Assembly: GCA_027486795.1 (NCBI GenBank)
Contig: JAIXOI010000037.1
Location: forward strand, 82,489-146,488
Length of the DNA stretch: 64,000 nt
Direction of reading: 5' to 3'
Source: Sphingobacteriales bacterium
Lineage (GTDB): Bacteria > Bacteroidota > Bacteroidia > Chitinophagales > CAIOSU01
A program made the position numbers and the translations under genes. Under the pieces are notes generated by a model. It was not told where the DNA came from. It made no database searches and saw only the letters and a list, made by a program, of their open reading frames with translations. Positions 1-64,000 of this stretch are shown here, piece by piece (position 1 is the first letter of the stretch; each line of letters starts with the position of its first letter).

Positions 1-1
1 C

Positions 2-2965
2 GGTAGCGATTTTTTAAACGGCGGAGACATCCTCTCATTGGGCAATAGCACCTGGCATTTTTTTGTTATCGGACGAATGAACGCTAACGATAACACCTAT
101 TTTGCAAAATCGCTGTTGGCAAATGCCAGCAACCGATATGGACTCATTCGAAGTGCAAACCAGCTTATCCATTTAGTGCACGACAATGTAGTGGTATTGG
201 AGGCCAAAGCGCAAGCAGTTTTTGGTAAATACGAATTGGTGCATACCAACCTAAACCGGATAAGCGGCATTCTAGAACTTTACCGAAACAGTTCTATGTT
301 AGCGCAAAGTGGTGGGCTTATTTCTTCATATAGTAACACCAGTAACAGCCGATTTTTGGTCGGCGCTTACAATGGTGCCGTAGATAATATACAAGGGCTT
401 TACCTTGACGGAAACATTGCCGAAATTATTGGCATCGACTCCACCCTAACCCAAACACAAATAGAACTAATTGAGAGATACCTTTACCATAAATACAGTG
501 GCCCTGTTTGGTTAGGGCCTGACATTAAAATAGATTACGGATTTTGCGATACGGTAATACTGAATGCAACCGATAGATACGCAAAATACCTTTGGAGCAC
601 CGGCGACTCGACACGCACCTTACGCATCAACAAAACAGGTACTTATTGGGTGCAAGTAACCGACGTTTTCGACCAAATATATCGAGACACCGTTAATGTT
701 ACTTTACCATCGGTGGCGTTGCCTACTGTAAGTAGTATTTGCCTTGGCGACTCAATAGTTTGGAATGCCAACTTGGGGCCAAACTACACCTATGAATGGA
801 ACGTAGGCGACACTACCAGCAGCTTGGCCATCACCAGCCCAGGCATTTACTTCATCAGTATATCTGATACCAACAACCCGCAATGCACCTACATATCCGA
901 CCCACATACCGTAACCTTAGATTCTTTTGCCTTAACCACCACCCTTGGGCCAGATACTACAGTATGCGGTGGTGCAACCATTGGGCTACAAAGCAGCACG
1001 CAAAATATAATTGCCTACAACTGGTCTGACAACAGCAATACGAGCACTATATTGGTAAACAACCCGGGCATCTATTGGGTAAATGTGCTAAATGTAACTG
1101 GCTGCCAAGCCAGCGATACTATTGAGATAACTACCTCAGGGGTTTTGGCAAACGGAAACTTTACCGTACCCAATGCATTCTGTTTGGGCGATACCAGCTA
1201 TTTTACCAATACCAGTACCATACAGAGTCCTTACAATATAACGGGTTACCAGTGGAATTTTGGTACAACTACAGATACCTCAACTTTGCAAAACCCTAGC
1301 TACTATTTTGATAGTGCTGCTACTTACACGGTCAGCCTTGAAGTAACCGCCGACTCAGGTTGCGTATCAAGTTTGGCTAAAACCGTGCAGGTGTTTAACA
1401 AACCTACTACCAAGTTTAGCTACCAAATTGGCTGTGCCGGAGCACCTATCGGTTTCTCAGACCAAAGCGTAGGCGTGGCTAACGATGCCATAAACCAATG
1501 GCTGTGGACGTTTGGCGACGATAGCACCTCAACCCAGCGAAACACAAGCCATGTATACGAGCAAGCAGGTATTTACGCGGTGAGCCTTACGGTTACATCG
1601 GCCACTGGCTGTCAGTCCACTTTTACGGATACATTGGAGGTGTACCCTGAGTTGATAGTGGATATTGAAGCCGAGAACCTATGCTTCGGCGAAACTACCC
1701 AGTTTACCGATGCCAGCCCGGGCTTCTCCAACATCTCCTGGATTTGGGATTTTGGCGACTTTACTGGCATCAGCACCCAACAGAACCCCACACACAACTA
1801 TACTCAAACGGGTTCTTTCTTGGTGAGTTTAACCGTTAAAAACGCACTGGGCTGCGAAACAACCACCTTCGATACTATAAGTATTGTGCAATCGCCTACT
1901 GCTAATTTTACCTACAATGTGGCTTGCGAGAGCTCCAACTTTAGGCTGAATGATGCTAGCACTATAGCCGGAAACGACCCGATAACCAAGTGGCTTTGGG
2001 AGTTTAACGATGGTGGGCTGCCCTCAAACGCACCTAACCCGGTGCGCACTTACGATACCACAGGTACCTTTGGTGTAACCTTAAGCATTGAATCGGCAAA
2101 CGGATGCCCTGCAACAATTACCAAACCGGTAACCATTGCCCCAGCCCCGATTGCATCGTTTACCTTTACGCCCGATTATGGTGCAGCGCCGCTACCAGTA
2201 ACGTATACCAACACGAGTACCGGTGCGCTAAGTTACCAGTGGTATTTTAGTGATGGCGCCTACACTACCGACCAAGACCCAGTGCACACCTTTACTTACA
2301 ACAGCGATTTTACAACCACTTTGGTAGCCACCGGCCCTGGAGGATGCAAGGATACGTTTAGCAGCAATATTACCGTTAACATCTCGACACTGGACATAGC
2401 GGTGGTAGAAATTGATGTGCAAAACGTAAATGGCCGTGTACGTCCATTTGCAACCATTATTAACCAAGGTACGCGCAACGTAGACCACTATTTCCTTACT
2501 GCTACGCTGGGCGATGGTTCGCGCATTACGGAGCGCGTAGATTCTTTCTTGGCATCGGGCACGGGCATGATATACTACTTTGTAGCAGGTTACGAAGCCA
2601 CCGAGTACCAGGCAAACTCATTCCTATGTATACAAGCATCGCAGCCAAATGATGAGATAGACGACAATGCCCTGAACGATAGGCTTTGCAAACCGTTGGA
2701 AAACGATATACGCATAGTGCCTCCATACCCTAACCCTACTAATGGCTCGGTATCCTTCGAAATTTTGATGCCACGGGAGGCCAAACTTAAAGTGGAAATG
2801 TACGATGTGCTTGGACACAAGCTGATGGATGTATACAACGCTACGGCACCTAAAGGCACCCAAACTTTTAAGCTTGACCTAAACGGCTACCCGCGCGGCG
2901 TGTATATTTTGAAAGTGCGCTTTAACGATACTGATGACTACATATTTAAGTTTGTGGCAGAGTAA
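2..2965 (+). CDS. PKD-domain surface protein with type IX sorting domain, 5' partial
   Basis: The reading frame is open to the left edge, so the start lies outside the window and only the C-terminal part (about 988 codons) is seen. The first 480 bases resemble a LamG/concanavalin-like sandwich. Ig-like cysteine-containing modules follow to about 1130. Five PKD-type modules then lie between about 1165 and 2375, each with a W-x-F-G-D or W-x-F-x-D core and a later Y/F-x-x-x-G-x-(Y/F) motif. A CARDB-like segment follows, and the last 80 codons (PYPNPTNGSVSFEI, then GVYILKV) match a type A type IX secretion sorting domain. It is probably secreted across the outer membrane and anchored on the surface or released; adhesion is a guess from the PKD content. 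Family assignment is firm, the ligand is unknown. Confidence 0.85.
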   Translation, partial: GSDFLNGGDILSLGNSTWHFFVIGRMNANDNTYFAKSLLANASNRYGLIRSANQLIHLVHDNVVVLEAKAQAVFGKYELVHTNLNRISGILELYRNSSMLAQSGGLISSYSNTSNSRFLVGAYNGAVDNIQGLYLDGNIAEIIGIDSTLTQTQIELIERYLYHKYSGPVWLGPDIKIDYGFCDTVILNATDRYAKYLWSTGDSTRTLRINKTGTYWVQVTDVFDQIYRDTVNVTLPSVALPTVSSICLGDSIVWNANLGPNYTYEWNVGDTTSSLAITSPGIYFISISDTNNPQCTYISDPHTVTLDSFALTTTLGPDTTVCGGATIGLQSSTQNIIAYNWSDNSNTSTILVNNPGIYWVNVLNVTGCQASDTIEITTSGVLANGNFTVPNAFCLGDTSYFTNTSTIQSPYNITGYQWNFGTTTDTSTLQNPSYYFDSAATYTVSLEVTADSGCVSSLAKTVQVFNKPTTKFSYQIGCAGAPIGFSDQSVGVANDAINQWLWTFGDDSTSTQRNTSHVYEQAGIYAVSLTVTSATGCQSTFTDTLEVYPELIVDIEAENLCFGETTQFTDASPGFSNISWIWDFGDFTGISTQQNPTHNYTQTGSFLVSLTVKNALGCETTTFDTISIVQSPTANFTYNVACESSNFRLNDASTIAGNDPITKWLWEFNDGGLPSNAPNPVRTYDTTGTFGVTLSIESANGCPATITKPVTIAPAPIASFTFTPDYGAAPLPVTYTNTSTGALSYQWYFSDGAYTTDQDPVHTFTYNSDFTTTLVATGPGGCKDTFSSNITVNISTLDIAVVEIDVQNVNGRVRPFATIINQGTRNVDHYFLTATLGDGSRITERVDSFLASGTGMIYYFVAGYEATEYQANSFLCIQASQPNDEIDDNALNDRLCKPLENDIRIVPPYPNPTNGSVSFEILMPREAKLKVEMYDVLGHKLMDVYNATAPKGTQTFKLDLNGYPRGVYILKVRFNDTDDYIFKFVAE

Positions 2966-2969
2966 AACT

Positions 2970-3005
2970 TAAGTTAAGAGTTACGAGTTAGTGGTTGCGA
3001 GTTAT
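2970..3005. repeat. Heptamer array, GAGTTA-type
   Basis: Directly after the PKD-protein stop codon four near-identical 7-base units follow one another: AGAGTTA, CGAGTTA, GTGGTTG, CGAGTTA. It is one of several intergenic arrays in this window with a 7-base period but a different word. No hairpin or open reading frame explains it. Confidence 0.6.
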
Positions 3006-3071
3006 TAATTCTGTCGGGTTACATTTCTGACAGCAACAATTGGTACATTTGCTACTTGGAAAACCCTATTC

Positions 3072-3107
3072 ATTTTCAAATTAGCTTATTTTCAAATTTT
3101 CAAATTA
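3072..3107. repeat. AT-rich octamer array before purN
   Basis: TTTTCAAA recurs at exact multiples of 8 bases (units at 3074, 3090 and 3098, with TTAGCTTA between the first two). The array ends 4 bases before the purN start codon. It resembles the AT-rich heptamer arrays near 50.5 and 63 kb but with period 8. Confidence 0.55.
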
Positions 3108-3111
3108 ACCA

Positions 3112-3687
3112 GTGATCAACATTGCCATTTTTGCGTCGGGAACAGGCAGTAATGCCCAAAATATTTTCAATCAATTCAAGGCCGAACCCAAAGCGCATAT
3201 AGCGCTGATAGTGAGCAATAAAGACGATGCAGGGGTGTTGGAATTTGCCGAACAGCACGAAATACCGTATGCCATATTGGGCAAAGACGAAATGGATGAT
3301 GAGGAGACTGTAATGGCTGCGCTAGAGTACCATAAAATAGACTTTATTGTGTTGGCTGGCTATTTATTGCTGGTGCCCAAGTATTTGATAAAAGCATTTC
3401 CTAGTCGAATAGTGAACATTCACCCAGCATTGCTGCCAGCACATGGCGGCAAGGGCATGTACGGCATGAAAGTGCACGAGGCCGTAAAAGCAGCTGGTGA
3501 TGCCGAAACAGGTATAACCATACACTACGTGAACGAACAATTTGATGAAGGCGAAACCATAGCCCAAATGCGCTGCGAGGTAGCCCCTAATGACACTGCC
3601 GACGACATCCGCCGAAAAGTGCAAGAGCTAGAGCATGAGCACTATCCACAGGTGATTAAGGATTTAGTAAAAAAGCTCTCGAAGTAG
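3112..3687 (+). CDS. purN: Phosphoribosylglycinamide formyltransferase
   Basis: It transfers the formyl group of 10-formyl-THF to GAR in the third step of purine synthesis, in the cytosol. The 191 residues match the usual length. Visible are the N-terminal IFASGTGSNAQNI loop that binds the phosphate of GAR, SNKDDAG at about 35-41, and the catalytic triad Asn102, His104 (IVNIHPALLP) and Asp145 (EQFDEGE). The start is GTG. The next gene on the strand is purH, so two purine genes lie together, although a 280-base gap with its own promoter candidate separates them. Confidence 0.95.
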   Translation: MINIAIFASGTGSNAQNIFNQFKAEPKAHIALIVSNKDDAGVLEFAEQHEIPYAILGKDEMDDEETVMAALEYHKIDFIVLAGYLLLVPKYLIKAFPSRIVNIHPALLPAHGGKGMYGMKVHEAVKAAGDAETGITIHYVNEQFDEGETIAQMRCEVAPNDTADDIRRKVQELEHEHYPQVIKDLVKKLSK

Positions 3688-3698
3688 TCAATTGGCTT

Positions 3699-3733
3699 TT
3701 TTGTCGACAGTTTCAGGTCCGTTTTGTCGACAG
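3699..3733. repeat. Pair of TTTTGTCGACAG direct repeats
   Basis: The 12-base word TTTTGTCGACAG occurs at 3699-3710 and again at 3722-3733, 23 bases apart, just after the purN stop. Each copy contains the palindrome GTCGAC. The spacing of about two helical turns would suit a protein-binding site, but nothing else supports that. Confidence 0.4.
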
Positions 3734-3902
3734 AAAAAGGCCAAACGGAAAATTGTGCAGAAATTGAAGAAGGTTTTGGTACTAAAATACGCCATTGCCT
3801 CATTGGCTTTCATTAATGACCTTTTGCCATTATCCACACAATGTAAAAAACCTGTTGAAACAATTCTAGGTAAGGGCAATAAAAAGCATTTTTGTTCGTA
3901 GT

Positions 3903-3929
3903 TTGTGTGGGTAGGTTTTGATACTTTTG
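3903..3929 (+). promoter_or_regulatory. Candidate -33/-7 promoter of purH
   Basis: TACTTTTG at 3922-3929 fits the Bacteroidota -7 consensus TAnnTTTG. TTG at 3903-3905 would be the -33 box, with a 16-base spacer, shorter than the usual 19 or so. It lies about 45 bases before the purH start. The -7 element is convincing, the -33 less so. Confidence 0.45.
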
Positions 3930-3971
3930 CAGTATCCAAGTCTCCACCCGCTAAATTCTATATTCTCGATT

Positions 3972-5489
3972 GTGAAGAAGATCAAATCCGCTCTGGTATC
4001 TGTATTTTATAAAGACGAGTTGGCCCCTATTGTACACGAAATGCACCGTTTGGGCATTACTATGTACTCTACTGGCGGCACACAAGCCTTTATCGAAAAT
4101 GAAGGCCTGCCTGTAATTTCTGTTGAAAGCCTTACTTCTTATCCATCCATTTTAGGTGGCCGCGTAAAAACATTGCACCCAAAAGTGTTCGGAGGAATAT
4201 TGGCCCGCCGAGAAAACCAAAGCGATGCCGCCCAACTGGAAACCTACGAGATACCGGAAATTGATTTGGTGATTGTAGACCTCTACCCCTTTGAGGAAAC
4301 CGTAGCCCAAACCAATGACGAAGAAGAAATAATAGAGAAAATTGATATTGGCGGCGTATCGCTTATTCGTGCCGCGGCCAAAAACTATAATGACGTATTG
4401 ATAGTAGCAGCGCGTAACTACTACAGCGAGCTGCTTGAGCTTTTGAAAGACAAACAAGGCTTTACGAGCCAAGAGGACCGCCGGTTGTTTGCTGCACGCG
4501 CATTTGATACCTGCAGCCACTACGATACCCAAATTTTTAAATACCTGGCCGAGGGCCAAGGCCTATCAGGTTTCCGCCAGAGCTATACTGGGGGGCGCAC
4601 TTTGCGCTACGGCGAAAACCCGCACCAGCAGGCCAAGTTTTATGGCGAGTTGGAAGATGTATTTGAAGTGCTGGGCGGCAAAGAACTGAGCTACAACAAT
4701 CTAGTAGATGTAGATGCGGCCGTGAACCTAGTAGCCGAGTTTTCGGAGCCAACCTTTTTGGTTATAAAGCATACTAACGCTTGCGGCGTTGCATCGCGAC
4801 CAACCGTATTGGAGGCTTGGAAAGCAGCTTTGGCCGGCGACCCTGTTTCGGCATTTGGTGGCATTCTGGCTACCAATACCAAAATTGACAAAGCCACTGC
4901 AGAGGCCATCAACGAAATTTTCTTTGAAGTATTAATTGCGCCTGATTTTGACGAGGAAAGCGTACAAGTATTTGCCAGCAAAAAGAACCGCATCCTCATT
5001 AAGCAAAAGAAAGCCATTACCCCGGGCAAGCAGTTTAAAAACTTGCTTAACGGCGTAATTGAGCAAGACCCAGATTGGAAAACCGAAACGGCTACCGACC
5101 TTACCCCGGTAACCACTACCCTGCCAACCGAGGCACAGATACAAGATATGTTGTTTGCCAACAAATTGGTAAAACACCTAAAATCGAATACCATTGTATT
5201 GGCTAAAGACGGACAATTGTTGGCTATGGGCTGCGGCCAAACCAGCCGTGTAGATGCCTTGGAACAAGCTATTGCCAAAGCGAAGAAATTCGGATTCGAT
5301 ATTACTGGAGCTGCTATGGCCAGCGATGCCTTCTTTCCTTTCCCTGATTGTGTGGAGATAGCCGACAAAGCGGGCATTAAGGCAGTTATACAGCCTGGGG
5401 GCTCCATAAAAGACAAAGATTCAATAGATTACTGCAATCAACATGGCATGGCAATGGTAACCACCGGCACCAGGCATTTTAAACACTGA
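3972..5489 (+). CDS. purH: Bifunctional AICAR transformylase / IMP cyclohydrolase
   Basis: It catalyses the last two steps of IMP synthesis. The frame is open from 3918, but similarity starts at KKIKSALVSVFYKDEL, so the GTG at 3972 is taken as the start, giving 505 residues, the normal size. The N-terminal third is the MGS-type cyclohydrolase domain (STGGTQAFIENEG, GGRVKTLHPKVFGGIL). The rest is the transformylase domain with RTLRYGENPHQQ at about 210 and the catalytic Lys266-His267 in IKHTNACG. purH followed by mreB is a gene order commonly seen in Bacteroidota; the gap to mreB is 49 bases. Confidence 0.95.
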   Translation: MKKIKSALVSVFYKDELAPIVHEMHRLGITMYSTGGTQAFIENEGLPVISVESLTSYPSILGGRVKTLHPKVFGGILARRENQSDAAQLETYEIPEIDLVIVDLYPFEETVAQTNDEEEIIEKIDIGGVSLIRAAAKNYNDVLIVAARNYYSELLELLKDKQGFTSQEDRRLFAARAFDTCSHYDTQIFKYLAEGQGLSGFRQSYTGGRTLRYGENPHQQAKFYGELEDVFEVLGGKELSYNNLVDVDAAVNLVAEFSEPTFLVIKHTNACGVASRPTVLEAWKAALAGDPVSAFGGILATNTKIDKATAEAINEIFFEVLIAPDFDEESVQVFASKKNRILIKQKKAITPGKQFKNLLNGVIEQDPDWKTETATDLTPVTTTLPTEAQIQDMLFANKLVKHLKSNTIVLAKDGQLLAMGCGQTSRVDALEQAIAKAKKFGFDITGAAMASDAFFPFPDCVEIADKAGIKAVIQPGGSIKDKDSIDYCNQHGMAMVTTGTRHFKH

Positions 5490-5538
5490 CAAAAAACGCT
5501 GGAGAAATTTTAATATTTTAACAGCATAGAAAACATAT

Positions 5539-6561
5539 ATGGCGCTGTTCAATTTTTTCAACCAAGAAATAGCTATTGACCTCGGGACGGCCAATACCCT
5601 TATCATTCACGACAATAAAGTGGTGGTAGACGAGCCGTCGATTGTAGCTATAGACCGCACCACCAATAAGGTGATCGCCGTAGGCAAGCGGGCAATGCAA
5701 ATGCACGAGAAAACCCACGAGAATATCAAGACCGTTCGGCCGTTAAAGGATGGCGTAATAGCCGACTTTAACGCTGCCGAGAACATGATACGCGAAATGA
5801 TAAAGATGATTTACAAGAGCAAGCCACTCTTTAGCCCATCTTATACCATGGTTATTTGTATTCCGTCGGGCATCACTGAAGTAGAGAAACGTGCAGTAAA
5901 AGATTCTGCCGAGCAAGCAGGGGCCCGCGAAGTGTGGCTAATATATGAGCCAATGGCTGCTGCCATCGGTATCGGTATTGATGTGGAGGAGCCCGTAGGC
6001 AACATGATTATAGACATAGGCGGTGGTACAACAGAAATTGCCGTTATAGCCCTTTCGGGTATCGTTTGCGACCAATCGATTCGTGTAGCAGGTGATGAGT
6101 TTACGTTAGATATTATCGACTTTATGCGCCGCCAGCACAATATGATGATTGGGGAGCGTACTGCTGAAAATATTAAAATACACGTAGGTTCTGCCTTGAC
6201 TGAGTTGGACAATCCGCCAGATGATTTTGCTGTAAACGGCCGCGATTTGATGACGGGAATACCAAAGCAGATCATGGTATCCTACTCAGAGATTGCCCAT
6301 GCCATCGATAAATCAATCTCTAAGATTGAGGAGGCAGTATTGAAAGGCTTGGAGACTACTCCACCAGAGTTAGCAGCCGACATATACAAAACCGGCTTAT
6401 ACCTTACTGGTGGCGGAGCTTTGATCCGTGGATTGGACAAACGACTTTCGCAAAAAACAAAACTGCCCGTGCACGTAGCCGAAGACCCGCTTAGGGCCGT
6501 AGTGCGTGGCACTGGCAAAGCTTTGAAAAACATTGGTAAGTTCTCGTTCTTGATGGGCTAA
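5539..6561 (+). CDS. mreB: Rod shape-determining protein MreB
   Basis: This is an actin-like ATPase that forms membrane-bound filaments and guides lateral wall synthesis. At 340 residues it is family length. Visible are the phosphate-1 loop (IDLGTANTLI), the phosphate-2 loop (IIDIGGGTTEIAVI) and the adenosine loop (LTGGGALIRGLDKRL). It is the first gene of a tight run mreB-mreC-mreD-mrdA-rodA that encodes the core elongasome, which suggests a rod-shaped cell. It starts at ATG after a 49-base gap from purH; no separate promoter was identified. Confidence 0.96.
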   Translation: MALFNFFNQEIAIDLGTANTLIIHDNKVVVDEPSIVAIDRTTNKVIAVGKRAMQMHEKTHENIKTVRPLKDGVIADFNAAENMIREMIKMIYKSKPLFSPSYTMVICIPSGITEVEKRAVKDSAEQAGAREVWLIYEPMAAAIGIGIDVEEPVGNMIIDIGGGTTEIAVIALSGIVCDQSIRVAGDEFTLDIIDFMRRQHNMMIGERTAENIKIHVGSALTELDNPPDDFAVNGRDLMTGIPKQIMVSYSEIAHAIDKSISKIEEAVLKGLETTPPELAADIYKTGLYLTGGGALIRGLDKRLSQKTKLPVHVAEDPLRAVVRGTGKALKNIGKFSFLMG

Positions 6562-6586
6562 TAATAAAATATTGGAGGCCAGTTGA

Positions 6587-7411
6587 ATGCGTAACCTTTT
6601 ATCTTTTTTTTTACGGTACAACTCGCTTTTCATCTTTGTTATTCTAGAGGTGATATGCCTAACATTGGTATTTAGGCTCAACTACTACCACAAGGTTTCG
6701 TTTGTAAGTGCTACCAATAATTTTACGGGCGGCATATACAGCTCGTATACCAGCTTTACCGACTACTTAAACCTTGCCCAAGTAAATGATAGCCTAAGCC
6801 GCGAAAACGCGCTGCTGCGCAGTAAACTGCTTAGTTCATATTGGGATACCGAAGTACGGAAAGACGTGGCATGCGATGTAAACATGGTGCAAGCCTACCA
6901 GTTTTTTGATGCCAAGGTTATAAGCAACTCTACCAACAAAGCCAGCAACTATTTGGTAATAAACAAAGGCTACAAACACGGTGTGCGCGAAAACATGGGT
7001 GTGGTGGTGGCCAATGGGGTAGTAGGTATTATAATGGATGTATCGGAAAACTTTGCTACGGTGCTATCAGTGCTGCACAAAGACAACAAAGTAAGCGTAA
7101 AGCTGAAAGGGCCCGAAGGCAGAGCAGGAAGCCTCACCTGGCCTGGCGGCGATAGCCGGTATGCCGTGGTAAAAGAAATACCCAAACACGTAAAACTGCA
7201 TGCAGGCGATACAATAGTTACCAGTGGCTACTCGGCCATTTTTCCTGAAAATATAATGGTAGGTACTATTGAGAGCATAGAAGTAACGTCGGGTAGCAAT
7301 TGGTACGACATCAACATATTACTATCAACCAATTTCGAGACCATTGAGTACGTATATGTGGTAAATTATCTTTTCAGCGAGGAGCAAGATAAACTAGAGG
7401 AAAAAAGATGA
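6587..7411 (+). CDS. mreC: Rod shape-determining protein MreC
   Basis: MreC is a periplasmic scaffold that links MreB/MreD to PBP2 and RodA. The 274-residue product has a short cytoplasmic tail, one membrane segment at about 13-32 (LFIFVILEVICLTLVF), a coiled-coil stretch around 60-90 and then the paired beta-barrel domain (YLVINKGYKHGVRENMGVV, GDTIVTSGYSAIFPENIMVG). It lies 25 bases after mreB and overlaps mreD by 4 bases, indicating coupled translation. Confidence 0.93.
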   Translation: MRNLLSFFLRYNSLFIFVILEVICLTLVFRLNYYHKVSFVSATNNFTGGIYSSYTSFTDYLNLAQVNDSLSRENALLRSKLLSSYWDTEVRKDVACDVNMVQAYQFFDAKVISNSTNKASNYLVINKGYKHGVRENMGVVVANGVVGIIMDVSENFATVLSVLHKDNKVSVKLKGPEGRAGSLTWPGGDSRYAVVKEIPKHVKLHAGDTIVTSGYSAIFPENIMVGTIESIEVTSGSNWYDINILLSTNFETIEYVYVVNYLFSEEQDKLEEKR

Positions 7412-7932
7412 GCGCCGGTATTCGCATATTATCCTTTATAGTTGGCTATTTTGGGCTCGTGCTTTTTCAAGTGCTGGTGCTCAATAGGCTCGATTTGAGT
7501 TTCTACATCAATCCGTATATATACTTGTTCTCCATTTTGGTGTTGCCTTTCCGTATGCAACACTGGGTGCTTATGTTGGTTGCTTTCGTTTCGGGTTTGC
7601 TAATGGATGCCTTCAGTGGCACGGCTGGTTTACATGCAGCTTCGCTAGTGTTTTTGGCCTTTGTGAGGCCACACTGGATAAACGTTATTACCCCAAAAGG
7701 GGGCTACGAAGCCGAAGACCGGCCCAGCATAAGGGCACAAGGATTTAGCTGGTTTTTGCTGTACTCAATCGTGTTGGTGTTTTTGCATCATTTTTTTTAT
7801 TTCTTTTTGGAAGTCTTTTCGCTCACTTCTGCGTTCTCAACATTAGGAAAGACTTTGCTGAGCACAATAGTATCAACCATTTTGATAGTATTGATGGCAT
7901 ATCTTTTCTCTAGAGAAAGAAAACGAGCATAG
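7408..7932 (+). CDS. mreD: Rod shape-determining protein MreD
   Basis: This is a 174-residue polytopic membrane protein with about five hydrophobic segments, the usual MreD topology. Sequence similarity in this family is always weak, so the call leans on position between mreC and the PBP2 gene and on the conserved feel of FYINPYIYLFSILVLPF and the glycine-rich segment around 58-75. The start codon overlaps the mreC stop (ATGA). It acts in the membrane part of the elongasome. Confidence 0.88.
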   Translation: MSAGIRILSFIVGYFGLVLFQVLVLNRLDLSFYINPYIYLFSILVLPFRMQHWVLMLVAFVSGLLMDAFSGTAGLHAASLVFLAFVRPHWINVITPKGGYEAEDRPSIRAQGFSWFLLYSIVLVFLHHFFYFFLEVFSLTSAFSTLGKTLLSTIVSTILIVLMAYLFSRERKRA

Positions 7933-7935
7933 GGT

Positions 7936-9786
7936 ATGGATATTTTTAAGAACCGGCGGTTTATTATATTGGGCATATTTGCGTCCTTTTTTGTCGTGTT
8001 TGCCCTCCATCTTTTCTATATCCAAATTATAGACGACAGCTATGAGGCATTGGCTAACCAAAACGTAATACGCAACGTAACGGTGTACCCAAACCGCGGA
8101 CTGATATACGACCGCAACGGTATGCTGATAGTTGAAAATGATGCAACTTACGAGATTTTCGTTATCCCGAAGCAGGTAAAGGATATTGATACCGCGCTTT
8201 TTTGCCAGCTACTGGCCATTGAACCGCAATACTTTATCGATCAAATGACCAAAGCGAAGAATTACTCTCGCTACGTACCCTCGTCGTTTCTCAAAAACCT
8301 TTCCGTTGAGCAGTATGCTTCGTTTCAGGAGCACTTGTATATGTTTCCAGGTTTTTATGGTGATATAAGGCTGGTGCGTAAATATCCCCAACACTCGGCA
8401 GCCCATGTATTGGGTTACACTGGCGAGATAAGCCAAAAAAAGCTTGATGCCCAAAGCTATTATAAATCGGGCGACTATATAGGCATTAGCGGCCTGGAAG
8501 CTACTTACGAGCCCTTTTTAAGAGGCCACAAAGGCAGTAAGCTAATACTGGTAGATAAGTTTAATAGAGAGCAAGGCTCTTTTAAGGATGGCATATATGA
8601 TACCGCAGCCATTTCGGGGCACAACCTCACCGTTACGCTTGATATTGAACTGCAAGTATATGCTGAGCAGCTTATGCAAAACAAGCGTGGCTGTGTAGTA
8701 GCCATTGAGCCCTCTACGGGCGAAATATTGGTTATGGTAAGTGCACCCAGCTACGACCCAAACCTACTAACAGGCAGGCAGCGGGGCAACAACTATGTAA
8801 TGTTGCAAAAAGACACGCTAAAGCCATTGTTTAACCGGGCAATTTCTGGAGGTTCTTATCCTCCCGGGTCAACGTTTAAGTCCATTATGGCATTAATGGG
8901 CCTGCAAGAAGGCACCTTACAGCCATACGATGTGTACCCATGCTTTGGTGGCTTCAGGTTAGGCTCGCATACGGTGGGTTGCCATGACCACGCGCAATTA
9001 ACAGATCTTTCGTCGGCAATACAACACTCTTGCAATGCCTATTTTTGCTACGTATTCAAAAACATAATTGATCAAAGTAAATTCGCAACCTCAGATGAGG
9101 CCCTTGCTAAATGGGATAGCTACCTATATAGCTTTGGCCTAGGCAATAAATTGGGTGTAGATATACCTGGCGAAAACTCAGGGCATGTGCCTACACCTAA
9201 GTACTACAATAACATTTATCAAAAGGGCCATTGGAAATCATCAACCATTATCTCTTTAGCTATAGGGCAGGGTGAGCTGGGTATTACGCCACTGCAAATG
9301 GCCAATATGACCTGCGCAATTGCTAATAGGGGCTATTATTTTACGCCGCACTTTGTAAAATTTATTGAAAACGACACCACCAATTTCGTAAAACATTATT
9401 CTGGCAAAAATAAAACAAAGGTAGAGCAACGTTATTTTGACGAAGTAGTTGAAGGGCTATACCAAACCGTGCAAGCGGGTACAGGCCGAATTGCCCAAAT
9501 TGAAGGCTATGAAGTTTGTGGCAAAACCGGAACCGTTGAAAACCCTCACGGAAAAGACCACTCTGCTTTTATAACTTTTGCGCCAAAAGTAAACCCGCGC
9601 ATTGTGGTACTTGCTTTTGTAGAAAACTCAGGTTTTGGGGCCACTTATGCCGCACCAATAGCCAGCTTGGTAATGGAAAAATACTTAAACGATACTATCG
9701 CAGCCAATAGGCTGTTCCTAGAAAAACGCATGATAGAAACCGATCTGATTCATCCTAAAGTAATAAGCAGCAATGAGGCGCCGTAG
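7936..9786 (+). CDS. mrdA: Penicillin-binding protein 2, elongasome transpeptidase
   Basis: It cross-links peptidoglycan during elongation. The 616-residue product has one N-terminal membrane segment (residues 8-30), the class B dimerisation domain (NRGLIYDRNG at about 53), and a transpeptidase domain with all three active-site motifs: Ser312-T-F-Lys315, Ser365-C-Asn367 and Lys530-T-Gly532. It lies 3 bases after mreD and overlaps rodA by 14 bases, so stoichiometric expression with its glycosyltransferase partner RodA is likely. Confidence 0.95.
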   Translation: MDIFKNRRFIILGIFASFFVVFALHLFYIQIIDDSYEALANQNVIRNVTVYPNRGLIYDRNGMLIVENDATYEIFVIPKQVKDIDTALFCQLLAIEPQYFIDQMTKAKNYSRYVPSSFLKNLSVEQYASFQEHLYMFPGFYGDIRLVRKYPQHSAAHVLGYTGEISQKKLDAQSYYKSGDYIGISGLEATYEPFLRGHKGSKLILVDKFNREQGSFKDGIYDTAAISGHNLTVTLDIELQVYAEQLMQNKRGCVVAIEPSTGEILVMVSAPSYDPNLLTGRQRGNNYVMLQKDTLKPLFNRAISGGSYPPGSTFKSIMALMGLQEGTLQPYDVYPCFGGFRLGSHTVGCHDHAQLTDLSSAIQHSCNAYFCYVFKNIIDQSKFATSDEALAKWDSYLYSFGLGNKLGVDIPGENSGHVPTPKYYNNIYQKGHWKSSTIISLAIGQGELGITPLQMANMTCAIANRGYYFTPHFVKFIENDTTNFVKHYSGKNKTKVEQRYFDEVVEGLYQTVQAGTGRIAQIEGYEVCGKTGTVENPHGKDHSAFITFAPKVNPRIVVLAFVENSGFGATYAAPIASLVMEKYLNDTIAANRLFLEKRMIETDLIHPKVISSNEAP

Positions 9787-11032
9787 CTTATGGGCAGATA
9801 TGGATTGGTTGAGCGTATTGCTCTATGCACTGCTGGTTTCAGTTGGTTGGATATCGATATATGCTGCTGATTTTGACGGCCTGCGCACCGGCATGTTCGA
9901 CTTAAGCACCAGCCACGGCAAGCAGATACTTTGGGTAACTGTAGCGCTGGTTTTGGCAATTCTTATCGTCATCATCGACAACAAATTCTACACCACTTTT
10001 GCCTACCTCATTTATGGGCTGGTTATGGTCATGCTCGTCATGATTTTCTTTATCGGGTCTGAAGTAAAGGGCAACAAATCGTGGTTTGTGTTGGGGGGCT
10101 TTTCTATTCAGCCCTCCGAGTTTGCTAAGTTTGCCACGGCATTGGCGGTGGCAAAATACCTCAGTTCGCAGGGTGCGAACATGAAATATTGGAGCACGCG
10201 TTTTATTGTAGGGGCCATTATTTTGCTACCCATGATGTTAATTCTTTACCAAGGCGATGCTGGCTCTGCTTTGGTGTTTTTATCATTTGTGCTAGTGCTG
10301 TATCGCGAAGGCCTATCATCGTGGGTGTTGGTAGGCGGTGGGTTGTTTGTTGCCCTATCGCTGCTTTCCTTAGCTATCGATGAAAAGCTATACCTGGTAG
10401 TAGGCATAGTGCTTGCAACGGCCGTTATTATTTATTTACTACGAAAACACATACGCATTGCCATGCTGGTTGGGGCTATCGCGGTTAGTAGCATTGGATA
10501 CATTTATGCCGTTAGCTATTTCTTTGGCAAGCTTAAACCGCACCAAAAAGACCGTATTGAGGTAGTGCTTGGCAAACTTGAAGATAAAAAAGGAGCCGGC
10601 TACAACCTCGATCAATCAAAAATTGCCATCGGTTCAGGCGGGTTTAGTGGTAAGGGGTTTCTTAATGGTACCCAAACCAAAGGCAACTTTGTGCCAGAGC
10701 AAACCACCGACTTTATATTCTGCACCGTAGGCGAAGAACATGGCTTTATTGGCACCATGATAGTATTAGGGCTTTTTATGGCCTTATTGGCCCGCATTGT
10801 TTATATAAGCGAACGGCAGCGCAGCAAATTTACGCGCCTATACGGATACGGAGTAGCCAGCATTCTATTCTTTCACATTATCATCAACATCGGCATGACC
10901 ATTGGCTTAGTGCCCGTTATTGGTATACCACTGCCATTCTTGAGCTATGGTGGTTCTTCTATCTTATCTTTTACCATCCTGCTCTTTATACTACTAAAGC
11001 TAGATAGCGATAGGTTGGCGGTATTGCGATAG
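9773..11032 (+). CDS. rodA: Peptidoglycan glycosyltransferase RodA
   Basis: This SEDS-family polymerase builds glycan strands from lipid II together with PBP2. The 419-residue protein is polytopic (about ten membrane segments). It shows family signatures GSEVKGNKSWFVLGGFSIQP with PSEFAK, YQGDAGSALVFLSF, the EQTTDFIF loop (DFIFCTVGEEHGF) and the C-terminal PLPFLSYGGSSIL. It overlaps the PBP2 gene, ending the elongasome operon. Confidence 0.95.
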   Translation: MRRRSLWADMDWLSVLLYALLVSVGWISIYAADFDGLRTGMFDLSTSHGKQILWVTVALVLAILIVIIDNKFYTTFAYLIYGLVMVMLVMIFFIGSEVKGNKSWFVLGGFSIQPSEFAKFATALAVAKYLSSQGANMKYWSTRFIVGAIILLPMMLILYQGDAGSALVFLSFVLVLYREGLSSWVLVGGGLFVALSLLSLAIDEKLYLVVGIVLATAVIIYLLRKHIRIAMLVGAIAVSSIGYIYAVSYFFGKLKPHQKDRIEVVLGKLEDKKGAGYNLDQSKIAIGSGGFSGKGFLNGTQTKGNFVPEQTTDFIFCTVGEEHGFIGTMIVLGLFMALLARIVYISERQRSKFTRLYGYGVASILFFHIIINIGMTIGLVPVIGIPLPFLSYGGSSILSFTILLFILLKLDSDRLAVLR

Positions 11033-11079
11033 GGATAGACAGGCATTTAAAGCAGCCCTTATCTATTACATTTGTAAGT

Positions 11080-11571
11080 ATGGTTCATGATAATATACTA
11101 GATGCTTCCCACCAACCCGTTGCAAAACCCTCTTTATATCCATACAAGTTGGGAATTGGCTTTGGTACAGTAAATGCTGTAATTTGGATATTGTCTTTTG
11201 CTTTTCTTCGCGAAAGGCTACCCCAAGGCACCAACCTCTTTACTGGGTTAATTATTCTATCCACTGTTTTGGGGTTAGTGGGTATGGTCGCCATCTGTTT
11301 CATTGGCGATAGCACCAAGCTATTTTGGAATATTTTTAAAACAGGATTCGCTTACTTCGAATTGTCCATTGCCATGGGGTTTGTGGCAACCTTTGTATCA
11401 ACTTTTTATAAAGCCCAATCTTTACCTAATGAGATACTATTGATGCCTGTTTACCTCCAAATCCTAATAATTCCGATACTAATAATCACTTCAATCATTT
11501 GGCTCATACCGGGCCACCTAGTTTTCTATCTACAATTTATTAGGGACTACAAGGAGAAAATGTTTAAATAG
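11080..11571 (+). CDS. Small four-pass membrane protein, unrecognised
   Basis: This 163-residue protein has four hydrophobic segments, around residues 22-44, 57-78, 86-108 and 118-152, and polar ends; the C-terminus is basic (FIRDYKEKMFK). I do not recognise the family. It follows rodA after 47 bases, and TACATTTG at 11067-11074 resembles a -7 box, so it may be transcribed alone with almost no leader. It converges with glnS, which ends one base away. Length, hydrophobic pattern and codon use support a real gene. Confidence 0.7.
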   Translation: MVHDNILDASHQPVAKPSLYPYKLGIGFGTVNAVIWILSFAFLRERLPQGTNLFTGLIILSTVLGLVGMVAICFIGDSTKLFWNIFKTGFAYFELSIAMGFVATFVSTFYKAQSLPNEILLMPVYLQILIIPILIITSIIWLIPGHLVFYLQFIRDYKEKMFK

Positions 11572-11572
11572 C

Positions 11573-13231
11573 TTAATTGCTAGTCTTGGCCCAAGTATCC
11601 TTAAGGGTAACCGTACGGTTGAACACCAAATGTTTACCGCTAGAATCTTTATCGAAGGCAAAATAGCCCTTGCGCATAAACTGGTACCTATCGGTGGCTT
11701 TATCATCCAGCAAAGCAGGTTCGGCCAGTGCATTTTCTATTACCTGCAAGCTATCGGGGTTCAATAAGGTTCTAAAATCTTCGTCCGATGCGCCTACGTT
11801 CTCAATATTAAATAGACGGTCGTACTCACGAATAGTCACTGGCACGGCATGCGCTGCGCTTACATAGTGCAACGTGCCTTGCGCTTTGATGCCACTAGTA
11901 TCTTCGCCGCTTCGGCTCTCGGGCACATAAGTGCAGTGCACTTCGGTTATGTTGCCTTGCTCGTCCTTTAATACCGATTCGCCTTTGATTATGTAGCCAG
12001 CCTTTAAGCGCACATAATTGCCCACGCTCAACCTGAAGAATTTTTTAGGTGGGTCTTCCATAAAATCGTCCTGCTCAATGTATAACTCGCCACTAAAAGG
12101 CACGAGGCGTGTACCTGCCGATTCGTCTTCGGGGTTGTTCTCGCTTTCAATCATATCTACCTTACCTGCAGGCCAGTTGGTTATCAATACCTTCAACGGA
12201 TTGAACACCACCATGCGACGCAAGGCGGTCTTGTTCAAATCTTCACGGATACAGAATTCCAACAACGATACATCAATCAAGTTTTCGCGTTGCGCCACAC
12301 CAATTTTATCTGCAAACATGCGAATGGATGCTGGGGTATAGCCTCGCCTGCGCAGACCAGAAATGGTAGGCATACGCGGATCGTCCCAGCCAGTTACGTG
12401 CTTTTCGTTTACCAATTGCAGCAACTTGCGCTTGCTCATTACGGTATAGGTAAGGTTTAGACGTGCAAACTCATATTGGGTTGATGGAAACAAAGCAAGT
12501 TGCTCAATAAACCAATTGTACAAAGGCCTATGGCTGCTAAACTCTAAGGTGCAGATAGAATGGGTTATGTGCTCAATGGCATCGCTTTGCCCATGGGCAA
12601 AATCGTACATCGGGTATATACACCATTTATCGCCAGTGCGGTGGTGGTCCGCAAACTTAATACGATACATCAGCGGGTCGCGCAGTTGCATGTTCGGCGA
12701 AGCCATATCAACCTTGGCGCGCAAGGTGCGGCTACCCTCTTTAAACTCGCCGTTTTTCATCCGCTCAAAAAGATCCAGGTTTTCCTCAACGCTGCGGCTG
12801 CGGCATGGGCTGTTGGTACCTGGCTCAGTAGGTGTGCCCTTCATAGCAGCTATCTCTTCGGGACTGGCATCCTCTACGTAGGCCAAACCTTTCTTAATCA
12901 ACTCAACGGCAAAGGCATATAGTTGGTCAAAGTAGTCGCTGGCATAAAACTCATTGGCCCATTCAAAACCCAACCACTTTACATCGTTTTTTATGCTCTC
13001 TACATATTCAGTGTCCTCGGTTACGGGGTTGGTATCGTCAAAGCGTAGGTTGGTTTTGCCATTATAGCGCTTAGCCAAACCAAAGTTGAGGCAAATAGAC
13101 TTAGCGTGCCCAATGTGCAGGTAGCCGTTAGGCTCTGGCGGAAAACGGGTAAGTACTGTTTGGTGCTTGCCCGATGCTAAATCCTTGGCAACAATCTCTT
13201 CTAAAAAGTTAAGTGGTTTGGCCTCTTCCAT
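11573..13231 (-). CDS. glnS: Glutaminyl-tRNA synthetase
   Basis: It charges tRNA-Gln with glutamine. At 552 residues it has the family length. The class I signatures are present: HIGH in [17 protein letters not shown] and a KMSKS-like VMSKRKL at about 267. The C-terminal half is the two-barrel anticodon-binding region. Direct charging of glutamine means the organism does not depend solely on GatCAB for this codon set. The gene stands alone; its start is 257 bases from divergent icd. Confidence 0.96.
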
Positions 13232-13253
13232 GGTGCTATACTTTATAATGCTG

Positions 13254-13261
13254 CAAAGTTA
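13254..13261 (-). promoter_or_regulatory. Candidate -7 box of glnS
   Basis: Read on the minus strand, TAACTTTG matches the Bacteroidota -7 consensus TAnnTTTG and lies 23 bases before the glnS ATG. No clear TTG was found at the -33 position, so this is only half a promoter. Confidence 0.4.
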
Positions 13262-13402
13262 ACACAAAACCCCTGTAGCGCCGTATCGAACTTTGTGAAG
13301 GGTATTTTTTGTTGGATGGTTTGGGTAAATATACTATTTCCCATTAACCAAACCCCCATCACAACTCTTAACGCTTTATTCACCTAGTGCCCCATAAAAT
13401 AA

Positions 13403-13432
13403 TTGGTGAAAACCGCTAAAAGGTTAACTTTG
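13403..13432 (+). promoter_or_regulatory. Strong -33/-7 promoter of icd
   Basis: TTG at 13403-13405, a spacer of exactly 19 bases, and TAACTTTG at 13425-13432 form a full Bacteroidota housekeeping promoter. Transcription would start near 13439, giving an untranslated leader of about 50 bases before the icd ATG. Confidence 0.75.
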
Positions 13433-13488
13433 TGTAGTTTCGGCTGTTTCGAAACAGATTGATAATGAACCCTACAAAATAGCTTTAT

Positions 13489-14733
13489 ATGAGCGGACAG
13501 AAAATCACCATCTCGAATGGTAAACTAACAGTACCCAATAACCCCATTATTCCTTTTATCGAAGGCGACGGAACCGGACCAGATATTTGGGCATCATCGG
13601 TGCGCGTGCTAGATGCGGCGGTGGAAAAAGCCTATGGCGGCACCCGCAAAATAGAATGGAAAGAAGTATTGGCCGGCGAAAAAGCCTTTAACCAAACCAA
13701 CAACTGGCTTCCGCAAGAAACCTTGGACATTATCAACGAATACCTAGTGGCCATTAAAGGCCCTTTGACCACTCCAGTAGGAGGTGGTATCCGATCGTTG
13801 AACGTGGCCTTGCGCCAGCAGCTTGACCTTTACGCTTGCGTGCGCCCCGTGCGTTGGTTTAAAGGCGTGCCTAGCCCAGTTAAAGAGCCTTGGTTGGTGG
13901 ATATGGTTATCTATCGCGAAAACACCGAGGATATTTACGCCGGTATCGAGTTTCAAGAAGGTACCGCCGATGCCGCTAAGTTTGCCGAGTTTTTGAAAAC
14001 AAACTTCCCTGACCGTTTTAAGAAAGTACGTTTCCCTGAAACCTCTGCTTATGGTATTAAGCCAGTATCAAAAGATGGTACCGATAGGTTGGTGCGCGCA
14101 GCGTTGGATTATGCATTCGAGCAAAAGAAACCATCGCTTACTTTGGTACACAAGGGCAACATCATGAAATTTACCGAAGGCGCTTTCCGCGACTGGGGTT
14201 ATGAAGTGGCCAAAACCGAGTTCAACGGTGTTGAATTAGATGGTGGCCCTTGGTTGACTGCTGAGCGCGACGGCCACAAAATCATTGTAAAAGACGTAAT
14301 TGCGGATGCTTTCTTGCAACAAATATTGCTTCGCCCGGCCGAGTATAGCGTTATTGCTACACTTAACCTTAATGGCGACTATGTGAGCGATGCTTTGGCA
14401 GCTGCCGTGGGCGGTATCGGTATTGCACCGGGTGCCAACATTAACTACCTTACCGGCCACGCCATTTTTGAAGCGACCCACGGCACTGCGCCTAAGTATG
14501 CTGGCTTGGATAAAGTAAACCCTTCGTCGGTTATCCTTTCGGGCGTAATGATGCTTGAGTACATGGGCTGGCAAGAAGCGGCTGACATGATTGTAGCTGG
14601 TATTGAAAGCGCCATACACGGCAAACGTGTAACCTACGATTTTGCCCGCCTAATGGAAGGTGCTACCGAGTTGAAATGCTCTGAGTTTGGTACCGAAATC
14701 ATTAAGCACATGGCACCCGTTGCCGCTGTGTAA
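13489..14733 (+). CDS. icd: Isocitrate dehydrogenase, NADP-dependent
   Basis: It oxidises isocitrate to 2-oxoglutarate in the TCA cycle. The 414 residues match the bacterial homodimeric type. Visible are [14 protein letters not shown], the substrate loop ([20 protein letters not shown] with the phosphorylatable serine position of E. coli Icd), [13 protein letters not shown], and the cofactor stretch [14 protein letters not shown] whose Lys-Tyr pair is known to select NADP. It is monocistronic, with its own promoter before and hairpin terminator after. Confidence 0.95.
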
Positions 14734-14760
14734 TGGAAGTAAACTTATCGTAGTTATAGA

Positions 14761-14797
14761 AATAGGCCCTGCTTGATGTGGGGCCTATTTTGTTTTT
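14761..14797 (+). terminator. Rho-independent terminator of icd
   Basis: AATAGGCCC at 14761-14769 pairs with GGGCCTATT at 14781-14789, a 9-bp stem with an 11-base loop, followed by TTGTTTTTG. It lies 28 bases after the icd stop codon. Confidence 0.8.
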
Positions 14798-14895
14798 GTG
14801 GATTTATACCTGCAACACGTGTTCTAACTGCAAGCTAAATTCCACTCGAAACCCGAAACCAATGTCATAGAAGCAGTCACTCGTAAGTGGCTTTA

Positions 14896-15639
14896 TCATT
14901 CTGCCACGGCGATGGTGGCAATGCTTACCCTTACGCCAGGTATTTGCAGCAGCTTTTGCGCACAGGCCTCTAGTGTAGCGCCGGTGGTAACCACATCGTC
15001 AACGAGCAATATATGCTGGCCTTGGTATTTTTCAGGGCTATTGAGAGCGAATACATCCTTTACGTTAAGCCAGCGCTCCTCTCGGGTCTTTTTGGTTTGT
15101 GTTTGGGTATTTGTGGCGCGCTGCAATAGATTGCTACTAGTTTCAATGCCCATTTCGGCAGCAATGCCTTGAGCAAAGCAGGCGCTTTGGTTGTAGCCAC
15201 GCTTTAGCTTCTTGCGCCAGTGCAGTGGCACCGGCACTACCAATGCCACATCGCTAAAGGCTTCGGCATGCTTTAAATGCTTGCCCATTATCTCGCCCAA
15301 ATACACGCCTACATCGTCGCGTTGGTTATACTTTAGTTGATGCACCAGTTGCTGTACCTTGTTGCCTTTCTGAAAGTGAAGCAATGCCGTGGCCGCGTGC
15401 ACCTCAACCCTACCCCAAAAACGCTTGGCTATTACATTATCGTCTTGCAAATGAAAATCGGTAAACGGCATATCGTGCAGGCAGGTAAGGCATAGTATGT
15501 GCTCACCTTTTACTAAATGATTGCCACAGCCGCAACAAGTATTCGGGAAAAACAGCCCCAAAAAATCGGATAGGTAATTACTTACCACACGCCAAATTGA
15601 AGTTTTGCGCAATACCGTCATCCACATAAAAGTAATCAT
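14896..15639 (-). CDS. ComF family phosphoribosyltransferase-like protein
   Basis: The 247-residue protein has the ComF layout: an N-terminal four-cysteine zinc finger (CCGCGNHL then CLTCL, about residues 35-55), a linker with HQLKYNQRDDVGVYLG, and a type I PRTase domain with VVPVPLHWRKKLKRGYNQS and the PRPP loop ILLVDDVVTTGATLEAC near the end. Homologues are needed for DNA uptake in transformable bacteria, but the molecular role here is unknown. The start is the ATG at 15639; an in-frame ATG four codons later is also possible. Confidence 0.9.
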   Translation of the reverse strand: MITFMWMTVLRKTSIWRVVSNYLSDFLGLFFPNTCCGCGNHLVKGEHILCLTCLHDMPFTDFHLQDDNVIAKRFWGRVEVHAATALLHFQKGNKVQQLVHQLKYNQRDDVGVYLGEIMGKHLKHAEAFSDVALVVPVPLHWRKKLKRGYNQSACFAQGIAAEMGIETSSNLLQRATNTQTQTKKTREERWLNVKDVFALNSPEKYQGQHILLVDDVVTTGATLEACAQKLLQIPGVRVSIATIAVAE

Positions 15640-15657
15640 ACTGGCGGATAAAAATAA

Positions 15658-15687
15658 AACGGCCCTGCTTTTTCAAGCAAGGCCGTT
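15658..15687 (-). terminator. Terminator of the SprB-repeat protein gene
   Basis: AACGGCC-TGCTT and AAGCA-GGCCGTT form a 12-bp stem with one mismatch and a TTTC loop. On the minus strand the hairpin starts 23 bases after the stop codon and is followed by TTTTATTTTTA. Confidence 0.75.
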
Positions 15688-15709
15688 ATTAATATCATAC
15701 TAAACCCGC

Positions 15710-18700
15710 TTAGCGATTAACCGCAATGCGCTTAGTAGTGGTTTCGTTCAACGAGGTAATGGTAACATTGTAAATACCTTCAGCCCATTTGCTTACATCA
15801 AGCAATAGGTTGTGGCTTTGCAATGCTTTGCCAGATACTTCGTGTACCAATCCACCTTTCATGTCAAACACTTTAACCGTTACTGGTGCCACTTCAGGCA
15901 AAGTAATGTTGATACTCATATTAGTGCTAGCAGGGTTAGGGTAAATGCTAATAGCACCTTGCTTGTCCAACACGCTAATGCCTACTGGGCCACCAACTAC
16001 AAAAGTAGCAGCATCAATACAACCATTAAAGTCGGTAACAGTAACTACGTAAGTACCTTTTACCACACCGGTAATATCTTCGGTAGTAGCACCGTTGCTC
16101 CAATCAATAGTGTAAGGGGCAGTTCCACCAGATACTACTGCATTTATAGCACCATCAGCAGATCCAACAGCGGTTGCATCAGTAATGATAGCTTGTATGC
16201 TAATGGTATCAGGCTCGGTTACCGCAAAACCAGTAGGTGAACTTAAAGTACAACCATTGGCATCGGTAACAGTGCCGTTGTAATTACCTGCACATAGGCC
16301 ATTTACATCAGGTGTCGTAGCACCGTTGCTCCAGCTGTAGGTGTAAGGGGTAACACCACCTGTAGGAACCAAACCAGTTACGCTACCATCGCAAGAACCA
16401 TTACAAGAAATGTCGCCAACTGTTGGGAAACCACTTAGGCTAAGCGCTGTGGCAGGCTGGGTAATAGTGAAACCTGTTGGAGAGCTCAACGTGCAACCAT
16501 TGGCATCGGTAATGGTACCATTGTAGTTGCCAGCAGGCAAACCGCTGATGCTAGAAGAGGTTGAACCGTTGCTCCACAAATAAGTGTATGGGGCAGTGCC
16601 ACCAGTTGGGCTTAAGGCCGAAACAGCACCAGTGCTATCGCCAAAGCAATTTACATTGGTAACAGTAGGGAAACCATTTAAACCCAAAGCTGTTGGCTGG
16701 GTAATAGTTGCCGAAGCACTAGCAGTACATCCGTTGGCATCAGTTACCGATACGGTATAAGCACCAGTGCTCAAGCCGCTAGCAGTAGCTGCTGTGCCAC
16801 CTGATGGAGACCAAGCGTAAGAGTAAGGAGTTGTGCCACCAGTAGGGGCTACAGTTATTGAACCATTGGTTAAACCGTTACAGGTAATGTTGCTAACGGT
16901 AGGTGTAGGAACAGCCAAAACCGCTGGTTGGGTAATAGTAATAGCGATAGGCAAGGTAAATGAGCAGCCTCCGTTATCGGTAACGGTAAGGGTGTAGCTA
17001 CCTGCACACAAATTGGTCAAGTTGGCAGTTGATGCGCCATTGCTCCAAGCATAAGTGTATGGGGCAGTACCACCTGTAATTGCAACACCAGATATAGAAC
17101 CATTGCACAAACCGTTGCAAGTAATGTTGGTAGCGGTTGGGGTGCCTGTAAGGGCAATAGAGCCTGCCGCGCTAATAGTGATAGGAGGGCTAACAAACGT
17201 ACAACCATTTGCATCGGTTACAGTACCGGTGTAGGCACCTGGGCACAAACTTGAAATGTTGGCGGTTGTAGCACCGTTGCTCCACAAGTAGGTATATGGT
17301 GAAGTACCACCTACTATAACCACGTTGCTAATAGCTCCGTCGCAAGCACCACCGCACGACGCGTTGGTAATAGTTGGCAATGCGCCAAGCGTAATAGCAG
17401 CAGCAGGCTGAGTAATGGTTACGGTAGTGACACCTGTGCAACCCAATCCATCGGTAGCTGTTACGGTATAGGTACCAGCAGCAACACTTGTAATGCTAGC
17501 CGTGTTGGCACCGTTCGACCACAAATAAGTATAAGGAGCAGCTCCGCCAGCGGCAACAACTGTTGCAGCACCCGTGCTTGCACCACGACATCCTACGTTA
17601 GTTTGGGTGGTAGCAGAAACTGTAATAGCACCACAAAAGATAGGGCGTATTGCAAAAGAACGAGAAAATTGGGCACCAAAATCTTCGTTATTAGCCCAAC
17701 CACCAGCTGGGCTACTAGGCCAGTTAATCCAAGTACGCCCAAGCGTAAAGATAGAATCGGTGTTGCCTAATTGAAGGGTTGAGTCGTTTGGAAACTCTAC
17801 GGCAGTAAATGCATAACGGCCTGCAGCCAAGTTAAGTGGTGGATTGAACTCCAAGATATAGAAACGTGCTGAATCGTCTGGGTACAAAATAGTATCGGTA
17901 GAACCAACAATAGTGCCGGGTACGCCAGCAGCAAAGTTCCATACCGTAAGAGCCAAAGGACGACCTGTGTAGCCACGAGTAATGTAAACACCTGCACCTA
18001 TTGCAGTAGAAGGAACGTTTACATCATAATCTTGGCCAAGGTAGCCACCATCGCCTGCACCAATGCCCAAGGCACCTATAACGTTTCCATTATCGCGGGC
18101 GTAAACGTTAGCATCTACTGAGTAAGTAATAGAAGTATCAACGTTATTGGCAGGTACTTGGTCGGTTTGGGCGCTTTGCACTGAGTAAGTAACGTAGTAG
18201 TCGCCAACAACGGTTGGGGTGAAACCAGTTACGGTAAGGTTTTGGGTAGCACCAGCGGCCAAAGAGGCTACAGGAGTGCTGCTAGCACTATATACTGATG
18301 CACCTGCACCATTGCGCACGGTAGCGGTTAAAGTTACGTTGGTTTGGGCGTTTAGTCCATTGTTTCTCACAGTGCCGCCTAGCGTAAAAGCTTGGCCTTG
18401 TGGGGCGTGCAATATAGTGTATTGGTTTGGCAAAGTAGTTGAAACCAATTCAACATCGTTGTTTACTTGTACTTCTACACTTACGTCATCAACAACCAAT
18501 ACAAATTGGTTGTTTGAGTTATTGCGGAATGCGATATAAACCGTTTGGCCAGCATATGCAGACAAAGATTGGGTGCGAGCAGTCCAAGTAGCATTTTCAG
18601 CACTGATGGTTTGTAGCACCGTTGAGCTAGCAATGTTACCGGAAGTAGGAGCTGCATTTAAAATGCGCACTTGGTAGCCATCAGGGTAAGAAGCATCATA

Positions 18701-19054
18701 GGCAAGAGCATTCCATTTCAATACAGCATTAGCTGGTACTGTAATGGCTGGGGTAAACATCCAGTCATCAGCAGCACCTACTGGGTCATACCATGATGTA
18801 CTGAAGGCAGCAGAGTCGTTTACGTTATTCGCAAAATCTTCTCTGCGAATCCAAGCACCTGTAACATAAGCAACGTTCGCATTTGGCGTGCGCGCGTCTA
18901 CGTTAAACAAAGTCCAGCCTGTTGGTAAACCTGTACCAGTACCATTGCCGTCAAAATCTTCAGAGAAAACAATCTGGGCATTTGCCGAAGAGGCAAACAA
19001 ACAGACAAATAAACTGGCTATAAATAGCCATCGTTGGGTGTAGTTAATTTTCAT
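15710..19054 (-). CDS. Secreted SprB-repeat protein with type IX sorting domain
   Basis: The 1,114-residue product begins with a signal peptide (cleavage after about ASSANA, residue 26). A choice-of-anchor-J/MAM-like sandwich follows at about 28-195 (FSEDFDGNG, then VVDDVSVEV), then a CARDB-like domain at about 196-310, an unassigned sandwich, and seven SprB-type repeats at about 475-1010. Each repeat shows C-x-G, GG-x-x-PY-x-Y-x-WSNG and G-x-Y-x-x-x-x-TD-x-x-GC. The seventh lacks the first Cys. The last 80 residues are a type A sorting domain (ISIYPNPAST to GIYNVTI). SprB repeats are known from the gliding adhesin of Flavobacterium; here a surface or adhesive role is inferred. It is a single-gene unit with its own terminator. 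Confidence 0.88.
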   Translation of the reverse strand: MKINYTQRWLFIASLFVCLFASSANAQIVFSEDFDGNGTGTGLPTGWTLFNVDARTPNANVAYVTGAWIRREDFANNVNDSAAFSTSWYDPVGAADDWMFTPAITVPANAVLKWNALAYDASYPDGYQVRILNAAPTSGNIASSTVLQTISAENATWTARTQSLSAYAGQTVYIAFRNNSNNQFVLVVDDVSVEVQVNNDVELVSTTLPNQYTILHAPQGQAFTLGGTVRNNGLNAQTNVTLTATVRNGAGASVYSASSTPVASLAAGATQNLTVTGFTPTVVGDYYVTYSVQSAQTDQVPANNVDTSITYSVDANVYARDNGNVIGALGIGAGDGGYLGQDYDVNVPSTAIGAGVYITRGYTGRPLALTVWNFAAGVPGTIVGSTDTILYPDDSARFYILEFNPPLNLAAGRYAFTAVEFPNDSTLQLGNTDSIFTLGRTWINWPSSPAGGWANNEDFGAQFSRSFAIRPIFCGAITVSATTQTNVGCRGASTGAATVVAAGGAAPYTYLWSNGANTASITSVAAGTYTVTATDGLGCTGVTTVTITQPAAAITLGALPTITNASCGGACDGAISNVVIVGGTSPYTYLWSNGATTANISSLCPGAYTGTVTDANGCTFVSPPITISAAGSIALTGTPTATNITCNGLCNGSISGVAITGGTAPYTYAWSNGASTANLTNLCAGSYTLTVTDNGGCSFTLPIAITITQPAVLAVPTPTVSNITCNGLTNGSITVAPTGGTTPYSYAWSPSGGTAATASGLSTGAYTVSVTDANGCTASASATITQPTALGLNGFPTVTNVNCFGDSTGAVSALSPTGGTAPYTYLWSNGSTSSSISGLPAGNYNGTITDANGCTLSSPTGFTITQPATALSLSGFPTVGDISCNGSCDGSVTGLVPTGGVTPYTYSWSNGATTPDVNGLCAGNYNGTVTDANGCTLSSPTGFAVTEPDTISIQAIITDATAVGSADGAINAVVSGGTAPYTIDWSNGATTEDITGVVKGTYVVTVTDFNGCIDAATFVVGGPVGISVLDKQGAISIYPNPASTNMSINITLPEVAPVTVKVFDMKGGLVHEVSGKALQSHNLLLDVSKWAEGIYNVTITSLNETTTKRIAVNR

Positions 19055-19153
19055 AATTGGTTTTTTGGTGAATTGCTCCCTTTTTTGGCAAAAGGTGTTG
19101 CAAGATAGAGATTTATAACAACAAATAGCACAAAAGAGTCGTACATAAAAGCA

Positions 19154-19181
19154 AAAAAGCCTTCAAAAAAGAAGGCTTTTT
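19154..19181 (-). terminator. Terminator of the glmS operon
   Basis: AAAAAGCCTTC pairs with GAAGGCTTTTT around an A6 loop (11-bp stem). On the minus strand it lies 33 bases after the glmS stop and is followed by a T-rich run. It is near symmetrical and could also act on the other strand. Confidence 0.8.
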
Positions 19182-19213
19182 GTCTTAATCAAACGCTTGG
19201 CGTTATTTTTCTG

Positions 19214-21052
19214 TTATTCTACGGTTACCGATTTGGCCAAATTTCGAGGCTGATCGATATTGCACCCCCTCAGCACCGCAATATGGTATGCCAAAAGCTG
19301 CAAAGGTATAGATGATAATAGGGGTGTAAGCGCCTCTTCCGTGGCCGGAATTTCAATAGTAAACTCGGCGATATTTTTGATTACCTCATCGCCTTCGGTT
19401 ACAATCGCTATCACACGGCCTTTGCGGGCTTTCACTTCCTGTATGTTGCTGATGATTTTGTCGTAAGCGCTCATGTTGGTAGCTAGCACCACCACGGGCA
19501 TTTCCTCATCAATCAATGCTATTGGGCCGTGCTTCATTTCGGCAGCTGGGTAGCCCTCAGCGTGTATGTAGCTTATCTCTTTCAATTTCAAGGCACCTTC
19601 TAAGGCTACCGGAAAATTGTAGCCGCGGCCTAGGTATAGGAAATTGCGCACGTCTTTAAAAGTTTGCGCAATGTGCTTGATTTGCACATCCGATTTCAGC
19701 ACCTGGGCAATCTTTTCAGGTATCAAGCTCAACTCTTGCACCAACTCGCGGTAGCGCGTTTCGGAGATGGAGCCTTTTCGGTGCGCCAATGCCAACGATA
19801 TCAAGCTCAATACCGTTACTTGGGCCGTAAAAGCTTTGGTTGATGCTACACCAATTTCAGGCCCTGCGTGGGTATAAACCCCAGCGTGTGTTAAACGAGG
19901 TATTGATGAACCCACCACATTGCAAATTCCCAAAATAGTAGCGCCTTTAGCCTTTGCAAGCTCCAGCGCGGCTAATGTATCGGCAGTTTCGCCACTTTGC
20001 GAAATAGCGATAACTACATCCTTTTCTGTTATGATCGGGTTGCGATAGCGAAACTCTGAGGCATACTCTACTTCAACGTTTATGCGGGCAAGGTCTTCAA
20101 GCAAATATTCTCCTACTAGGCCCGCAATCCAACTGGTACCGCAAGCCACTATTATTACCCTATCAGCATTTACGAGCTTCTGGAAATAATCTTTAATACC
20201 GCCCAACACTACTTCTCCCTGCTTCACGTTCAAACGGCCGCGCATACTGTCAAGCACGCTATTGGGCTGTTCGTATATCTCCTTAAGCATAAAGTGCTCA
20301 TAGCCGCCCTTCTCTAGCATTTCAATCTGCAGCTCTAACTCTTGTATACTATATGGCTTCTCTTTATTCTGTATGGTCTTTATGTTGAGCTCGCCACTGC
20401 GGCTTAGTACAGCTATCTCTTCATCGTTAAGGTAAACCACATTTTTGGTGTGTTCTACTATCGGCGTAGCATCCGATGCGATAAAGAACTCATCTTTGCC
20501 GATGCCGATAACCAGCGGGCTGCCTTTACGGGCAGCTATAAGCTGGTTGGGGTCGTTTTTATCCATTATTACAATGGCATAAGCCCCTACTACTTGGTTT
20601 AGTGCCAAACGCACCGACTCTAACAAATCTAAATTATCCAGTTGCTGTATATAGTCAATCAAATTTACCAGCACTTCTGTATCGGTTTCACTGGTAAACT
20701 TGTATCCACGCTGGGTCAATCCTTCCTTTAGCGGGGCGTAGTTTTCGATGATACCGTTGTGTATCATCGTTATATTGCCCGACTGCGAAAGGTGTGGGTG
20801 TGCATTGGTGTCGTTTGGCTCGCCGTGGGTTGCCCACCTAGTGTGGCCAATACCAATAGTACCGGTAAGGTCTTCGCCTTCTATAAAAGCTTCCAAATCG
20901 CTTACCTTGCCAGCACGTTTAAAAATATGAAGGCCACCATTAATCAATGCTATACCAGCACTATCATAACCCCTATACTCTAGGCGCTTCAATCCGCTTA
21001 TTAGTATGGGGTGAGCCGGACGATTTCCTATATATCCTACTATGCCACACAT
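19214..21052 (-). CDS. glmS: Glutamine-fructose-6-phosphate aminotransferase
   Basis: It makes glucosamine-6-phosphate, the entry into UDP-GlcNAc, peptidoglycan and LPS. The 612 residues begin MCGIVGYIG, with Cys2 as the glutaminase nucleophile. The N-terminal class II amidotransferase shows GHTRWATHGEPNDTNAHPH. Two SIS domains follow (ACGTSWIAGLVGEYL, SQSGETADTLAAL, and GRGYNFPVALEGALKLKE). The C-terminus ends LAKSVTVE as usual. It is the last gene of a three-gene minus-strand unit, 3 bases after the DUF4270 stop. Confidence 0.96.
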   Translation of the reverse strand: MCGIVGYIGNRPAHPILISGLKRLEYRGYDSAGIALINGGLHIFKRAGKVSDLEAFIEGEDLTGTIGIGHTRWATHGEPNDTNAHPHLSQSGNITMIHNGIIENYAPLKEGLTQRGYKFTSETDTEVLVNLIDYIQQLDNLDLLESVRLALNQVVGAYAIVIMDKNDPNQLIAARKGSPLVIGIGKDEFFIASDATPIVEHTKNVVYLNDEEIAVLSRSGELNIKTIQNKEKPYSIQELELQIEMLEKGGYEHFMLKEIYEQPNSVLDSMRGRLNVKQGEVVLGGIKDYFQKLVNADRVIIVACGTSWIAGLVGEYLLEDLARINVEVEYASEFRYRNPIITEKDVVIAISQSGETADTLAALELAKAKGATILGICNVVGSSIPRLTHAGVYTHAGPEIGVASTKAFTAQVTVLSLISLALAHRKGSISETRYRELVQELSLIPEKIAQVLKSDVQIKHIAQTFKDVRNFLYLGRGYNFPVALEGALKLKEISYIHAEGYPAAEMKHGPIALIDEEMPVVVLATNMSAYDKIISNIQEVKARKGRVIAIVTEGDEVIKNIAEFTIEIPATEEALTPLLSSIPLQLLAYHIAVLRGCNIDQPRNLAKSVTVE

Positions 21053-21055
21053 CGC

Positions 21056-22348
21056 TTATTCTATTTTGGTGTAGGTTAAACGAAGTTTCAATGGAGACTG
21101 ACCATGGGTACTGCCACCTAAAACCACCCGGTTTGCTTGCCGAGCCGTTGGGAAAGGTAGTAGATTTAATCCATATTGCACACCTGAATTCAACACTTTT
21201 TGCAAGTAGCGCGGTATATTTAACTTATACACCGAGTTTACATTACCTTGCCCATCGGTTTCGGTGGTGCGCACACCGCCAGCAAAATTGGTGCTTACGT
21301 ATAAATCGGCTATCAAGTCTTGGGCGCCACCTTCTAGGGTTTCCGTAAAAATAAGCTGAGTTGGCGATGCAAATACTGTTGTATCGCCAATATCAGTAAA
21401 AACCAGCTCAGCTTTATTTATGGCAATATCTTGCCCAAGGTTGCCGATGTAAGGAATGGTCACTTTCACGTTTACACCAGCCATGGGTTGCACGTACAGT
21501 ACGTTGTCGTTGCTGTTGCCATCGGTAGCCGCGGTAAGCACTGGCGTGCCTATATAATCGTGCTTGAAACTGTTTACAGAGCCTGAGTTGCTATTAATTA
21601 AAAAGTCGAAACTCTGCCCATTGTTGTAGTACAGGGTAAGTTTGCTGTTGGCTGTAAACAAATTGAAATAGACCAACCCCTTGCCCGGTGCATTGGTATC
21701 TGGTGCTAAGTAAAGGCCATTGAAAAACGCTTTGAAAGCCGCATCGCTGGCCAAATTGTTTTCGCCAGAGTTGGCCAATATATCGTTGCCCAACACATCA
21801 TTGAGCCTTACACGCAAACCAGGTGCATATTTTACGCTATCGTTTATAGTCAGGCTATCCGTAAAATTGGGCACATAGCCGTTTAGGGTAGCCAATGGGG
21901 TGGCATCGGTAAGAAATGCATCGAACTGGTGATAGCCTGTGTCTTTAAAAAACTGCTCCGTAACACGGTAGATGTTCATGTTTTGCGGCACCGTTAAATC
22001 GCCATAGCCCGTGCCGCTATACAGTAGGGTAAGCACTACCGAGTCCAGGGTTAGGTTGTCGCCAAAATCAATATTGTTTCTATCCGTCGACATTTGGAAG
22101 TAAATACCACCATAGCTTTTGCCAAAAACCGGGTCGTTCATGGCGCCCCAAAGGTTCACGGCCAGCTCATCGGCACGCACAGAGTCGTCTAGCACCACTT
22201 CAGATATTACGGTAAGCGTATCGGTGTAGGTCAAGCCCAACTGGTCATCGGGCAGTAAGCCCTCATCATCCAATGTTGGTTTATTGCAGGCAAACAAAAC
22301 AGAAAGCCCTAAAAAGAGCAGGGTAAGTAGTTTATAGGGGGAGGTCAT
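21056..22348 (-). CDS. DUF4270 family lipoprotein
   Basis: The 430-residue protein has a lipoprotein signal (LGLSVLFAC, Cys21) followed by the DUF4270 fold. Conserved segments are the start DDEGLLPDDQLGLTYTDTLTV, SYGGIYFQMS, and a C-terminal part rich in beta strands ending LPFPTARQANRVVLGG-x-x-HGQSPLKLRLTYTKIE. DUF4270 proteins are Bacteroidota-specific and have no known activity; outer-membrane lipoprotein is the best location guess. It sits between the glgA-like gene and glmS, with gaps of 14 and 3 bases, an order I have seen repeatedly in this phylum. A link to cell-envelope glycan supply is inference. Confidence 0.85.
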   Translation of the reverse strand: MTSPYKLLTLLFLGLSVLFACNKPTLDDEGLLPDDQLGLTYTDTLTVISEVVLDDSVRADELAVNLWGAMNDPVFGKSYGGIYFQMSTDRNNIDFGDNLTLDSVVLTLLYSGTGYGDLTVPQNMNIYRVTEQFFKDTGYHQFDAFLTDATPLATLNGYVPNFTDSLTINDSVKYAPGLRVRLNDVLGNDILANSGENNLASDAAFKAFFNGLYLAPDTNAPGKGLVYFNLFTANSKLTLYYNNGQSFDFLINSNSGSVNSFKHDYIGTPVLTAATDGNSNDNVLYVQPMAGVNVKVTIPYIGNLGQDIAINKAELVFTDIGDTTVFASPTQLIFTETLEGGAQDLIADLYVSTNFAGGVRTTETDGQGNVNSVYKLNIPRYLQKVLNSGVQYGLNLLPFPTARQANRVVLGGSTHGQSPLKLRLTYTKIE

Positions 22349-22362
22349 CCGGCGTAAATAAC

Positions 22363-23160
22363 TTAGTCGTTCAATAACTCTTTATAAAAAGCCTCATAGG
22401 CAACAGGCACTGCATCCTCTTCCTGATAGTCAAGAACTGGCTTGCCATTTTGGTTAAGTACCGCTTGCACCAAAGCCGGCACTACGGCGCTGGCTTTTAT
22501 CACTGCATCGGCAAACGATGCGCCACCAACGCTAAGGCTAGTGTTGTCTCCTTTCTCAAACAGTTCGAAATTTACGCCACCTGCTGCTTTTTTGGCAAAC
22601 TCATTGGGCAGTGCGCCTTCAAAACTATTCTCATAAACGGAGTAAACCACTTTGGTATTTTGGAACACCGGGTCGTTTTTGTAATTATTTTTTAGGTAGT
22701 AAGGTATCAGGCTCGTCATCCAACCATGGCAATGGATAATGTGCGGGGGCCATCCAAACTTGCGAACGGTTTCTATTACTCCCTTACAGAAGAATATCAT
22801 ACGTTCGGTATTATCGGCAAAAAACAACTCCGTCTCGTCGCCGAAAACCGATTTACGCTTAAAAAAATCTTCGTTATCCAAAAAATAAACCTGCATGCGG
22901 GCACCTGGCAACGAAGCTACTTTAATCAAAAGCGGGTAGTCATCATCATCAACCTGTATATTGATGCCCGAAAGCCTTACTACTTCGTGCAAGCGATGCC
23001 TACGCTCGTTGATACTACCAAAGCGGGGCATTAAAACCCTTATTTCTAAACCGTGCTCCTGAATGTATTGCGGGTAGCTACCTATAACTTTAGAAACCTC
23101 AGATTGGATCAGGTAAGGCTCCATTTCCTGCGTTACGATAAGCACTCTCTTTTTTTCCAT
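22363..23160 (-). CDS. Glycogen/starch synthase-like protein, N-terminal half only
   Basis: The 265-residue product matches only the N-terminal Rossmann half of GT5 synthases: KRVLIVTQEMEPYLIQSEVSKVIG, LRVLMPRFGSINERRHRLHEVV (partly degenerate), and PHIIHCHGWMTSLIPYYLK. The ADP-glucose-binding C-terminal half is absent. This short form is standard in Bacteroidota, so it is not a local truncation, but whether it synthesises anything is unclear. Lys15 of the usual KxGGL site is replaced (QSEVSKV). It heads the operon with DUF4270 and glmS, divergent from panC. Confidence 0.8.
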   Translation of the reverse strand: MEKKRVLIVTQEMEPYLIQSEVSKVIGSYPQYIQEHGLEIRVLMPRFGSINERRHRLHEVVRLSGINIQVDDDDYPLLIKVASLPGARMQVYFLDNEDFFKRKSVFGDETELFFADNTERMIFFCKGVIETVRKFGWPPHIIHCHGWMTSLIPYYLKNNYKNDPVFQNTKVVYSVYENSFEGALPNEFAKKAAGGVNFELFEKGDNTSLSVGGASFADAVIKASAVVPALVQAVLNQNGKPVLDYQEEDAVPVAYEAFYKELLND

Positions 23161-23222
23161 GATCCCTAAAAAGTTAGTGATACAAAAACTTTGTTTCAGG
23201 CAAGATGCCTAAATTTGAAGGG

Positions 23223-23230
23223 CAAAGATA
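23223..23230 (-). promoter_or_regulatory. Candidate -7 box of the glgA-like/glmS operon
   Basis: On the minus strand TATCTTTG fits TAnnTTTG and lies 63 bases before the start codon. TTTG words lie upstream but not at a 19-base spacing, so the -33 box is uncertain. Confidence 0.4.
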
Positions 23231-23305
23231 AGAAATTTTAGGCAAATTACTGATATTCAAATCTGTAAAACCTGCCCTCACCTTGTACATTAAAGCATTA
23301 GCCTC

Positions 23306-24157
23306 TTGATTATACTTAAAACCATAGCCGCCACGCAACAGTTCATTGTAGCCGAAAAGCAAACTGGCAAAACCATTGGGTTTGTACCTACTATGGGCGC
23401 CTTGCATGCCGGTCATATATCGCTGGTGCAGCAAGCCAAAAGCGAGACCAGCTTGGTGGTGGTGAGTATATTTGTGAACCCTACCCAATTTAATGACCCA
23501 AAGGACCTCGAGAAATACCCCATAACCATAGAGGCTGATACCGAAAAATTGGTAGCCGCAGGCGTTAATGTGCTTTTCCTTCCATCGGTAGCTGAAATGT
23601 ACCCCGACGAAGCCAGCAAACAAATGCCATACGACCTTGGCTATATTGATACAGTGCTAGAAGCGGCAGCCCGCCCTGGGCACTTTAAAGGGGTGGCGCT
23701 GGTAGTAAAAAAACTACTCGATATTGTTACGCCCAATAAATTATATATGGGCCAAAAAGACTACCAGCAGTTGCAGGTAGTGCGAAAACTAATAGCAGAT
23801 TTCGATTTGGGCATAGAGCTTATATCGTGCCCTATAATAAGAGAGCCTGACGGCTTGGCCATGAGCAGCCGCAACGTGCGCCTTACAGGCGAGCACCGCA
23901 TAGCAGCCACCGAACTGAGCAAGGCCTTATTTAAACTCAAGGAAGATATTGCCAAACAAACCCCACCTTCAGCCAAGGAAAGTGCAAAACAACATCTGAA
24001 CTCGCACCCTTTGATTGATGTTGTGTACCTTGAAATAGTAAACGGGCATACGTTAGTGCCCATAAGCGACGTTAATGAAGCCCCTGACATTGCGGCCTTG
24101 CTGGCTGCTAGGGTTGGTGGGGTGCATTTGTTGGACAATATCATACTAAAACCCTAA
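23306..24157 (+). CDS. panC: Pantothenate synthetase
   Basis: It joins pantoate and beta-alanine using ATP. The 283-residue protein has FVPTMGALHAGHISLV with the HIGH-type nucleotide site, FVNPTQFN, the GxKDYQQ stretch (YMGQKDYQQLQVVRKLI) and the KMSKS-like MSSRNVRL. The start is TTG at 23306. It is followed after 12 bases by panD, so beta-alanine supply and its use are encoded together. The gene is divergent from the glgA-like gene. Confidence 0.95.
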   Translation: MIILKTIAATQQFIVAEKQTGKTIGFVPTMGALHAGHISLVQQAKSETSLVVVSIFVNPTQFNDPKDLEKYPITIEADTEKLVAAGVNVLFLPSVAEMYPDEASKQMPYDLGYIDTVLEAAARPGHFKGVALVVKKLLDIVTPNKLYMGQKDYQQLQVVRKLIADFDLGIELISCPIIREPDGLAMSSRNVRLTGEHRIAATELSKALFKLKEDIAKQTPPSAKESAKQHLNSHPLIDVVYLEIVNGHTLVPISDVNEAPDIAALLAARVGGVHLLDNIILKP

Positions 24158-24169
24158 TTTTGCGGCGTC

Positions 24170-24511
24170 ATGCAAATACAGGTACTAAAATCGAAAATAC
24201 ACCGCGTTCGCGTTACCCAAGCGGAGCTTGACTATGTAGGTAGCATCACCATCGATGAAGATTTGATGGATGCCGCCAACATGATTGAGTTTGAGAAGGT
24301 GCAAATTGTAAACGTAAACAACGGTGAACGTTTCGAGACCTACATCATTAAAGGGGAGCGCGCCAGTGGCGTAATCTGCCTTAATGGCCCTGCGGCCCGT
24401 AGGGTGCAAGTGAACGATATTATCATTATCATTACTTACTGCACCCTTCCATTTGAGGAAGCCAAAAAGCATAAGCCCGTTACCATCTTCCCCGTAGATA
24501 ATCGCATCTAA
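24170..24511 (+). CDS. panD: Aspartate 1-decarboxylase
   Basis: It makes beta-alanine from aspartate for pantothenate. The 113-residue proenzyme is processed at Gly24-Ser25 in [12 protein letters not shown], giving the pyruvoyl cofactor. Lys9, Tyr22 and Arg54-region residues ([18 protein letters not shown]) fit the family. It is cotranscribed with panC (12-base gap) and lies 14 bases before the flippase-like gene. Confidence 0.96.
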
Positions 24512-24525
24512 CCTATCCCTTCGTT

Positions 24526-25566
24526 TTGAAAGATAAAATCATCCAAGGCTTAAAGTTTCTCGTTTTCCTCGGCCTTGGGGTATTTTTGATTTGGTGGGTA
24601 CTGAAAGATTTTACCGAAGAGCAGCGCAACGAAGTATTGGCTGCTATGAAAAGGGCCAATTTTGTATGGTTGGGCATATCAATGGCGCTGGGTGCAATTG
24701 CACAATTTAGCAGAACTATTCGTTGGCAGATATTGATAAAGCCACTAGGTTACAGGCCCGGGTTTGTAAACATGCTATTGGCCGTTATGGTAAGCTATGG
24801 CGCCAATATGCTTTTCCCGCGCTTGGGCGAAGTAAGCCGTTGCGCTATTGTAAACAAGTATGAGAAAGTGCCTGTGCAGCACCTGCTGGGCACCGTAATT
24901 ACCGAACGGATACTGGACCTAGTAGCCCTGGCCTTTATCCTTTTTTTAGGTTTCGTTATCGAGTTTGAAAAAATTACGCTGTACTTCAACAATGAACTTG
25001 CCGGCGCCTTTAGGGAAAAAGTACAGAATATGTTGCCTACCGGCTTTGGCATTATTATAGCAGTGTTAGGTGTTGCTACTGCCATAGCTGCATTTGTGCT
25101 ACTACGCCGCACCATATTGAAACTGCGCTTTTACCATAAAGTACGCGATGCTGCTATGGGATTGTTAGATGGCATCAAATCCATCCGCAACGTAGATAAG
25201 CCATTCACCCTAGTGTTCCATTCGGTGTTTATTTGGATGTGCTACTATGCCATGCTACACGTTTGCATATTTAGCCTGCCCGAAACCAGTGCTTTGAGTG
25301 TGGGTGCCGTAATTACGGCATTTGTAGCCGGGGCATTGGCCATGATTATCACCCCAGGGGGCATTGGCTCCTACCCTGCTTTTGTAATGGCCGCATTGGC
25401 GCTTTATGGCATTGAGCCAACCATTGGCACCGCCTTTGGCTGGTTGGCGTGGAGCTCGCAGCAAGTATCTATTGTACTAGGCGCAGTGTTTGCTCTTGTT
25501 TTACTACCCATCATTAACCGCAATAGCGGCACTAAGCATGCCCAACCAGAAGTTCATACAAGCTAA
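24526..25566 (+). CDS. Lysylphosphatidylglycerol synthase TM-region / flippase-like protein
   Basis: The 346-residue polytopic protein belongs to the UPF0104/LPG-synthase transmembrane family: about eight hydrophobic segments, RTIRWQILIKPLGYRPGF at about 65, MLFPRLGEVSRCAIVNKYEKVP at about 97-118, and ITPGGIGSYPAFVMAALALYGI near the C-terminus. It lacks the soluble aminoacyl-transferase domain of MprF, so it is unlikely to make lysyl-lipid. Substrate unknown. It overlaps the next gene by 29 bases. The start is TTG at 24526. Confidence 0.85.
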   Translation: MKDKIIQGLKFLVFLGLGVFLIWWVLKDFTEEQRNEVLAAMKRANFVWLGISMALGAIAQFSRTIRWQILIKPLGYRPGFVNMLLAVMVSYGANMLFPRLGEVSRCAIVNKYEKVPVQHLLGTVITERILDLVALAFILFLGFVIEFEKITLYFNNELAGAFREKVQNMLPTGFGIIIAVLGVATAIAAFVLLRRTILKLRFYHKVRDAAMGLLDGIKSIRNVDKPFTLVFHSVFIWMCYYAMLHVCIFSLPETSALSVGAVITAFVAGALAMIITPGGIGSYPAFVMAALALYGIEPTIGTAFGWLAWSSQQVSIVLGAVFALVLLPIINRNSGTKHAQPEVHTS

Positions 25567-26020
25567 ATTACTGTCGCTGGATGCCCTTCAGCACAAGGCT
25601 GCCCTTTGGCGGTTTAAAGGCAAGCGTGTAGTGTTTACCAATGGTTGTTTCGACCTATTGCACCGCGGGCACCTATACTCGTTGAGCGAGGCCAAAGCCT
25701 TGGGCGATGTGTTGGTTGTGGGTTTAAACACCGATGCCAGCGTGAAGCGCTTAAAAGGCCCTACTCGCCCGATACAAGACGAAACCACCCGTGCCGAAAT
25801 ACTGGCCAACTTAATATTAGTGGATGCCGTGGTATTGTTTGATGAAGATACCCCGCTGGAACTGATAAAAACCCTCACCCCTGATTTACTGGTAAAAGGC
25901 GGCGACTACCAACCCGAAACCATAGTTGGCTACCAGTGGGTAACCCAGCACGGCGGCCAGGTAGCAATTATACCGCTACTTGATGGGCATAGCACTACGG
26001 GGACGGTGGGGCGGATGTAA
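25538..26020 (+). CDS. Heptose-1-phosphate adenylyltransferase-like (RfaE2 domain)
   Basis: The 160-residue cytidylyltransferase-fold protein corresponds to the C-terminal half of HldE. It shows FTNGCFDLLHRGHLYSL with the HxGH nucleotide motif, VVGLNTDASVKRLKGPTRP, and the C-terminal GHSTTG motif. It probably makes ADP-heptose for LPS core, although the separate kinase half (RfaE1) is not in the window. The ATG at 25538 inside the upstream gene is chosen, because residues before MPNQKFIQAKLL are not conserved and read in the shadow of the flippase gene. Confidence 0.85.
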   Translation: MPNQKFIQAKLLSLDALQHKAALWRFKGKRVVFTNGCFDLLHRGHLYSLSEAKALGDVLVVGLNTDASVKRLKGPTRPIQDETTRAEILANLILVDAVVLFDEDTPLELIKTLTPDLLVKGGDYQPETIVGYQWVTQHGGQVAIIPLLDGHSTTGTVGRM

Positions 26021-26211
26021 GCGATACACCGTCATCGCGAAAAAACAGCCTGCTAACTTTGCGCGAGTATACATTATAAAGCAATCAATATCACTGCCTT
26101 AGCATTAATCCCCACCAATCACAAAAACATTTATCCATCCCATCTATAGGCACATACTCATGCAATTGCGTAATTTGTGCTAAAATTAATAGGATTCGGG
26201 ATAGTGTTTTT

Positions 26212-26246
26212 CTGTCTCTTATCTCACATTTGTCATCTCATATCTA
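26212..26246. repeat. Degenerate heptamer array before the exonuclease gene
   Basis: Five consecutive 7-base units share an A-T-C-T-C core: CTGTCTC, TTATCTC, ACATTTG, TCATCTC, ATATCTA. The array ends three bases before the GTG start of the next gene. Confidence 0.5.
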
Positions 26247-26249
26247 ATA

Positions 26250-27617
26250 GTGTTCGCTATCATCGACATAGAAACCACGGGCGGCAACAGCCGCAACGAC
26301 CGGATAACGGAGATAGCCATTTTTGTGCACGACGGTGAAAAGGTGGTGGCCGAGTACGATACGCTCATCAACCCTGAGTGCAAAATACCCTACTACATTT
26401 CAGAGCTAACGGGCATATACGACCACATGGTGGCCAATGCGCCCAAGTTTTACCAAGTAGCCAAAAAGATTGTAGAGATAACCGAAGGCTGCACTTTTGT
26501 GGCCCACAATGCCAAATTCGATTACAATTTTATACGCAACGAGTTTAAGAGTCTTGGGTTTGACTACACCAAGACTACCTTATGCACCGTGCAGCTCAGC
26601 CGCAAACTATTGCCCGGCCATGCCTCGTATAGCTTGGGCAAACTAACCAAAGACCTAGGCATAGACCTACACATGCGCCACCGCGCCGGTGGCGATGCCG
26701 CTGCAACTGTAAAGCTATTTGAACTACTATTGCAAAAAGACGGCAATGGCTTCAGAAAACTGCGCAGCAAAGCCACACCCGGCATAGCTAGGGAATGGGA
26801 GCAGCATCACCTGCGGCCGATAGTTGAGGCCCTGCCCGAAAAAACGGGTGTATACTACTTTTATAATGATGCCGGCGAATTGGTATATGTAGGCAAAAGT
26901 CTGAACATACGCAGCCGAGTGACCACGCACATGGCTAACTACACCACCCAAAAATCGGTGAATATGCGCAATGCCGTGGCCAGCATTAAATATGAACTTA
27001 CCGGCAGCGAACTGGTGGCGTTACTCATGGAGAGTGCCGAGATAAAACGCCACCAACCCATATACAACCAAGCGCAACGCCGCGCCAGCTATGAGTTTGG
27101 CTTACTGGCCAGCATAGAGCTGGATGGCTACATACGCCTGCGCGTGGACAGAGTGACGAAACAAACACCCTTGACCACTTTTACTACCCGAGACGAGAGC
27201 AAGGTATTTGTTGAACGATTGATAGAGGAATTTAGCCTTTGCCCCAAGCTTACAGCGCTGGAATTTGGCGGGGGGCCGTGCTTTAACCATAGCATACACA
27301 AGTGCTTTGGCGCCTGTGTGGGTCTTGAAAGCCCCGAAGTGTACAATAAGCGCGTGGAAGATGCCCTGCGCATAGTGCGCTACGACCATGAAGATTTTTT
27401 GGTAATTGACCAAGGCCGCTACACCGACGAACGCTCGGTAGTGTTTATTGAGGGCGGTCGTTATATGGGCTTCGGTTTTGTGCCTGAAACGCAGGTAAAA
27501 AAGGGTATCGAACACCTAAAAAGCTGCATCAGTCCGCAGCAAAACAACCGAAACGTGCAAAGCATCATCAAAGGCTACCTAGAACGCAACGCAGTACAGA
27601 AGTTGATTCCACTGTAG
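26250..27617 (+). CDS. DEDDh exonuclease fused to GIY-YIG (UvrC-like) nuclease
   Basis: The 455-residue protein joins a DnaQ-type 3'-5' exonuclease to a UvrC N-terminal-like nuclease. The exonuclease part (1-165) shows IDIETTG (Asp and Glu), AHNAKFDYNF (second Asp) and HRAGGDAAAT (catalytic His and last Asp). The nuclease part starts at about 195 with EKTGVYYFYN, then LVYVGKSLNIRSRV and a downstream Glu in LLMESAEIKRHQP. A cysteine-containing UvrC-like region (HKCFGACVG) follows. Such fusions are known in Bacteroidota and Actinobacteria and are thought to act in repair. The start is GTG, with VFAIIDIETTG immediately at the domain start. Confidence 0.88.
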   Translation: MFAIIDIETTGGNSRNDRITEIAIFVHDGEKVVAEYDTLINPECKIPYYISELTGIYDHMVANAPKFYQVAKKIVEITEGCTFVAHNAKFDYNFIRNEFKSLGFDYTKTTLCTVQLSRKLLPGHASYSLGKLTKDLGIDLHMRHRAGGDAAATVKLFELLLQKDGNGFRKLRSKATPGIAREWEQHHLRPIVEALPEKTGVYYFYNDAGELVYVGKSLNIRSRVTTHMANYTTQKSVNMRNAVASIKYELTGSELVALLMESAEIKRHQPIYNQAQRRASYEFGLLASIELDGYIRLRVDRVTKQTPLTTFTTRDESKVFVERLIEEFSLCPKLTALEFGGGPCFNHSIHKCFGACVGLESPEVYNKRVEDALRIVRYDHEDFLVIDQGRYTDERSVVFIEGGRYMGFGFVPETQVKKGIEHLKSCISPQQNNRNVQSIIKGYLERNAVQKLIPL

Positions 27618-27660
27618 TTTGGTTGATTAGTGTATTGGTTATTGGTTGATTGGTAAATGG
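27618..27660. repeat. Octamer-type tandem words after the exonuclease gene
   Basis: TTGGTTGA, TTAGTGTA, TTGGTTAT, TGGTTGAT and TGGTAAAT follow in 8-base steps, with a local 7-base step between two ATTGGTT copies. It lies directly after the stop codon. Confidence 0.45.
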
Positions 27661-27670
27661 CTGTATGTAA

Positions 27671-27727
27671 GCCCCTCTCCCGGAGTCTATCTTGAACTTG
27701 TCGAAAGAGGAGAGGCTGGGTGAGGGC
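27671..27727. repeat. Composite palindromic intergenic repeat
   Basis: CCTCTCC at 27674-27680 pairs with GGAGAGG at 27709-27715, followed by CTGGGTGAGGGC, a phrase common in Bacteroidota intergenic DNA. Between the arms lies a second palindromic phrase, CTTGAACTTGTCGAAAG, also known as a dispersed repeat. One repeat seems nested in the other. Confidence 0.55.
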
Positions 27728-27803
27728 TATTTCAGCTAAGCAATGATTTCGAAATTAAAGTTGAAACCATAAAGAGCGCAATAACCAATATCTTTACAAA
27801 ACC

Positions 27804-28115
27804 ATGTCAGCACCAAAGCCACATAACCGAAACGGTATTTATTCCAGTATCATCTTCTTTGTAAGTTTTGGTTGCTATATAACGGCTATTTGGCTGGCCG
27901 CCAATAATGCTGGCACACCCGCTAGCTTTGAATCGGCGTTTAAATGGATTGATAACCTCAGCGTCATTCCTTTTGGTGTAGGCACTTACCTTGGCATACG
28001 CGCACTATATCAACAAGGCACTAACCCTATGTTCCCGTTTATGGGTTTTGCCCTCAACGGCATTATGGTTTTCAAGGTGGTGTATGGTTGGCTGGGCTGG
28101 GCGTTTGCGTGGTAA
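27804..28115 (+). CDS. Small three-pass membrane protein, unrecognised
   Basis: The 103-residue product has three hydrophobic segments (about 12-30, 49-68, 76-100) and a polar N-terminus (MSAPKPHNRNG). I do not recognise it. TATCTTTA eight bases before the ATG resembles a -7 box and would give a nearly leaderless mRNA. It converges with the 55-residue gene at 28117, one base away. It ends AFAW. Probably real on hydrophobicity, length and spacing. Confidence 0.65.
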   Translation: MSAPKPHNRNGIYSSIIFFVSFGCYITAIWLAANNAGTPASFESAFKWIDNLSVIPFGVGTYLGIRALYQQGTNPMFPFMGFALNGIMVFKVVYGWLGWAFAW

Positions 28116-28116
28116 G

Positions 28117-28284
28117 TTACTTCTCTGGCTCAATATCCCGGGCATTAACCACCACTATTTTTCCATCGATACCCAAAACCAATTTGCCATTGGTCTTTTT
28201 CTTTTCTTCTACCAAATCGAGATAAGACTGCTTTACTCCAGCTATTATCTTGTCCTGTAGCTCTTTAGCTTTATTTTTGTCCAT
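28117..28284 (-). CDS. 55-residue partner of the zeta-like ATPase
   Basis: Translating the minus strand from the ATG at 28284 gives a 55-residue charged protein: an amphipathic helix (MDKNKAKELQDKIIAGVKQS), a lysine-rich turn (EEKKKTNG), then a small beta unit (KLVLGIDGKIVVVNARDI). The ATG lies inside the last codons of the zeta-like gene, a 14-base overlap in another frame, so translation is probably coupled. Small proteins with a helix followed by an xxxDGKVVxxxAxxI end often accompany COG4185 ATPases, so an antitoxin-like or regulatory role is a reasonable inference. It is too short for most gene finders. Confidence 0.7.
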   Translation of the reverse strand: MDKNKAKELQDKIIAGVKQSYLDLVEEKKKTNGKLVLGIDGKIVVVNARDIEPEK

Positions 28285-28855
28285 TAGCCATGCTTATTAA
28301 TTGGTCATAAATAGCCTCATCAAATATAGCGATATCGTTTCCAACTTTCCCTAATACTGCTAATTCCCTGCCATCTGAGTTATCCATTATCACCACATTA
28401 TCACAAATCGGCAAATAGATGTCAAACAAGTTCTTCAACCCTCTATAATATCTTCGTTCAATAACATCAGGTGGTATATTATGCCCCCCTTCGCTAACCC
28501 TGTAATGCACGCGCTCTTTGGCCAGTTCCACACTATTAAGCCAAAAAAACAATAAAGACACCGTATAACCTAAAGTTTGGGCCTGTTTAACCCTATGCTG
28601 ATACGTTTTAGTTGCCAAAGTGGTTTCAAAGGCAAAGTCAACCCCTATTCTCATTAGCTCATCAATACGATGTAGCATTATTCTACCAGCCTCAAAAGCC
28701 ACCTGCTCTGGTTGAAACGGTGAAAGACCTTTCGCTATTTCATCAGCATTCACAAACTCTTTACAATTCAATAGCTCGGGCAATATAGCATAGGAGGCAG
28801 TAGTTTTACCTGCTCCATTGCAACCAGCAATTATATATAGGTGTTTATCTGCCAT
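28271..28855 (-). CDS. Zeta-toxin-like P-loop kinase (COG4185)
   Basis: From the ATG at 28855 (a GTG five codons earlier is possible) the product is 194 residues. It has a Walker A IIAGCNGAGKTT at 7-18, FVNADEIAKGLSPF at about 35-48, and FAFETTLAT at about 75-83, all typical of zeta-toxin/COG4185 proteins. True zeta toxins phosphorylate UDP-GlcNAc and are paired with an upstream epsilon antitoxin. Here no epsilon gene lies upstream; instead a 55-residue gene overlaps the 3' end. Whether the protein is toxic is unknown. The unit lies downstream of the M28 peptidase gene on the same strand, separated by a heptamer array. Confidence 0.82.
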   Translation of the reverse strand: MADKHLYIIAGCNGAGKTTASYAILPELLNCKEFVNADEIAKGLSPFQPEQVAFEAGRIMLHRIDELMRIGVDFAFETTLATKTYQHRVKQAQTLGYTVSLLFFWLNSVELAKERVHYRVSEGGHNIPPDVIERRYYRGLKNLFDIYLPICDNVVIMDNSDGRELAVLGKVGNDIAIFDEAIYDQLISMANGQK

Positions 28856-28872
28856 TTTCGGTAACAGCACAA

Positions 28873-28907
28873 AACATCTTGTGTCTAGTGTCTAAAATCA
28901 TGTATCT
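28873..28907. repeat. Heptamer array, nnnnTCT-type
   Basis: Five successive 7-base units end in TCT or TCA: AACATCT, TGTGTCT, AGTGTCT, AAAATCA, TGTATCT. The array fills nearly the whole gap between the M28 stop codon and the zeta-like gene. Confidence 0.5.
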
Positions 28908-28911
28908 ATAA

Positions 28912-29946
28912 TTACAACTCCCCCTTATCCTCCCTAACCACCACCGTCAATACGGTTTGGCCAACGGCTTTGAGGGTAGTGGGGTCGATAACGCTCATGT
29001 CGTCTTGCATGGTGTGCCAGCTGCTATGAAACGTCTGGTAGCCATTGTTCTCTAGGTGAATGATGTCAACGGTAGGGATGCCCTTCAAGGTGTTTACATA
29101 AAAGTGGTCGTCTTGTATCGGTGGACCCATTTCCATCGGAAAGAACGCACCAAAACCCAAGTCATTGGCGGTGCTCCAAACCTTTTGCACTATGCTAGGC
29201 GCATATTGGTTGCTAAACCCTTCAACCCTAAAACGGCTATTGGCGGCACCTACCATATCCAACAAAATGCCATACTTGGCTTGGTAGCCGGGCACATGCG
29301 GGTTTTTACTCCAATATTGGCTACCCAGCGCATAGCTATCGGCTTGTCTTGGGCCTTGCGCAAATTCGGGCTGGCCGTAATCTTCTAGGTCGAACAATAC
29401 TATATCTACTCCAATGTTTACCGGGTTGATTTTCAACAAACGCGCTATCTCAAGCAACACGCCTACTCCACTGCCGCCATCGTTGGCACCGGCTATGGGT
29501 TTTTGGTGGTTGGCGGGGTCCTTGTCTTGGTCGGCAAACGGGCGGGTATCCCAGTGCGCGCATAGCAATATACGGTTGCCTTGCTCTGGGTTAAAGCTGG
29601 CAATAATGTTCGTGAACTTGAGCTGCTTGCCGGTGTAAATTGGCATGGAGCCTTCTTGGCTTATCACCTTATCGGCATAGCCCTCCAGGGTGCTCACTAA
29701 CCAATCGCGGCAAGCACTGTGGGCTTCGCTGCCTGGCACGCGTGGCCCAAAATCGACTTGCTTTTGAACAAAGGCATAGGCACTATCAGCATTAAACTCT
29801 GGCGCTTGGCTTTTGGGTTTGGTGGGGGTAACGGTGGTATTGCCACCATTGCCAGTGCCATTGTCGGCGGGCTTGGTATCGCAAGAGTTGCAGGCCATTA
29901 GGCAACCTAGGCACACCAAAAGGAAATAATAGCGTAAGTGTTCCAT
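28912..29946 (-). CDS. M28 family metallopeptidase / glutaminyl-cyclase-like lipoprotein
   Basis: The 344-residue protein has a lipoprotein signal (LGCLMAC, Cys19), a low-complexity linker (GNGTGNGGNTTVTPTKPK) and the M28 di-zinc fold. Metal and catalytic residues are visible in LLCAHWDTRPFADQ (His, Asp), GANDGGSGVGVLLE (Asp), VLFDLEDYG (Glu), ILLDMVG (Asp) and a late SSWHTMQDD (His). The pattern is closest to glutaminyl-peptide cyclotransferase-like M28 proteins, so N-terminal pyroglutamate formation or aminopeptidase activity are both possible. It lies 5 bases after cysS and is probably cotranscribed. Confidence 0.87.
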   Translation of the reverse strand: MEHLRYYFLLVCLGCLMACNSCDTKPADNGTGNGGNTTVTPTKPKSQAPEFNADSAYAFVQKQVDFGPRVPGSEAHSACRDWLVSTLEGYADKVISQEGSMPIYTGKQLKFTNIIASFNPEQGNRILLCAHWDTRPFADQDKDPANHQKPIAGANDGGSGVGVLLEIARLLKINPVNIGVDIVLFDLEDYGQPEFAQGPRQADSYALGSQYWSKNPHVPGYQAKYGILLDMVGAANSRFRVEGFSNQYAPSIVQKVWSTANDLGFGAFFPMEMGPPIQDDHFYVNTLKGIPTVDIIHLENNGYQTFHSSWHTMQDDMSVIDPTTLKAVGQTVLTVVVREDKGEL

Positions 29947-29951
29947 ACTTA

Positions 29952-31448
29952 TTATAAATGAGACCAGCCAGTACCGTCCTTGCCGTCGTTCAATTGAATT
30001 TTGAGTGCTGCCAGTGCATCGCGAATCTTATCGCTGGTGGCATAGTCTTTCTTCTCCCTGCTTCCTTTTCTAATGTCGATTACCAATTGCATCAAGCCAT
30101 CGGTTACGCCATTATCGCTGGCGGCGTCTTCGTCCTTCAGGCCCAACACTTCTTCCACAAATACCACAAATTTTTCTTTCAGCAAGGCAAATGTATCGGC
30201 TGATAGGGTTTTGGCGGCAATATGTCCGTCTTTAAGGCTATTCAATTTCGCGGTTAGCTCAAACAATGCCGCCAAGGTTTGCGCAGTATTGAAATCATCG
30301 CTCATGTACTCGTCCAGTTGGGCGCAAACCTTTGCTATTTCGGCATCCAAATCGGTGTTTATAAGGCCGGTAGCATCGGGGTAAACCATCATTTTGGCAT
30401 ACTCGTTAGCCGCCATTAATCGGTTATATCCTTTCTCGCTGGCTTGCAGAGCCTCGTTGGTAAAATCCAACGTACTGCGGTAGTGGCTTTGCAAAATAAA
30501 GAAACGGATGGTCATGGGGCTGTAGGCACGCTCCAGCAGCGGGTGAGTACCCGTAAAAAACTGATGCAAATCAATGGCATTGCCCAACGATTTGCCCATC
30601 TTTTGGCCATTTAGGGTAATCATGTTGTTGTGCATCCAATACTTGGCAGGCTCGTGGCCACATGCCGCTACCGATTGCGCAATTTCGCACTCATGATGCG
30701 GAAAAAGCAAATCCATGCCGCCGCCATGTATATCAAAGGTTTCGCCCAAATACTTGCTGCTCATAGCCGAACACTCAATATGCCAGCCTGGGAAACCCTC
30801 GCCCCAAGGGCTCGGCCAGCGCATGATGTGCTGTGGCTCGGCCTTTTTCCATAGGGCAAAGTCGGCTTTGTTGCGTTTAATATCCTGTCCCTCCAAGCTG
30901 CGCTCGCTGGCTTGCAAATCTTCCAACACACGGCCCGAAAGCTTACCATAGTGATGCTGCTCATTATACTTCATTACATCAAAATAAACCGAACCTTCTA
31001 CCTCATATGCCAAACCAGCATTCATGATGGTTTGGGTCATTTTTAGTTGCTCAATGATATGGCCCGATGCCTGTGGCTCAATGCTAGGTGGCAGGGTGTT
31101 GAGCGCACCGATGTATTCGTGATACTTATTGGCGTAATGCTGCGCCACTTCCATGGGCTCTAACTGCTCTAGGCGGGCTTTTTTGGCAATTTTATCTTCA
31201 CCCTCGTCGGCATCATTTACTAAATGGCCCACATCGGTTATGTTGCGCACATAGCGAACTTTGTAGCCTTTGTGGCGCAAGTAGCGCACCACCACATCAA
31301 AGGTAAGGGCGGAACGGGCGTGGCCCAAATGCGGCTCGCCATATACGGTAGGCCCGCACAAGTATAAACCCACAAATGGTGGTTTAATGGGCTTAAATTC
31401 CTCTTTCTGCCTGCTAAGGCTATTGTAGATGTAAATTCCCGTGCTCAT
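29952..31448 (-). CDS. cysS: Cysteinyl-tRNA synthetase
   Basis: It charges tRNA-Cys. The 498-residue class I enzyme shows the zinc/HIGH region [19 protein letters not shown], zinc ligands in WHIECSAM and HHECEIAQS, and the second signature [10 protein letters not shown]. The usual KMSKS reads KMGKS here, a tolerated variant. It is followed by the M28 peptidase gene after 5 bases; upstream is a 238-base gap holding a REP-like element. Confidence 0.95.
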
Positions 31449-31558
31449 AGCCCATAAAGATAAGCAAGGTTTTGCACCTAGCGGCGAAGTAGGTGGATGA
31501 TTTTAATATGTTTAGCTGATGGGTGGGGGCAGTGCGGAGGTAAGCAATCATGTTTCGC

Positions 31559-31604
31559 ACGTCGGGCGGCGCCCGACGTTAATAGTATGGTGCCCCTTTG
31601 GGGC
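31559..31604. repeat. REP-like double hairpin, copy 1
   Basis: ACGTCGGGC/GCCCGACGT forms a 9-bp stem with a GGC loop (31559-31579), followed 12 bases later by GCCCC-TTT-GGGGC (31592-31604). A second copy with the same two hairpins and similar linker lies at 56897-56942, so this is a dispersed family and not a simple terminator. It lies between cysS and the dienoyl-CoA reductase homologue, both on the minus strand. Confidence 0.75.
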
Positions 31605-31686
31605 GAACCCAATTATCTACAAACATATTATCGCTACGCGACTTTAAGCCATTCCAAATTGTGGCACGAAAACAACCTAACAAATC

Positions 31687-33753
<2,067 letters not shown>

Positions 33754-33768
33754 TCACTAACAAGCGTA

Positions 33769-33776
33769 CAAATATA
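33769..33776 (-). promoter_or_regulatory. Candidate -7 box of the dienoyl-CoA reductase homologue
   Basis: TATATTTG on the minus strand matches TAnnTTTG, 46 bases before the ATG. No TTG lies at the -33 distance. Confidence 0.35.
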
Positions 33777-33860
33777 ATGTTCTGTTTTTTAATCGCTTGA
33801 CCGAGGGTAGATAACGGGTGGTGGGGGGAGTTTAAAGCCTAAAATTGTTTAATTGAAAAG

Positions 33861-34967
33861 CTAGGCAATATCTAACAACCCATAACTGGTACTCCTGCTG
33901 CCGCCTGCTTCTTTTTCCAATACACCCTGCTCAATCAAATCATTAACATCCCTAAGGGCGGTGTCTTGTGAGCATTTGGCAATTTTGGCCCATTTAGCGG
34001 TGGTCAACTTACCCTCAAAACCATCCAGCACCTTGTTAAGCATCAATATTTGGCGTTCATTAAGGTTCTTGGTTTTAAAATGCTCCCAATACTTGGCTTT
34101 TCGCAATACACCACTAAGGGTGTTGGATGCGGCAAGCAACGCTTGCTCAAGGCAGTTGAGGAACCACTCTATCCAATCAGTAACATCCAATGTGCCCTTT
34201 TGGGTTTGCTCCAATATTTCATAATAACCCTTACGCTCTATCCGTATCTGCGCCGACATGCTATAAAACCTTTGCGCCATGCCGTCGGCGCGGGCAAGTT
34301 GCATATCGGCAATGGTTCTCGATATGCGGCCATTGCCATCGTCAAATGGGTGGATGGTAACCAACCATAAATGAGCTATGGCTGCTTTTATAACCCCATC
34401 CGTTCCGGTATCGTTATTAAACCAATCCAAAAACAATCGCATCTCTTGGGGCAATCTATCAGCTGCGGGCGCTTCAAAGTGTACCATTTCCCTGCCCATT
34501 GCACCAGAAACCACTTGCATGGGGTCGTTTGGGGCATTGTTTCGCCAACCACCTACCACAATTTTATACATCCCACTCCTTCCCGCAGGAAACATGGCCG
34601 CATGCCAACCATACAGCCGCTCATCGGTAAGTGGCTTATTATATTGCTGGGTGGCATCCAGCATCATATCCACTATGCCCTCCACATGCCTATCGGCAGG
34701 CACCAGCCCAGCAATGTCCATACCTAGCCTACGGGCAATAGATGAACGTACCTGGTGTGAGTCCAATAGCTCCCCTTCTATTTCGTTCGATTTTAGTACG
34801 TCCAACGTTAAATTCTCCAGCACCGCCTCCGTTTGCAACGGAAAGCCTAAACTCTCCATACGACCTATTAAACGGCCCTGAAGGTTACGCACTTTGGCGA
34901 GCAAATCGGTGAGTTTTTCTTTATCCCAAACAAAGTTGGGCCAGTTGCTAAGTTGATGGATATACAT
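33861..34967 (-). CDS. DUF4172-Fic family protein with C-terminal winged helix
   Basis: From the ATG at 34967 the protein has 368 residues. The N-terminal DUF4172 region starts MYIHQLSNWPNF and contains the class II inhibitory motif S-x-x-x-E-G (Ser60, Glu64, Gly65). The Fic core carries HPFDDGNGRISR with the catalytic His206, complete for AMP transfer. The last 45 residues resemble a winged helix (TAKWAKIAKCSQDTALRDV). The class is known for self-inhibited AMPylation; targets are unknown. The GTG at 34979 lies inside a palindromic array, so ATG is preferred. The adjoining array and the DNA-binding end suggest autoregulation. Confidence 0.87.
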   Translation of the reverse strand: MYIHQLSNWPNFVWDKEKLTDLLAKVRNLQGRLIGRMESLGFPLQTEAVLENLTLDVLKSNEIEGELLDSHQVRSSIARRLGMDIAGLVPADRHVEGIVDMMLDATQQYNKPLTDERLYGWHAAMFPAGRSGMYKIVVGGWRNNAPNDPMQVVSGAMGREMVHFEAPAADRLPQEMRLFLDWFNNDTGTDGVIKAAIAHLWLVTIHPFDDGNGRISRTIADMQLARADGMAQRFYSMSAQIRIERKGYYEILEQTQKGTLDVTDWIEWFLNCLEQALLAASNTLSGVLRKAKYWEHFKTKNLNERQILMLNKVLDGFEGKLTTAKWAKIAKCSQDTALRDVNDLIEQGVLEKEAGGSRSTSYGLLDIA

Positions 34968-35066
34968 TATTCGCCGCACATTTTGCGGTGAATATCGGTA
35001 CTATTCACCGCAAAAGCAAATTATTCACCGCACATTCTGCGGCGAATAGCAGCCTTATTCGCCGCA
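34968..35066. repeat. 54-base tandem palindromic array at the Fic start
   Basis: The 11-mer TATTCRCCGCA occurs four times in one orientation (34968, 35002, 35022, 35056) and twice inverted (34984, 35038). It is organised as a unit of one palindrome (two 11-bp arms around CATTT or CATTC) plus one half-site, repeated after exactly 54 bases. The first palindrome touches the Fic ATG. The two palindromes carry the G/A difference on opposite arms. It looks like an operator for a dimeric regulator, most simply the Fic protein's own winged helix. Confidence 0.75.
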
Positions 35067-35102
35067 GAAGGCCTTAAAGACGAACCAAAAGGCCAAAAAC
35101 AA

Positions 35103-35134
35103 AAAACCCTTGAAGACAATGCCTTCAAGGGTTT
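35103..35134 (-). terminator. Terminator of tRNA-Phe
   Basis: AAACCCTTGAAG and CTTCAAGGGTTT form a 12-bp perfect stem with a 7-base loop. On the minus strand it starts a few bases after the tRNA and is followed by TTTTGTTTTTGG. Confidence 0.85.
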
Positions 35135-35137
35135 GTG

Positions 35138-35210
35138 TGGTGCGAGACGGGATCGAACCGCCGACACAGGGATTTTCAATCCCTTGCTCTACCATCTGAG
35201 CTACCGCACC
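35138..35210 (-). tRNA. tRNA-Phe (GAA)
   Basis: The minus strand folds into a standard 73-base cloverleaf: acceptor GGTGCGG/TCGCACC with a G-T pair at its foot, D arm GCTC/GAGC, anticodon stem AGGGA/TCCCT with loop TTGAAAA (anticodon GAA), and T arm GGCGG/CCGTC with TTCGATC. CCA is not encoded. A strong hairpin terminator follows. It is the only tRNA in the window. Confidence 0.95.
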
Positions 35211-35269
35211 ATCTCGTTAAGAGTGCACGAAGGTAAATCGTTTTTGGCGTATTTGCAATTATCACGCTA

Positions 35270-37549
35270 TTAATTTGTTTTTAGCCCACTGCGCGAGTAT
35301 ATAAAGTAGTTGTTGTACAGCACGGTATCAGAATGGGCGGTTAGCTTATAGGCCGCTGCTTGCAATGGTTGAATCATCAATTGATCGGCTGTTTGGTAAT
35401 GACCTTTGAGCAACAAATCCAATTTGGCTGGGGCTTTGGTTGGGTTAAGCTTTACCGATACTCGCAACCACCCATTGTAGGCATCCCAAAACTTACTAGG
35501 GTTTAGGTAAATACTTTGCTCCGTTCCCCCGCCCGAAAGCATGCCAAACACCTCGCCCATGCCCCAGAATTTAGGGTCAATTTTTATCCAAAAACTGGCC
35601 TCCAGGGTATCTTCGCTTGCTGCAACATCCAAGCCCTTAGCCATCCAAATAGTATCGTTTACTGAGGTTAGGCCACCCGATTGAAACATACCTAACTGGT
35701 TTGGCTGGTCGTTAAAGTCTTGCTCGTAGTAATAACCCGCTTGACTCACCAGCAGTTCGCCTTGAATTGTAAGAGAGTCTTTTACTCCTTCAAACTGCGC
35801 GTAATAGTCCTCACCCTTAGGTTGTAAAGCAGTAACTGGCAAGTTGTAAAAAGAAGTATTACCAACGGTAAAGAGTAGTTCGGCAGCTTGCAGCATGGTT
35901 TGTTCGCCACTGCTCAGTTCTGCTCCGTTATATATCAATAGAAATGGCCGGTTATCGCCATTTAAATCGGCTATATATGCGCGCTCAATAGTTGGTGCGG
36001 CAAACAACTGCCATACCTTCGCTGTTTGCGAAAGCGAGGTGCGCGACATGTTGCAGCCCACCATAGGCAGGTGCAACTGAAAAGAAGTTTGTATACACCT
36101 GTAAAACAGCCCACCATCAACATTGGTACCCAGCTTTTCGGAGCCAGCCATAAAAAACGGCAACGGCATAATGGCTTGGTACTTATTGTTCAGTAAGTCA
36201 TGTTTTGAAAGGTCTTCTGCTGAAATTATATCGGTAAGCAGGTCTTTTGCAGTACCATACTTATAGTTTTCGGCAATTGTTTTTTGTATCGGGCGCAAAA
36301 ACAATTGCACCTCGTAACCCCATATGCAAAGGGCCATTAACAATATATAGGTGCCAACTTTCCGGGCCTTTTTTATGCCCAAATACCGATACAATTGGTA
36401 TAAGGTAAAAGCGCTCAAAGTAGCGTAAACGTAATAAAACACCCAGGCAAAGCGACCCAACGAGCGAAACTGCTTTACGCCATCGGGCAGCCAATCGAGT
36501 AGCAGTATAATCGGAAACCCTGTAGAAAACAACATGATGATAACCGATGGCCAAACGGCTGTTTGCAATGGGGCGGGCAGCACCAACCTGCCAATGGCCC
36601 TAAACCGATACTTGGCAACGTAGCCCGAAAACTTGAACAAGAAGAACCCGATAATGGGCAATCCCAAAAAGCCTACGTAGGCGATGCCTTCCCAGTTGGC
36701 GTTTTTGCCGAAAATTAGTGGCTTATACGAGGGCAAAAATAGGCTTTGGAAATTGGCCTTATAGCCCCCAATACCGTATGGTATGGCAACGCGGTCTGCT
36801 ACATCGCTGCTACTTGCTAGCCATAACTGAAACACCATAAACGATACCCCAACCGCCACCACAATGGCACCAGCACGCAACATATAGCTGCGCCACTGTT
36901 TCAAATTCAATAGAAAACCAAATGCCGCTAAAAGCCCTGCAAACATGCCACACACAAACAGGTAGTACACGTGCAAAAACTCAAGCGAAATGAGCGAAAC
37001 GGCAAGCAATGCAGCCCAAAGTAGGTAATACTTTCGAGTAAGGGTATAGTGGCTCAATAGCCAAACTAATGGTACTGCAAAAGCGTAGCTTAACCCATAA
37101 TGCCCCTGAAACCTCATTATTTGTGGCGACATGAGGGTTATTAAAACAGCTACACCCAGCGCAAACACCCACGGCAGGTTGTTGGCCCTGAGCAATAGAT
37201 ACATAAAAAGGGCACAGAGCACTAAGCTTACCACCATGGCTAGGTTGAGCACCGCCACCACTTGGTAGCCAGTAAGTGCACCAACGTGGCTATGATACCA
37301 CTGCACGGCGGAGGCAAGCAGCGGTTGCGCATCGGCAAAAACATAGTTGTCGCCATAAGGGTAAAGCATGCCCGTAAAATGTGCCGAGCTATCGTGTAGG
37401 GAATACCAAATAGGTGTATAGTAGTTCTTTATACCATCTCCACCATTGCTTACAAGCGTATCGCCGGGGTGCTGCCATAGCGTAGTAAAAGCCAAAAACG
37501 AGCTTAGCCAGCATACCAGTAAAACTATTACAATGCGATACTTGGCCAT
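35270..37549 (-). CDS. Large membrane protein, GT-C-like, with extracytoplasmic C-terminal domain
   Basis: The 759-residue protein has about 12-13 hydrophobic segments in the first 420 residues, then a soluble beta-rich region. It is clearly related to the product of the gene at 38365. Shared points are an acidic first loop (GGDGIKNYYTPIWY), YPYGDNYVFADAQPLLA, PQIMRFQGHYGLSYA, FRSLGRFAWVFYY, IMPLPFFMAGSEK and a late GCNMSRTSL. Acidic residues in the first outer loop and many membrane passes recall GT-C lipid-linked sugar transferases, but I cannot name a family. The C-terminal 250 residues have no counterpart in the paralogue. The neighbour is a family 2 glycosyltransferase. Confidence 0.7.
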   Translation of the reverse strand: MAKYRIVIVLLVCWLSSFLAFTTLWQHPGDTLVSNGGDGIKNYYTPIWYSLHDSSAHFTGMLYPYGDNYVFADAQPLLASAVQWYHSHVGALTGYQVVAVLNLAMVVSLVLCALFMYLLLRANNLPWVFALGVAVLITLMSPQIMRFQGHYGLSYAFAVPLVWLLSHYTLTRKYYLLWAALLAVSLISLEFLHVYYLFVCGMFAGLLAAFGFLLNLKQWRSYMLRAGAIVVAVGVSFMVFQLWLASSSDVADRVAIPYGIGGYKANFQSLFLPSYKPLIFGKNANWEGIAYVGFLGLPIIGFFLFKFSGYVAKYRFRAIGRLVLPAPLQTAVWPSVIIMLFSTGFPIILLLDWLPDGVKQFRSLGRFAWVFYYVYATLSAFTLYQLYRYLGIKKARKVGTYILLMALCIWGYEVQLFLRPIQKTIAENYKYGTAKDLLTDIISAEDLSKHDLLNNKYQAIMPLPFFMAGSEKLGTNVDGGLFYRCIQTSFQLHLPMVGCNMSRTSLSQTAKVWQLFAAPTIERAYIADLNGDNRPFLLIYNGAELSSGEQTMLQAAELLFTVGNTSFYNLPVTALQPKGEDYYAQFEGVKDSLTIQGELLVSQAGYYYEQDFNDQPNQLGMFQSGGLTSVNDTIWMAKGLDVAASEDTLEASFWIKIDPKFWGMGEVFGMLSGGGTEQSIYLNPSKFWDAYNGWLRVSVKLNPTKAPAKLDLLLKGHYQTADQLMIQPLQAAAYKLTAHSDTVLYNNYFIYSRSGLKTN

Positions 37550-37607
37550 ACGCCTGCGGGAGATATTGAATTATTGATTTCCGCTAAATTCGGCACTTAT
37601 TGCCACA

Positions 37608-38318
37608 TTACCGCAAAAACAGTATTCTTAAAAAATTTAGGCCCTCGGTAGCAAGCACCCGCCAGTTCATGTGAGAAAATACCACGCCATCCCGTAAGTG
37701 CACCGGCTGGCAGTATATTTTCAGTTTTTGGCGCGCCGAAAGGTAAATAAACTCCATGTCGAACAAGTAGCGCTTAATGGTAGTTTGCAAAAACACGGCC
37801 TTGCCCTTTTCATTAAAGCCCTTAATGCCTGCTTGGGTATCGGTGGTAGGTATGCGCATAAAAAGTTTGATAAAAAACCGCAGCACCTTTGATATGGCTC
37901 TTCGAGCAGGCGGTACTTTATCGTAATAGCTCATAGGCCTAACGCCTATTGCTACATCATTGCTACCTGACACTAACTGGCTATAAATAGCCAAAAGACT
38001 TTCCTGTTGATATGGGAAATCAATATCGGTGTAGATAACGATAGGGGCTGTAGTCTTGTCCACGCCCACACGCAGGGCATTGCCTTTGCCTTGGTTGGGT
38101 TGGTAAGGGAGGTAAACCAGGCTCGGGATTTGTTGCTTAATGAGGGCTATATCGGAATCAACGTGCTGGCTGGTTGAGCCATCGTTTACAATATACAGTC
38201 CGATTTGTACTTCATTCACCTGCTGTTTTATACTTGCATAAGCAGTTATTATCTGCTCTACCCAACCCTTTTGAGGATTGTAGCATGGCAAAACTATATC
38301 AAAATCGACCTTTTTCAT
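37608..38318 (-). CDS. Family 2 glycosyltransferase, polyprenyl-phosphate type
   Basis: From the ATG at 38318 (MKKVDFDIVLPCYNPQKGW) the protein has 236 residues. It has the GT-A features VVLPCYN, NDGSTS, LPYQPNQGKGNALRVGV and the acidic metal motif IVIYTDIDFPYQ, then RRAISKVLRFFIKLFM and DTQAGIKGFN typical of dolichyl-phosphate-mannose or glucose synthases. It lacks C-terminal membrane helices. It probably makes a lipid-linked sugar donor, which would suit the two flanking GT-C-like proteins. The frame is open 13 codons further upstream, but that extension is not conserved in type. Confidence 0.85.
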   Translation of the reverse strand: MKKVDFDIVLPCYNPQKGWVEQIITAYASIKQQVNEVQIGLYIVNDGSTSQHVDSDIALIKQQIPSLVYLPYQPNQGKGNALRVGVDKTTAPIVIYTDIDFPYQQESLLAIYSQLVSGSNDVAIGVRPMSYYDKVPPARRAISKVLRFFIKLFMRIPTTDTQAGIKGFNEKGKAVFLQTTIKRYLFDMEFIYLSARQKLKIYCQPVHLRDGVVFSHMNWRVLATEGLNFLRILFLR

Positions 38319-38364
38319 CTTAGGAATGCTAACATAAGTTTTTTTCGAGAAAAACACCCACTAG

Positions 38365-40245
38365 TTAATCCAAAGCAGCAGCGCTGGACGTTTCTTTCGG
38401 CCACCACTCATACAACTTGTACCTTAGGGTTTCTTGCACTACTTTAAGTGCACACACGTTAATGGCCCAACCTTCGGGTATTTCACTACTATCGCCACAA
38501 GGGCTGTTGGCTTGCTTACGTACCATAATCAAAACCGGGCGGTTGTCCATCAACTTTATCATATCGGCGCTTATGCCACGCCCTTGAAACAAACCTGTTA
38601 AACCCAACGCTTGGTACTCGGCCGTACGCGACATTTGGCAGGCCATGAGGGGTAGTTTCCATGCCAGCGAAAACTGCATACTTTCGCGAGCGACTTCTTC
38701 CTGAGGGTCCATGGTTATCGGGTAGTTCTCGCTACCCACATGGTAAAACGGTATGGGCAATATGGCCTGGTACCGCGCCGCATCAACGGCATCAAACTCT
38801 TGAGTAGCGGCTTTCAATTGGCTTTCGGCAAAAGGGTTAGGGGTATAAATGTTGTTGTAAAACCGCAACATATCTGATACATCTACCAACATCAAGAAAA
38901 ACACTAGCAGTGGCACAAAGGCAGGTATACTGCCGCGCCTATGGGCCAAATACCACAGCAAAAACAAATTTACCACCCAAATAAAGGGCCATACAAACCT
39001 ACCCAAGCCTCGAAACTGGGTAATGCGTGGGTATATGTGCTTTAAATGGCTAAAAAGGCTCATAAAGTTGTACATCGACCTTTTGCCGCCTAAGGGAATG
39101 TGCTCATTGAGTGCAATAAATAGCAGCATAAGGGCACCAACCCCAAAAAACAACCAAAACCAACCGATGCTTGTGGTTATTCTAAAACTAGGCCATTGCC
39201 GTTTTTGATAACTTTTGTAACCGCCCCAAACCAACAACATCAAAAAACCATACAGGGCACCTGCCCCCCAATACGAGTGCGACTCTAACCCCCCGCTAAA
39301 CTCAATATTGAAAACAAACTGAAAACTATTAAACCAGTATGGGGCAAACATATCGGTAAAGCGCAGCGCCCAGCCGCTAACCCCGTAGCCATTGTTGGCT
39401 ACCAACCTAAAATCATAGTACCCATCGGTAAGCCTTATCAACCCAAATACCGCCACAACCGAAACACCTGCTACCAGCGCTGCCGACAACATAGGCAGCC
39501 ACGGAATTTGGCGCTTAAATACACTATAGATACAATGACCTGCCAAGTAAAAGCCCACCCAAAGCAGTAGCATTACCAAAAAATACAAATGGCAAAAGGC
39601 CGATACTATGACCACCAGAGCTATAATGAGACTCCAGATAAGTACCTCGCGCAGTTTACGGGCCAATAGATGGCTGTGTAAATGCAACATGCCCAAAACC
39701 AACAACAACAATGCCCAGCTAAAGCCCAAATTGCTGCACCCCAGCGCATAGCGCATTATTTGTGGATGAAGCCAAACTAAACACAACGAGCCTAAAAACA
39801 CCCACAGGGCTGGCAGCCCCAACTTGCGCAAAATAAAAAAAAGCGCAATAGTGGATAGCCAAATACCCGCAAATATTACCCAATGGAAAACAGCCGTAAA
39901 ATATCCCTCGAGATTAACCACATTTAAGTGCACCCAGCGCACGACAGCGGCTATAATGGGTGTGTTATCGGTATAGTAGATGTAATCGCCATAAGGGTGG
40001 TTCATACCGGTAAAAAATCGGTATTCAACGGTATCGGGCTGGTTAACGTACCAATTGTAGGTGTAATAATTCTTTACGCCATCCCAATTGTTGACAAAAG
40101 TGTTCTGCTCTGGGTGGGTAATTATCTTGTTGAACGCTACCAACATCAACAGCCCTTGCACCACAAGCAACAAGGCTAGCTGCCGCCATTTATGCTCGTG
40201 TAATGGGTAAATTGCCGAGTATAATCGGTTGAAGGTAGCTTTCAT
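38365..40245 (-). CDS. Large membrane protein, GT-C-like, paralogue of 35270-37549
   Basis: The 626-residue protein has about 12 hydrophobic segments. Shared elements with the paralogue are NNWDGVKNYYTYNWYV in the first loop, MNHPYGDYIYYTDNTPIIAA, LHPQIMRYALG, FRGLGRFVWPF, AILPIPFYHVGSEN and MACQMSRTAEYQA. It ends shortly after the conserved block and lacks the extra beta-rich C-terminal part of the paralogue. The first loop acidic residues could be catalytic as in GT-C enzymes; function is inferred only from topology and from the GT2 gene between the pair. Confidence 0.7.
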   Translation of the reverse strand: MKATFNRLYSAIYPLHEHKWRQLALLLVVQGLLMLVAFNKIITHPEQNTFVNNWDGVKNYYTYNWYVNQPDTVEYRFFTGMNHPYGDYIYYTDNTPIIAAVVRWVHLNVVNLEGYFTAVFHWVIFAGIWLSTIALFFILRKLGLPALWVFLGSLCLVWLHPQIMRYALGCSNLGFSWALLLLVLGMLHLHSHLLARKLREVLIWSLIIALVVIVSAFCHLYFLVMLLLWVGFYLAGHCIYSVFKRQIPWLPMLSAALVAGVSVVAVFGLIRLTDGYYDFRLVANNGYGVSGWALRFTDMFAPYWFNSFQFVFNIEFSGGLESHSYWGAGALYGFLMLLVWGGYKSYQKRQWPSFRITTSIGWFWLFFGVGALMLLFIALNEHIPLGGKRSMYNFMSLFSHLKHIYPRITQFRGLGRFVWPFIWVVNLFLLWYLAHRRGSIPAFVPLLVFFLMLVDVSDMLRFYNNIYTPNPFAESQLKAATQEFDAVDAARYQAILPIPFYHVGSENYPITMDPQEEVARESMQFSLAWKLPLMACQMSRTAEYQALGLTGLFQGRGISADMIKLMDNRPVLIMVRKQANSPCGDSSEIPEGWAINVCALKVVQETLRYKLYEWWPKETSSAAALD

Positions 40246-40270
40246 CCCTTTTAATAAGACCGCAAATATA

Positions 40271-41200
40271 CTACTTTGGCAATTCTATGGCGTACTTCTT
40301 GCCTATGGCATTGGTAAGCTTGTTGCTACGCAACCAAGGGTTTAGCAATTTTACCATTTTGTAATTGGTGCCTTGCTCAATGGCAAATGCAGCCAAATCG
40401 TTTACCGCAGTATCAACTACTACCGTGCGGGTAGGTATAGCATCATAAAGGTCTTCGCTTTCCAGATAGAATCCGTATTGCTTAGGGCTATTAAAAATTT
40501 CTTTTAATGCAATAATCCTAAACACATACCTAGAGGTTTCTTCATTTAGGTATAAATCAAAGTAACTGGTCATTTTCTGGCCTTCCATTATCTTTCTCAG
40601 ACCGTTGTTGCCCATGTTGTAGGCTGCAGCGGCCAATGCCCAGCTACCAAACTCTGCTTTAGTGGTTTTAAGGTAGGTGCATGCGGCACGTGTGGCTTTC
40701 TCCAAATGAAAGCGCTCGTCAACCTCTTCATTTATTTCGAGGCCAAAATTAGAGCCAGTACCTTCCAAAAACTGCCATACCCCGGCCGCCTTACTTGGTG
40801 AAATAACGTTTTTCAATCCACTCTCGGCCAATGCCAAGTACTTAAAATCTTCAGGTAGGCCTTCTTCCTTTAATATCCGTTCTATTAAAGGAAACGAGCG
40901 GTTCTTAAGCTTAAACATGGCCAACGAGTTGGAGTGCCAAAAAGCATTTACCTGCATTTCCCTATCCAACCGTTCGCGTACATCAAATATATCCAAGGGC
41001 ACCACTTCACCTGCAAAATCTACATATTTGGGTAGTTTCACTGGCAGTATTTTAATTGATACAGGGCCAGGTTTTACATCATCGGCATTGTTGGCAGCAT
41101 TGGCATCGGTGCTACCAATATTAGAAGCTAAAATGAAGCTCAGCAATACGATATTGAGCACCACCAGTGCAATAGATACTGGTTGTTTCATAGTATTCAA
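40271..41200 (-). CDS. Lytic transglycosylase, SLT domain
   Basis: The 309-residue protein has an N-terminal membrane or signal segment (residues 8-26) and a soluble lytic transglycosylase domain at about 110-230. Visible are YLALAESGL with the catalytic Glu, SPSKAAGVWQFLEGTG, and LAAAAYNMGNNGL. The end (MVKLLNPWLRSNKL, then YAIELPK) resembles the linker to a LysM-like unit, as in MltD. It cleaves peptidoglycan with 1,6-anhydro product formation in the periplasm. It lies 2 bases after the DUF2480 gene. Confidence 0.88.
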   Translation of the reverse strand: MNTMKQPVSIALVVLNIVLLSFILASNIGSTDANAANNADDVKPGPVSIKILPVKLPKYVDFAGEVVPLDIFDVRERLDREMQVNAFWHSNSLAMFKLKNRSFPLIERILKEEGLPEDFKYLALAESGLKNVISPSKAAGVWQFLEGTGSNFGLEINEEVDERFHLEKATRAACTYLKTTKAEFGSWALAAAAYNMGNNGLRKIMEGQKMTSYFDLYLNEETSRYVFRIIALKEIFNSPKQYGFYLESEDLYDAIPTRTVVVDTAVNDLAAFAIEQGTNYKMVKLLNPWLRSNKLTNAIGKKYAIELPK

Positions 41201-41202
41201 TT

Positions 41203-41718
41203 TTACTTTGGTTGTTTATATATTGGCACCGTTGAGCATGGCTCGCCATACATTAAACTCTTTACCACTGGCAATAATTGTGTACTAATGGCTAAATATG
41301 CCTCGGCTGGTATGTCCCTATCGCCGCATCCTTTAATTACTAATCGGGCCCCTTCGTATTTCTTTGGGTCTATTTTTGCAATAGCGTTCAGCAACAGGGC
41401 ATTTTCTACGTCCACAGCGCTACCATACACTACCTGCTTAGCAACGGGCTGCAGATAGCTTGCCAACAACATGTATGCCCACTTGGGTATCAATGCATCG
41501 GCCGAACAGTGTACCGCCACAACCTGGCCTTGGTACAATTGCCAATCGGTTTGTTTCAATTGCTCTCTAAATGGCTTCTCCATCAATACCAAGCCTTGGA
41601 CTAGTAACGGCTTCATATCAAACACCAAAATAGGTTGCTTGGGTAGCAAATCTGCTAGGTCCAATGTAGTCAACCCGCTTTCGGCAACTCGGTTTATCAA
41701 TGGTGTTTCTTGCGTCAT
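41203..41718 (-). CDS. DUF2480 family protein
   Basis: The 171-residue cytosolic protein matches the Bacteroidota family DUF2480 along its whole length: NRVAESGLTTLDLADLLP, VFDMKPLLVQGLVLMEKPFR, VAVHCSADALIPKWAYML, and the diagnostic end VVKSLMYGEPCSTVPIYK. No activity is known. The gene is 2 bases upstream of the lytic transglycosylase gene, so the two are likely cotranscribed. Cysteines in HCSAD, KGCGD and EPCSTVP are conserved in type and could bind metal, which is inference. Confidence 0.85.
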   Translation of the reverse strand: MTQETPLINRVAESGLTTLDLADLLPKQPILVFDMKPLLVQGLVLMEKPFREQLKQTDWQLYQGQVVAVHCSADALIPKWAYMLLASYLQPVAKQVVYGSAVDVENALLLNAIAKIDPKKYEGARLVIKGCGDRDIPAEAYLAISTQLLPVVKSLMYGEPCSTVPIYKQPK

Positions 41719-41747
41719 AAACTATCAATACCGCTCTATAATAAACG

Positions 41748-41776
41748 AAAAGGGCAGCTAAAAAAGCCGCCCTTTT
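41748..41776 (-). terminator. Terminator of the PpiD-like gene
   Basis: AAAAGGGCAGCT pairs with AGCCGCCCTTTT (12 bp, one mismatch, 5-base loop). On the minus strand it lies 45 bases after the stop codon and runs into TCGTTTATTAT. Confidence 0.65.
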
Positions 41777-41820
41777 GCTATAGCAAACAACAAATATGCT
41801 GTTATAAGTTCAAATTGCAA

Positions 41821-43950
41821 TTAATAAAACTTGTAGCGCTCATCAACCACCTCGGCATTTTTCTCCAAGGCATTGAAGAACAAAGATTCTACTTGGCTTT
41901 GTAAGCTAAATCCTTGCATTTGTTTTTCCATGCCCAATGCATCTTCGGCAAGCGTACCAGGTTTGGTGCTGGTAATCTTGATAACGTACACGCCACTTTT
42001 GCCTACAATAGGCTTAGAAACCTGACCTTGTGCCAAACCCAACGAAGCACCTGCAACGCTAGGCTCGCTAACCGAACCAACAGTGTTGTTGTTTAAGTTT
42101 AGGTTTTGGGCTTGGTTTACGGTAGTGCCGTTTTTATTGGCAATACTGGTCAAGTCCTTATCCGAGCCAATTTTCTCTTTCAATAAATCGGCTTTCTTCT
42201 GGGTCTTAACGGCTAATTCCAGTTGGGTTCGTACCTCGTCAATAGTAGGCACACCACCTGATACTGCTTCTTTTACCAAGGCTACAACATACTTGCCATC
42301 CAATACTACCGGAGGCAAAACATCACCTTTTTCGGCATTGTAAGCTGATTTTACCAACTCGCGAGCACTACCTATACCTACAATAACATTATCACTCTTC
42401 TTAATTTTTACGCTGGTTTGAATGCTAACGCCTTTTTCGGCACTGAATAAGGCGGCAGTATTGTGCGCTGCAAAAAATTCGTTGGCCTGATCGTAGTAAA
42501 TCTTCTCTGTCTCTTTGCCCGCAAGTATTGGCTTGGTCAAAAATGCTACGTTAACGGCAACCTTAGTTGGTGTAGAAGTTTTGGCGTAAGCTATTTGAAC
42601 TAAACCGGTGTTATCGTAGAATAATACGGCTTTATCTTGCGATTGATAGAACAACAATTGGCCTTGAACGTAAGGAGATACCAGTGTGGTTTCGCCTGGT
42701 TTAACCCAACCCAGCACGCCGTTAGTTGCTGCATTTACAATATTTACTGAGTCAGAACCGTAAGTTGCATACAAATCGGCAAACTTAAGGGTGCCTTCAT
42801 TTATCTGCTTCACCAAGGTATCTGCCATTTTCACTAGGCTATCCATTTGCTCATTGCTGGTAGCCCTAAAATTTATCACGGCCACTTCTACCGAATCGGG
42901 AAGCATTTTGCGGTCGACCAACTTGGCAACGGTAAACAAGCCTTTTTCAAGATAAGGGCCAAGATAACTAGCAGTATCAACTACAAAAAAGGTATCGGCT
43001 ATAGCCGATTTAGCTGCTAACTCTTCACGGGTAAGGTATTCGCCCAAATATTTGGTTTCAGAGTTGCGGTTTATGAATGCTGAATCGTTTTTAGACGTCT
43101 TAAGCAAGCTGAACATTGTATCTAGTTCCTCGGCGGCCTTGGCAGTATCTATAGCAGAAGGCACTACAGTAAAGGTCACATAATCAACCACACGGTATTC
43201 GTCTTGCTCAAACTCGGCTTGGTGCTCATTTAAATAACTCTTCAAATCACTATCAGTAATCTTAATTTGGTCGTCGGATACACTAGAAAACGGCAAATAA
43301 ACATACTCTACGTTTACACTAGCATTTTTAAATCCGGCAAGAGCGGTGGCATACCACTTTGGCACATATACCGATTGTTTTAACAAGGTGGTGTATTTGC
43401 TCTCTAAACGCTCTTTGATAAGGGCTTGCTCAAAATTGGTCCAGCGAGCACGTTTCTCTTCGGCAGTTCCATTAGCATCAGCCACATCTAGGTTGTCGAT
43501 GTAATTTTGAACAGCCAAGCCATTGAATTGTCCAGTACTAGGGTCGGTAAAGTTTTGGGCAATGTAAGGGTGTGGGTTTGGGCCAAAGAACATTTGATAA
43601 ATTTCATCTTTGGTAACCGCTAGTCCCAATTTTTCAAATTCGCGAGATAATAGCTTTTCGCGAACCAATTCGTTCCAGGTTTGCTCTCGCAAAGTACCCA
43701 TTTCTTCTTCGCTCACATCGGTTTTACCGTTTTGAAGCGAATAGCTTTGCATGTTCTTATCGAGCTTAATACTAAACTCATTGTAAGAAATGGCTTCGCC
43801 ATCAACCGAACCTGCATCGTTGCTAGTAGCCTGAAACATACTGTTGCCGGTGCCTAAGGCATCGCCCAACAAGAAAAGAACAATGGCAAATGCGATTCCG
43901 CCCACCAAAACGTATCCGAATCTTTCGCGGATAGTCATTATAACTCCCAT
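41821..43950 (-). CDS. Membrane-anchored PpiD/SurA-like peptidyl-prolyl isomerase
   Basis: The 709-residue protein has one N-terminal membrane segment (MTIRERFGYVLVGGIAFAIV), a SurA_N-type helical chaperone region at about 40-240 (VDGEAISYNEFSIKL, FEKLGLAVTKDEIYQMFFG), a parvulin-like domain at about 340-450 (LPDSVEVAVINFRATS, then GVLGWVKPGETTLVSPYV) and a C-terminal helical part closing the chaperone lobe. It resembles PpiD, a foldase for outer-membrane proteins at the periplasmic face. The ATG four codons downstream is an alternative start. It is downstream of the CNNM-family gene. Confidence 0.87.
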   Translation of the reverse strand: MGVIMTIRERFGYVLVGGIAFAIVLFLLGDALGTGNSMFQATSNDAGSVDGEAISYNEFSIKLDKNMQSYSLQNGKTDVSEEEMGTLREQTWNELVREKLLSREFEKLGLAVTKDEIYQMFFGPNPHPYIAQNFTDPSTGQFNGLAVQNYIDNLDVADANGTAEEKRARWTNFEQALIKERLESKYTTLLKQSVYVPKWYATALAGFKNASVNVEYVYLPFSSVSDDQIKITDSDLKSYLNEHQAEFEQDEYRVVDYVTFTVVPSAIDTAKAAEELDTMFSLLKTSKNDSAFINRNSETKYLGEYLTREELAAKSAIADTFFVVDTASYLGPYLEKGLFTVAKLVDRKMLPDSVEVAVINFRATSNEQMDSLVKMADTLVKQINEGTLKFADLYATYGSDSVNIVNAATNGVLGWVKPGETTLVSPYVQGQLLFYQSQDKAVLFYDNTGLVQIAYAKTSTPTKVAVNVAFLTKPILAGKETEKIYYDQANEFFAAHNTAALFSAEKGVSIQTSVKIKKSDNVIVGIGSARELVKSAYNAEKGDVLPPVVLDGKYVVALVKEAVSGGVPTIDEVRTQLELAVKTQKKADLLKEKIGSDKDLTSIANKNGTTVNQAQNLNLNNNTVGSVSEPSVAGASLGLAQGQVSKPIVGKSGVYVIKITSTKPGTLAEDALGMEKQMQGFSLQSQVESLFFNALEKNAEVVDERYKFY

Positions 43951-44023
43951 GTGTACCGTGGATTTTTAAACAAAGTGCAAATTAAACTGATTATCATGTA
44001 AAAACAAAATAAGTGCTTGACGC

Positions 44024-45331
44024 CTAGGCGTCTGGTTTAAGCACCTTGAGCTTCACGGTATTAATGCGCGTGTCGCTAACGCTGATCATTTTGAACTGGA
44101 AACGGCCAATAATAATCAACTCATCCATCTCTGGTATGTCTTCGTGGTTTGATACCACAAAGCCCGAAAGTGTTTCGTAATCGCCTTCTGGCAGGTCGAG
44201 GTTATACTTTTCGTTCAGGTAATCTATTTCTAGCCTGCCCGAGAAGATATATTCGTCGCCAGCTATTTGGCGCTCAATAAAATCCTCTGAATCGTGCTCG
44301 TCATTTATCTCCCCGAATATTTCTTCCAAAATATCTTCGAGAGTAACTATGCCTGCAGTGCCGCCAAACTCATCGACCACCCAAGCAATGCTTTTATGTT
44401 CTTTGGTAAAATGGTTAAGTAAGCTTCGTGCGCCCATGCTTTCCGGTATCACTTTTATCGGAAAAAGTAGCTCACGTATGCTGGTTGGGCCCTTTAGCAA
44501 ATCGAAGTGATGCACGTATCCTAAAATATGATCTATATCCTCTTCATAAACAATCAGTTTAGAGTGCTTTGATTGCAAGAATTTGTCCTTAAGGTCTTCA
44601 ATAGTATCTGATACCTCTACGGCCTCAATTTCGGTGCGGGGCACCATGCACTCGCGCACTTTTACTTCGGTAAGCGACATGGCACGTTCAAATATATCGG
44701 TATTGAGTTGCTCATCATCTTCTTCTTTGTCGTTGCGAACAAACTGCTTTATAAAATCTTCTAAATCAACTTTGCCGTAAATTGGCACATTGTTCTTGGT
44801 ATTTACTTTTAGTAGCTTTTCTAGGAACAAATGCGACAACCAAGTGATGAACATAACTGGCCACCGGAGCAAAAAATCGACCACTAGCATGGGTACGGCC
44901 ATAACTTGAAGTGCACCCTCGGGGTTGATTCGAAAAACGGTTTTAGGCAAAAACTCTCCGAAAATAAGTACCAATATGGTAGTAAAAATGGTTTGTATTA
45001 TCAGCACCAACGCTTGGTAATCATGCCCAGCTGCCCCAAACCATGATTGCAATTGGGCTTCAATACTTGGCTCTAACAATGGTGCAGTTATCATACCAAG
45101 GAAGATAAGTGCAATATTGTTGCCCAATAGGGTCATTCCCAAAAAGCGAGACGGGTCGTTTACGAATTTGGCAATAGTACCGCTAGTAAATCCCCCTTGC
45201 GATTTCAAGAGCTCCAATTTGAGCTTATTGGCACTGATAAAAGCCATCTCAACACCCGAAAAAAAGGCCGAGAATAAAAGGGCAATAATTATTAGTACTA
45301 TGTCGATTTCCAAAGTGGTGTTAAGATACAA
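44024..45331 (-). CDS. CNNM/CorC (HlyC) family protein
   Basis: The 435-residue protein has the DUF21 membrane domain (three or four segments in residues 1-190, FFSGVEMAFISANKLKLELLK), two CBS domains at about 205-330 (VRECMVPRTEIEAVE, AWVVDEFGGTAGIVTLEDILEEIFGEI is the joining region) and a CorC C-terminal domain. GldE, a gliding-associated protein of this phylum, has the same layout, but ordinary magnesium or cobalt efflux homologues do too. It lies in an envelope gene block, 21 bases after the small membrane protein gene. Confidence 0.87.
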   Translation of the reverse strand: MYLNTTLEIDIVLIIIALLFSAFFSGVEMAFISANKLKLELLKSQGGFTSGTIAKFVNDPSRFLGMTLLGNNIALIFLGMITAPLLEPSIEAQLQSWFGAAGHDYQALVLIIQTIFTTILVLIFGEFLPKTVFRINPEGALQVMAVPMLVVDFLLRWPVMFITWLSHLFLEKLLKVNTKNNVPIYGKVDLEDFIKQFVRNDKEEDDEQLNTDIFERAMSLTEVKVRECMVPRTEIEAVEVSDTIEDLKDKFLQSKHSKLIVYEEDIDHILGYVHHFDLLKGPTSIRELLFPIKVIPESMGARSLLNHFTKEHKSIAWVVDEFGGTAGIVTLEDILEEIFGEINDEHDSEDFIERQIAGDEYIFSGRLEIDYLNEKYNLDLPEGDYETLSGFVVSNHEDIPEMDELIIIGRFQFKMISVSDTRINTVKLKVLKPDA

Positions 45332-45352
45332 GTTAAAACTAACTCTTTAAGT

Positions 45353-45577
45353 TTACTTTTTATCTCTGTTTGCACGGTCTTGAAAACGCCTGCTGCGCCG
45401 CGCTCCAAAAATAAACATTACCACAAACAATGAGCAAATTATATAAAACATTGGGCCATTGCCCGTTTCAACAGGTTGTTCGCTGCGCAACATACCCAAC
45501 ATACCATAGGCAAACAAGCCGATAGCAAGCAAATAGGCTGGTATATCAAATATCCTATTCCACATTGGGGTCGTCAA
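45353..45577 (-). CDS. Two-pass membrane protein of 74 residues
   Basis: The protein has two hydrophobic segments (about 13-29 and 43-59) and a basic tail (ARRSRRFQDRANRDKK). I do not recognise a family. Its start lies 23 bases inside the 3' end of lptC in another frame, and it ends 21 bases before the CNNM-family gene, so it belongs to the same transcript. Translational coupling to lptC is likely. Confidence 0.72.
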   Translation of the reverse strand: MTTPMWNRIFDIPAYLLAIGLFAYGMLGMLRSEQPVETGNGPMFYIICSLFVVMFIFGARRSRRFQDRANRDKK

Positions 45578-46127
45578 TAGTGGTTATCATTTTCACGTTT
45601 CGCACTGTATACTCGCTAAAGTCTTCGTTGGCATCAAAGCCATAGCCAATAATTTCCTCGTCAATGGTGGTTACTTTTACAAACTTATCGGAAGTAATTT
45701 TTTTCGATTTTCGGCTCCACCATAGCTCCTCGCTATTCAACTTCTCACCTTTGATGTTAATGAGCACCACATTGTCGCGCACCATAACTTCTTCTTTCTT
45801 TTCGTGCGAAATGCCATACTTGGCACTCATTTTACTCTCAATTTCCATTTGGGCGTTGTAGTTGTATACCGTTAGCCCTTCTGGGTATTCCATAAAGTCA
45901 TCGTTGTCTTTAGTACCTCTAATCATCATTGGGGCAATAATTCGAGCCTTAATTTGGCCCATTTCGCTATACACTACCTCTACTTCGCGGGCTATTTCTA
46001 GGTTAGCCGCTTCGTTAGGCACTAGCTCTTCTATTTTGGTATCTTCGGCACTACAGCCCACCAACAAGCCTGCCAAGGTTAGCATGCAACAAAAAGACAA
46101 AAATCGACTGTTTTTGAAACGTATCAA
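45555..46127 (-). CDS. lptC: LptC-like LPS export lipoprotein
   Basis: LptC passes LPS from the LptBFG extractor to LptA in the periplasm. Starting at the TTG at 46127 the protein has 190 residues, with a lipobox LLVGC (Cys25) and then the LptC/OstA-like beta region (YSEMGQIKARIIAPMMIRG, YNYNAQMEIESKMSAKYGI, RDNVVLINIKGEKLNSEELWW). The frame is open for 50 codons upstream, but that part is not LptC-like and runs through a terminator hairpin, so TTG is chosen. This start codon is part of a TTGATAC heptamer array. A lipoprotein instead of a membrane helix is usual in this phylum. Confidence 0.83.
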   Translation of the reverse strand: MIRFKNSRFLSFCCMLTLAGLLVGCSAEDTKIEELVPNEAANLEIAREVEVVYSEMGQIKARIIAPMMIRGTKDNDDFMEYPEGLTVYNYNAQMEIESKMSAKYGISHEKKEEVMVRDNVVLINIKGEKLNSEELWWSRKSKKITSDKFVKVTTIDEEIIGYGFDANEDFSEYTVRNVKMITTIDDPNVE

Positions 46128-46160
46128 GTAATGAGTATCTAGTATCAAGTACAAAATAAT
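46121..46160. repeat. Heptamer array, GTATCAA-type, over the lptC start
   Basis: Units GTATCAA, GTAATGA, GTATCTA, GTATCAA, GTACAAA follow without gap from 46121. The first unit read on the minus strand (TTGATAC) contains the lptC TTG start codon. Two more units (GTATCTA, GTATCTA) lie at 46247-46260. The same heptamer is the unit of the array at 54438-54491. Confidence 0.6.
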
Positions 46161-46178
46161 GAATCCCTTTAAAATAAA

Positions 46179-46215
46179 AGGCACAAAACACAATGCATCC
46201 ATGTGCTTTGTGCCT
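46179..46215 (-). terminator. Terminator of the TPR-protein gene
   Basis: AGGCACAAA and TTTGTGCCT form a 9-bp stem closed by a partly paired 19-base loop. On the minus strand it lies between the TPR gene and lptC and is followed by TTTTATTTTAAA. Confidence 0.6.
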
Positions 46216-46300
46216 CTACGATTTATAAATAACGTTCCCATAAATGGGTATCTAGTATCTATTTTCTCTTGAAGCAATCTTGTGCTACTTTATACTAAAA

Positions 46301-47629
46301 TTAGTCGTTCAAGCAGCGCACTATGGTAGTTTCGTTTATCCAACAACCTACTTTAAATGCGTCTCCGTCTTTCAAGTTGCGAAAAAAACATTCGCCTTTA
46401 GCGGGCATATCCTGCTTGGCATCGGTAATTTTTTTATTCGCTTCAGCAGTTACGGAAGGGTCAATTGATTTTGCTTTCTCATACATATCAAGAGCAACCC
46501 AAACAATTACTTGACTCTCGAAACCGGTACCTGAGCTGCAAAGCTTGCCGCTAGCCCGATACAAGTCGCCGATAAGCAAATACGGATTGCCACTAGGCTT
46601 CAATTGCACCGACTTAATGGCACTAGCTCGGGCACTGCTAAAGTCGCCGTTGCGTTGCTGTATTTTGGCAATCTCCAAGTGGTACTTGGCCTTACTTTCG
46701 TTATCAGATGACAGTTCGAGCGCTTTGTTGGCATACTTCAATGCCTCGCCGTACTTTCCATCGTTGTAAGCACTATAGTATAATATGCGGTAAATGCTTT
46801 CGCTAGGCTTTTGCAACAACAATTTCTCGGCTACTTCCAAAAACAAAGGGTCGCTGGTGCAACGGAGGCTGTAAAATTGCTTAAACAACTTGCCAATAAC
46901 CGCTGTGTCATTCGGGTTGGCATCGTATTGTTTTCGCAGAATAGGCTTAATCACTTCGCAACTCAAAAACGGGCCCATCCGCTCAGTTATTTGGGCAAGT
47001 GCGGCATTGTATTTAGCGGCTTTGTTACTTGCAGCGTTGCGTTCTACCAATTCTACCACTTTCATGTACCTATTAACCATGGCAATGGTATCCAATTCAC
47101 CCTTTATCAACGACTTTTCTACAGTAATCATGTACGGGAACAGCAACAAATCTTCGATTTTGTCGCCTTCTTTCTCCAAAGCGGTGTCAAAAGCCTTCAA
47201 GGTGCCAGATACATTGGCAGGGGTAAGCGAGTACATGTCATAAGCCTTACGACCATAGCCTGCGCCAAAACAACGGATACGGCCATCGTACATTTTAAGT
47301 ATAGTATTTACATACTCTTGCTTCTGGGCAGCATCGGTGCTTTTGCTAAGCAAGTATTTGTAAATATATACCCCATCAACATAGGTGGTTTGACGTGCAC
47401 CAGGTGCAAGGTCTATTAAGGTTTTTAAATACGGCAAGGCACCTTTATAATTACCTTGTTTCATAAATTCGCGGTACAGCGTGTAAGCTTCTTGAGCTTT
47501 ATCGGGCTCAGCGCCCCACTCAGGAGTACATGGCACTTCGTTTTGTGCCAGAGCAGCATGGAAACCCATCGTTCCCACTATCATTACTACAGCAATTACA
47601 AAATGTTTCAAAGCTGTTGTTTTACTCAA
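46301..47629 (-). CDS. Secreted tetratricopeptide-repeat protein
   Basis: The 442-residue protein has a signal peptide (cleaved after about HAALAQ, residue 29) and helical repeats. Clear TPR units are EAYTLYREFMKQGNYKGALPYLKTLIDLAP near 45-80 and a group at about 275-400 (ALKYANKALELSSDNESKAKYHLEIAKIQ, SARASAIKSVQLKPSG). Four or more cysteines could form disulfides. A periplasmic scaffold role is likely, partner unknown. It lies 16 bases after the outer-membrane protein gene, and a hairpin terminator follows. Confidence 0.82.
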   Translation of the reverse strand: MSKTTALKHFVIAVVMIVGTMGFHAALAQNEVPCTPEWGAEPDKAQEAYTLYREFMKQGNYKGALPYLKTLIDLAPGARQTTYVDGVYIYKYLLSKSTDAAQKQEYVNTILKMYDGRIRCFGAGYGRKAYDMYSLTPANVSGTLKAFDTALEKEGDKIEDLLLFPYMITVEKSLIKGELDTIAMVNRYMKVVELVERNAASNKAAKYNAALAQITERMGPFLSCEVIKPILRKQYDANPNDTAVIGKLFKQFYSLRCTSDPLFLEVAEKLLLQKPSESIYRILYYSAYNDGKYGEALKYANKALELSSDNESKAKYHLEIAKIQQRNGDFSSARASAIKSVQLKPSGNPYLLIGDLYRASGKLCSSGTGFESQVIVWVALDMYEKAKSIDPSVTAEANKKITDAKQDMPAKGECFFRNLKDGDAFKVGCWINETTIVRCLND

Positions 47630-47645
47630 AATTGAGTTTTAGTGT

Positions 47646-48998
47646 TTACTGGTATTTCGATTTCTTAAACCAGTTGTCGTATCCAGCGCTTGCGTTTAGC
47701 AAAATGCCAATAGATACCTTTACAAAAGTTTCTTGTAGCAGTCCATTACTTGTTGTGCCCCTAGAGCCGGCCGCAAAGCCAATGTTCAGTCTTTCTTCAC
47801 CTTTTCCTTTTGGTTTCAATGGTATACCCAAACCAAAAGTCATGCCGTATTCTACAATGCTCTTATTGCTTATACTTAAATGCCCGCTATCGTAGTATCC
47901 GCCTAGGCGGTACCTAGTGCGCCTCACAAAGCCTTTGCCACTTATATTGGGGCACAGCTCAATACCACCACCAAAACGGAAACTGTTTTTTAATGGTTCG
48001 CCACCCGAAAGACTATTAAAGCCGTTCCAGAAAGTATATTTTAGGTCCAAACCAACAGTCCATCTAATATCGTCGCCCAAAGTTGCACCTAACCCAAACT
48101 GCGCAGGTAGCCGTAATTTCAGCTTTGTATCGTTGGTGCTGCTTACCGTATCTACAGTCACTACGCTGCTGCCCGAAATATAAAACCTATCGAATGTGCT
48201 GCTAATATTGCTGCTAATGTTGCTTGGCGAACCACCATATGCGCCCACGGTTAGGTACAAATGCTTTTTGTTCTGCTCGGCTTCAATTTGTATTGGGTCG
48301 GTTAACAATGTATCGGGGCAAGAAAAGCAAGTTCTATACTGGGCACCCACTGTTACTACCACATCGCTTACCCTTAGGGTGCTATTACGCCTTGCGCTCA
48401 AAGAGTTGCCCCCATCTGATAGGGTCAACACTTCGCCATATCGCAGTTGACCAAAGCGGTAGGCCACATTAGTACCAAATGACAAAACATTGCGGAAATT
48501 GATAATAGTGGCTTTTGAATAACCCAAATAGAAATCGTAGGTACGGCCTTTGCCGCTATACAACCGGGTATAGTCGTTGCCCAACGAGTCAGTGGTGCTC
48601 GATTGTAAATCGTAGCGCATACTGCTAAATGGCACTAAACCAAAACTGATACCTTGGTTTTTGCCCAATGGGAACGCCATAGCTACATAATCCAAGAAAG
48701 CATCGCCAGTTTGGTATTTGCTATCTGTTGTTTGCAACCACTTGGTAGTGGAGTTTAAACCGATCTCGAAAGTGGCATACCGAATAAAAGAATATGAAGC
48801 CGGGTTAACTGCGTTGATGTTATACTTATCGCGATATGCTGCTGATAATCCACCCAATGACCGTGAGGCCGCGAAGTCTGGCGAAGAAATATCGCCAATG
48901 CCATACCTTGAATATGGCGAAACCTCTTGTGCCTGAGCGCTGATGCCGACTATAGCCAACAACATTAAAGCCCAAAATTTAATGGCGCAAGCCTGCAT
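47646..48998 (-). CDS. Outer-membrane beta-barrel protein
   Basis: The 450-residue protein has a signal peptide (cleaved after GISAQA, residue 23) and then repeated amphipathic strands with aromatic girdles typical of a FadL-like barrel. The conserved start EVSPYSRYGIGDISSP and SLGGLSAAYRD, INAVNPASYS is common to an uncharacterised Bacteroidota family found next to coaX. There is a periplasmic or surface loop with two cysteines (YRTCFSCPDTL). Substrate is unknown. It overlaps the coaX 3' end by 20 bases. Confidence 0.8.
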   Translation of the reverse strand: MQACAIKFWALMLLAIVGISAQAQEVSPYSRYGIGDISSPDFAASRSLGGLSAAYRDKYNINAVNPASYSFIRYATFEIGLNSTTKWLQTTDSKYQTGDAFLDYVAMAFPLGKNQGISFGLVPFSSMRYDLQSSTTDSLGNDYTRLYSGKGRTYDFYLGYSKATIINFRNVLSFGTNVAYRFGQLRYGEVLTLSDGGNSLSARRNSTLRVSDVVVTVGAQYRTCFSCPDTLLTDPIQIEAEQNKKHLYLTVGAYGGSPSNISSNISSTFDRFYISGSSVVTVDTVSSTNDTKLKLRLPAQFGLGATLGDDIRWTVGLDLKYTFWNGFNSLSGGEPLKNSFRFGGGIELCPNISGKGFVRRTRYRLGGYYDSGHLSISNKSIVEYGMTFGLGIPLKPKGKGEERLNIGFAAGSRGTTSNGLLQETFVKVSIGILLNASAGYDNWFKKSKYQ

Positions 48999-49713
48999 TA
49001 TAGAGTAGGATTTTGTTTAAACCGAATAAAACTAGGTTCGGGACGACAAAGATGGGACTTTTCAAATAAGATTCAAAGAATCGCGCATCACCGCCCGTAA
49101 CCAATACCCGCAAATCAGGATACAACTCTCTGTAACGGGAAATAATATGGTTTATTTCGCCAGCCGTGCCATTTATAACACCGCTAAGCATACTTTCGGT
49201 GGTATTGCCCCCTATAAGGTAGTCTATATCCTGTTTTTTGAGGTATGGCAGCTTGCCCGTGTACTTGCGCAATGCCTTAAAACGGATACGCATACCTGGT
49301 GAAATACCTCCCCCAAAATATTCCAAATCTTTATTTACCCATTCGTAAGTAATGCACGTTCCAGCATCAATTACCAATATGTCTTCGCCTGGGTATAATG
49401 CGGTAGCGCCTGCTACGGCTGCTAGCCTATCTAAGCCCAAGGTTTTTGGGGTCTTGTATCGGTTAACAATGGGCGTTGGTGTATCGTGGTTGAGCACCAT
49501 ATAGTTCGAGCGCTCACGAATATAGTGTTCCGTTTTGGGTATATCTCCCGAAACGTCGCTCATAATTACATCTGTTATTTGTGGGTAGCGAGCGTAAATA
49601 TCTTTCAAATTATCCAAGTGGAAATGCTTATAAGCATAGCTCCACAATTGCTCTTCGCCATCAAACACGGCCACTTTGGTGTACTTGTTGCCAATATCGA
49701 TAGCTAAGTTCAT
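48979..49713 (-). CDS. coaX: Type III pantothenate kinase
   Basis: It phosphorylates pantothenate, the first step to CoA. The 244-residue ASKHA-fold protein has LAIDIGNKYTKVAVFDG (phosphate loop 1), TLGLDRLAAVAGATALYPG, and ILVIDAGTCITYEWVN. The Asp, Gly and Asp of the type III active site are present. It fits the panC-panD genes at 23-24.5 kb, so the pathway after pantoate is covered up to 4'-phosphopantothenate. It overlaps its upstream neighbour by 4 bases and its downstream neighbour by 20. Confidence 0.93.
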   Translation of the reverse strand: MNLAIDIGNKYTKVAVFDGEEQLWSYAYKHFHLDNLKDIYARYPQITDVIMSDVSGDIPKTEHYIRERSNYMVLNHDTPTPIVNRYKTPKTLGLDRLAAVAGATALYPGEDILVIDAGTCITYEWVNKDLEYFGGGISPGMRIRFKALRKYTGKLPYLKKQDIDYLIGGNTTESMLSGVINGTAGEINHIISRYRELYPDLRVLVTGGDARFFESYLKSPIFVVPNLVLFGLNKILLYNAGLRH

Positions 49714-50399
49714 GCTTGGGCGTGTTTGTCGTGTATGGCCTGTATGGCATCGCTTAGGTGTGTGTGGATACCATGTTGCTGTTCGGTGGCCAACTGCACC
49801 ATGGCAAAAGCCACGGCATCAGCCTCAATGGCCCTGTACTTTTTCATTGGTCCTTGCATTAAAAAGCTTAACGCAGTCATAACTGTTTCGCCAACCTTTT
49901 CTCCTAAGCGGCTTTCACTGCGGTCGCCCAGCAATAAGCTAGGTTGTAAAATGTGCAGGGTTAGGTAGCCCAGGGCTTTTAGGTCGCGCTCCACCTCGCC
50001 TTTGGTTTTGCTGTAAAACACTAGCGAGTTCTTATCGGCACCCAATGAGCTTACCAGCAAGTATTGAGTAGCACCCTGTTGTAAAGCTATTTTACCCGCA
50101 GCCAAAGGATAACAATAATCTACCTTCTTGAAGTTTTCTTTAGTTTTGGCCACCTTAATGGTAGTGCCTAGGCAGCAAAACACATCATCGCCTTTTAAGG
50201 CATCGGCATAGTCTTCCAAATGGTCGAAATCAACTACTACCTGATCTAGCTTCTCGTTTATGATGGGCATTTTCTTGCGCACCAAGCACACTACCTTGCT
50301 GTAGCGGCGACTTTTGAGTAAATACTGCAAACAATGCCCACCAATGAGGCCAGTGGCTCCTAGTAGTATTGCAGTTTTACCCATAACGGTATTGGTCAT
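49710..50399 (-). CDS. NAD(P)-binding Rossmann reductase, HTATIP2/YbjT-like
   Basis: The 229-residue protein has a Rossmann fold starting KTAILLGATGLIGGHCLQYLL (glycine pattern GxTGxxG), CCLGTTIKVA, YPLAAGKIALQQGATQYLLVSSLGA and YSKTKGEVERDL with the Tyr-x-x-x-Lys pair. It resembles atypical short-chain reductases of the HTATIP2 type. Substrate unknown. The coaX start overlaps its stop by 4 bases. The ATG at 50399 is used; MGKTAILLG at the sixth codon is an alternative. Confidence 0.82.
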   Translation of the reverse strand: MTNTVMGKTAILLGATGLIGGHCLQYLLKSRRYSKVVCLVRKKMPIINEKLDQVVVDFDHLEDYADALKGDDVFCCLGTTIKVAKTKENFKKVDYCYPLAAGKIALQQGATQYLLVSSLGADKNSLVFYSKTKGEVERDLKALGYLTLHILQPSLLLGDRSESRLGEKVGETVMTALSFLMQGPMKKYRAIEADAVAFAMVQLATEQQHGIHTHLSDAIQAIHDKHAQA

Positions 50400-50438
50400 G
50401 TATTGTATCCAATGGTTGGGGCAAAGGTGCAGATTATT

Positions 50439-50530
50439 AATTCAAAATTTAAAATTCAAAATTAGCTACAGCGCATTTCAACTTACGGCCCAAACCAATT
50501 TTTCAATTTTAAATTTTCAATTTTAAATTG
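50439..50530. repeat. Inverted pair of AT-rich heptamer arrays without a gene
   Basis: AAATTNA-type heptamers run forward at 50439-50464 and inverted at 50497-50530, with 32 bases between. The geometry equals that of the arrays flanking the four-helix-bundle gene at 63.46-63.92 kb, only with no gene in the middle. It fills most of the gap between the Rossmann reductase and alcohol dehydrogenase genes and ends one base before the latter's stop codon. Confidence 0.7.
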
Positions 50531-50531
50531 C

Positions 50532-51572
50532 TCATACCGTTGCCATATCAATTACAAACCTATAGCGCACATCGCTTTTTAATACACGCTCGTAGGCTTC
50601 GTTAATGTAGTTTATTGGTATGATTTCGATGTCGGAAACAATGCCATGCTCGGCGCAATAGTCCAGCATTTCCTGGGTTTCTTTAATGCCCCCAATCAGT
50701 GAGCCAACTAACCGGCGACGTTTCATTACCAAAGCGCCACTAGGTATTGGTGATGGTACTGGTGGTATACCCAACAATATCATGGTACCATCCACTTTTA
50801 GCAATTGCAAGTAGCTGGCTATGTCGTGCTGTGCACTTACGGTATCGATAATAAAATCGAAGCTATTCTTGAGTTTTGCAAACTGCTCGGCATCCTTGGT
50901 TACTGCAAAATGATGTGCCCCGAGGTCTTTGGCGTCCTGCTCTTTGCTTGGCGAAGTACTTAGAATAGTTACTTCGGCACCTAACGATACGCCTAACTTA
51001 ACTGCCATGTGGCCCAAACCGCCCAAACCAACAACGGCCAGTTTATGGCCCTTGCCTACTTTCCACTCCCGTAACGGCGACCAAGTGGTAATGCCCGCAC
51101 AAAGCAATGGCGCTACCCCTGCCAAATCAAGCTTAGCCGATACTTTGAGGGTGTATTGCTCATCGACGGTAATGAAATTGCTGTAGCCTCCATAGGTGGG
51201 GTTGCCTTGCTTGTCTTTACTATTGTAAGTGCCCACCATACCTACTTCGCAGTATTGCTCCAAACCTTTTTGACAACTTGGGCACGTACGGCAACTATCC
51301 ACAAAACATCCAACTCCTGCCAAATCGCCTACGGCAAACTTGGTTACTTCGCTACCTACTTTAGTTATCTGGCCTACAATTTCATGGCCTGGCACCATCG
51401 GGTAAATACCTTTGCCCCACTCGTCGCGTACTTGGTGTATATCGCTATGGCATACGCCACAATACTTTATGTCAATCAAAACTTCCTTTGGTCCTGGCTC
51501 ACGGCGCTCAAAACTAAATGGTTGTAAAGGCACACTCGGTGCTGGGGCTGCAAATCCTTTAGCTGATAGCAT
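50532..51572 (-). CDS. Zinc-dependent NAD(P)-alcohol dehydrogenase
   Basis: The 346-residue medium-chain dehydrogenase has YCGVCHSDIHQVRDEWG with the catalytic zinc Cys and neighbours, GHEIVGQITKVG, the structural zinc site GCFVDSCRTCPSCQKGLEQYC (four Cys), and a cofactor fold GLGGLGHMAVKLGVSLGAEV. It is of the YahK/cinnamyl-alcohol type, which prefers NADPH and reduces aldehydes. The ATG at 51572 (MLSAKGFAAP) is preferred; the open frame of 23 more codons upstream is not conserved in type. Confidence 0.9.
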   Translation of the reverse strand: MLSAKGFAAPAPSVPLQPFSFERREPGPKEVLIDIKYCGVCHSDIHQVRDEWGKGIYPMVPGHEIVGQITKVGSEVTKFAVGDLAGVGCFVDSCRTCPSCQKGLEQYCEVGMVGTYNSKDKQGNPTYGGYSNFITVDEQYTLKVSAKLDLAGVAPLLCAGITTWSPLREWKVGKGHKLAVVGLGGLGHMAVKLGVSLGAEVTILSTSPSKEQDAKDLGAHHFAVTKDAEQFAKLKNSFDFIIDTVSAQHDIASYLQLLKVDGTMILLGIPPVPSPIPSGALVMKRRRLVGSLIGGIKETQEMLDYCAEHGIVSDIEIIPINYINEAYERVLKSDVRYRFVIDMATV

Positions 51573-51945
51573 AATAAGGTGGGGTATAATTTGTTTGCTT
51601 TTGAAACAATGATAAGGGTTTTTTCGTTCTCGCCGGTCCAATTACTGAAAGCTTTTGTGCTACCAAGCCCATAATACAGCCCAATAAACAAATAACCCTA
51701 TGCTGCCAATGGTAGCATCCATAAAACAAACGAACCAAAGCATACCTTACTTTCAACACCTATTTAATCATACCGTTACAACCAAACTGATTGTAACTAA
51801 GTAATAATAGCAACATTAGGTAAATGAGAGCTGGCAAGGTTGTTCGCTATCGTTTAGTTTTTATTGACTTGTATGACAGCGCAATAAAGGCATATCCAAC
51901 TTGTCTTAGTACCTTTACCTGCTGTACAAACCCTATCGCCCCCAA
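51573..51945. other. Gene-free gap of 373 bases
   Basis: This gap separates the divergent alcohol dehydrogenase and SRPBCC genes. No convincing open reading frame, tRNA or strong hairpin was found. TACCTTTA at 51910-51917 is a weak -7 candidate for the SRPBCC gene. Promoters for both genes must lie here. Confidence 0.6.
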
Positions 51946-52482
51946 ATGAAACGCTGGCACTATATTGCCGTTGGCCTGAGTATGGCTATCATTACGTTGT
52001 CGCTTATTGGCTTTTTGTTGCCCAATAGCTACCGTGTTGAGCGGGCCATATCTATTAACGCACCTACCGAAACGGTGTACGCAACCATTAGCAACCTAAA
52101 CACTTGGCCCGATTGGAGCCCATGGCAAAAAGGCGACGACACTACGCTTGTTTTCACTTTTGCAGGCGAAATAGGCACCGTTGGCTGCAACCTCAGCTGG
52201 CAAGGCGATAAAGTAGGTGCTGCCGACATTACCTTAACCAGAACGAATCCTTTGGACGGTGTAGCGTATACCCTTTCGACAGATGGAATACCATTGGCGA
52301 AAGGTAAAATTCGCTTTTTGGATAAAGGTACCGAACGCACCCGTGTAGCATTTGAATATAGTGCCACCTTGGGCTGGAACCCCGTGCTGCGTTTTGCGGG
52401 CTTGTTTGCCGAAGGAAAAATTGGCCCAGAATTTGAAACAGCCCTTTTACGCTTGAAAAAACAATTGGAAACACAACCTTAA
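51946..52482 (+). CDS. SRPBCC (START-like) family protein with N-terminal membrane anchor
   Basis: The 178-residue protein has one membrane segment (about 5-27, ending FLLPNSY) and then a START/Bet v 1-like domain: RAISINAPTETVYATISNLNTWPDWSPW is the typical helix-grip start, and FAEGKIGPEFETALLRLKKQLE the C-terminal helix. Ligand unknown. The next gene follows after 10 bases, so the two are likely cotranscribed. Confidence 0.85.
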   Translation: MKRWHYIAVGLSMAIITLSLIGFLLPNSYRVERAISINAPTETVYATISNLNTWPDWSPWQKGDDTTLVFTFAGEIGTVGCNLSWQGDKVGAADITLTRTNPLDGVAYTLSTDGIPLAKGKIRFLDKGTERTRVAFEYSATLGWNPVLRFAGLFAEGKIGPEFETALLRLKKQLETQP

Positions 52483-52492
52483 CCCAAGCCAC

Positions 52493-53035
52493 ATGCCCTA
52501 CCTTAGAATCGTTTTTTTGCTTTTGGTGGCCCAATTTGCCCTGGCCCAAACCAAACCGGCCTTATATAAGGTAGAGCTATACGAGAAAATGGTGACCATA
52601 ATGTTACCCGACAACTTTACACCGATGAACTATGCCCAAATTGCAGTTCGCTACGACCCAAACAGCCCACCAAACTATGTATACAGCGGGTTGGAGAAGA
52701 ACGCAAATATTGCCTTTAGCAACAGCTACCAAATAGCCCCTACCGATGAAGCCGGAATGGCAGAATTGATAAACAACTTAAAGGGTAGTTTAGAAAAAAC
52801 GCATCCTGCTTTATTTTGGATAGGAACCAGTACCTCTACCCAAAGCGGCAAACCTGTGGGCAAGCTAGAATTTAAATCCCTATCGCCCGACAACTTACTG
52901 GTATACAACATACTTTACCTGCTAAATGTGAAAGACCAAGTAGTGGTAGCCAATTTCAGTTGTGAATGTAGCAGTGCGGATGCACTAGTAGCTACAGGTA
53001 AGCAAGTAATGGCCAGCATAAAGTTAGTGAAATAA
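52493..53035 (+). CDS. Secreted 180-residue protein, unrecognised
   Basis: A signal peptide (cleaved after QFALA, about residue 18) is followed by a mixed alpha/beta domain. Features such as VELYEKMVTIMLPDNFTPM, GMAELINNLKGSLEKTHP and the final SSADALVATGKQVMASIKL recall the PsbP/DcrB-like fold, but the resemblance is one of pattern and I do not claim the family. Two close cysteines (FSCECSS) lie near the end. It is coupled to the SRPBCC gene by a 10-base gap. Confidence 0.7.
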   Translation: MPYLRIVFLLLVAQFALAQTKPALYKVELYEKMVTIMLPDNFTPMNYAQIAVRYDPNSPPNYVYSGLEKNANIAFSNSYQIAPTDEAGMAELINNLKGSLEKTHPALFWIGTSTSTQSGKPVGKLEFKSLSPDNLLVYNILYLLNVKDQVVVANFSCECSSADALVATGKQVMASIKLVK

Positions 53036-53038
53036 GCG

Positions 53039-53281
53039 CTATACCAACCTTGCGAATGGGGTAAATTTCTCAAAAACCCGTTCTGTATGCGGGGCATCTT
53101 TTAGCTCATCGGTAAGGTCTTGCCCAGCCCAATGCTCATAATGCTTCCCATTGCGCCAGAGGCGGCTATCGGTTAGGTTGTATATAAATCCCTTGTAGGC
53201 AACCCATATCTCGTCCTTATCTTGCCCATTGCGCAGGGCCAGTTGATTCTTTGTATAGGTAGGCAAGGTATCTAAGCTCAC
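53039..53281 (-). CDS. Cytochrome-b5-like small haem-binding protein
   Basis: The 80-residue protein has the short bacterial cytochrome b5 pattern: YTKNQLALRNGQDKDEIWVAYKGFIYNLT, then SRLWRNGKHYEHWAGQDLTDEL and APHTERVFEKF. The classical HPGG is replaced by KHYEHWAG; the two histidines around HYEHW and APH are possible ligands for haem or a steroid. Its start overlaps the asd stop by 4 bases, so it is cotranscribed with asd. Confidence 0.85.
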   Translation of the reverse strand: MSLDTLPTYTKNQLALRNGQDKDEIWVAYKGFIYNLTDSRLWRNGKHYEHWAGQDLTDELKDAPHTERVFEKFTPFARLV

Positions 53282-54288
53282 AGCAGGCCTTTTTCTGCCA
53301 AGTATTCAGCAATTTGCACGGCATTGGTGGCAGCACCTTTGCGCAGGTTGTCGCTTACTACCCACATATTAAGCGTGTTTGGCTGGCTCTCATCGCGCCT
53401 GATGCGGCCCACATACACATCATCGGTGTTGTGTGCGTGTATCAGCGGCATGGGGTATTGCAGGTTTTTCACGTCATCAATCACCGTTACACCAGGGGCA
53501 TTTTCTAGCAGCGTGCGCACTTCGGCAAGGTCAAAATCTTTGGCAAACTCAACATTTACCGCTTCGCTATGGCCGCCCATAACGGGTATGCGCACGGTAG
53601 TGCTGGTTAATCGAATAGTGTCGTCGCCCATAATCTTGCAGGTTTCGTTCACCATTTTCATTTCCTCTTTGGTATAGCCGTTTTCCAAAAACACATCAAT
53701 GTGCGGTATGGCGTTCATATCAATGGTATAGGCGTAGGCCTTAGGCCCCGTGTAAGTTTCGCCGGCCGAGGCGGCTTGGCGTTCGCCGTTTAGTTGGTCC
53801 ACCGCCTTTACACCTGTACCCGTTACCGATTGATAAGTGCTTACTACTACCCTTTTTACTTGGTAACGCTCGTGCAATGGTTTCAAGGCCACCACTAGCT
53901 GTATAGTACTACAATTAGGGTTGGCAATAATTTTATCTTCTTTGGTAAGCACGTGGGCATTAACCTCGGGCACTACCAGTTTATTAATAGGGTTCATGCG
54001 CCAAGCGCTGCTGTTGTCGATAACCGTAATGCCTGCCTTAGCAAACTTAGGAGCCCACTCCAACGAAGTGCCACCACCTGCCGAAAACAAGGCCACTGCT
54101 GGCTTAGCGGCTATGGCATCTTCCATGCTTACTACCTTGTAGCCCTTACCTTTGTATTGTACCAGTTTGCCAATACTACGCTCAGAGGCAACAGGTATCA
54201 ACTCAGTTACAGGGAAATTGCGCTCTGCCAATACTTCCAGCATTTTGGTACCTACTAGTCCGGTGGCACCTACAACGGCTACTTTCAT
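53278..54288 (-). CDS. asd: Aspartate-semialdehyde dehydrogenase
   Basis: It reduces aspartyl phosphate to the semialdehyde for lysine/DAP, threonine and methionine synthesis. The 336-residue protein has the NADP loop VGATGLVGTKMLEVL, FSAGGGTSLEWAPKFA, the catalytic cysteine in NPNCSTIQL, STYQSVTGTG and the late VMGGHSEAVNVEF. DAP supply links it to the peptidoglycan genes elsewhere in the window. A cytochrome-b5-like gene overlaps its stop. Confidence 0.95.
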   Translation of the reverse strand: MKVAVVGATGLVGTKMLEVLAERNFPVTELIPVASERSIGKLVQYKGKGYKVVSMEDAIAAKPAVALFSAGGGTSLEWAPKFAKAGITVIDNSSAWRMNPINKLVVPEVNAHVLTKEDKIIANPNCSTIQLVVALKPLHERYQVKRVVVSTYQSVTGTGVKAVDQLNGERQAASAGETYTGPKAYAYTIDMNAIPHIDVFLENGYTKEEMKMVNETCKIMGDDTIRLTSTTVRIPVMGGHSEAVNVEFAKDFDLAEVRTLLENAPGVTVIDDVKNLQYPMPLIHAHNTDDVYVGRIRRDESQPNTLNMWVVSDNLRKGAATNAVQIAEYLAEKGLL

Positions 54289-54308
54289 AATGATGCGTAG
54301 TTTGGAGG

Positions 54309-54335
54309 CAAAGATAAGGTGCTTTTTAGTATCAA
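54309..54335 (-). promoter_or_regulatory. Candidate promoter of asd
   Basis: On the minus strand TATCTTTG (54316-54309) is a full -7 match and TTG (54335-54333) lies 16 bases before it. The -33 TTG is inside a GTATCAA heptamer unit, so the repeat array may have supplied the promoter element. The spacer is shorter than usual. Confidence 0.5.
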
Positions 54336-54400
54336 GATATGAGTATCAAGTATCAAGACCAAAAAGGTACGATTTACGAGGTACGATTTACGATTGAATA
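54329..54400. repeat. Mixed heptamer array upstream of asd
   Basis: Units GTATCAA, GATATGA, GTATCAA, GTATCAA follow in 7-base steps. After an 8-10 base break come GGTACGA, TTTACGA, GGTACGA, TTTACGA, TTGAATA, also in 7-base steps. Two different heptamer words thus lie side by side. Confidence 0.65.
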
Positions 54401-54437
54401 AAAAGTGAATGTTTAAAATGAGCTTTTTAAGCAGAAC

Positions 54438-54491
54438 ATACTTGATACTTGATACTTGATACTTGATACTTGATACTTGATACTTGATACT
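54438..54491. repeat. Perfect GATACTT heptamer tandem repeat
   Basis: The 7-base unit ATACTTG is repeated without error for about 7.7 copies. It ends 4 bases before the stop codon of the CPBP gene. The unit is the reverse complement of the GTATCAA units 40-100 bases away, so the whole gap can fold into a long imperfect hairpin. Confidence 0.9.
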
Positions 54492-54494
54492 ATC

Positions 54495-55154
54495 TCACTG
54501 TTTCAAATAAAAATACTGCCCAAGGCCCACGGTAAATATCCAATTACCGATGAGCCCATGCACGATGGAAGCTATCAAGATGGATTTGTAACGATAATAC
54601 AGCCCAGCATAAATAAAGCCACCTAATGTTGAGAGAAACACCGTAAGCCAATGGCCAAACATAAGGTGGGCCAAACCGAACAAAATACCGTTGACGAATA
54701 TGAGCATATAAGGACTGGCAAATAGGTGCTTATACCGCTCCATGAAAAAGCCTCGGAACAACAGTTCCTGCGTAATACCCGAAAAAACAGGGTAGAAACC
54801 CATGATGGCCAACCAACGTAGGGGTTCTTGCCGGGGCATGATGAATAGCTGGTCGGGCGTGGTGAGGTAAACAAAGAGGGTGCTGCCTATTGCAAACAAA
54901 GCAAACAAACCCCACAGATAACGCCAATCGTTAAAACCATTGAGGCCAAACACCCGGTTGCTTACCTCTGGGTGCCGAATAATATAGGTAACGGCCACTA
55001 CCGACAATAGCAGCATGGTAACGATAAAATGGAAAGGCAATATTTTATAATAATGCAAGAAAGGAATGCCGCCAAAAAGCACTAGCATTTCGGCCCAAAG
55101 AAGTGTTCTGCGGGAGTTGGAAAGGTTATCAGGGGTAAGCATAGTATTACTCAT
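54495..55154 (-). CDS. CPBP family intramembrane protease homologue
   Basis: The 219-residue protein has about six membrane segments and the CPBP (Rce1/Abi) motifs: FSGITQELLFRGFFMERY at about 132-149, FGLAHLMFG at about 165, and IASIVHGLIGNW near the end. The first Glu of the usual EExxxR motif is Gln here; the second Glu, Arg and both His regions remain, so activity is uncertain. Role unknown in this phylum. The gene ends inside heptamer-rich DNA. Confidence 0.85.
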   Translation of the reverse strand: MSNTMLTPDNLSNSRRTLLWAEMLVLFGGIPFLHYYKILPFHFIVTMLLLSVVAVTYIIRHPEVSNRVFGLNGFNDWRYLWGLFALFAIGSTLFVYLTTPDQLFIMPRQEPLRWLAIMGFYPVFSGITQELLFRGFFMERYKHLFASPYMLIFVNGILFGLAHLMFGHWLTVFLSTLGGFIYAGLYYRYKSILIASIVHGLIGNWIFTVGLGQYFYLKQ

Positions 55155-55205
55155 AATCGGTTCAGACCTTGAAACTATAAAATGCGTTGCATTGCTCAGC
55201 GAGAC

Positions 55206-55982
55206 TTAATCCAAAACCCACTCCGAAACTACAACCTCGCGGGTGCTTCGCTTAATGGTGTACAACTGATTGCCTAGCCAAGCTACTCCCTGCCCTTCGC
55301 ACTCCAGGGGGTAGGTGGCCTCAATCTGCAGCACCTTACCTTTTTTTGGGAAACTTACTTTGTAAACCTCCGCAGCGTCATGGCCTGTGAGGTATAACAT
55401 TCCATCGGGTCCAAAAGCCCCGCCTGAGATGCTCTTAGGTTCCATTTTGGCAATCAACTCGTTGGGCAAATAGTAGCTATCCGTGCGCTCCCAACCTACA
55501 TTGAACTTATCTAACCGCGTATCAGCCGAAGTTCGACCAGGCTCGGCCTTGTCGCCGCTATAGTGCGCAAACAGCACCCACCAAGCATTGTTGTGCCAAA
55601 CTACAATATTAGCCGCCCCATCAAAAGCCCCAAACTCCAACGTGCGATAGTGCTCCATGGTTTTGGTATCCAATATCTCAATGGTGCTTAACCTTGGTAT
55701 AGCTGGGTAATTGCTATGTGCCATATACAGCAAGCCATCCTTAATAAAACCACTATTGAGGTGCTTGATATGGCTATCGGGCTTCGGTTGCCATACAGCT
55801 AACCTATTGCCTTGCAAATCGTACTTAGCCACTAAGGCATCATCAATAGCATAAAAGTACTTTCCATCCGCAGCTACGGCTTGTTTGGCTTCGGGGGCTT
55901 GATAGGTTTTGATGGCTTTAAACGAGCCATCCACTGTCCAAAACAGCCCACTGAGAATGGTGATAAATGCAATAGCTTTCAT
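55206..55982 (-). CDS. Secreted beta-propeller-like protein, unrecognised
   Basis: The 258-residue protein has a signal peptide (about residues 1-18) and strand-rich repeats of the form DGKYFYAIDD-x-LVAKYDLQGNRL, KDGLLYMAHSNYP, FGPDGMLYLTGHDAAEVYKVSFP, which suggest a short propeller of the YncE/SMP-30 type. No catalytic motif is evident. The gene stands between the CPBP gene and divergent pth. Confidence 0.72.
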   Translation of the reverse strand: MKAIAFITILSGLFWTVDGSFKAIKTYQAPEAKQAVAADGKYFYAIDDALVAKYDLQGNRLAVWQPKPDSHIKHLNSGFIKDGLLYMAHSNYPAIPRLSTIEILDTKTMEHYRTLEFGAFDGAANIVVWHNNAWWVLFAHYSGDKAEPGRTSADTRLDKFNVGWERTDSYYLPNELIAKMEPKSISGGAFGPDGMLYLTGHDAAEVYKVSFPKKGKVLQIEATYPLECEGQGVAWLGNQLYTIKRSTREVVVSEWVLD

Positions 55983-56188
55983 GGTTCAATAGTACCGTTT
56001 AGTAGTTTAAAAGCCATGGCTTCTGCGCGCATTTTGCAAAAGCTTAACATTGGAAGCGATTAATGTTTTACGTTGAGCTGAAAGCTCGAAGTTAGGATAT
56101 CCTCGCTAAAAGCGAAGACAAGGCATCATACATTATCTGCGCCCTTTCCCTATTTATTTCCGAAATTTGCCCCAGCAATATTATTAGC

Positions 56189-56752
56189 ATGAAGTATTTA
56201 ATAGCAGGACTAGGCAACATTGGCAGTGAGTACGAGCATACCCGACACAACATCGGGTTTGATGTATTGGATTATTTAGTCCGCAAAGAAGGCACTATTT
56301 TCCGCACCGATAGGCATGGCGATTTGGCCGAGATAAAGCACAAGGGCCGCACCTTTTATCTGCTAAAACCTAACACTTACATGAACCTTAGCGGCAAAGC
56401 CATCCGCTATTGGTTGCAAACGCTGCGCATACTGCCTTTTGATTTGCTAGTAATAACCGACGATATAGCCCTGCCCACTGGCAAGTTACGCATGCGCAAA
56501 CAAGGCAGCGAGGGCGGCCATAATGGCCTAAAAAGCACCACCGAAATGTTGCTTACGCAAGACTATCCGCGCCTGCGCATTGGGGTAGGCAACGATTTTC
56601 CTAAGGGTCGTCAAGCCGAGTATGTATTGGGTAAATGGAAAAAAGACGAAGAACCATTGGTGGTAGCCGCCATTGAAAAAGCTGCTGAAGCTGTGTTTGC
56701 ATTCGGCACCATTGGCATTGAGCGCACTATGAACGAGTATAACACTAAGTAG
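56189..56752 (+). CDS. pth: Peptidyl-tRNA hydrolase
   Basis: It releases peptides from tRNAs that drop off the ribosome. The 187-residue protein starts MKYLIAGLGNIGSEYEHTRHNIGFDVLD, with Asn and the catalytic His20, followed by KPNTYMNLSGKAI, ITDDIALPTGKLRMRKQGSEGGHNGLKS and FPKGRQAEYVLGKW. All active-site residues of the bacterial Pth family are present. It stands alone; downstream is a multi-hairpin intergenic element. Confidence 0.95.
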   Translation: MKYLIAGLGNIGSEYEHTRHNIGFDVLDYLVRKEGTIFRTDRHGDLAEIKHKGRTFYLLKPNTYMNLSGKAIRYWLQTLRILPFDLLVITDDIALPTGKLRMRKQGSEGGHNGLKSTTEMLLTQDYPRLRIGVGNDFPKGRQAEYVLGKWKKDEEPLVVAAIEKAAEAVFAFGTIGIERTMNEYNTK

Positions 56753-56821
56753 TGGCTAGCAATACCTGTTCGACAATAAAACTAGTGCTATTACCCAAAG
56801 ATTTTTTCGCAATACGGAATT

Positions 56822-56942
56822 CCCCAACGGGGTTATATACTACTAGATTAGGGCATCGCCCTAAAAACGAATTGCGTTTCCGGAAACACATTATGTACGT
56901 CGGGCGGTGCCCGACGCTATTAAAATGATGCCCCTTTGGGGC
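56822..56942. repeat. Multi-hairpin element with REP-like double hairpin, copy 2
   Basis: Five palindromes stand in a row: CCCC-AAC-GGGG (56822-56832), AGGGC-ATC-GCCCT (56850-56862), TTTCCGGAAA (56878-56887), CGTCGGGC-GGT-GCCCGACG (56898-56916) and GCCCC-TTT-GGGGC (56930-56942). The last two match the copy at 31559-31604 almost exactly. It lies between the convergent pth and acyl-CoA dehydrogenase genes and could end both transcripts. Confidence 0.75.
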
Positions 56943-56952
56943 GAGATAATCC

Positions 56953-58755
56953 TTAGAAAGGGTATTTACTTTCCTTAATCATATAATTGGCTATTTCGCG
57001 GCGCAAGTGCTGCGGGTTGATGCGGTTGCTGATGCTGAAACGGTAAGCGGTGCGCATCATCAATTTTTGCTCAAAACCATCGGTATAACTCAATATGGCA
57101 TCTTTGGCCGCTTTAAAAATCTTTTGGTTGGCCTCATAAACATAAAGCTTAGCCATATTTACCTGCTGTTGCAGTTTTTCAGCATCGGCGCTGCTCTTGC
57201 TTATCAACAACGCTTTCTCGGTGCGCAACACTATAGATTCGGCCACATAAATTTCAATCATCATATCGGCCACGTTCATCAAAATCTCTTGCTCATCGGT
57301 TAGTTTCAAACCAAACTTTTGGGCAGCACGGCCAGCAACTAGCAAGCAAAGTTTCTTGTGGTTATCAAGCGTAGCCAACTCTTTACCGAAACGGCCACCA
57401 TATGATTTTTTGAACAACTGCGAGAACAACGCCAATGGTACTTGTTTTATAGGCGCGGTAATATCGTAGTCCTTGTCTTTAAACGCTTTTTTGAACAACG
57501 TACCTACCGCCAACATGCGGTTAATTTCATTGGTACCCTCATAAATGCGTGTTATACGGGCATCGCGATAACCCTTCTCCACAGGCAATTCTGCCGAAAA
57601 GCCCATGCCACCATGTATTTGCAACGACTCATCAACTACAAAATCTAACACTTCTGAGCCATGTACTTTGCAAAGCGCACACTCAATAGCAAACTGCTCC
57701 ACAGCTTTCAGCTTCGCCTCGGCCTTGTCCATGCCCGTTGCTAATAAGTGCTCAAACTCATCATCAATATTCTGCCCCGCGCGGTAGCTAGCCGACTCAA
57801 TAGCGTATGTTTTCATAGCCATTTCGGCCAGCTTGTGCTTAATGGCACCAAATTCGGCAATGGGAGTTTCAAACTGTTTGCGGCCCTTGGCATATTCAAT
57901 AGTGCCGTCAATACCCATTTTGCAACCACCCAACGCTGCCGTGGCCAACTTAATACGCCCAATATTGAGTATGTTCAAAGCAATTTTGAAACCATTGCCA
58001 CGATTGCTCAAGAGGTTCTCAACTGGCACTGGGCAATCGTTAAGAAAAACCTGCACAGTACTTGAGCCTTTAATACCCAGTTTCTTTTCCTCAGCGCCAA
58101 TACTTAAACCACCAAAAGCTTTTTCTACAATAAATGCCGATAGGTTTTTGTCATCATCTATTTTAGCAAACACAATAAACAAATCGGCAAAGCCACCATT
58201 GGTAATCCACATCTTCTGTCCGTTAAGCAGGTAATGCGTACCTTCCGCGTTCAGTTTAGCTTTGGTTTTGCCGCTGTTGGCATCACTGCCCGCGCTAGGC
58301 TCGGTAAGTGCGTAGCTCACTTTGGTGCTGCCATCGGCCAAGCCAGGCAAGTATTTAGCTTTTTGCGCTGCATTGCCGTAGTAAACAATAGGAAGCATAC
58401 CTATACCCGTATGAGCCCCATAAGTAGTGCCAAACGAAAACCCATAAGCCGATTTCTCGGCCACCAACATACTGGTATTGAAAGACATATCGAATCCACC
58501 ATATTCCTCTGGCACCGAAGTGCCCAACAAGCCCAATTCGCCAGCTTTCTCTACCAACCGCGGCATCAAGGTTTTATCGGCCATGCTGTCAATCTCATCT
58601 AGGTAAGGATGGATTTCCTGCTTAGTGAAATCAATCATCGATTGCGCTATCATCCGTTGCTCTTCATTCCACTCTTCGGGAATAAAAATATCTTCAGGGC
58701 GCGTTTGCCTCAATAAAAATTCGCCGCCTTTTAAGGTTGTCTTAGAGTTGCTCAT
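56953..58755 (-). CDS. Acyl-CoA dehydrogenase, long 600-residue form
   Basis: It introduces the alpha-beta double bond in acyl-CoA oxidation with FAD. The first 400 residues carry the ACAD fold: LLGTSVPEEYGGFDMSF, ALTEPSAGSDANSGKT, QKMWITNGGFADLF, and QIHGGMGFSAELPVEKGYRDARITRI followed by YEGTNEINRML. About 190 extra C-terminal helical residues follow, as in very-long-chain-type enzymes. With the dienoyl-CoA reductase homologue and the paa genes it points to fatty and aromatic acid use. Confidence 0.92.
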   Translation of the reverse strand: MSNSKTTLKGGEFLLRQTRPEDIFIPEEWNEEQRMIAQSMIDFTKQEIHPYLDEIDSMADKTLMPRLVEKAGELGLLGTSVPEEYGGFDMSFNTSMLVAEKSAYGFSFGTTYGAHTGIGMLPIVYYGNAAQKAKYLPGLADGSTKVSYALTEPSAGSDANSGKTKAKLNAEGTHYLLNGQKMWITNGGFADLFIVFAKIDDDKNLSAFIVEKAFGGLSIGAEEKKLGIKGSSTVQVFLNDCPVPVENLLSNRGNGFKIALNILNIGRIKLATAALGGCKMGIDGTIEYAKGRKQFETPIAEFGAIKHKLAEMAMKTYAIESASYRAGQNIDDEFEHLLATGMDKAEAKLKAVEQFAIECALCKVHGSEVLDFVVDESLQIHGGMGFSAELPVEKGYRDARITRIYEGTNEINRMLAVGTLFKKAFKDKDYDITAPIKQVPLALFSQLFKKSYGGRFGKELATLDNHKKLCLLVAGRAAQKFGLKLTDEQEILMNVADMMIEIYVAESIVLRTEKALLISKSSADAEKLQQQVNMAKLYVYEANQKIFKAAKDAILSYTDGFEQKLMMRTAYRFSISNRINPQHLRREIANYMIKESKYPF

Positions 58756-58783
58756 GGTTAACTTCTTATGCTTCAGTTGTTTT

Positions 58784-58791
58784 CAAAGATA
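58784..58791 (-). promoter_or_regulatory. Candidate -7 box of the acyl-CoA dehydrogenase gene
   Basis: TATCTTTG on the minus strand, 28 bases before the ATG, matches TAnnTTTG. A -33 TTG was not found at the expected distance. Confidence 0.4.
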
Positions 58792-58970
58792 CTAAAATGA
58801 GTTGTTTGTTTCCCTTTTGAATCCTGTTTCTCGCCACTCCTGAAAAAAATATTTCCTTCAAAAAACTAACAATCCCTATTATTTTATCCAAATTTGCCTC
58901 TGATAAGACCATCCTGCTACATTTATCTACAAGCAGCCTCTCAGGATCTTATCGAAAACTTATTAGTAAA

Positions 58971-60938
58971 ATGAACCATAGCAGTAGCGCCCACAGGCTT
59001 TCGGCCGCAGGATTACTGATTACTTTAGGCATTATTTATGGCGACATAGGAACCTCCCCGCTATACGTGATGAAGGCCATAATAGGACATGGCGCCAATA
59101 ATGATTCAAACCCAATAAACGCGTTAGTAGTGCTTGGTGGGCTCTCGGCCATTTTTTGGACGATTACCATGCAGACTACTATAAAGTATGTTTACCTTAC
59201 CCTGCAAGCGGACAACAAAGGAGAAGGCGGTATATTCTCATTGTATACCTTGGTGCGAAGAACTAAAAAGAAATGGTTGATGATACCTGCTATTATTGGT
59301 GGCAGTACTTTGTTGGCCGATGGTATTATTACCCCGCCCATTTCCGTCTCGTCGGCTATTGAGGGTTTAAAAAGCTTACCTTGGCTCGGTGAGTTCAATA
59401 CCGTGCCTTACGTAATAGCCATTTTGGTTGGCTTGTTTATTATTCAGCAATTTGGCACCAGCAAAATAGGCAAATTGTTTGGCCCCGTGATGCTGGTTTG
59501 GTTTGTAATGCTGGCTGTATTAGGTAGTGTTCAATTAGCAGGAAATGTGAGTGTTTTAAAAGCCTTGAACCCTTATTATGCCTATCAGCTGTTGGTAGAG
59601 CACCCAGGTGGTTTTTGGCTCTTAGGCGCTGTGTTTTTGTGCACTACTGGTGCTGAGGCGCTATATTCAGATTTGGGTCACTGTGGCAAACAAAATATTA
59701 GAGTATCGTGGGGTTTCGTAAAAATCGCTTTGCTGCTCAACTACTTTGGCCAAGGGGCCTGGTTACTTCAATTTGATGGACAGGTACTCGAGAAAGGCAT
59801 CAACCCATTTTATGCCATCATGCCCGAATGGTTTTTGCTACCAGGTATTGTTATTGCTACGCTTGCGGCCATTATAGCCAGCCAAGCATTAATTACTGGC
59901 TCATTTACGCTCATAAACGAGGCCATACGTCTCAACTTTTGGCCGAAAGTACGTATTGATTACCCTAGTTTGGCGAAAGGACAGATATACATTCCATTTG
60001 TCAATTGGATGTTGATGATAGGCTGTATAGCTGTAGTGCTTTACTTTGAGGAGTCGAGTGCCATGGAGGCCGCATACGGGTTGGCTATTGTGCTTACTAT
60101 GCTCATGACCAGCATATTGGTGGTGTACTATATGTACCTCAAACATTTCCACAAAATCCTCATTTTCGGATTTATAGTGGTGCATGGCTCTATTGAGATT
60201 GCATTTTTGGTAGCCAATTTGGATAAGTTTGCTCATGGTGGTTTCATTACCCTTATCATTGGGCTATTCCTACTCACTATTATGTGGGTATGGTACAATG
60301 CCCGCCGCATTCGCAACCGCTATGTGGAATTTACCAAACTTGACGAGTACTTACCATTGCTAGAGCAGTTGAGCACCGACCAATCTATAAACAAATACGC
60401 TACGCATTTGGTGTACCTAACCAGTGCCGATAGAAAGGATGAGATTGAGACCAAAATCATCTACTCAATCATGCAGAAACAGCCCAAACGAGCCGATATT
60501 TATTGGTTTGTGCACGTGGAAGTAATGGATGAGCCAAATACCATGTCGTACAAAATAGACCACATTGTGCAGAATGATGTGATAAGGGTTGACTTTAAGC
60601 TCGGTTTCCGTGTGGCGCCGCGCATCAACCTGTTCTTCCGTAAAGTGGTTGAAGATTTGGTGAAGGAGAAGGAGGTAGATATCAGCAGCCGATACGAATC
60701 GCTAAATAAGCTCAACGTAATAGGCGATTTCCGCTTTGTGGTAATCGAAAAAATCCTGTCCAACGATAACGAATTGCCTATCTATGAGCAAATTATCTTG
60801 GATATATACAACCTACTGCGTAATATAAGCTTACCCGAGCACAAAGCTTTTGGCCTAGATACTAGCTCCGTTGAAACGGAGAAGGTTCCTTTGATTATTA
60901 CCCCCGCCAATGATATTAAGCTGAAACGGATACATTAA
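58971..60938 (+). CDS. kup: Kup-type potassium uptake protein
   Basis: The 655-residue transporter has the Kup family start (GLLITLGIIYGDIGTSPLYVMKAI), 12 hydrophobic segments up to about 450 and a cytosolic C-terminal domain. Typical stretches are LQADNKGEGGIFSLYTLVRR, LADGIITPPISVSSAIEGL, TTGAEALYSDLGHCGKQNIR and ALITGSFTLINEAI. It takes up potassium in symport with protons. The C-terminal part diverges from E. coli Kup, as is common in Bacteroidota. A weak GGAAG/CTTCC hairpin follows the stop at 60943-60960. Confidence 0.93.
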   Translation: MNHSSSAHRLSAAGLLITLGIIYGDIGTSPLYVMKAIIGHGANNDSNPINALVVLGGLSAIFWTITMQTTIKYVYLTLQADNKGEGGIFSLYTLVRRTKKKWLMIPAIIGGSTLLADGIITPPISVSSAIEGLKSLPWLGEFNTVPYVIAILVGLFIIQQFGTSKIGKLFGPVMLVWFVMLAVLGSVQLAGNVSVLKALNPYYAYQLLVEHPGGFWLLGAVFLCTTGAEALYSDLGHCGKQNIRVSWGFVKIALLLNYFGQGAWLLQFDGQVLEKGINPFYAIMPEWFLLPGIVIATLAAIIASQALITGSFTLINEAIRLNFWPKVRIDYPSLAKGQIYIPFVNWMLMIGCIAVVLYFEESSAMEAAYGLAIVLTMLMTSILVVYYMYLKHFHKILIFGFIVVHGSIEIAFLVANLDKFAHGGFITLIIGLFLLTIMWVWYNARRIRNRYVEFTKLDEYLPLLEQLSTDQSINKYATHLVYLTSADRKDEIETKIIYSIMQKQPKRADIYWFVHVEVMDEPNTMSYKIDHIVQNDVIRVDFKLGFRVAPRINLFFRKVVEDLVKEKEVDISSRYESLNKLNVIGDFRFVVIEKILSNDNELPIYEQIILDIYNLLRNISLPEHKAFGLDTSSVETEKVPLIITPANDIKLKRIH

Positions 60939-61255
60939 AGGAAGGTTTTCATTCTTCCCTTTTAACCAACGTCGTTGAGCACGCTTACATCCTTAGCAAT
61001 GCGTTATGAAAAGCTTTGGGATGCATAGCACCCACCTGCGGCATTTCAACTAAAAATCAATATGACTTGCTGGTTTCTGCAGCATATTTTCTACTTATTC
61101 GGTTTTACCGCAGTGCGATTAATGCTATCTGTTTTGACGGTTGTGTTGCAGTAACACATGCTTTACAAGCCTTTTCAAATCAAGGTTCAAACTCCCTACG
61201 CACAAACATAAAACACGCTCTTAATCAACCTAATAGTAGGTATACTGCAACAAAA

Positions 61256-61287
61256 TTTGCCATTTACACGTTGTTCTTATATCTTTG
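61256..61287 (+). promoter_or_regulatory. -33/-7 promoter of the paa operon
   Basis: TTTG at 61256-61259, a 20-base spacer and TATCTTTG at 61280-61287 match the Bacteroidota promoter consensus in full. Transcription would begin at about 61294, inside the palindrome that follows. Confidence 0.75.
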
Positions 61288-61301
61288 CTAACGAACGTTA
61301 G
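61288..61301 (+). promoter_or_regulatory. Palindromic operator CTAACG-AA-CGTTAG
   Basis: A perfect 6-2-6 inverted repeat directly follows the -7 box and covers the predicted transcription start, 30 bases before the TetR-type gene. Size, symmetry and place are those of a TetR-family operator, so autorepression of the regulator and with it the paa genes is the simplest reading. Confidence 0.75.
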
Positions 61302-61330
61302 TTTAAACAATCCGACAACTGCCCAGTTTT

Positions 61331-61912
61331 ATGAGTATTGAAACCTTGAGCCGTAAGGATCAGATAAACCAAGTAGCCCAAAACTTATTCCGAGAGAAAG
61401 GGTATTCGGCTACTAGCATGAGAGATTTGGCCAAGGCCATTGGTATTGAAGCTGCAAGCCTATATAGTCACATAAAAAGCAAGGAAGAGTTGCTGCAAAA
61501 CATCTGTTTCCGCATTGCTGCTGAGTTCTTTGATGAATATGATAGAGTGCAGAACGGTAATGCCGACCCGAAGCTTCGTTTCCGCCATGCCGTTACGGCG
61601 CACACCCGCGTTGTGGCGAGCAACTTAGATGCATCATCGGTATTTTTTAACGAATGGAGGCACCTCAACGAGCCGTCGCTTTCGGAGTTTAAGGCCCAAC
61701 GTGCCGCCTACGAAGACCGTTTTAAGAATCTTTTGAAAGAAGGAATTGAAGCTGGTGTTTTTCGCAAAGTGCAGGTGAGTTTTGCTATGCGATTGGTGTT
61801 TAGCACACTCAACGGCATACCCACCTGGTACCGCAACGATGGCGCCCTTAGCCCTGACCAAATTGCAGAACAAATTGCAGACTTCCTTTTGGAAGGCTTA
61901 TTAAAAAAATAA
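61331..61912 (+). CDS. TetR/AcrR family regulator of the paa operon (PaaR-like)
   Basis: The 193-residue protein has the N-terminal TetR helix-turn-helix ([20 protein letters not shown], then [15 protein letters not shown], residues 17-57) and a helical ligand domain. It lies 40 bases before paaA on the same strand, downstream of a perfect palindromic operator. PaaR-type regulators elsewhere release DNA on binding phenylacetyl-CoA; that ligand is inferred here from position. A separate promoter between this gene and paaA was not seen, so autoregulation would control the whole operon. Confidence 0.87.
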
Positions 61913-61947
61913 TCTGCGTTATCAGCGCAATCAACATAAAATCAGCG
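61912..61947. repeat. ATCAGCG repeated words before paaA
   Basis: ATCTGCG at 61912, ATCAGCG at 61921 and ATCAGCG at 61941 occur within 36 bases, in steps of 9 and 20, ending 6 bases before the paaA ATG. It may be one more variant of the short-period intergenic arrays. Confidence 0.4.
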
Positions 61948-61952
61948 ATACG

Positions 61953-62945
61953 ATGTACGGAGGAGGATTTATACCAGACGAGAACCCTAAAAAGCAAACC
62001 GAAACAGTAGCCGAAGACTCAGCTTTGTTGGCTGAGTTTCAAGCGCGCATTGATAGGGGCGAGAAGATTGAGCCACATGACTGGATGCCAGCCATGTACC
62101 GCAAGCAGCTCATTCGCATGATTGAGCAACATGCGCACAGCGAAATTATAGGCGCTCTACCTGAGGGCACATGGATTACCCGCGCACCAGGCTTTAGGCG
62201 CAAAATGGCGCTTATTGCCAAGGTGCAGGATGAGATTGGCCACGGTCACTTGCTATACACCGCAGCCGAAACCCTCGGCAAACCGCGTGAGCAAATGATT
62301 AATGACCTACTGAGCGGTAAAAGTAAATACAGCAACGTGTTTAACTACCCAGCCATTACTTGGGCCGATGTAACGGTTATAGGATTTTTGATTGATGCAG
62401 CCGCCATTGTAAACCAATTGGCCAACAGCAAAGGCTCGTATGGCCCGTACTGTCGTGCTTTGGAAAGGATTTGTGCCGAAGAAGCTTTCCACCTAAAGCA
62501 AGGTCACGATGCATTTGTGTACCTAGCTACTGGCACACCGCAGCAGCACGAAATGCTTCAAGCGGCCGTAAACCGTTGGTACAAACCTATCATCCACTTT
62601 TTTGGCCCAAGCGACAAAGAATCGGTGCACAGTGAGCAGTTGATGCGTTGGAAAGTGAAAATGGCCAGCAACGACGATATGCGCAACCAGTTTTTGGATA
62701 TGTACGTGCCTAAAGTGCGCGAAGTAGGTATCGATTTTCCAGACCCGAACTTGAAGAAAGACCCTGAAACCGGTAAGTGGAACTTTAGCGACCCAGATTG
62801 GGACGAGTTTTATGAAGTAATAAAAGGCAATGGCCCTTGCAATGCCGAGCGTCTAGCCGTGCGCAAATGGGCTGAAGAAAAAGGCCGCTGGGTGCGCCAA
62901 GCACTGGCCACCCCATACACCAAGAGTACTGTGCCTTTGGCATAA
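61953..62945 (+). CDS. paaA: Phenylacetyl-CoA epoxidase subunit PaaA
   Basis: PaaA is the catalytic di-iron subunit of the ring 1,2-epoxidase acting on phenylacetyl-CoA. The 330-residue protein has both E-x-x-H iron-binding motifs, in [14 protein letters not shown] and [18 protein letters not shown], plus the upstream Glu of [11 protein letters not shown]. Conserved [16 protein letters not shown] lies between. It is followed by paaB after a 139-base gap that holds a hairpin and an AT-rich array. Confidence 0.95.
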
Positions 62946-62989
62946 TTGACATAGTGCATTCGCAAAAGAGCTAACCCGCTGTTAGAAAG

Positions 62990-63023
62990 TCCCGTAGAGC
63001 CAAAACTTTTTGTCTCTGCGGGA
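62990..63023 (+). other. Stem-loop between paaA and paaB
   Basis: TCCCGTAGAG and CTCTGCGGGA pair over 10 positions with one T-G type mismatch, and CAAAA/TTTTG can extend the stem. It stands 45 bases after the paaA stop and is followed by no T-run, so it is more likely an mRNA-processing or stability element, or an intergenic repeat, than a terminator. Confidence 0.5.
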
Positions 63024-63044
63024 TGGATGCGAATCCGTTGTACT

Positions 63045-63076
63045 CAATTTTGAATTTTGAATCTTAAATTTTCAAT
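63045..63076. repeat. AT-rich heptamer array before paaB
   Basis: On the minus strand the 7-base units AAATTTA, AGATTCA, AAATTCA, AAATTGA follow one another. It ends 8 bases before the paaB ATG. Orientation is the same as that of the array at 63890-63922. Confidence 0.6.
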
Positions 63077-63084
63077 CCCTCGCC

Positions 63085-63462
63085 ATGAGCGACTCAAATA
63101 AATCTCTCGACCCCCGTATAGCCCGTCTGGAGCTTCCTCAAGGCGAAAGCATTGTAAAACCCGATGAATACTGGGGCACGTTTGAAGTGTTTTTGCAAGA
63201 AAAACGGGGTAAGTTTCACCAGCATGTAGGCAGTGTGCACGCACCAGAACAGGAAATGGCTCTAGTGTTTGCCAAAGAGCAATATGCCCGCCGCGGCAAA
63301 TGCGTAAATATGTGGGTTGTAAAAACCACCGACATTTTCGCATTCCAATTGGCCGACGAAGATATGTTTGCCACCACCCCAGATAAGCAGCACCGCGAAG
63401 CAGGAATGTATAAAGTGAGAGATAGGATACAGGCGTATCAGGAGCGGGAGAAAAAGATTTAA
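63085..63462 (+). CDS. paaB: Phenylacetyl-CoA epoxidase subunit PaaB
   Basis: The 125-residue protein is the small subunit that bridges PaaAC heterodimers. It shows WGTFEVFLQEKRGKFHQHVGSVHAPEQEMALVFAKEQYARRG and VNMWVVKTTDIFAF, the core of the family. It is slightly longer than the usual 95-100 residues, with extra residues at both ends. The stop codon TAA is part of an AT-rich heptamer array, and the next paa gene is displaced by an inserted gene. Confidence 0.92.
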   Translation: MSDSNKSLDPRIARLELPQGESIVKPDEYWGTFEVFLQEKRGKFHQHVGSVHAPEQEMALVFAKEQYARRGKCVNMWVVKTTDIFAFQLADEDMFATTPDKQHREAGMYKVRDRIQAYQEREKKI

Positions 63463-63488
63463 AATTGAAAATTCAAAATTTAAAATTG
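63461..63488. repeat. Left arm of the four-helix-bundle cassette
   Basis: Forward units AAATTGA, AAATTCA, AAATTTA, AAATTGG follow in 7-base steps. The array shares its first bases with the paaB stop codon. It is inverted relative to the array at 63890-63922. Confidence 0.7.
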
Positions 63489-63495
63489 GTTTTGA

Positions 63496-63891
63496 GTGGC
63501 GAAGATTGAGCAATTTGAAGACTTAAAAATATGGAAAGATGCTGCAGCAATTAGCGTCTCCATTATCAAGATGTCAATGAACGGTCCGCTAAGTAAAGAT
63601 TTCGGCATTAGAGATCAAATCAGACGTATCGCTCTTTCTATATCTAGTAATATTGCCGAAGGTTTTGAGTATAACAATAACAAAGAGTTTATCCGCTTTC
63701 TAAGGTATTCCAAAGGTTCCGCAGGAGAGCTTCGCAGTCAACTGTATATTGCCTTTTCTGCAGAAGTGATTGAGAAGGAAACATATGATGGTTTCAGAAA
63801 GGAATTGTTAGAAATGTCCCGTCAAATTAGCGGTTTCATAAAGTACTTGCAAGAGCATAAGTACACGACCTCCAAAACACGGGAAAAATAA
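63496..63891 (+). CDS. Four-helix bundle protein (23S rRNA intervening-sequence type)
   Basis: The 131-residue protein matches the S23/IVS four-helix-bundle family: FEDLKIWKDAAAISVSIIK, DFGIRDQIRRIALSISSNIAEGFE with the diagnostic S-x-x-NIAEG, and FLRYSKGSAGELRSQLYIA. Members were first found inside 23S rRNA intervening sequences and are related to the Avd accessory protein of diversity-generating retroelements; their function is unknown. The start is GTG at 63496. The gene splits paaB from paaC and is framed by inverted heptamer arrays that touch its stop codon and the paaB stop, so it looks like a late insertion. Confidence 0.88.
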   Translation: MAKIEQFEDLKIWKDAAAISVSIIKMSMNGPLSKDFGIRDQIRRIALSISSNIAEGFEYNNNKEFIRFLRYSKGSAGELRSQLYIAFSAEVIEKETYDGFRKELLEMSRQISGFIKYLQEHKYTTSKTREK

Positions 63892-63922
63892 TTTTAAATT
63901 TTGAATTTTAAATTTTCAATTT
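63890..63922. repeat. Right arm of the four-helix-bundle cassette
   Basis: On the minus strand units AAATTGA, AAATTTA, AAATTCA, AAATTTA, AAATTAT follow in 7-base steps, one unit more than the left arm. It overlaps the stop codon of the four-helix-bundle gene and ends one base before the paaC ATG. Confidence 0.7.
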
Positions 63923-63923
63923 A

Positions 63924-64000
63924 ATGGATAGCCTAAAAAATTTCCTCTACACCATAGCCGACGACAACCTAATCCTTGGCCACCGAAACAGTGAATGGAC
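63924..64000 (+). CDS. paaC: Phenylacetyl-CoA epoxidase subunit PaaC, 3' partial
   Basis: The first 25 codons from the ATG at 63924 read MDSLKNFLYTIADDNLILGH and then RNSEW, the typical PaaC start (ADD-x-LILG-x-R-x-SEW). PaaC is the structural partner of PaaA. The gene runs out of the window. Its upstream DNA is an AT-rich heptamer array. Confidence 0.85.
   Translation, partial: MDSLKNFLYTIADDNLILGHRNSEW

Follow-up and report, generated by a model that had tools for sequence, protein, structure and literature searches.

An IVP gene framed by inverted heptamer arrays between paaB and paaC, a candidate case of a widespread element placed at stop codons

The window, by which we mean the whole 64,000-nucleotide stretch of the Sphingobacteriales bacterium genome that was analyzed, ends within a paa operon in which an IVP (S23p) gene lies between paaB and paaC (Table 1). 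Open reading frame coordinates and Pfam matches agree on this position, which an earlier note on this DNA had also given. The predicted protein matches PF05635 with 111 bits (cut-off 33.8) and TIGR02436 with 108 bits (cut-off 24), and the paaC counterpart in a sister species is assigned to PaaA_PaaC (PF05138) by Pfam. Below, G000 is the genome of the window, G001 to G004 are four sister species of the same genus (the paaC counterpart being that of G003), and other G and L numbers denote further genomes and loci. The IVP gene is flanked by two inverted arms of 37 nt each that are 89% complementary, and the predicted fold of the element pairs the arms with each other. The left arm overlaps the TAA stop codon of paaB (63460-63462) and the right arm covers the stop codon of the IVP gene, both as the earlier note had read them.

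Table 1. Positions of genes and arrays in the window
Feature	Position	Strand	Remarks
Gene-less inverted AAATTNA pair (site D)	50433..50532		arms 50439-50461 / 50500-50522
Gene-less inverted TATCAAG pair (site C)	54327..54492		GTACGA array in loop
Gene-less TNAATTT array 5' of paaB	63041..63077	+	G002 and G003 have other letters and another number of units
paaB (PF06243), upstream host gene	63085..63462	+	ORF and Pfam match
Left arm, AAATTNA heptamer array	63457..63493	+	strict units 63462-63482; sense strand purine-rich
IVP (S23p) / four-helix-bundle gene, PF05635 and TIGR02436	63496..63891	+	131 aa, GTG start
Right arm, inverted array	63884..63920	+	strict TNAATTT units 63895-63922; spans IVP stop 63889-63891
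paaC start	63924..64000	+	ORF leaves window; called by comparison with relatives

An AlphaFold model of the window protein (pLDDT 92.3) has the four-helix-bundle fold and matches the PDB entries of two relatives, 2gsc (TMq 0.76-0.80) and 2rld (BT_0352 of Bacteroides thetaiotaomicron; 0.72-0.75), each of which contains five chains. A pentameric state of PF05635 relatives is reportedly described by Lin et al. Weaker structural matches were obtained to Avd (4dwl; TM 0.61-0.71 at 11-14% identity) and to chains of ribonucleoproteins of diversity-generating retroelements (DGRs; 8ub7), and the relation to Avd given in the earlier note is borne out as a structural likeness.

Three consecutive AAATTNA units were found 21 + 18 times in the 3.9-Mb genome, compared with 1 + 0 times for the reversed pattern (overlapping registers of one array are counted in these numbers); the arrays in the window are not due to chance. 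Because such arrays also occur elsewhere in the genome, the arms in the window are not private to the IVP gene. The genome encodes five IVP genes, and the other four are also enclosed by inverted arrays, here built from the words ATGTACCA, AATTTGGA, a AGATAACA-like word and GTACGAN. The neighbors of these four are two CoA-transferase genes, an unassigned gene and an enoyl-CoA hydratase gene, an aminotransferase gene, and the genes for malate synthase and isocitrate lyase.

We scored arms by comparing the left flank of each gene with the reverse complement of its right flank and accepted scores of at least 26. From 135 IVP rows in the genome and its relatives, 94 were read (the remaining 41 being mostly weak or partial) and 89 had enough flanking sequence; the window copy, whose flank is too short, stands outside these 89 and outside the 130 armed copies described below. 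Arms were present in 65 of the 89 copies, compared with 4.2% of 7832 mismatched flank pairs and 6.2% of 226 mismatched pairs from the same genome, and 24 copies scored under the threshold, so that flanking arrays accompany most homologues and a minority lack a detectable pair. Among named loci fetched with the protein group of the window (the best 80 of 553 were kept and 75 were usable), 65 of 75 had arms, with a null of 9.8%. Outside Bacteroidota and Ignavibacteria, arms were found in 22 of 26 named copies from phyla that include Verrucomicrobia, Planctomycetota, Acidobacteria, Armatimonadetes, Patescibacteria and Proteobacteria, as labelled in the sequence records. No arms were detected at 23 control PaaB flanks, from which the PaaB genes adjoining elements in G000, G002, G003 and G014 were left out; only this observed count is used, as conserved PaaB flanks match one another and make a mismatched null unusable. 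Among 78 control ORFs of 95-170 aa from G000, four had arms, and three of these are accounted for by such elements, being an IVP gene, a GxxExxY gene and the neighboring paaB.

The analyses of arm sequence used the 130 armed copies (127 once near-duplicates are removed), and the trees had 102, 124 and 71 rows. The best period was 7 in 73 of 116 arms and 8 in 33, identity at lag 7 was 0.548 compared with 0.32 after shuffling, and 83 of 130 arms had the length of four or five seven-nucleotide units. The word differs between copies, yet both arms of one copy have it in common. Read in the sense direction, 102 of 127 left arms are rich in purines, and the left-arm word loosely fits AARTYNN; RRRTY fits 128 of 271 units, whereas column-permuted controls reach 18.7% on average and 27% at most, and on the opposite strand it fits 32 of 268. 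On the protein tree, copies with the same arm period (7 or 8) group together, with 15 changes compared with 27.4 after shuffling and none of 500 shuffles as low. The array need not be AAATTNA, and each lineage has its own word. The earlier note had suggested that the element uses or targets AAATTNA arrays; such arrays, already in place, are ruled out as the specific target, since the words differ in IVP copies from other lineages.

The apparent target is instead the stop codon that ends a co-directional gene. An upstream ORF of at least 100 aa was present for 127 of the 130 armed copies and was co-directional with the IVP gene in 125 of the 127, while for a random gene the expectation is about 71% (spacers of G000: 136 and 122 tandem, 53 divergent). 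In 91 of these 125 copies the left arm lies no more than 12 nt from the upstream stop codon (45 of 63 from the relatives and 46 of 62 from the named loci), and in 47 it overlaps the stop. Where the downstream gene is convergent, the stop side falls within -16 to +9 in 18 of 19 cases and the other side scatters from -87 to 982. We scanned twelve upstream genes for domains. Pfam gave no hit for the one upstream of L003, and the 11 others each reach to no more than two positions from the end of their last domain model. Truncation of the host gene is ruled out as the cause of the stop-codon placement by these complete domains.

Arrays of this kind also occur without a gene. In 464 kb of G000 we detected 85 arrays, compared with one in a Markov control, and among them 21 gene-less inverted pairs. 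Sixteen of 20 such pairs lie no more than 13 nt from a stop codon facing them (the smaller of the two distances where genes converge). Of the 21, 17 have a purine-rich left arm, and one (L166:5613-5746) is contained in a called ORF. When IVP arms were compared with the gene-less arrays of G000, 14 of 15 arms from the five genomes of the genus matched (nine of ten with orthologues merged) and five of 47 arms from other genera did so; the p value of 1.3e-9 treats orthologues as independent, the 15 arms having come from 19 IVP rows that represent about ten distinct elements. Of the 70 intergenic arrays, 48 match a genus IVP arm, three of these being the IVP elements' own arms, 27 match an arm from another genus, and 22 match none of the queried genus arms. 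None of the queried arms provides an IVP partner for the AAGACAC and TATCAAG families. Within the window, a GTACGATTTACGAG array lies in the loop of the TATCAAG hairpin, so that two families are nested at this site, which holds about seven ACTTGAT units in G000 and two in G003.

Comparison of the same sites between sister species revealed different fillings. Between paaB and paaC, G002 has an orthologous element with an IVP protein 90% identical to that of the window, and G003 has a different IVP (39% identical) with GTTGCGG arms. G001 has an inverted repeat of CGTCATTGCGAGGA...CAATCCC that forms a hairpin (L231; G001:C4:115800-116200) and is perhaps a REP of the CGTC type, judging from the portion of PMC3733652 available. 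In G014 a gene-less array occupies the paaB-paaC spacer and an IVP gene lies between paaA and paaB, and G016 has another gene order. The earlier note had proposed a search for empty sites, and by eye we found paaC directly behind paaB in 15 of the 20 relatives whose PaaB match was good; the insertion is not common to all relatives.

Four further sites were compared. Site A, a CoA-transferase spacer, has three different fillings in four species, and by eye the upstream stop codon lies in or at the array in every species compared; a block duplication in G003 (L223) makes the left array of the IVP element there about double the length of that in G002 (L224). Site B holds an IVP gene in G000 and other hairpins in G002 and G003. 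Site C has TATCAAG arrays in G000 and G003 and AAGACAC in G004. Site D has AAATTNA arrays in G000, G002 and G004, where the arms are nearly unchanged and the loop has diverged, a GTTGCGG hairpin in G003 and other arrays in G001. The number of units in an array varies between sister species. A search for target-site duplications met other hairpins at the compared sites, without a close, clean pair of filled and empty alleles.

A second gene family is enclosed in a similar way. One inverted pair in G000 encloses a gene for a GxxExxY protein (TIGR04256, 113.5 bits; PDDEXK_3), which lies between inverted TGTCTGAATCAGAATT arrays at L171:1537-2183. A gene-less pair with a word related to TGTCTGAATCAGAATT was seen at L164:1398-1514. 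We read 29 of 54 GxxExxY rows from the genome and its relatives; arms scored at least 26 in 16 of the 27 usable copies, with a null of 6.8%. The arm vocabulary is unlike that of IVP genes, being of the CACAAAG type or GTCTGAATCAGAATT, and placement is looser, with the upstream gene co-directional in 16 of the 27, opposite in four and not found in seven. In G024 (C13:799366-799590), one 100-aa frame matches positions 1-41 of PF05635 and positions 77-116 of PF13366; going by these two partial matches, it is possibly a chimera of an IVP and a GxxExxY gene.

The earlier note had described the gene and its arms as a compact mobile unit. The recurrence of the unit and the empty alleles agree with this description; the divergence of the copies within genomes and their operon residence speak against free mobility. 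In 66 within-genome pairs from the 94 copies read of 135 rows, no near-identical IVP copies were found and the maximum identity was 70.9%. Among the copies read, gene-bearing elements thus show no visible multiplication within a genome. Lineages also tend to keep their operon. Many copies of the protein group of the window reside in suf operons, at four spacers (A-B, B-C, C-D and S-E), although the query alignment included one suf-operon IVP (L045), so that the proportion of suf loci in the named set does not estimate a natural frequency. The suf genes were called as SufA-, B-, C- and D-type by Pfam at three loci, by homology clusters at the others, and by eye for S-E. The suf copies group together on the tree (7 changes compared with 22.3), and supported sisters occupy different suf spacers, namely L245 and L252 (98/98) and the Flavobacterium C-D group and L266/L300 (98/84). 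This clustering together with the spacer changes argues for what would be long residence with local moves rather than free transposition.

IVP genes recur between genes for partner proteins (paaA/B/C, sufA/B/C/D, CoA-transferase subunits, malate synthase and isocitrate lyase). The five paa copies fall into one supported clade of 12 with seven others, L059 being on a long branch. Strict loyalty of the window lineage to paa does not hold, as L236 (64%), the closest named relative of the window protein, has a 288-aa gene on one side, read as a carbon-nitrogen hydrolase, and a 446-aa oxidoreductase gene on the other (both functions assigned by eye).

Candidate partner enzymes do not follow the IVP genes. 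IVP genes were found in 37 of 40 relatives, RVT_1 in 11 of 40 and Y1_Tnp in 29 of 40; G000 has one RVT_1 match, and all four sister species have none. No RVT_1 or Y1_Tnp match was found in G009 and G034, although both genomes carry armed IVP copies. By these distributions, a reverse transcriptase or Y1 transposase of these two families is ruled out as a required partner.

Several known systems resemble the element in part. The intervening sequences (IVSs) of 23S rRNA in Coxiella and Leptospira likewise consist of a PF05635 ORF alone within terminal inverted repeats; the Coxiella IVS has a 28-bp stem, and no recombinase is mentioned in the part of PMC4990558 available. In CPR bacteria, ORF-less rRNA insertions occur at the same sites as ORF-bearing ones (a statement about insertions in general in the available text of PMC11270868, which in 2024 described PF05635 proteins as functionally uncharacterised). 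The window element differs in lying behind the stop codon of a protein gene rather than in an rRNA helix, and in having tandem arrays of a lineage-specific heptamer as arms. REP/RAYT systems (REPtrons) also have a master gene framed by repeats with dispersed gene-less relatives in one genome (PMC3733652, same portion). Unlike in REPtrons, the ORF here is an IVP, there is no Y1 transposase in the element and none was found in G009 and G034, and the arms are tandem heptamer arrays with many word families per genome. The resemblance of PF05635 to Avd has been published (PMC10053308, in the excerpt available); Avd has the same fold, but no reverse transcriptase was found among the neighbors in the last 4 kb of the window, and RVT_1 was found in 11 of 40 relatives.

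Heptamer repeats such as TAACTGA in Beggiatoaceae, Cyanobacteria and some Bacteroidetes share the period of 7 and the spacer location, and some overlap an upstream stop codon, but they are mostly direct arrays before start codons (available text of PMC4679880). The terms "helix bundle" and "S23" do not occur in the main text of that article, nor was a link to IVP genes found there. An IVP gene between cmr3 and cmr2 has been published (PMC3936711, from the part available). Neither arrays flanking IVP genes nor their placement at stop codons was found described in the open-access text available to us.

The observations to be explained are the architecture, its period, the loose AARTYNN word, the placement at stop codons, the similarly placed gene-less pairs, the sharing of words within the genus and the different word families at the same site. 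We favor, at slightly less than even confidence, a widespread element in which an IVP gene lies in inverted, lineage-specific arrays of about seven nucleotides that start at a co-directional stop codon; its protein is predicted to bind the word and would likely maintain or spread the arrays, and the gene-less pairs would probably be satellites. By analogy with REPtrons, IVP genes and gene-less pairs could be the masters and satellites of one system, with a protein of the 23S IVS type at its core and no recombinase. The IVP likely recognizes its word and may help keep or spread the arrays. An IVP oligomer would touch four or five words of one arm, and ring contact of this kind is suggested by the five chains in the crystal entries of two relatives. 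The arms would work mainly as DNA, as sites resembling terminal inverted repeats or as single-strand hairpins, and new copies would be inserted into weakly protected DNA directly after a stop codon, the driving activity being supplied by the host and not encoded in the element. Against this model, operon loyalty fits a resident function at least as well, and the word consensus is loose.

In a rival reading, the arrays would form an intercistronic mRNA hairpin, and an IVP oligomer would bind its own and the gene-less hairpins and set the processing or stability of neighboring messages, often those of subunits of one complex. On balance we consider this unlikely, but it stays strong because of the co-directional rule (125 of 127 compared with about 71% expected) and operon loyalty, including the recurrent positions in paa, suf, CoA-transferase and malate synthase/isocitrate lyase operons and the lineages that keep their operon and change the spacer. 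The presence of the Avd fold in DGR ribonucleoproteins (8ub7) and the cutting of 23S IVS hairpins by RNase III (PMC4990558, same part) also fit it. However, pairing of the IVP arms as sense RNA gave no excess of G.U over A.C mispairs (108 compared with 139, and 32 compared with 57 by locus), so that selection for an RNA stem was not found by this sign and the IVP arms tilt the other way. The 16 gene-less hairpins with one facing gene have eight G.U-type and seven A.C-type mispairs, too few to tell, and folding of the whole element as RNA was not significant (z -1.50). We prefer the DNA reading because this sign of RNA-stem selection is lacking and the folding is not significant. In addition, a whole word family swapped at the same site between sister species would rewire a regulon at once.

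Filled and empty alleles, inverted ends and dispersed gene-less copies are what would be expected of an ordinary transposon-like cassette, with the arms serving as terminal inverted repeats for a transposase or reverse transcriptase that is encoded elsewhere and cuts at them, and the IVP as a passenger or helper. We regard this as improbable, since for the two enzyme families tested the distribution does not follow that of IVP genes (37 of 40 relatives, compared with 11 for RVT_1 and 29 for Y1_Tnp) and G009 and G034 are armed with neither; arm sequence also varies by copy, and near-identical gene-bearing copies were not found. It is more improbable still that the arrays are intrinsic terminators or AT-rich repeats that grow by slippage in spacers where IVP genes lie by accident. 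Heptamer arrays are indeed known as intergenic repeats in several phyla (PMC4679880, as above) and their unit number varies between sister species, but arms at IVP genes are far more frequent than at mismatched flanks and other ORFs, the arrays lie inside operons, and the two arms of each copy have a common word.

A more novel reading would be a categorically new element class of recombinase-free "stop-codon cassettes", a proposal that we hold to be rather doubtful as a whole. In it, an Avd-like ring protein would read a private heptamer alphabet, one heptamer per subunit, and each lineage would write its own inverted runs behind stop codons genome-wide and move between the spacers of a single operon. 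The 23S IVS would be the same element landed in rRNA, and GxxExxY nuclease genes with CACAAAG-type arms would be a parallel system.

The architecture is common to several phyla and gives the IVP family a candidate ligand, its own heptamer word, and a candidate target, the co-directional stop codon. Sister species carry hairpins of unrelated words at a shared site. The element offers a possible reason for the presence of IVP genes inside operons, and it links two puzzles, the IVP family and the abundant heptamer arrays of intergenic DNA.
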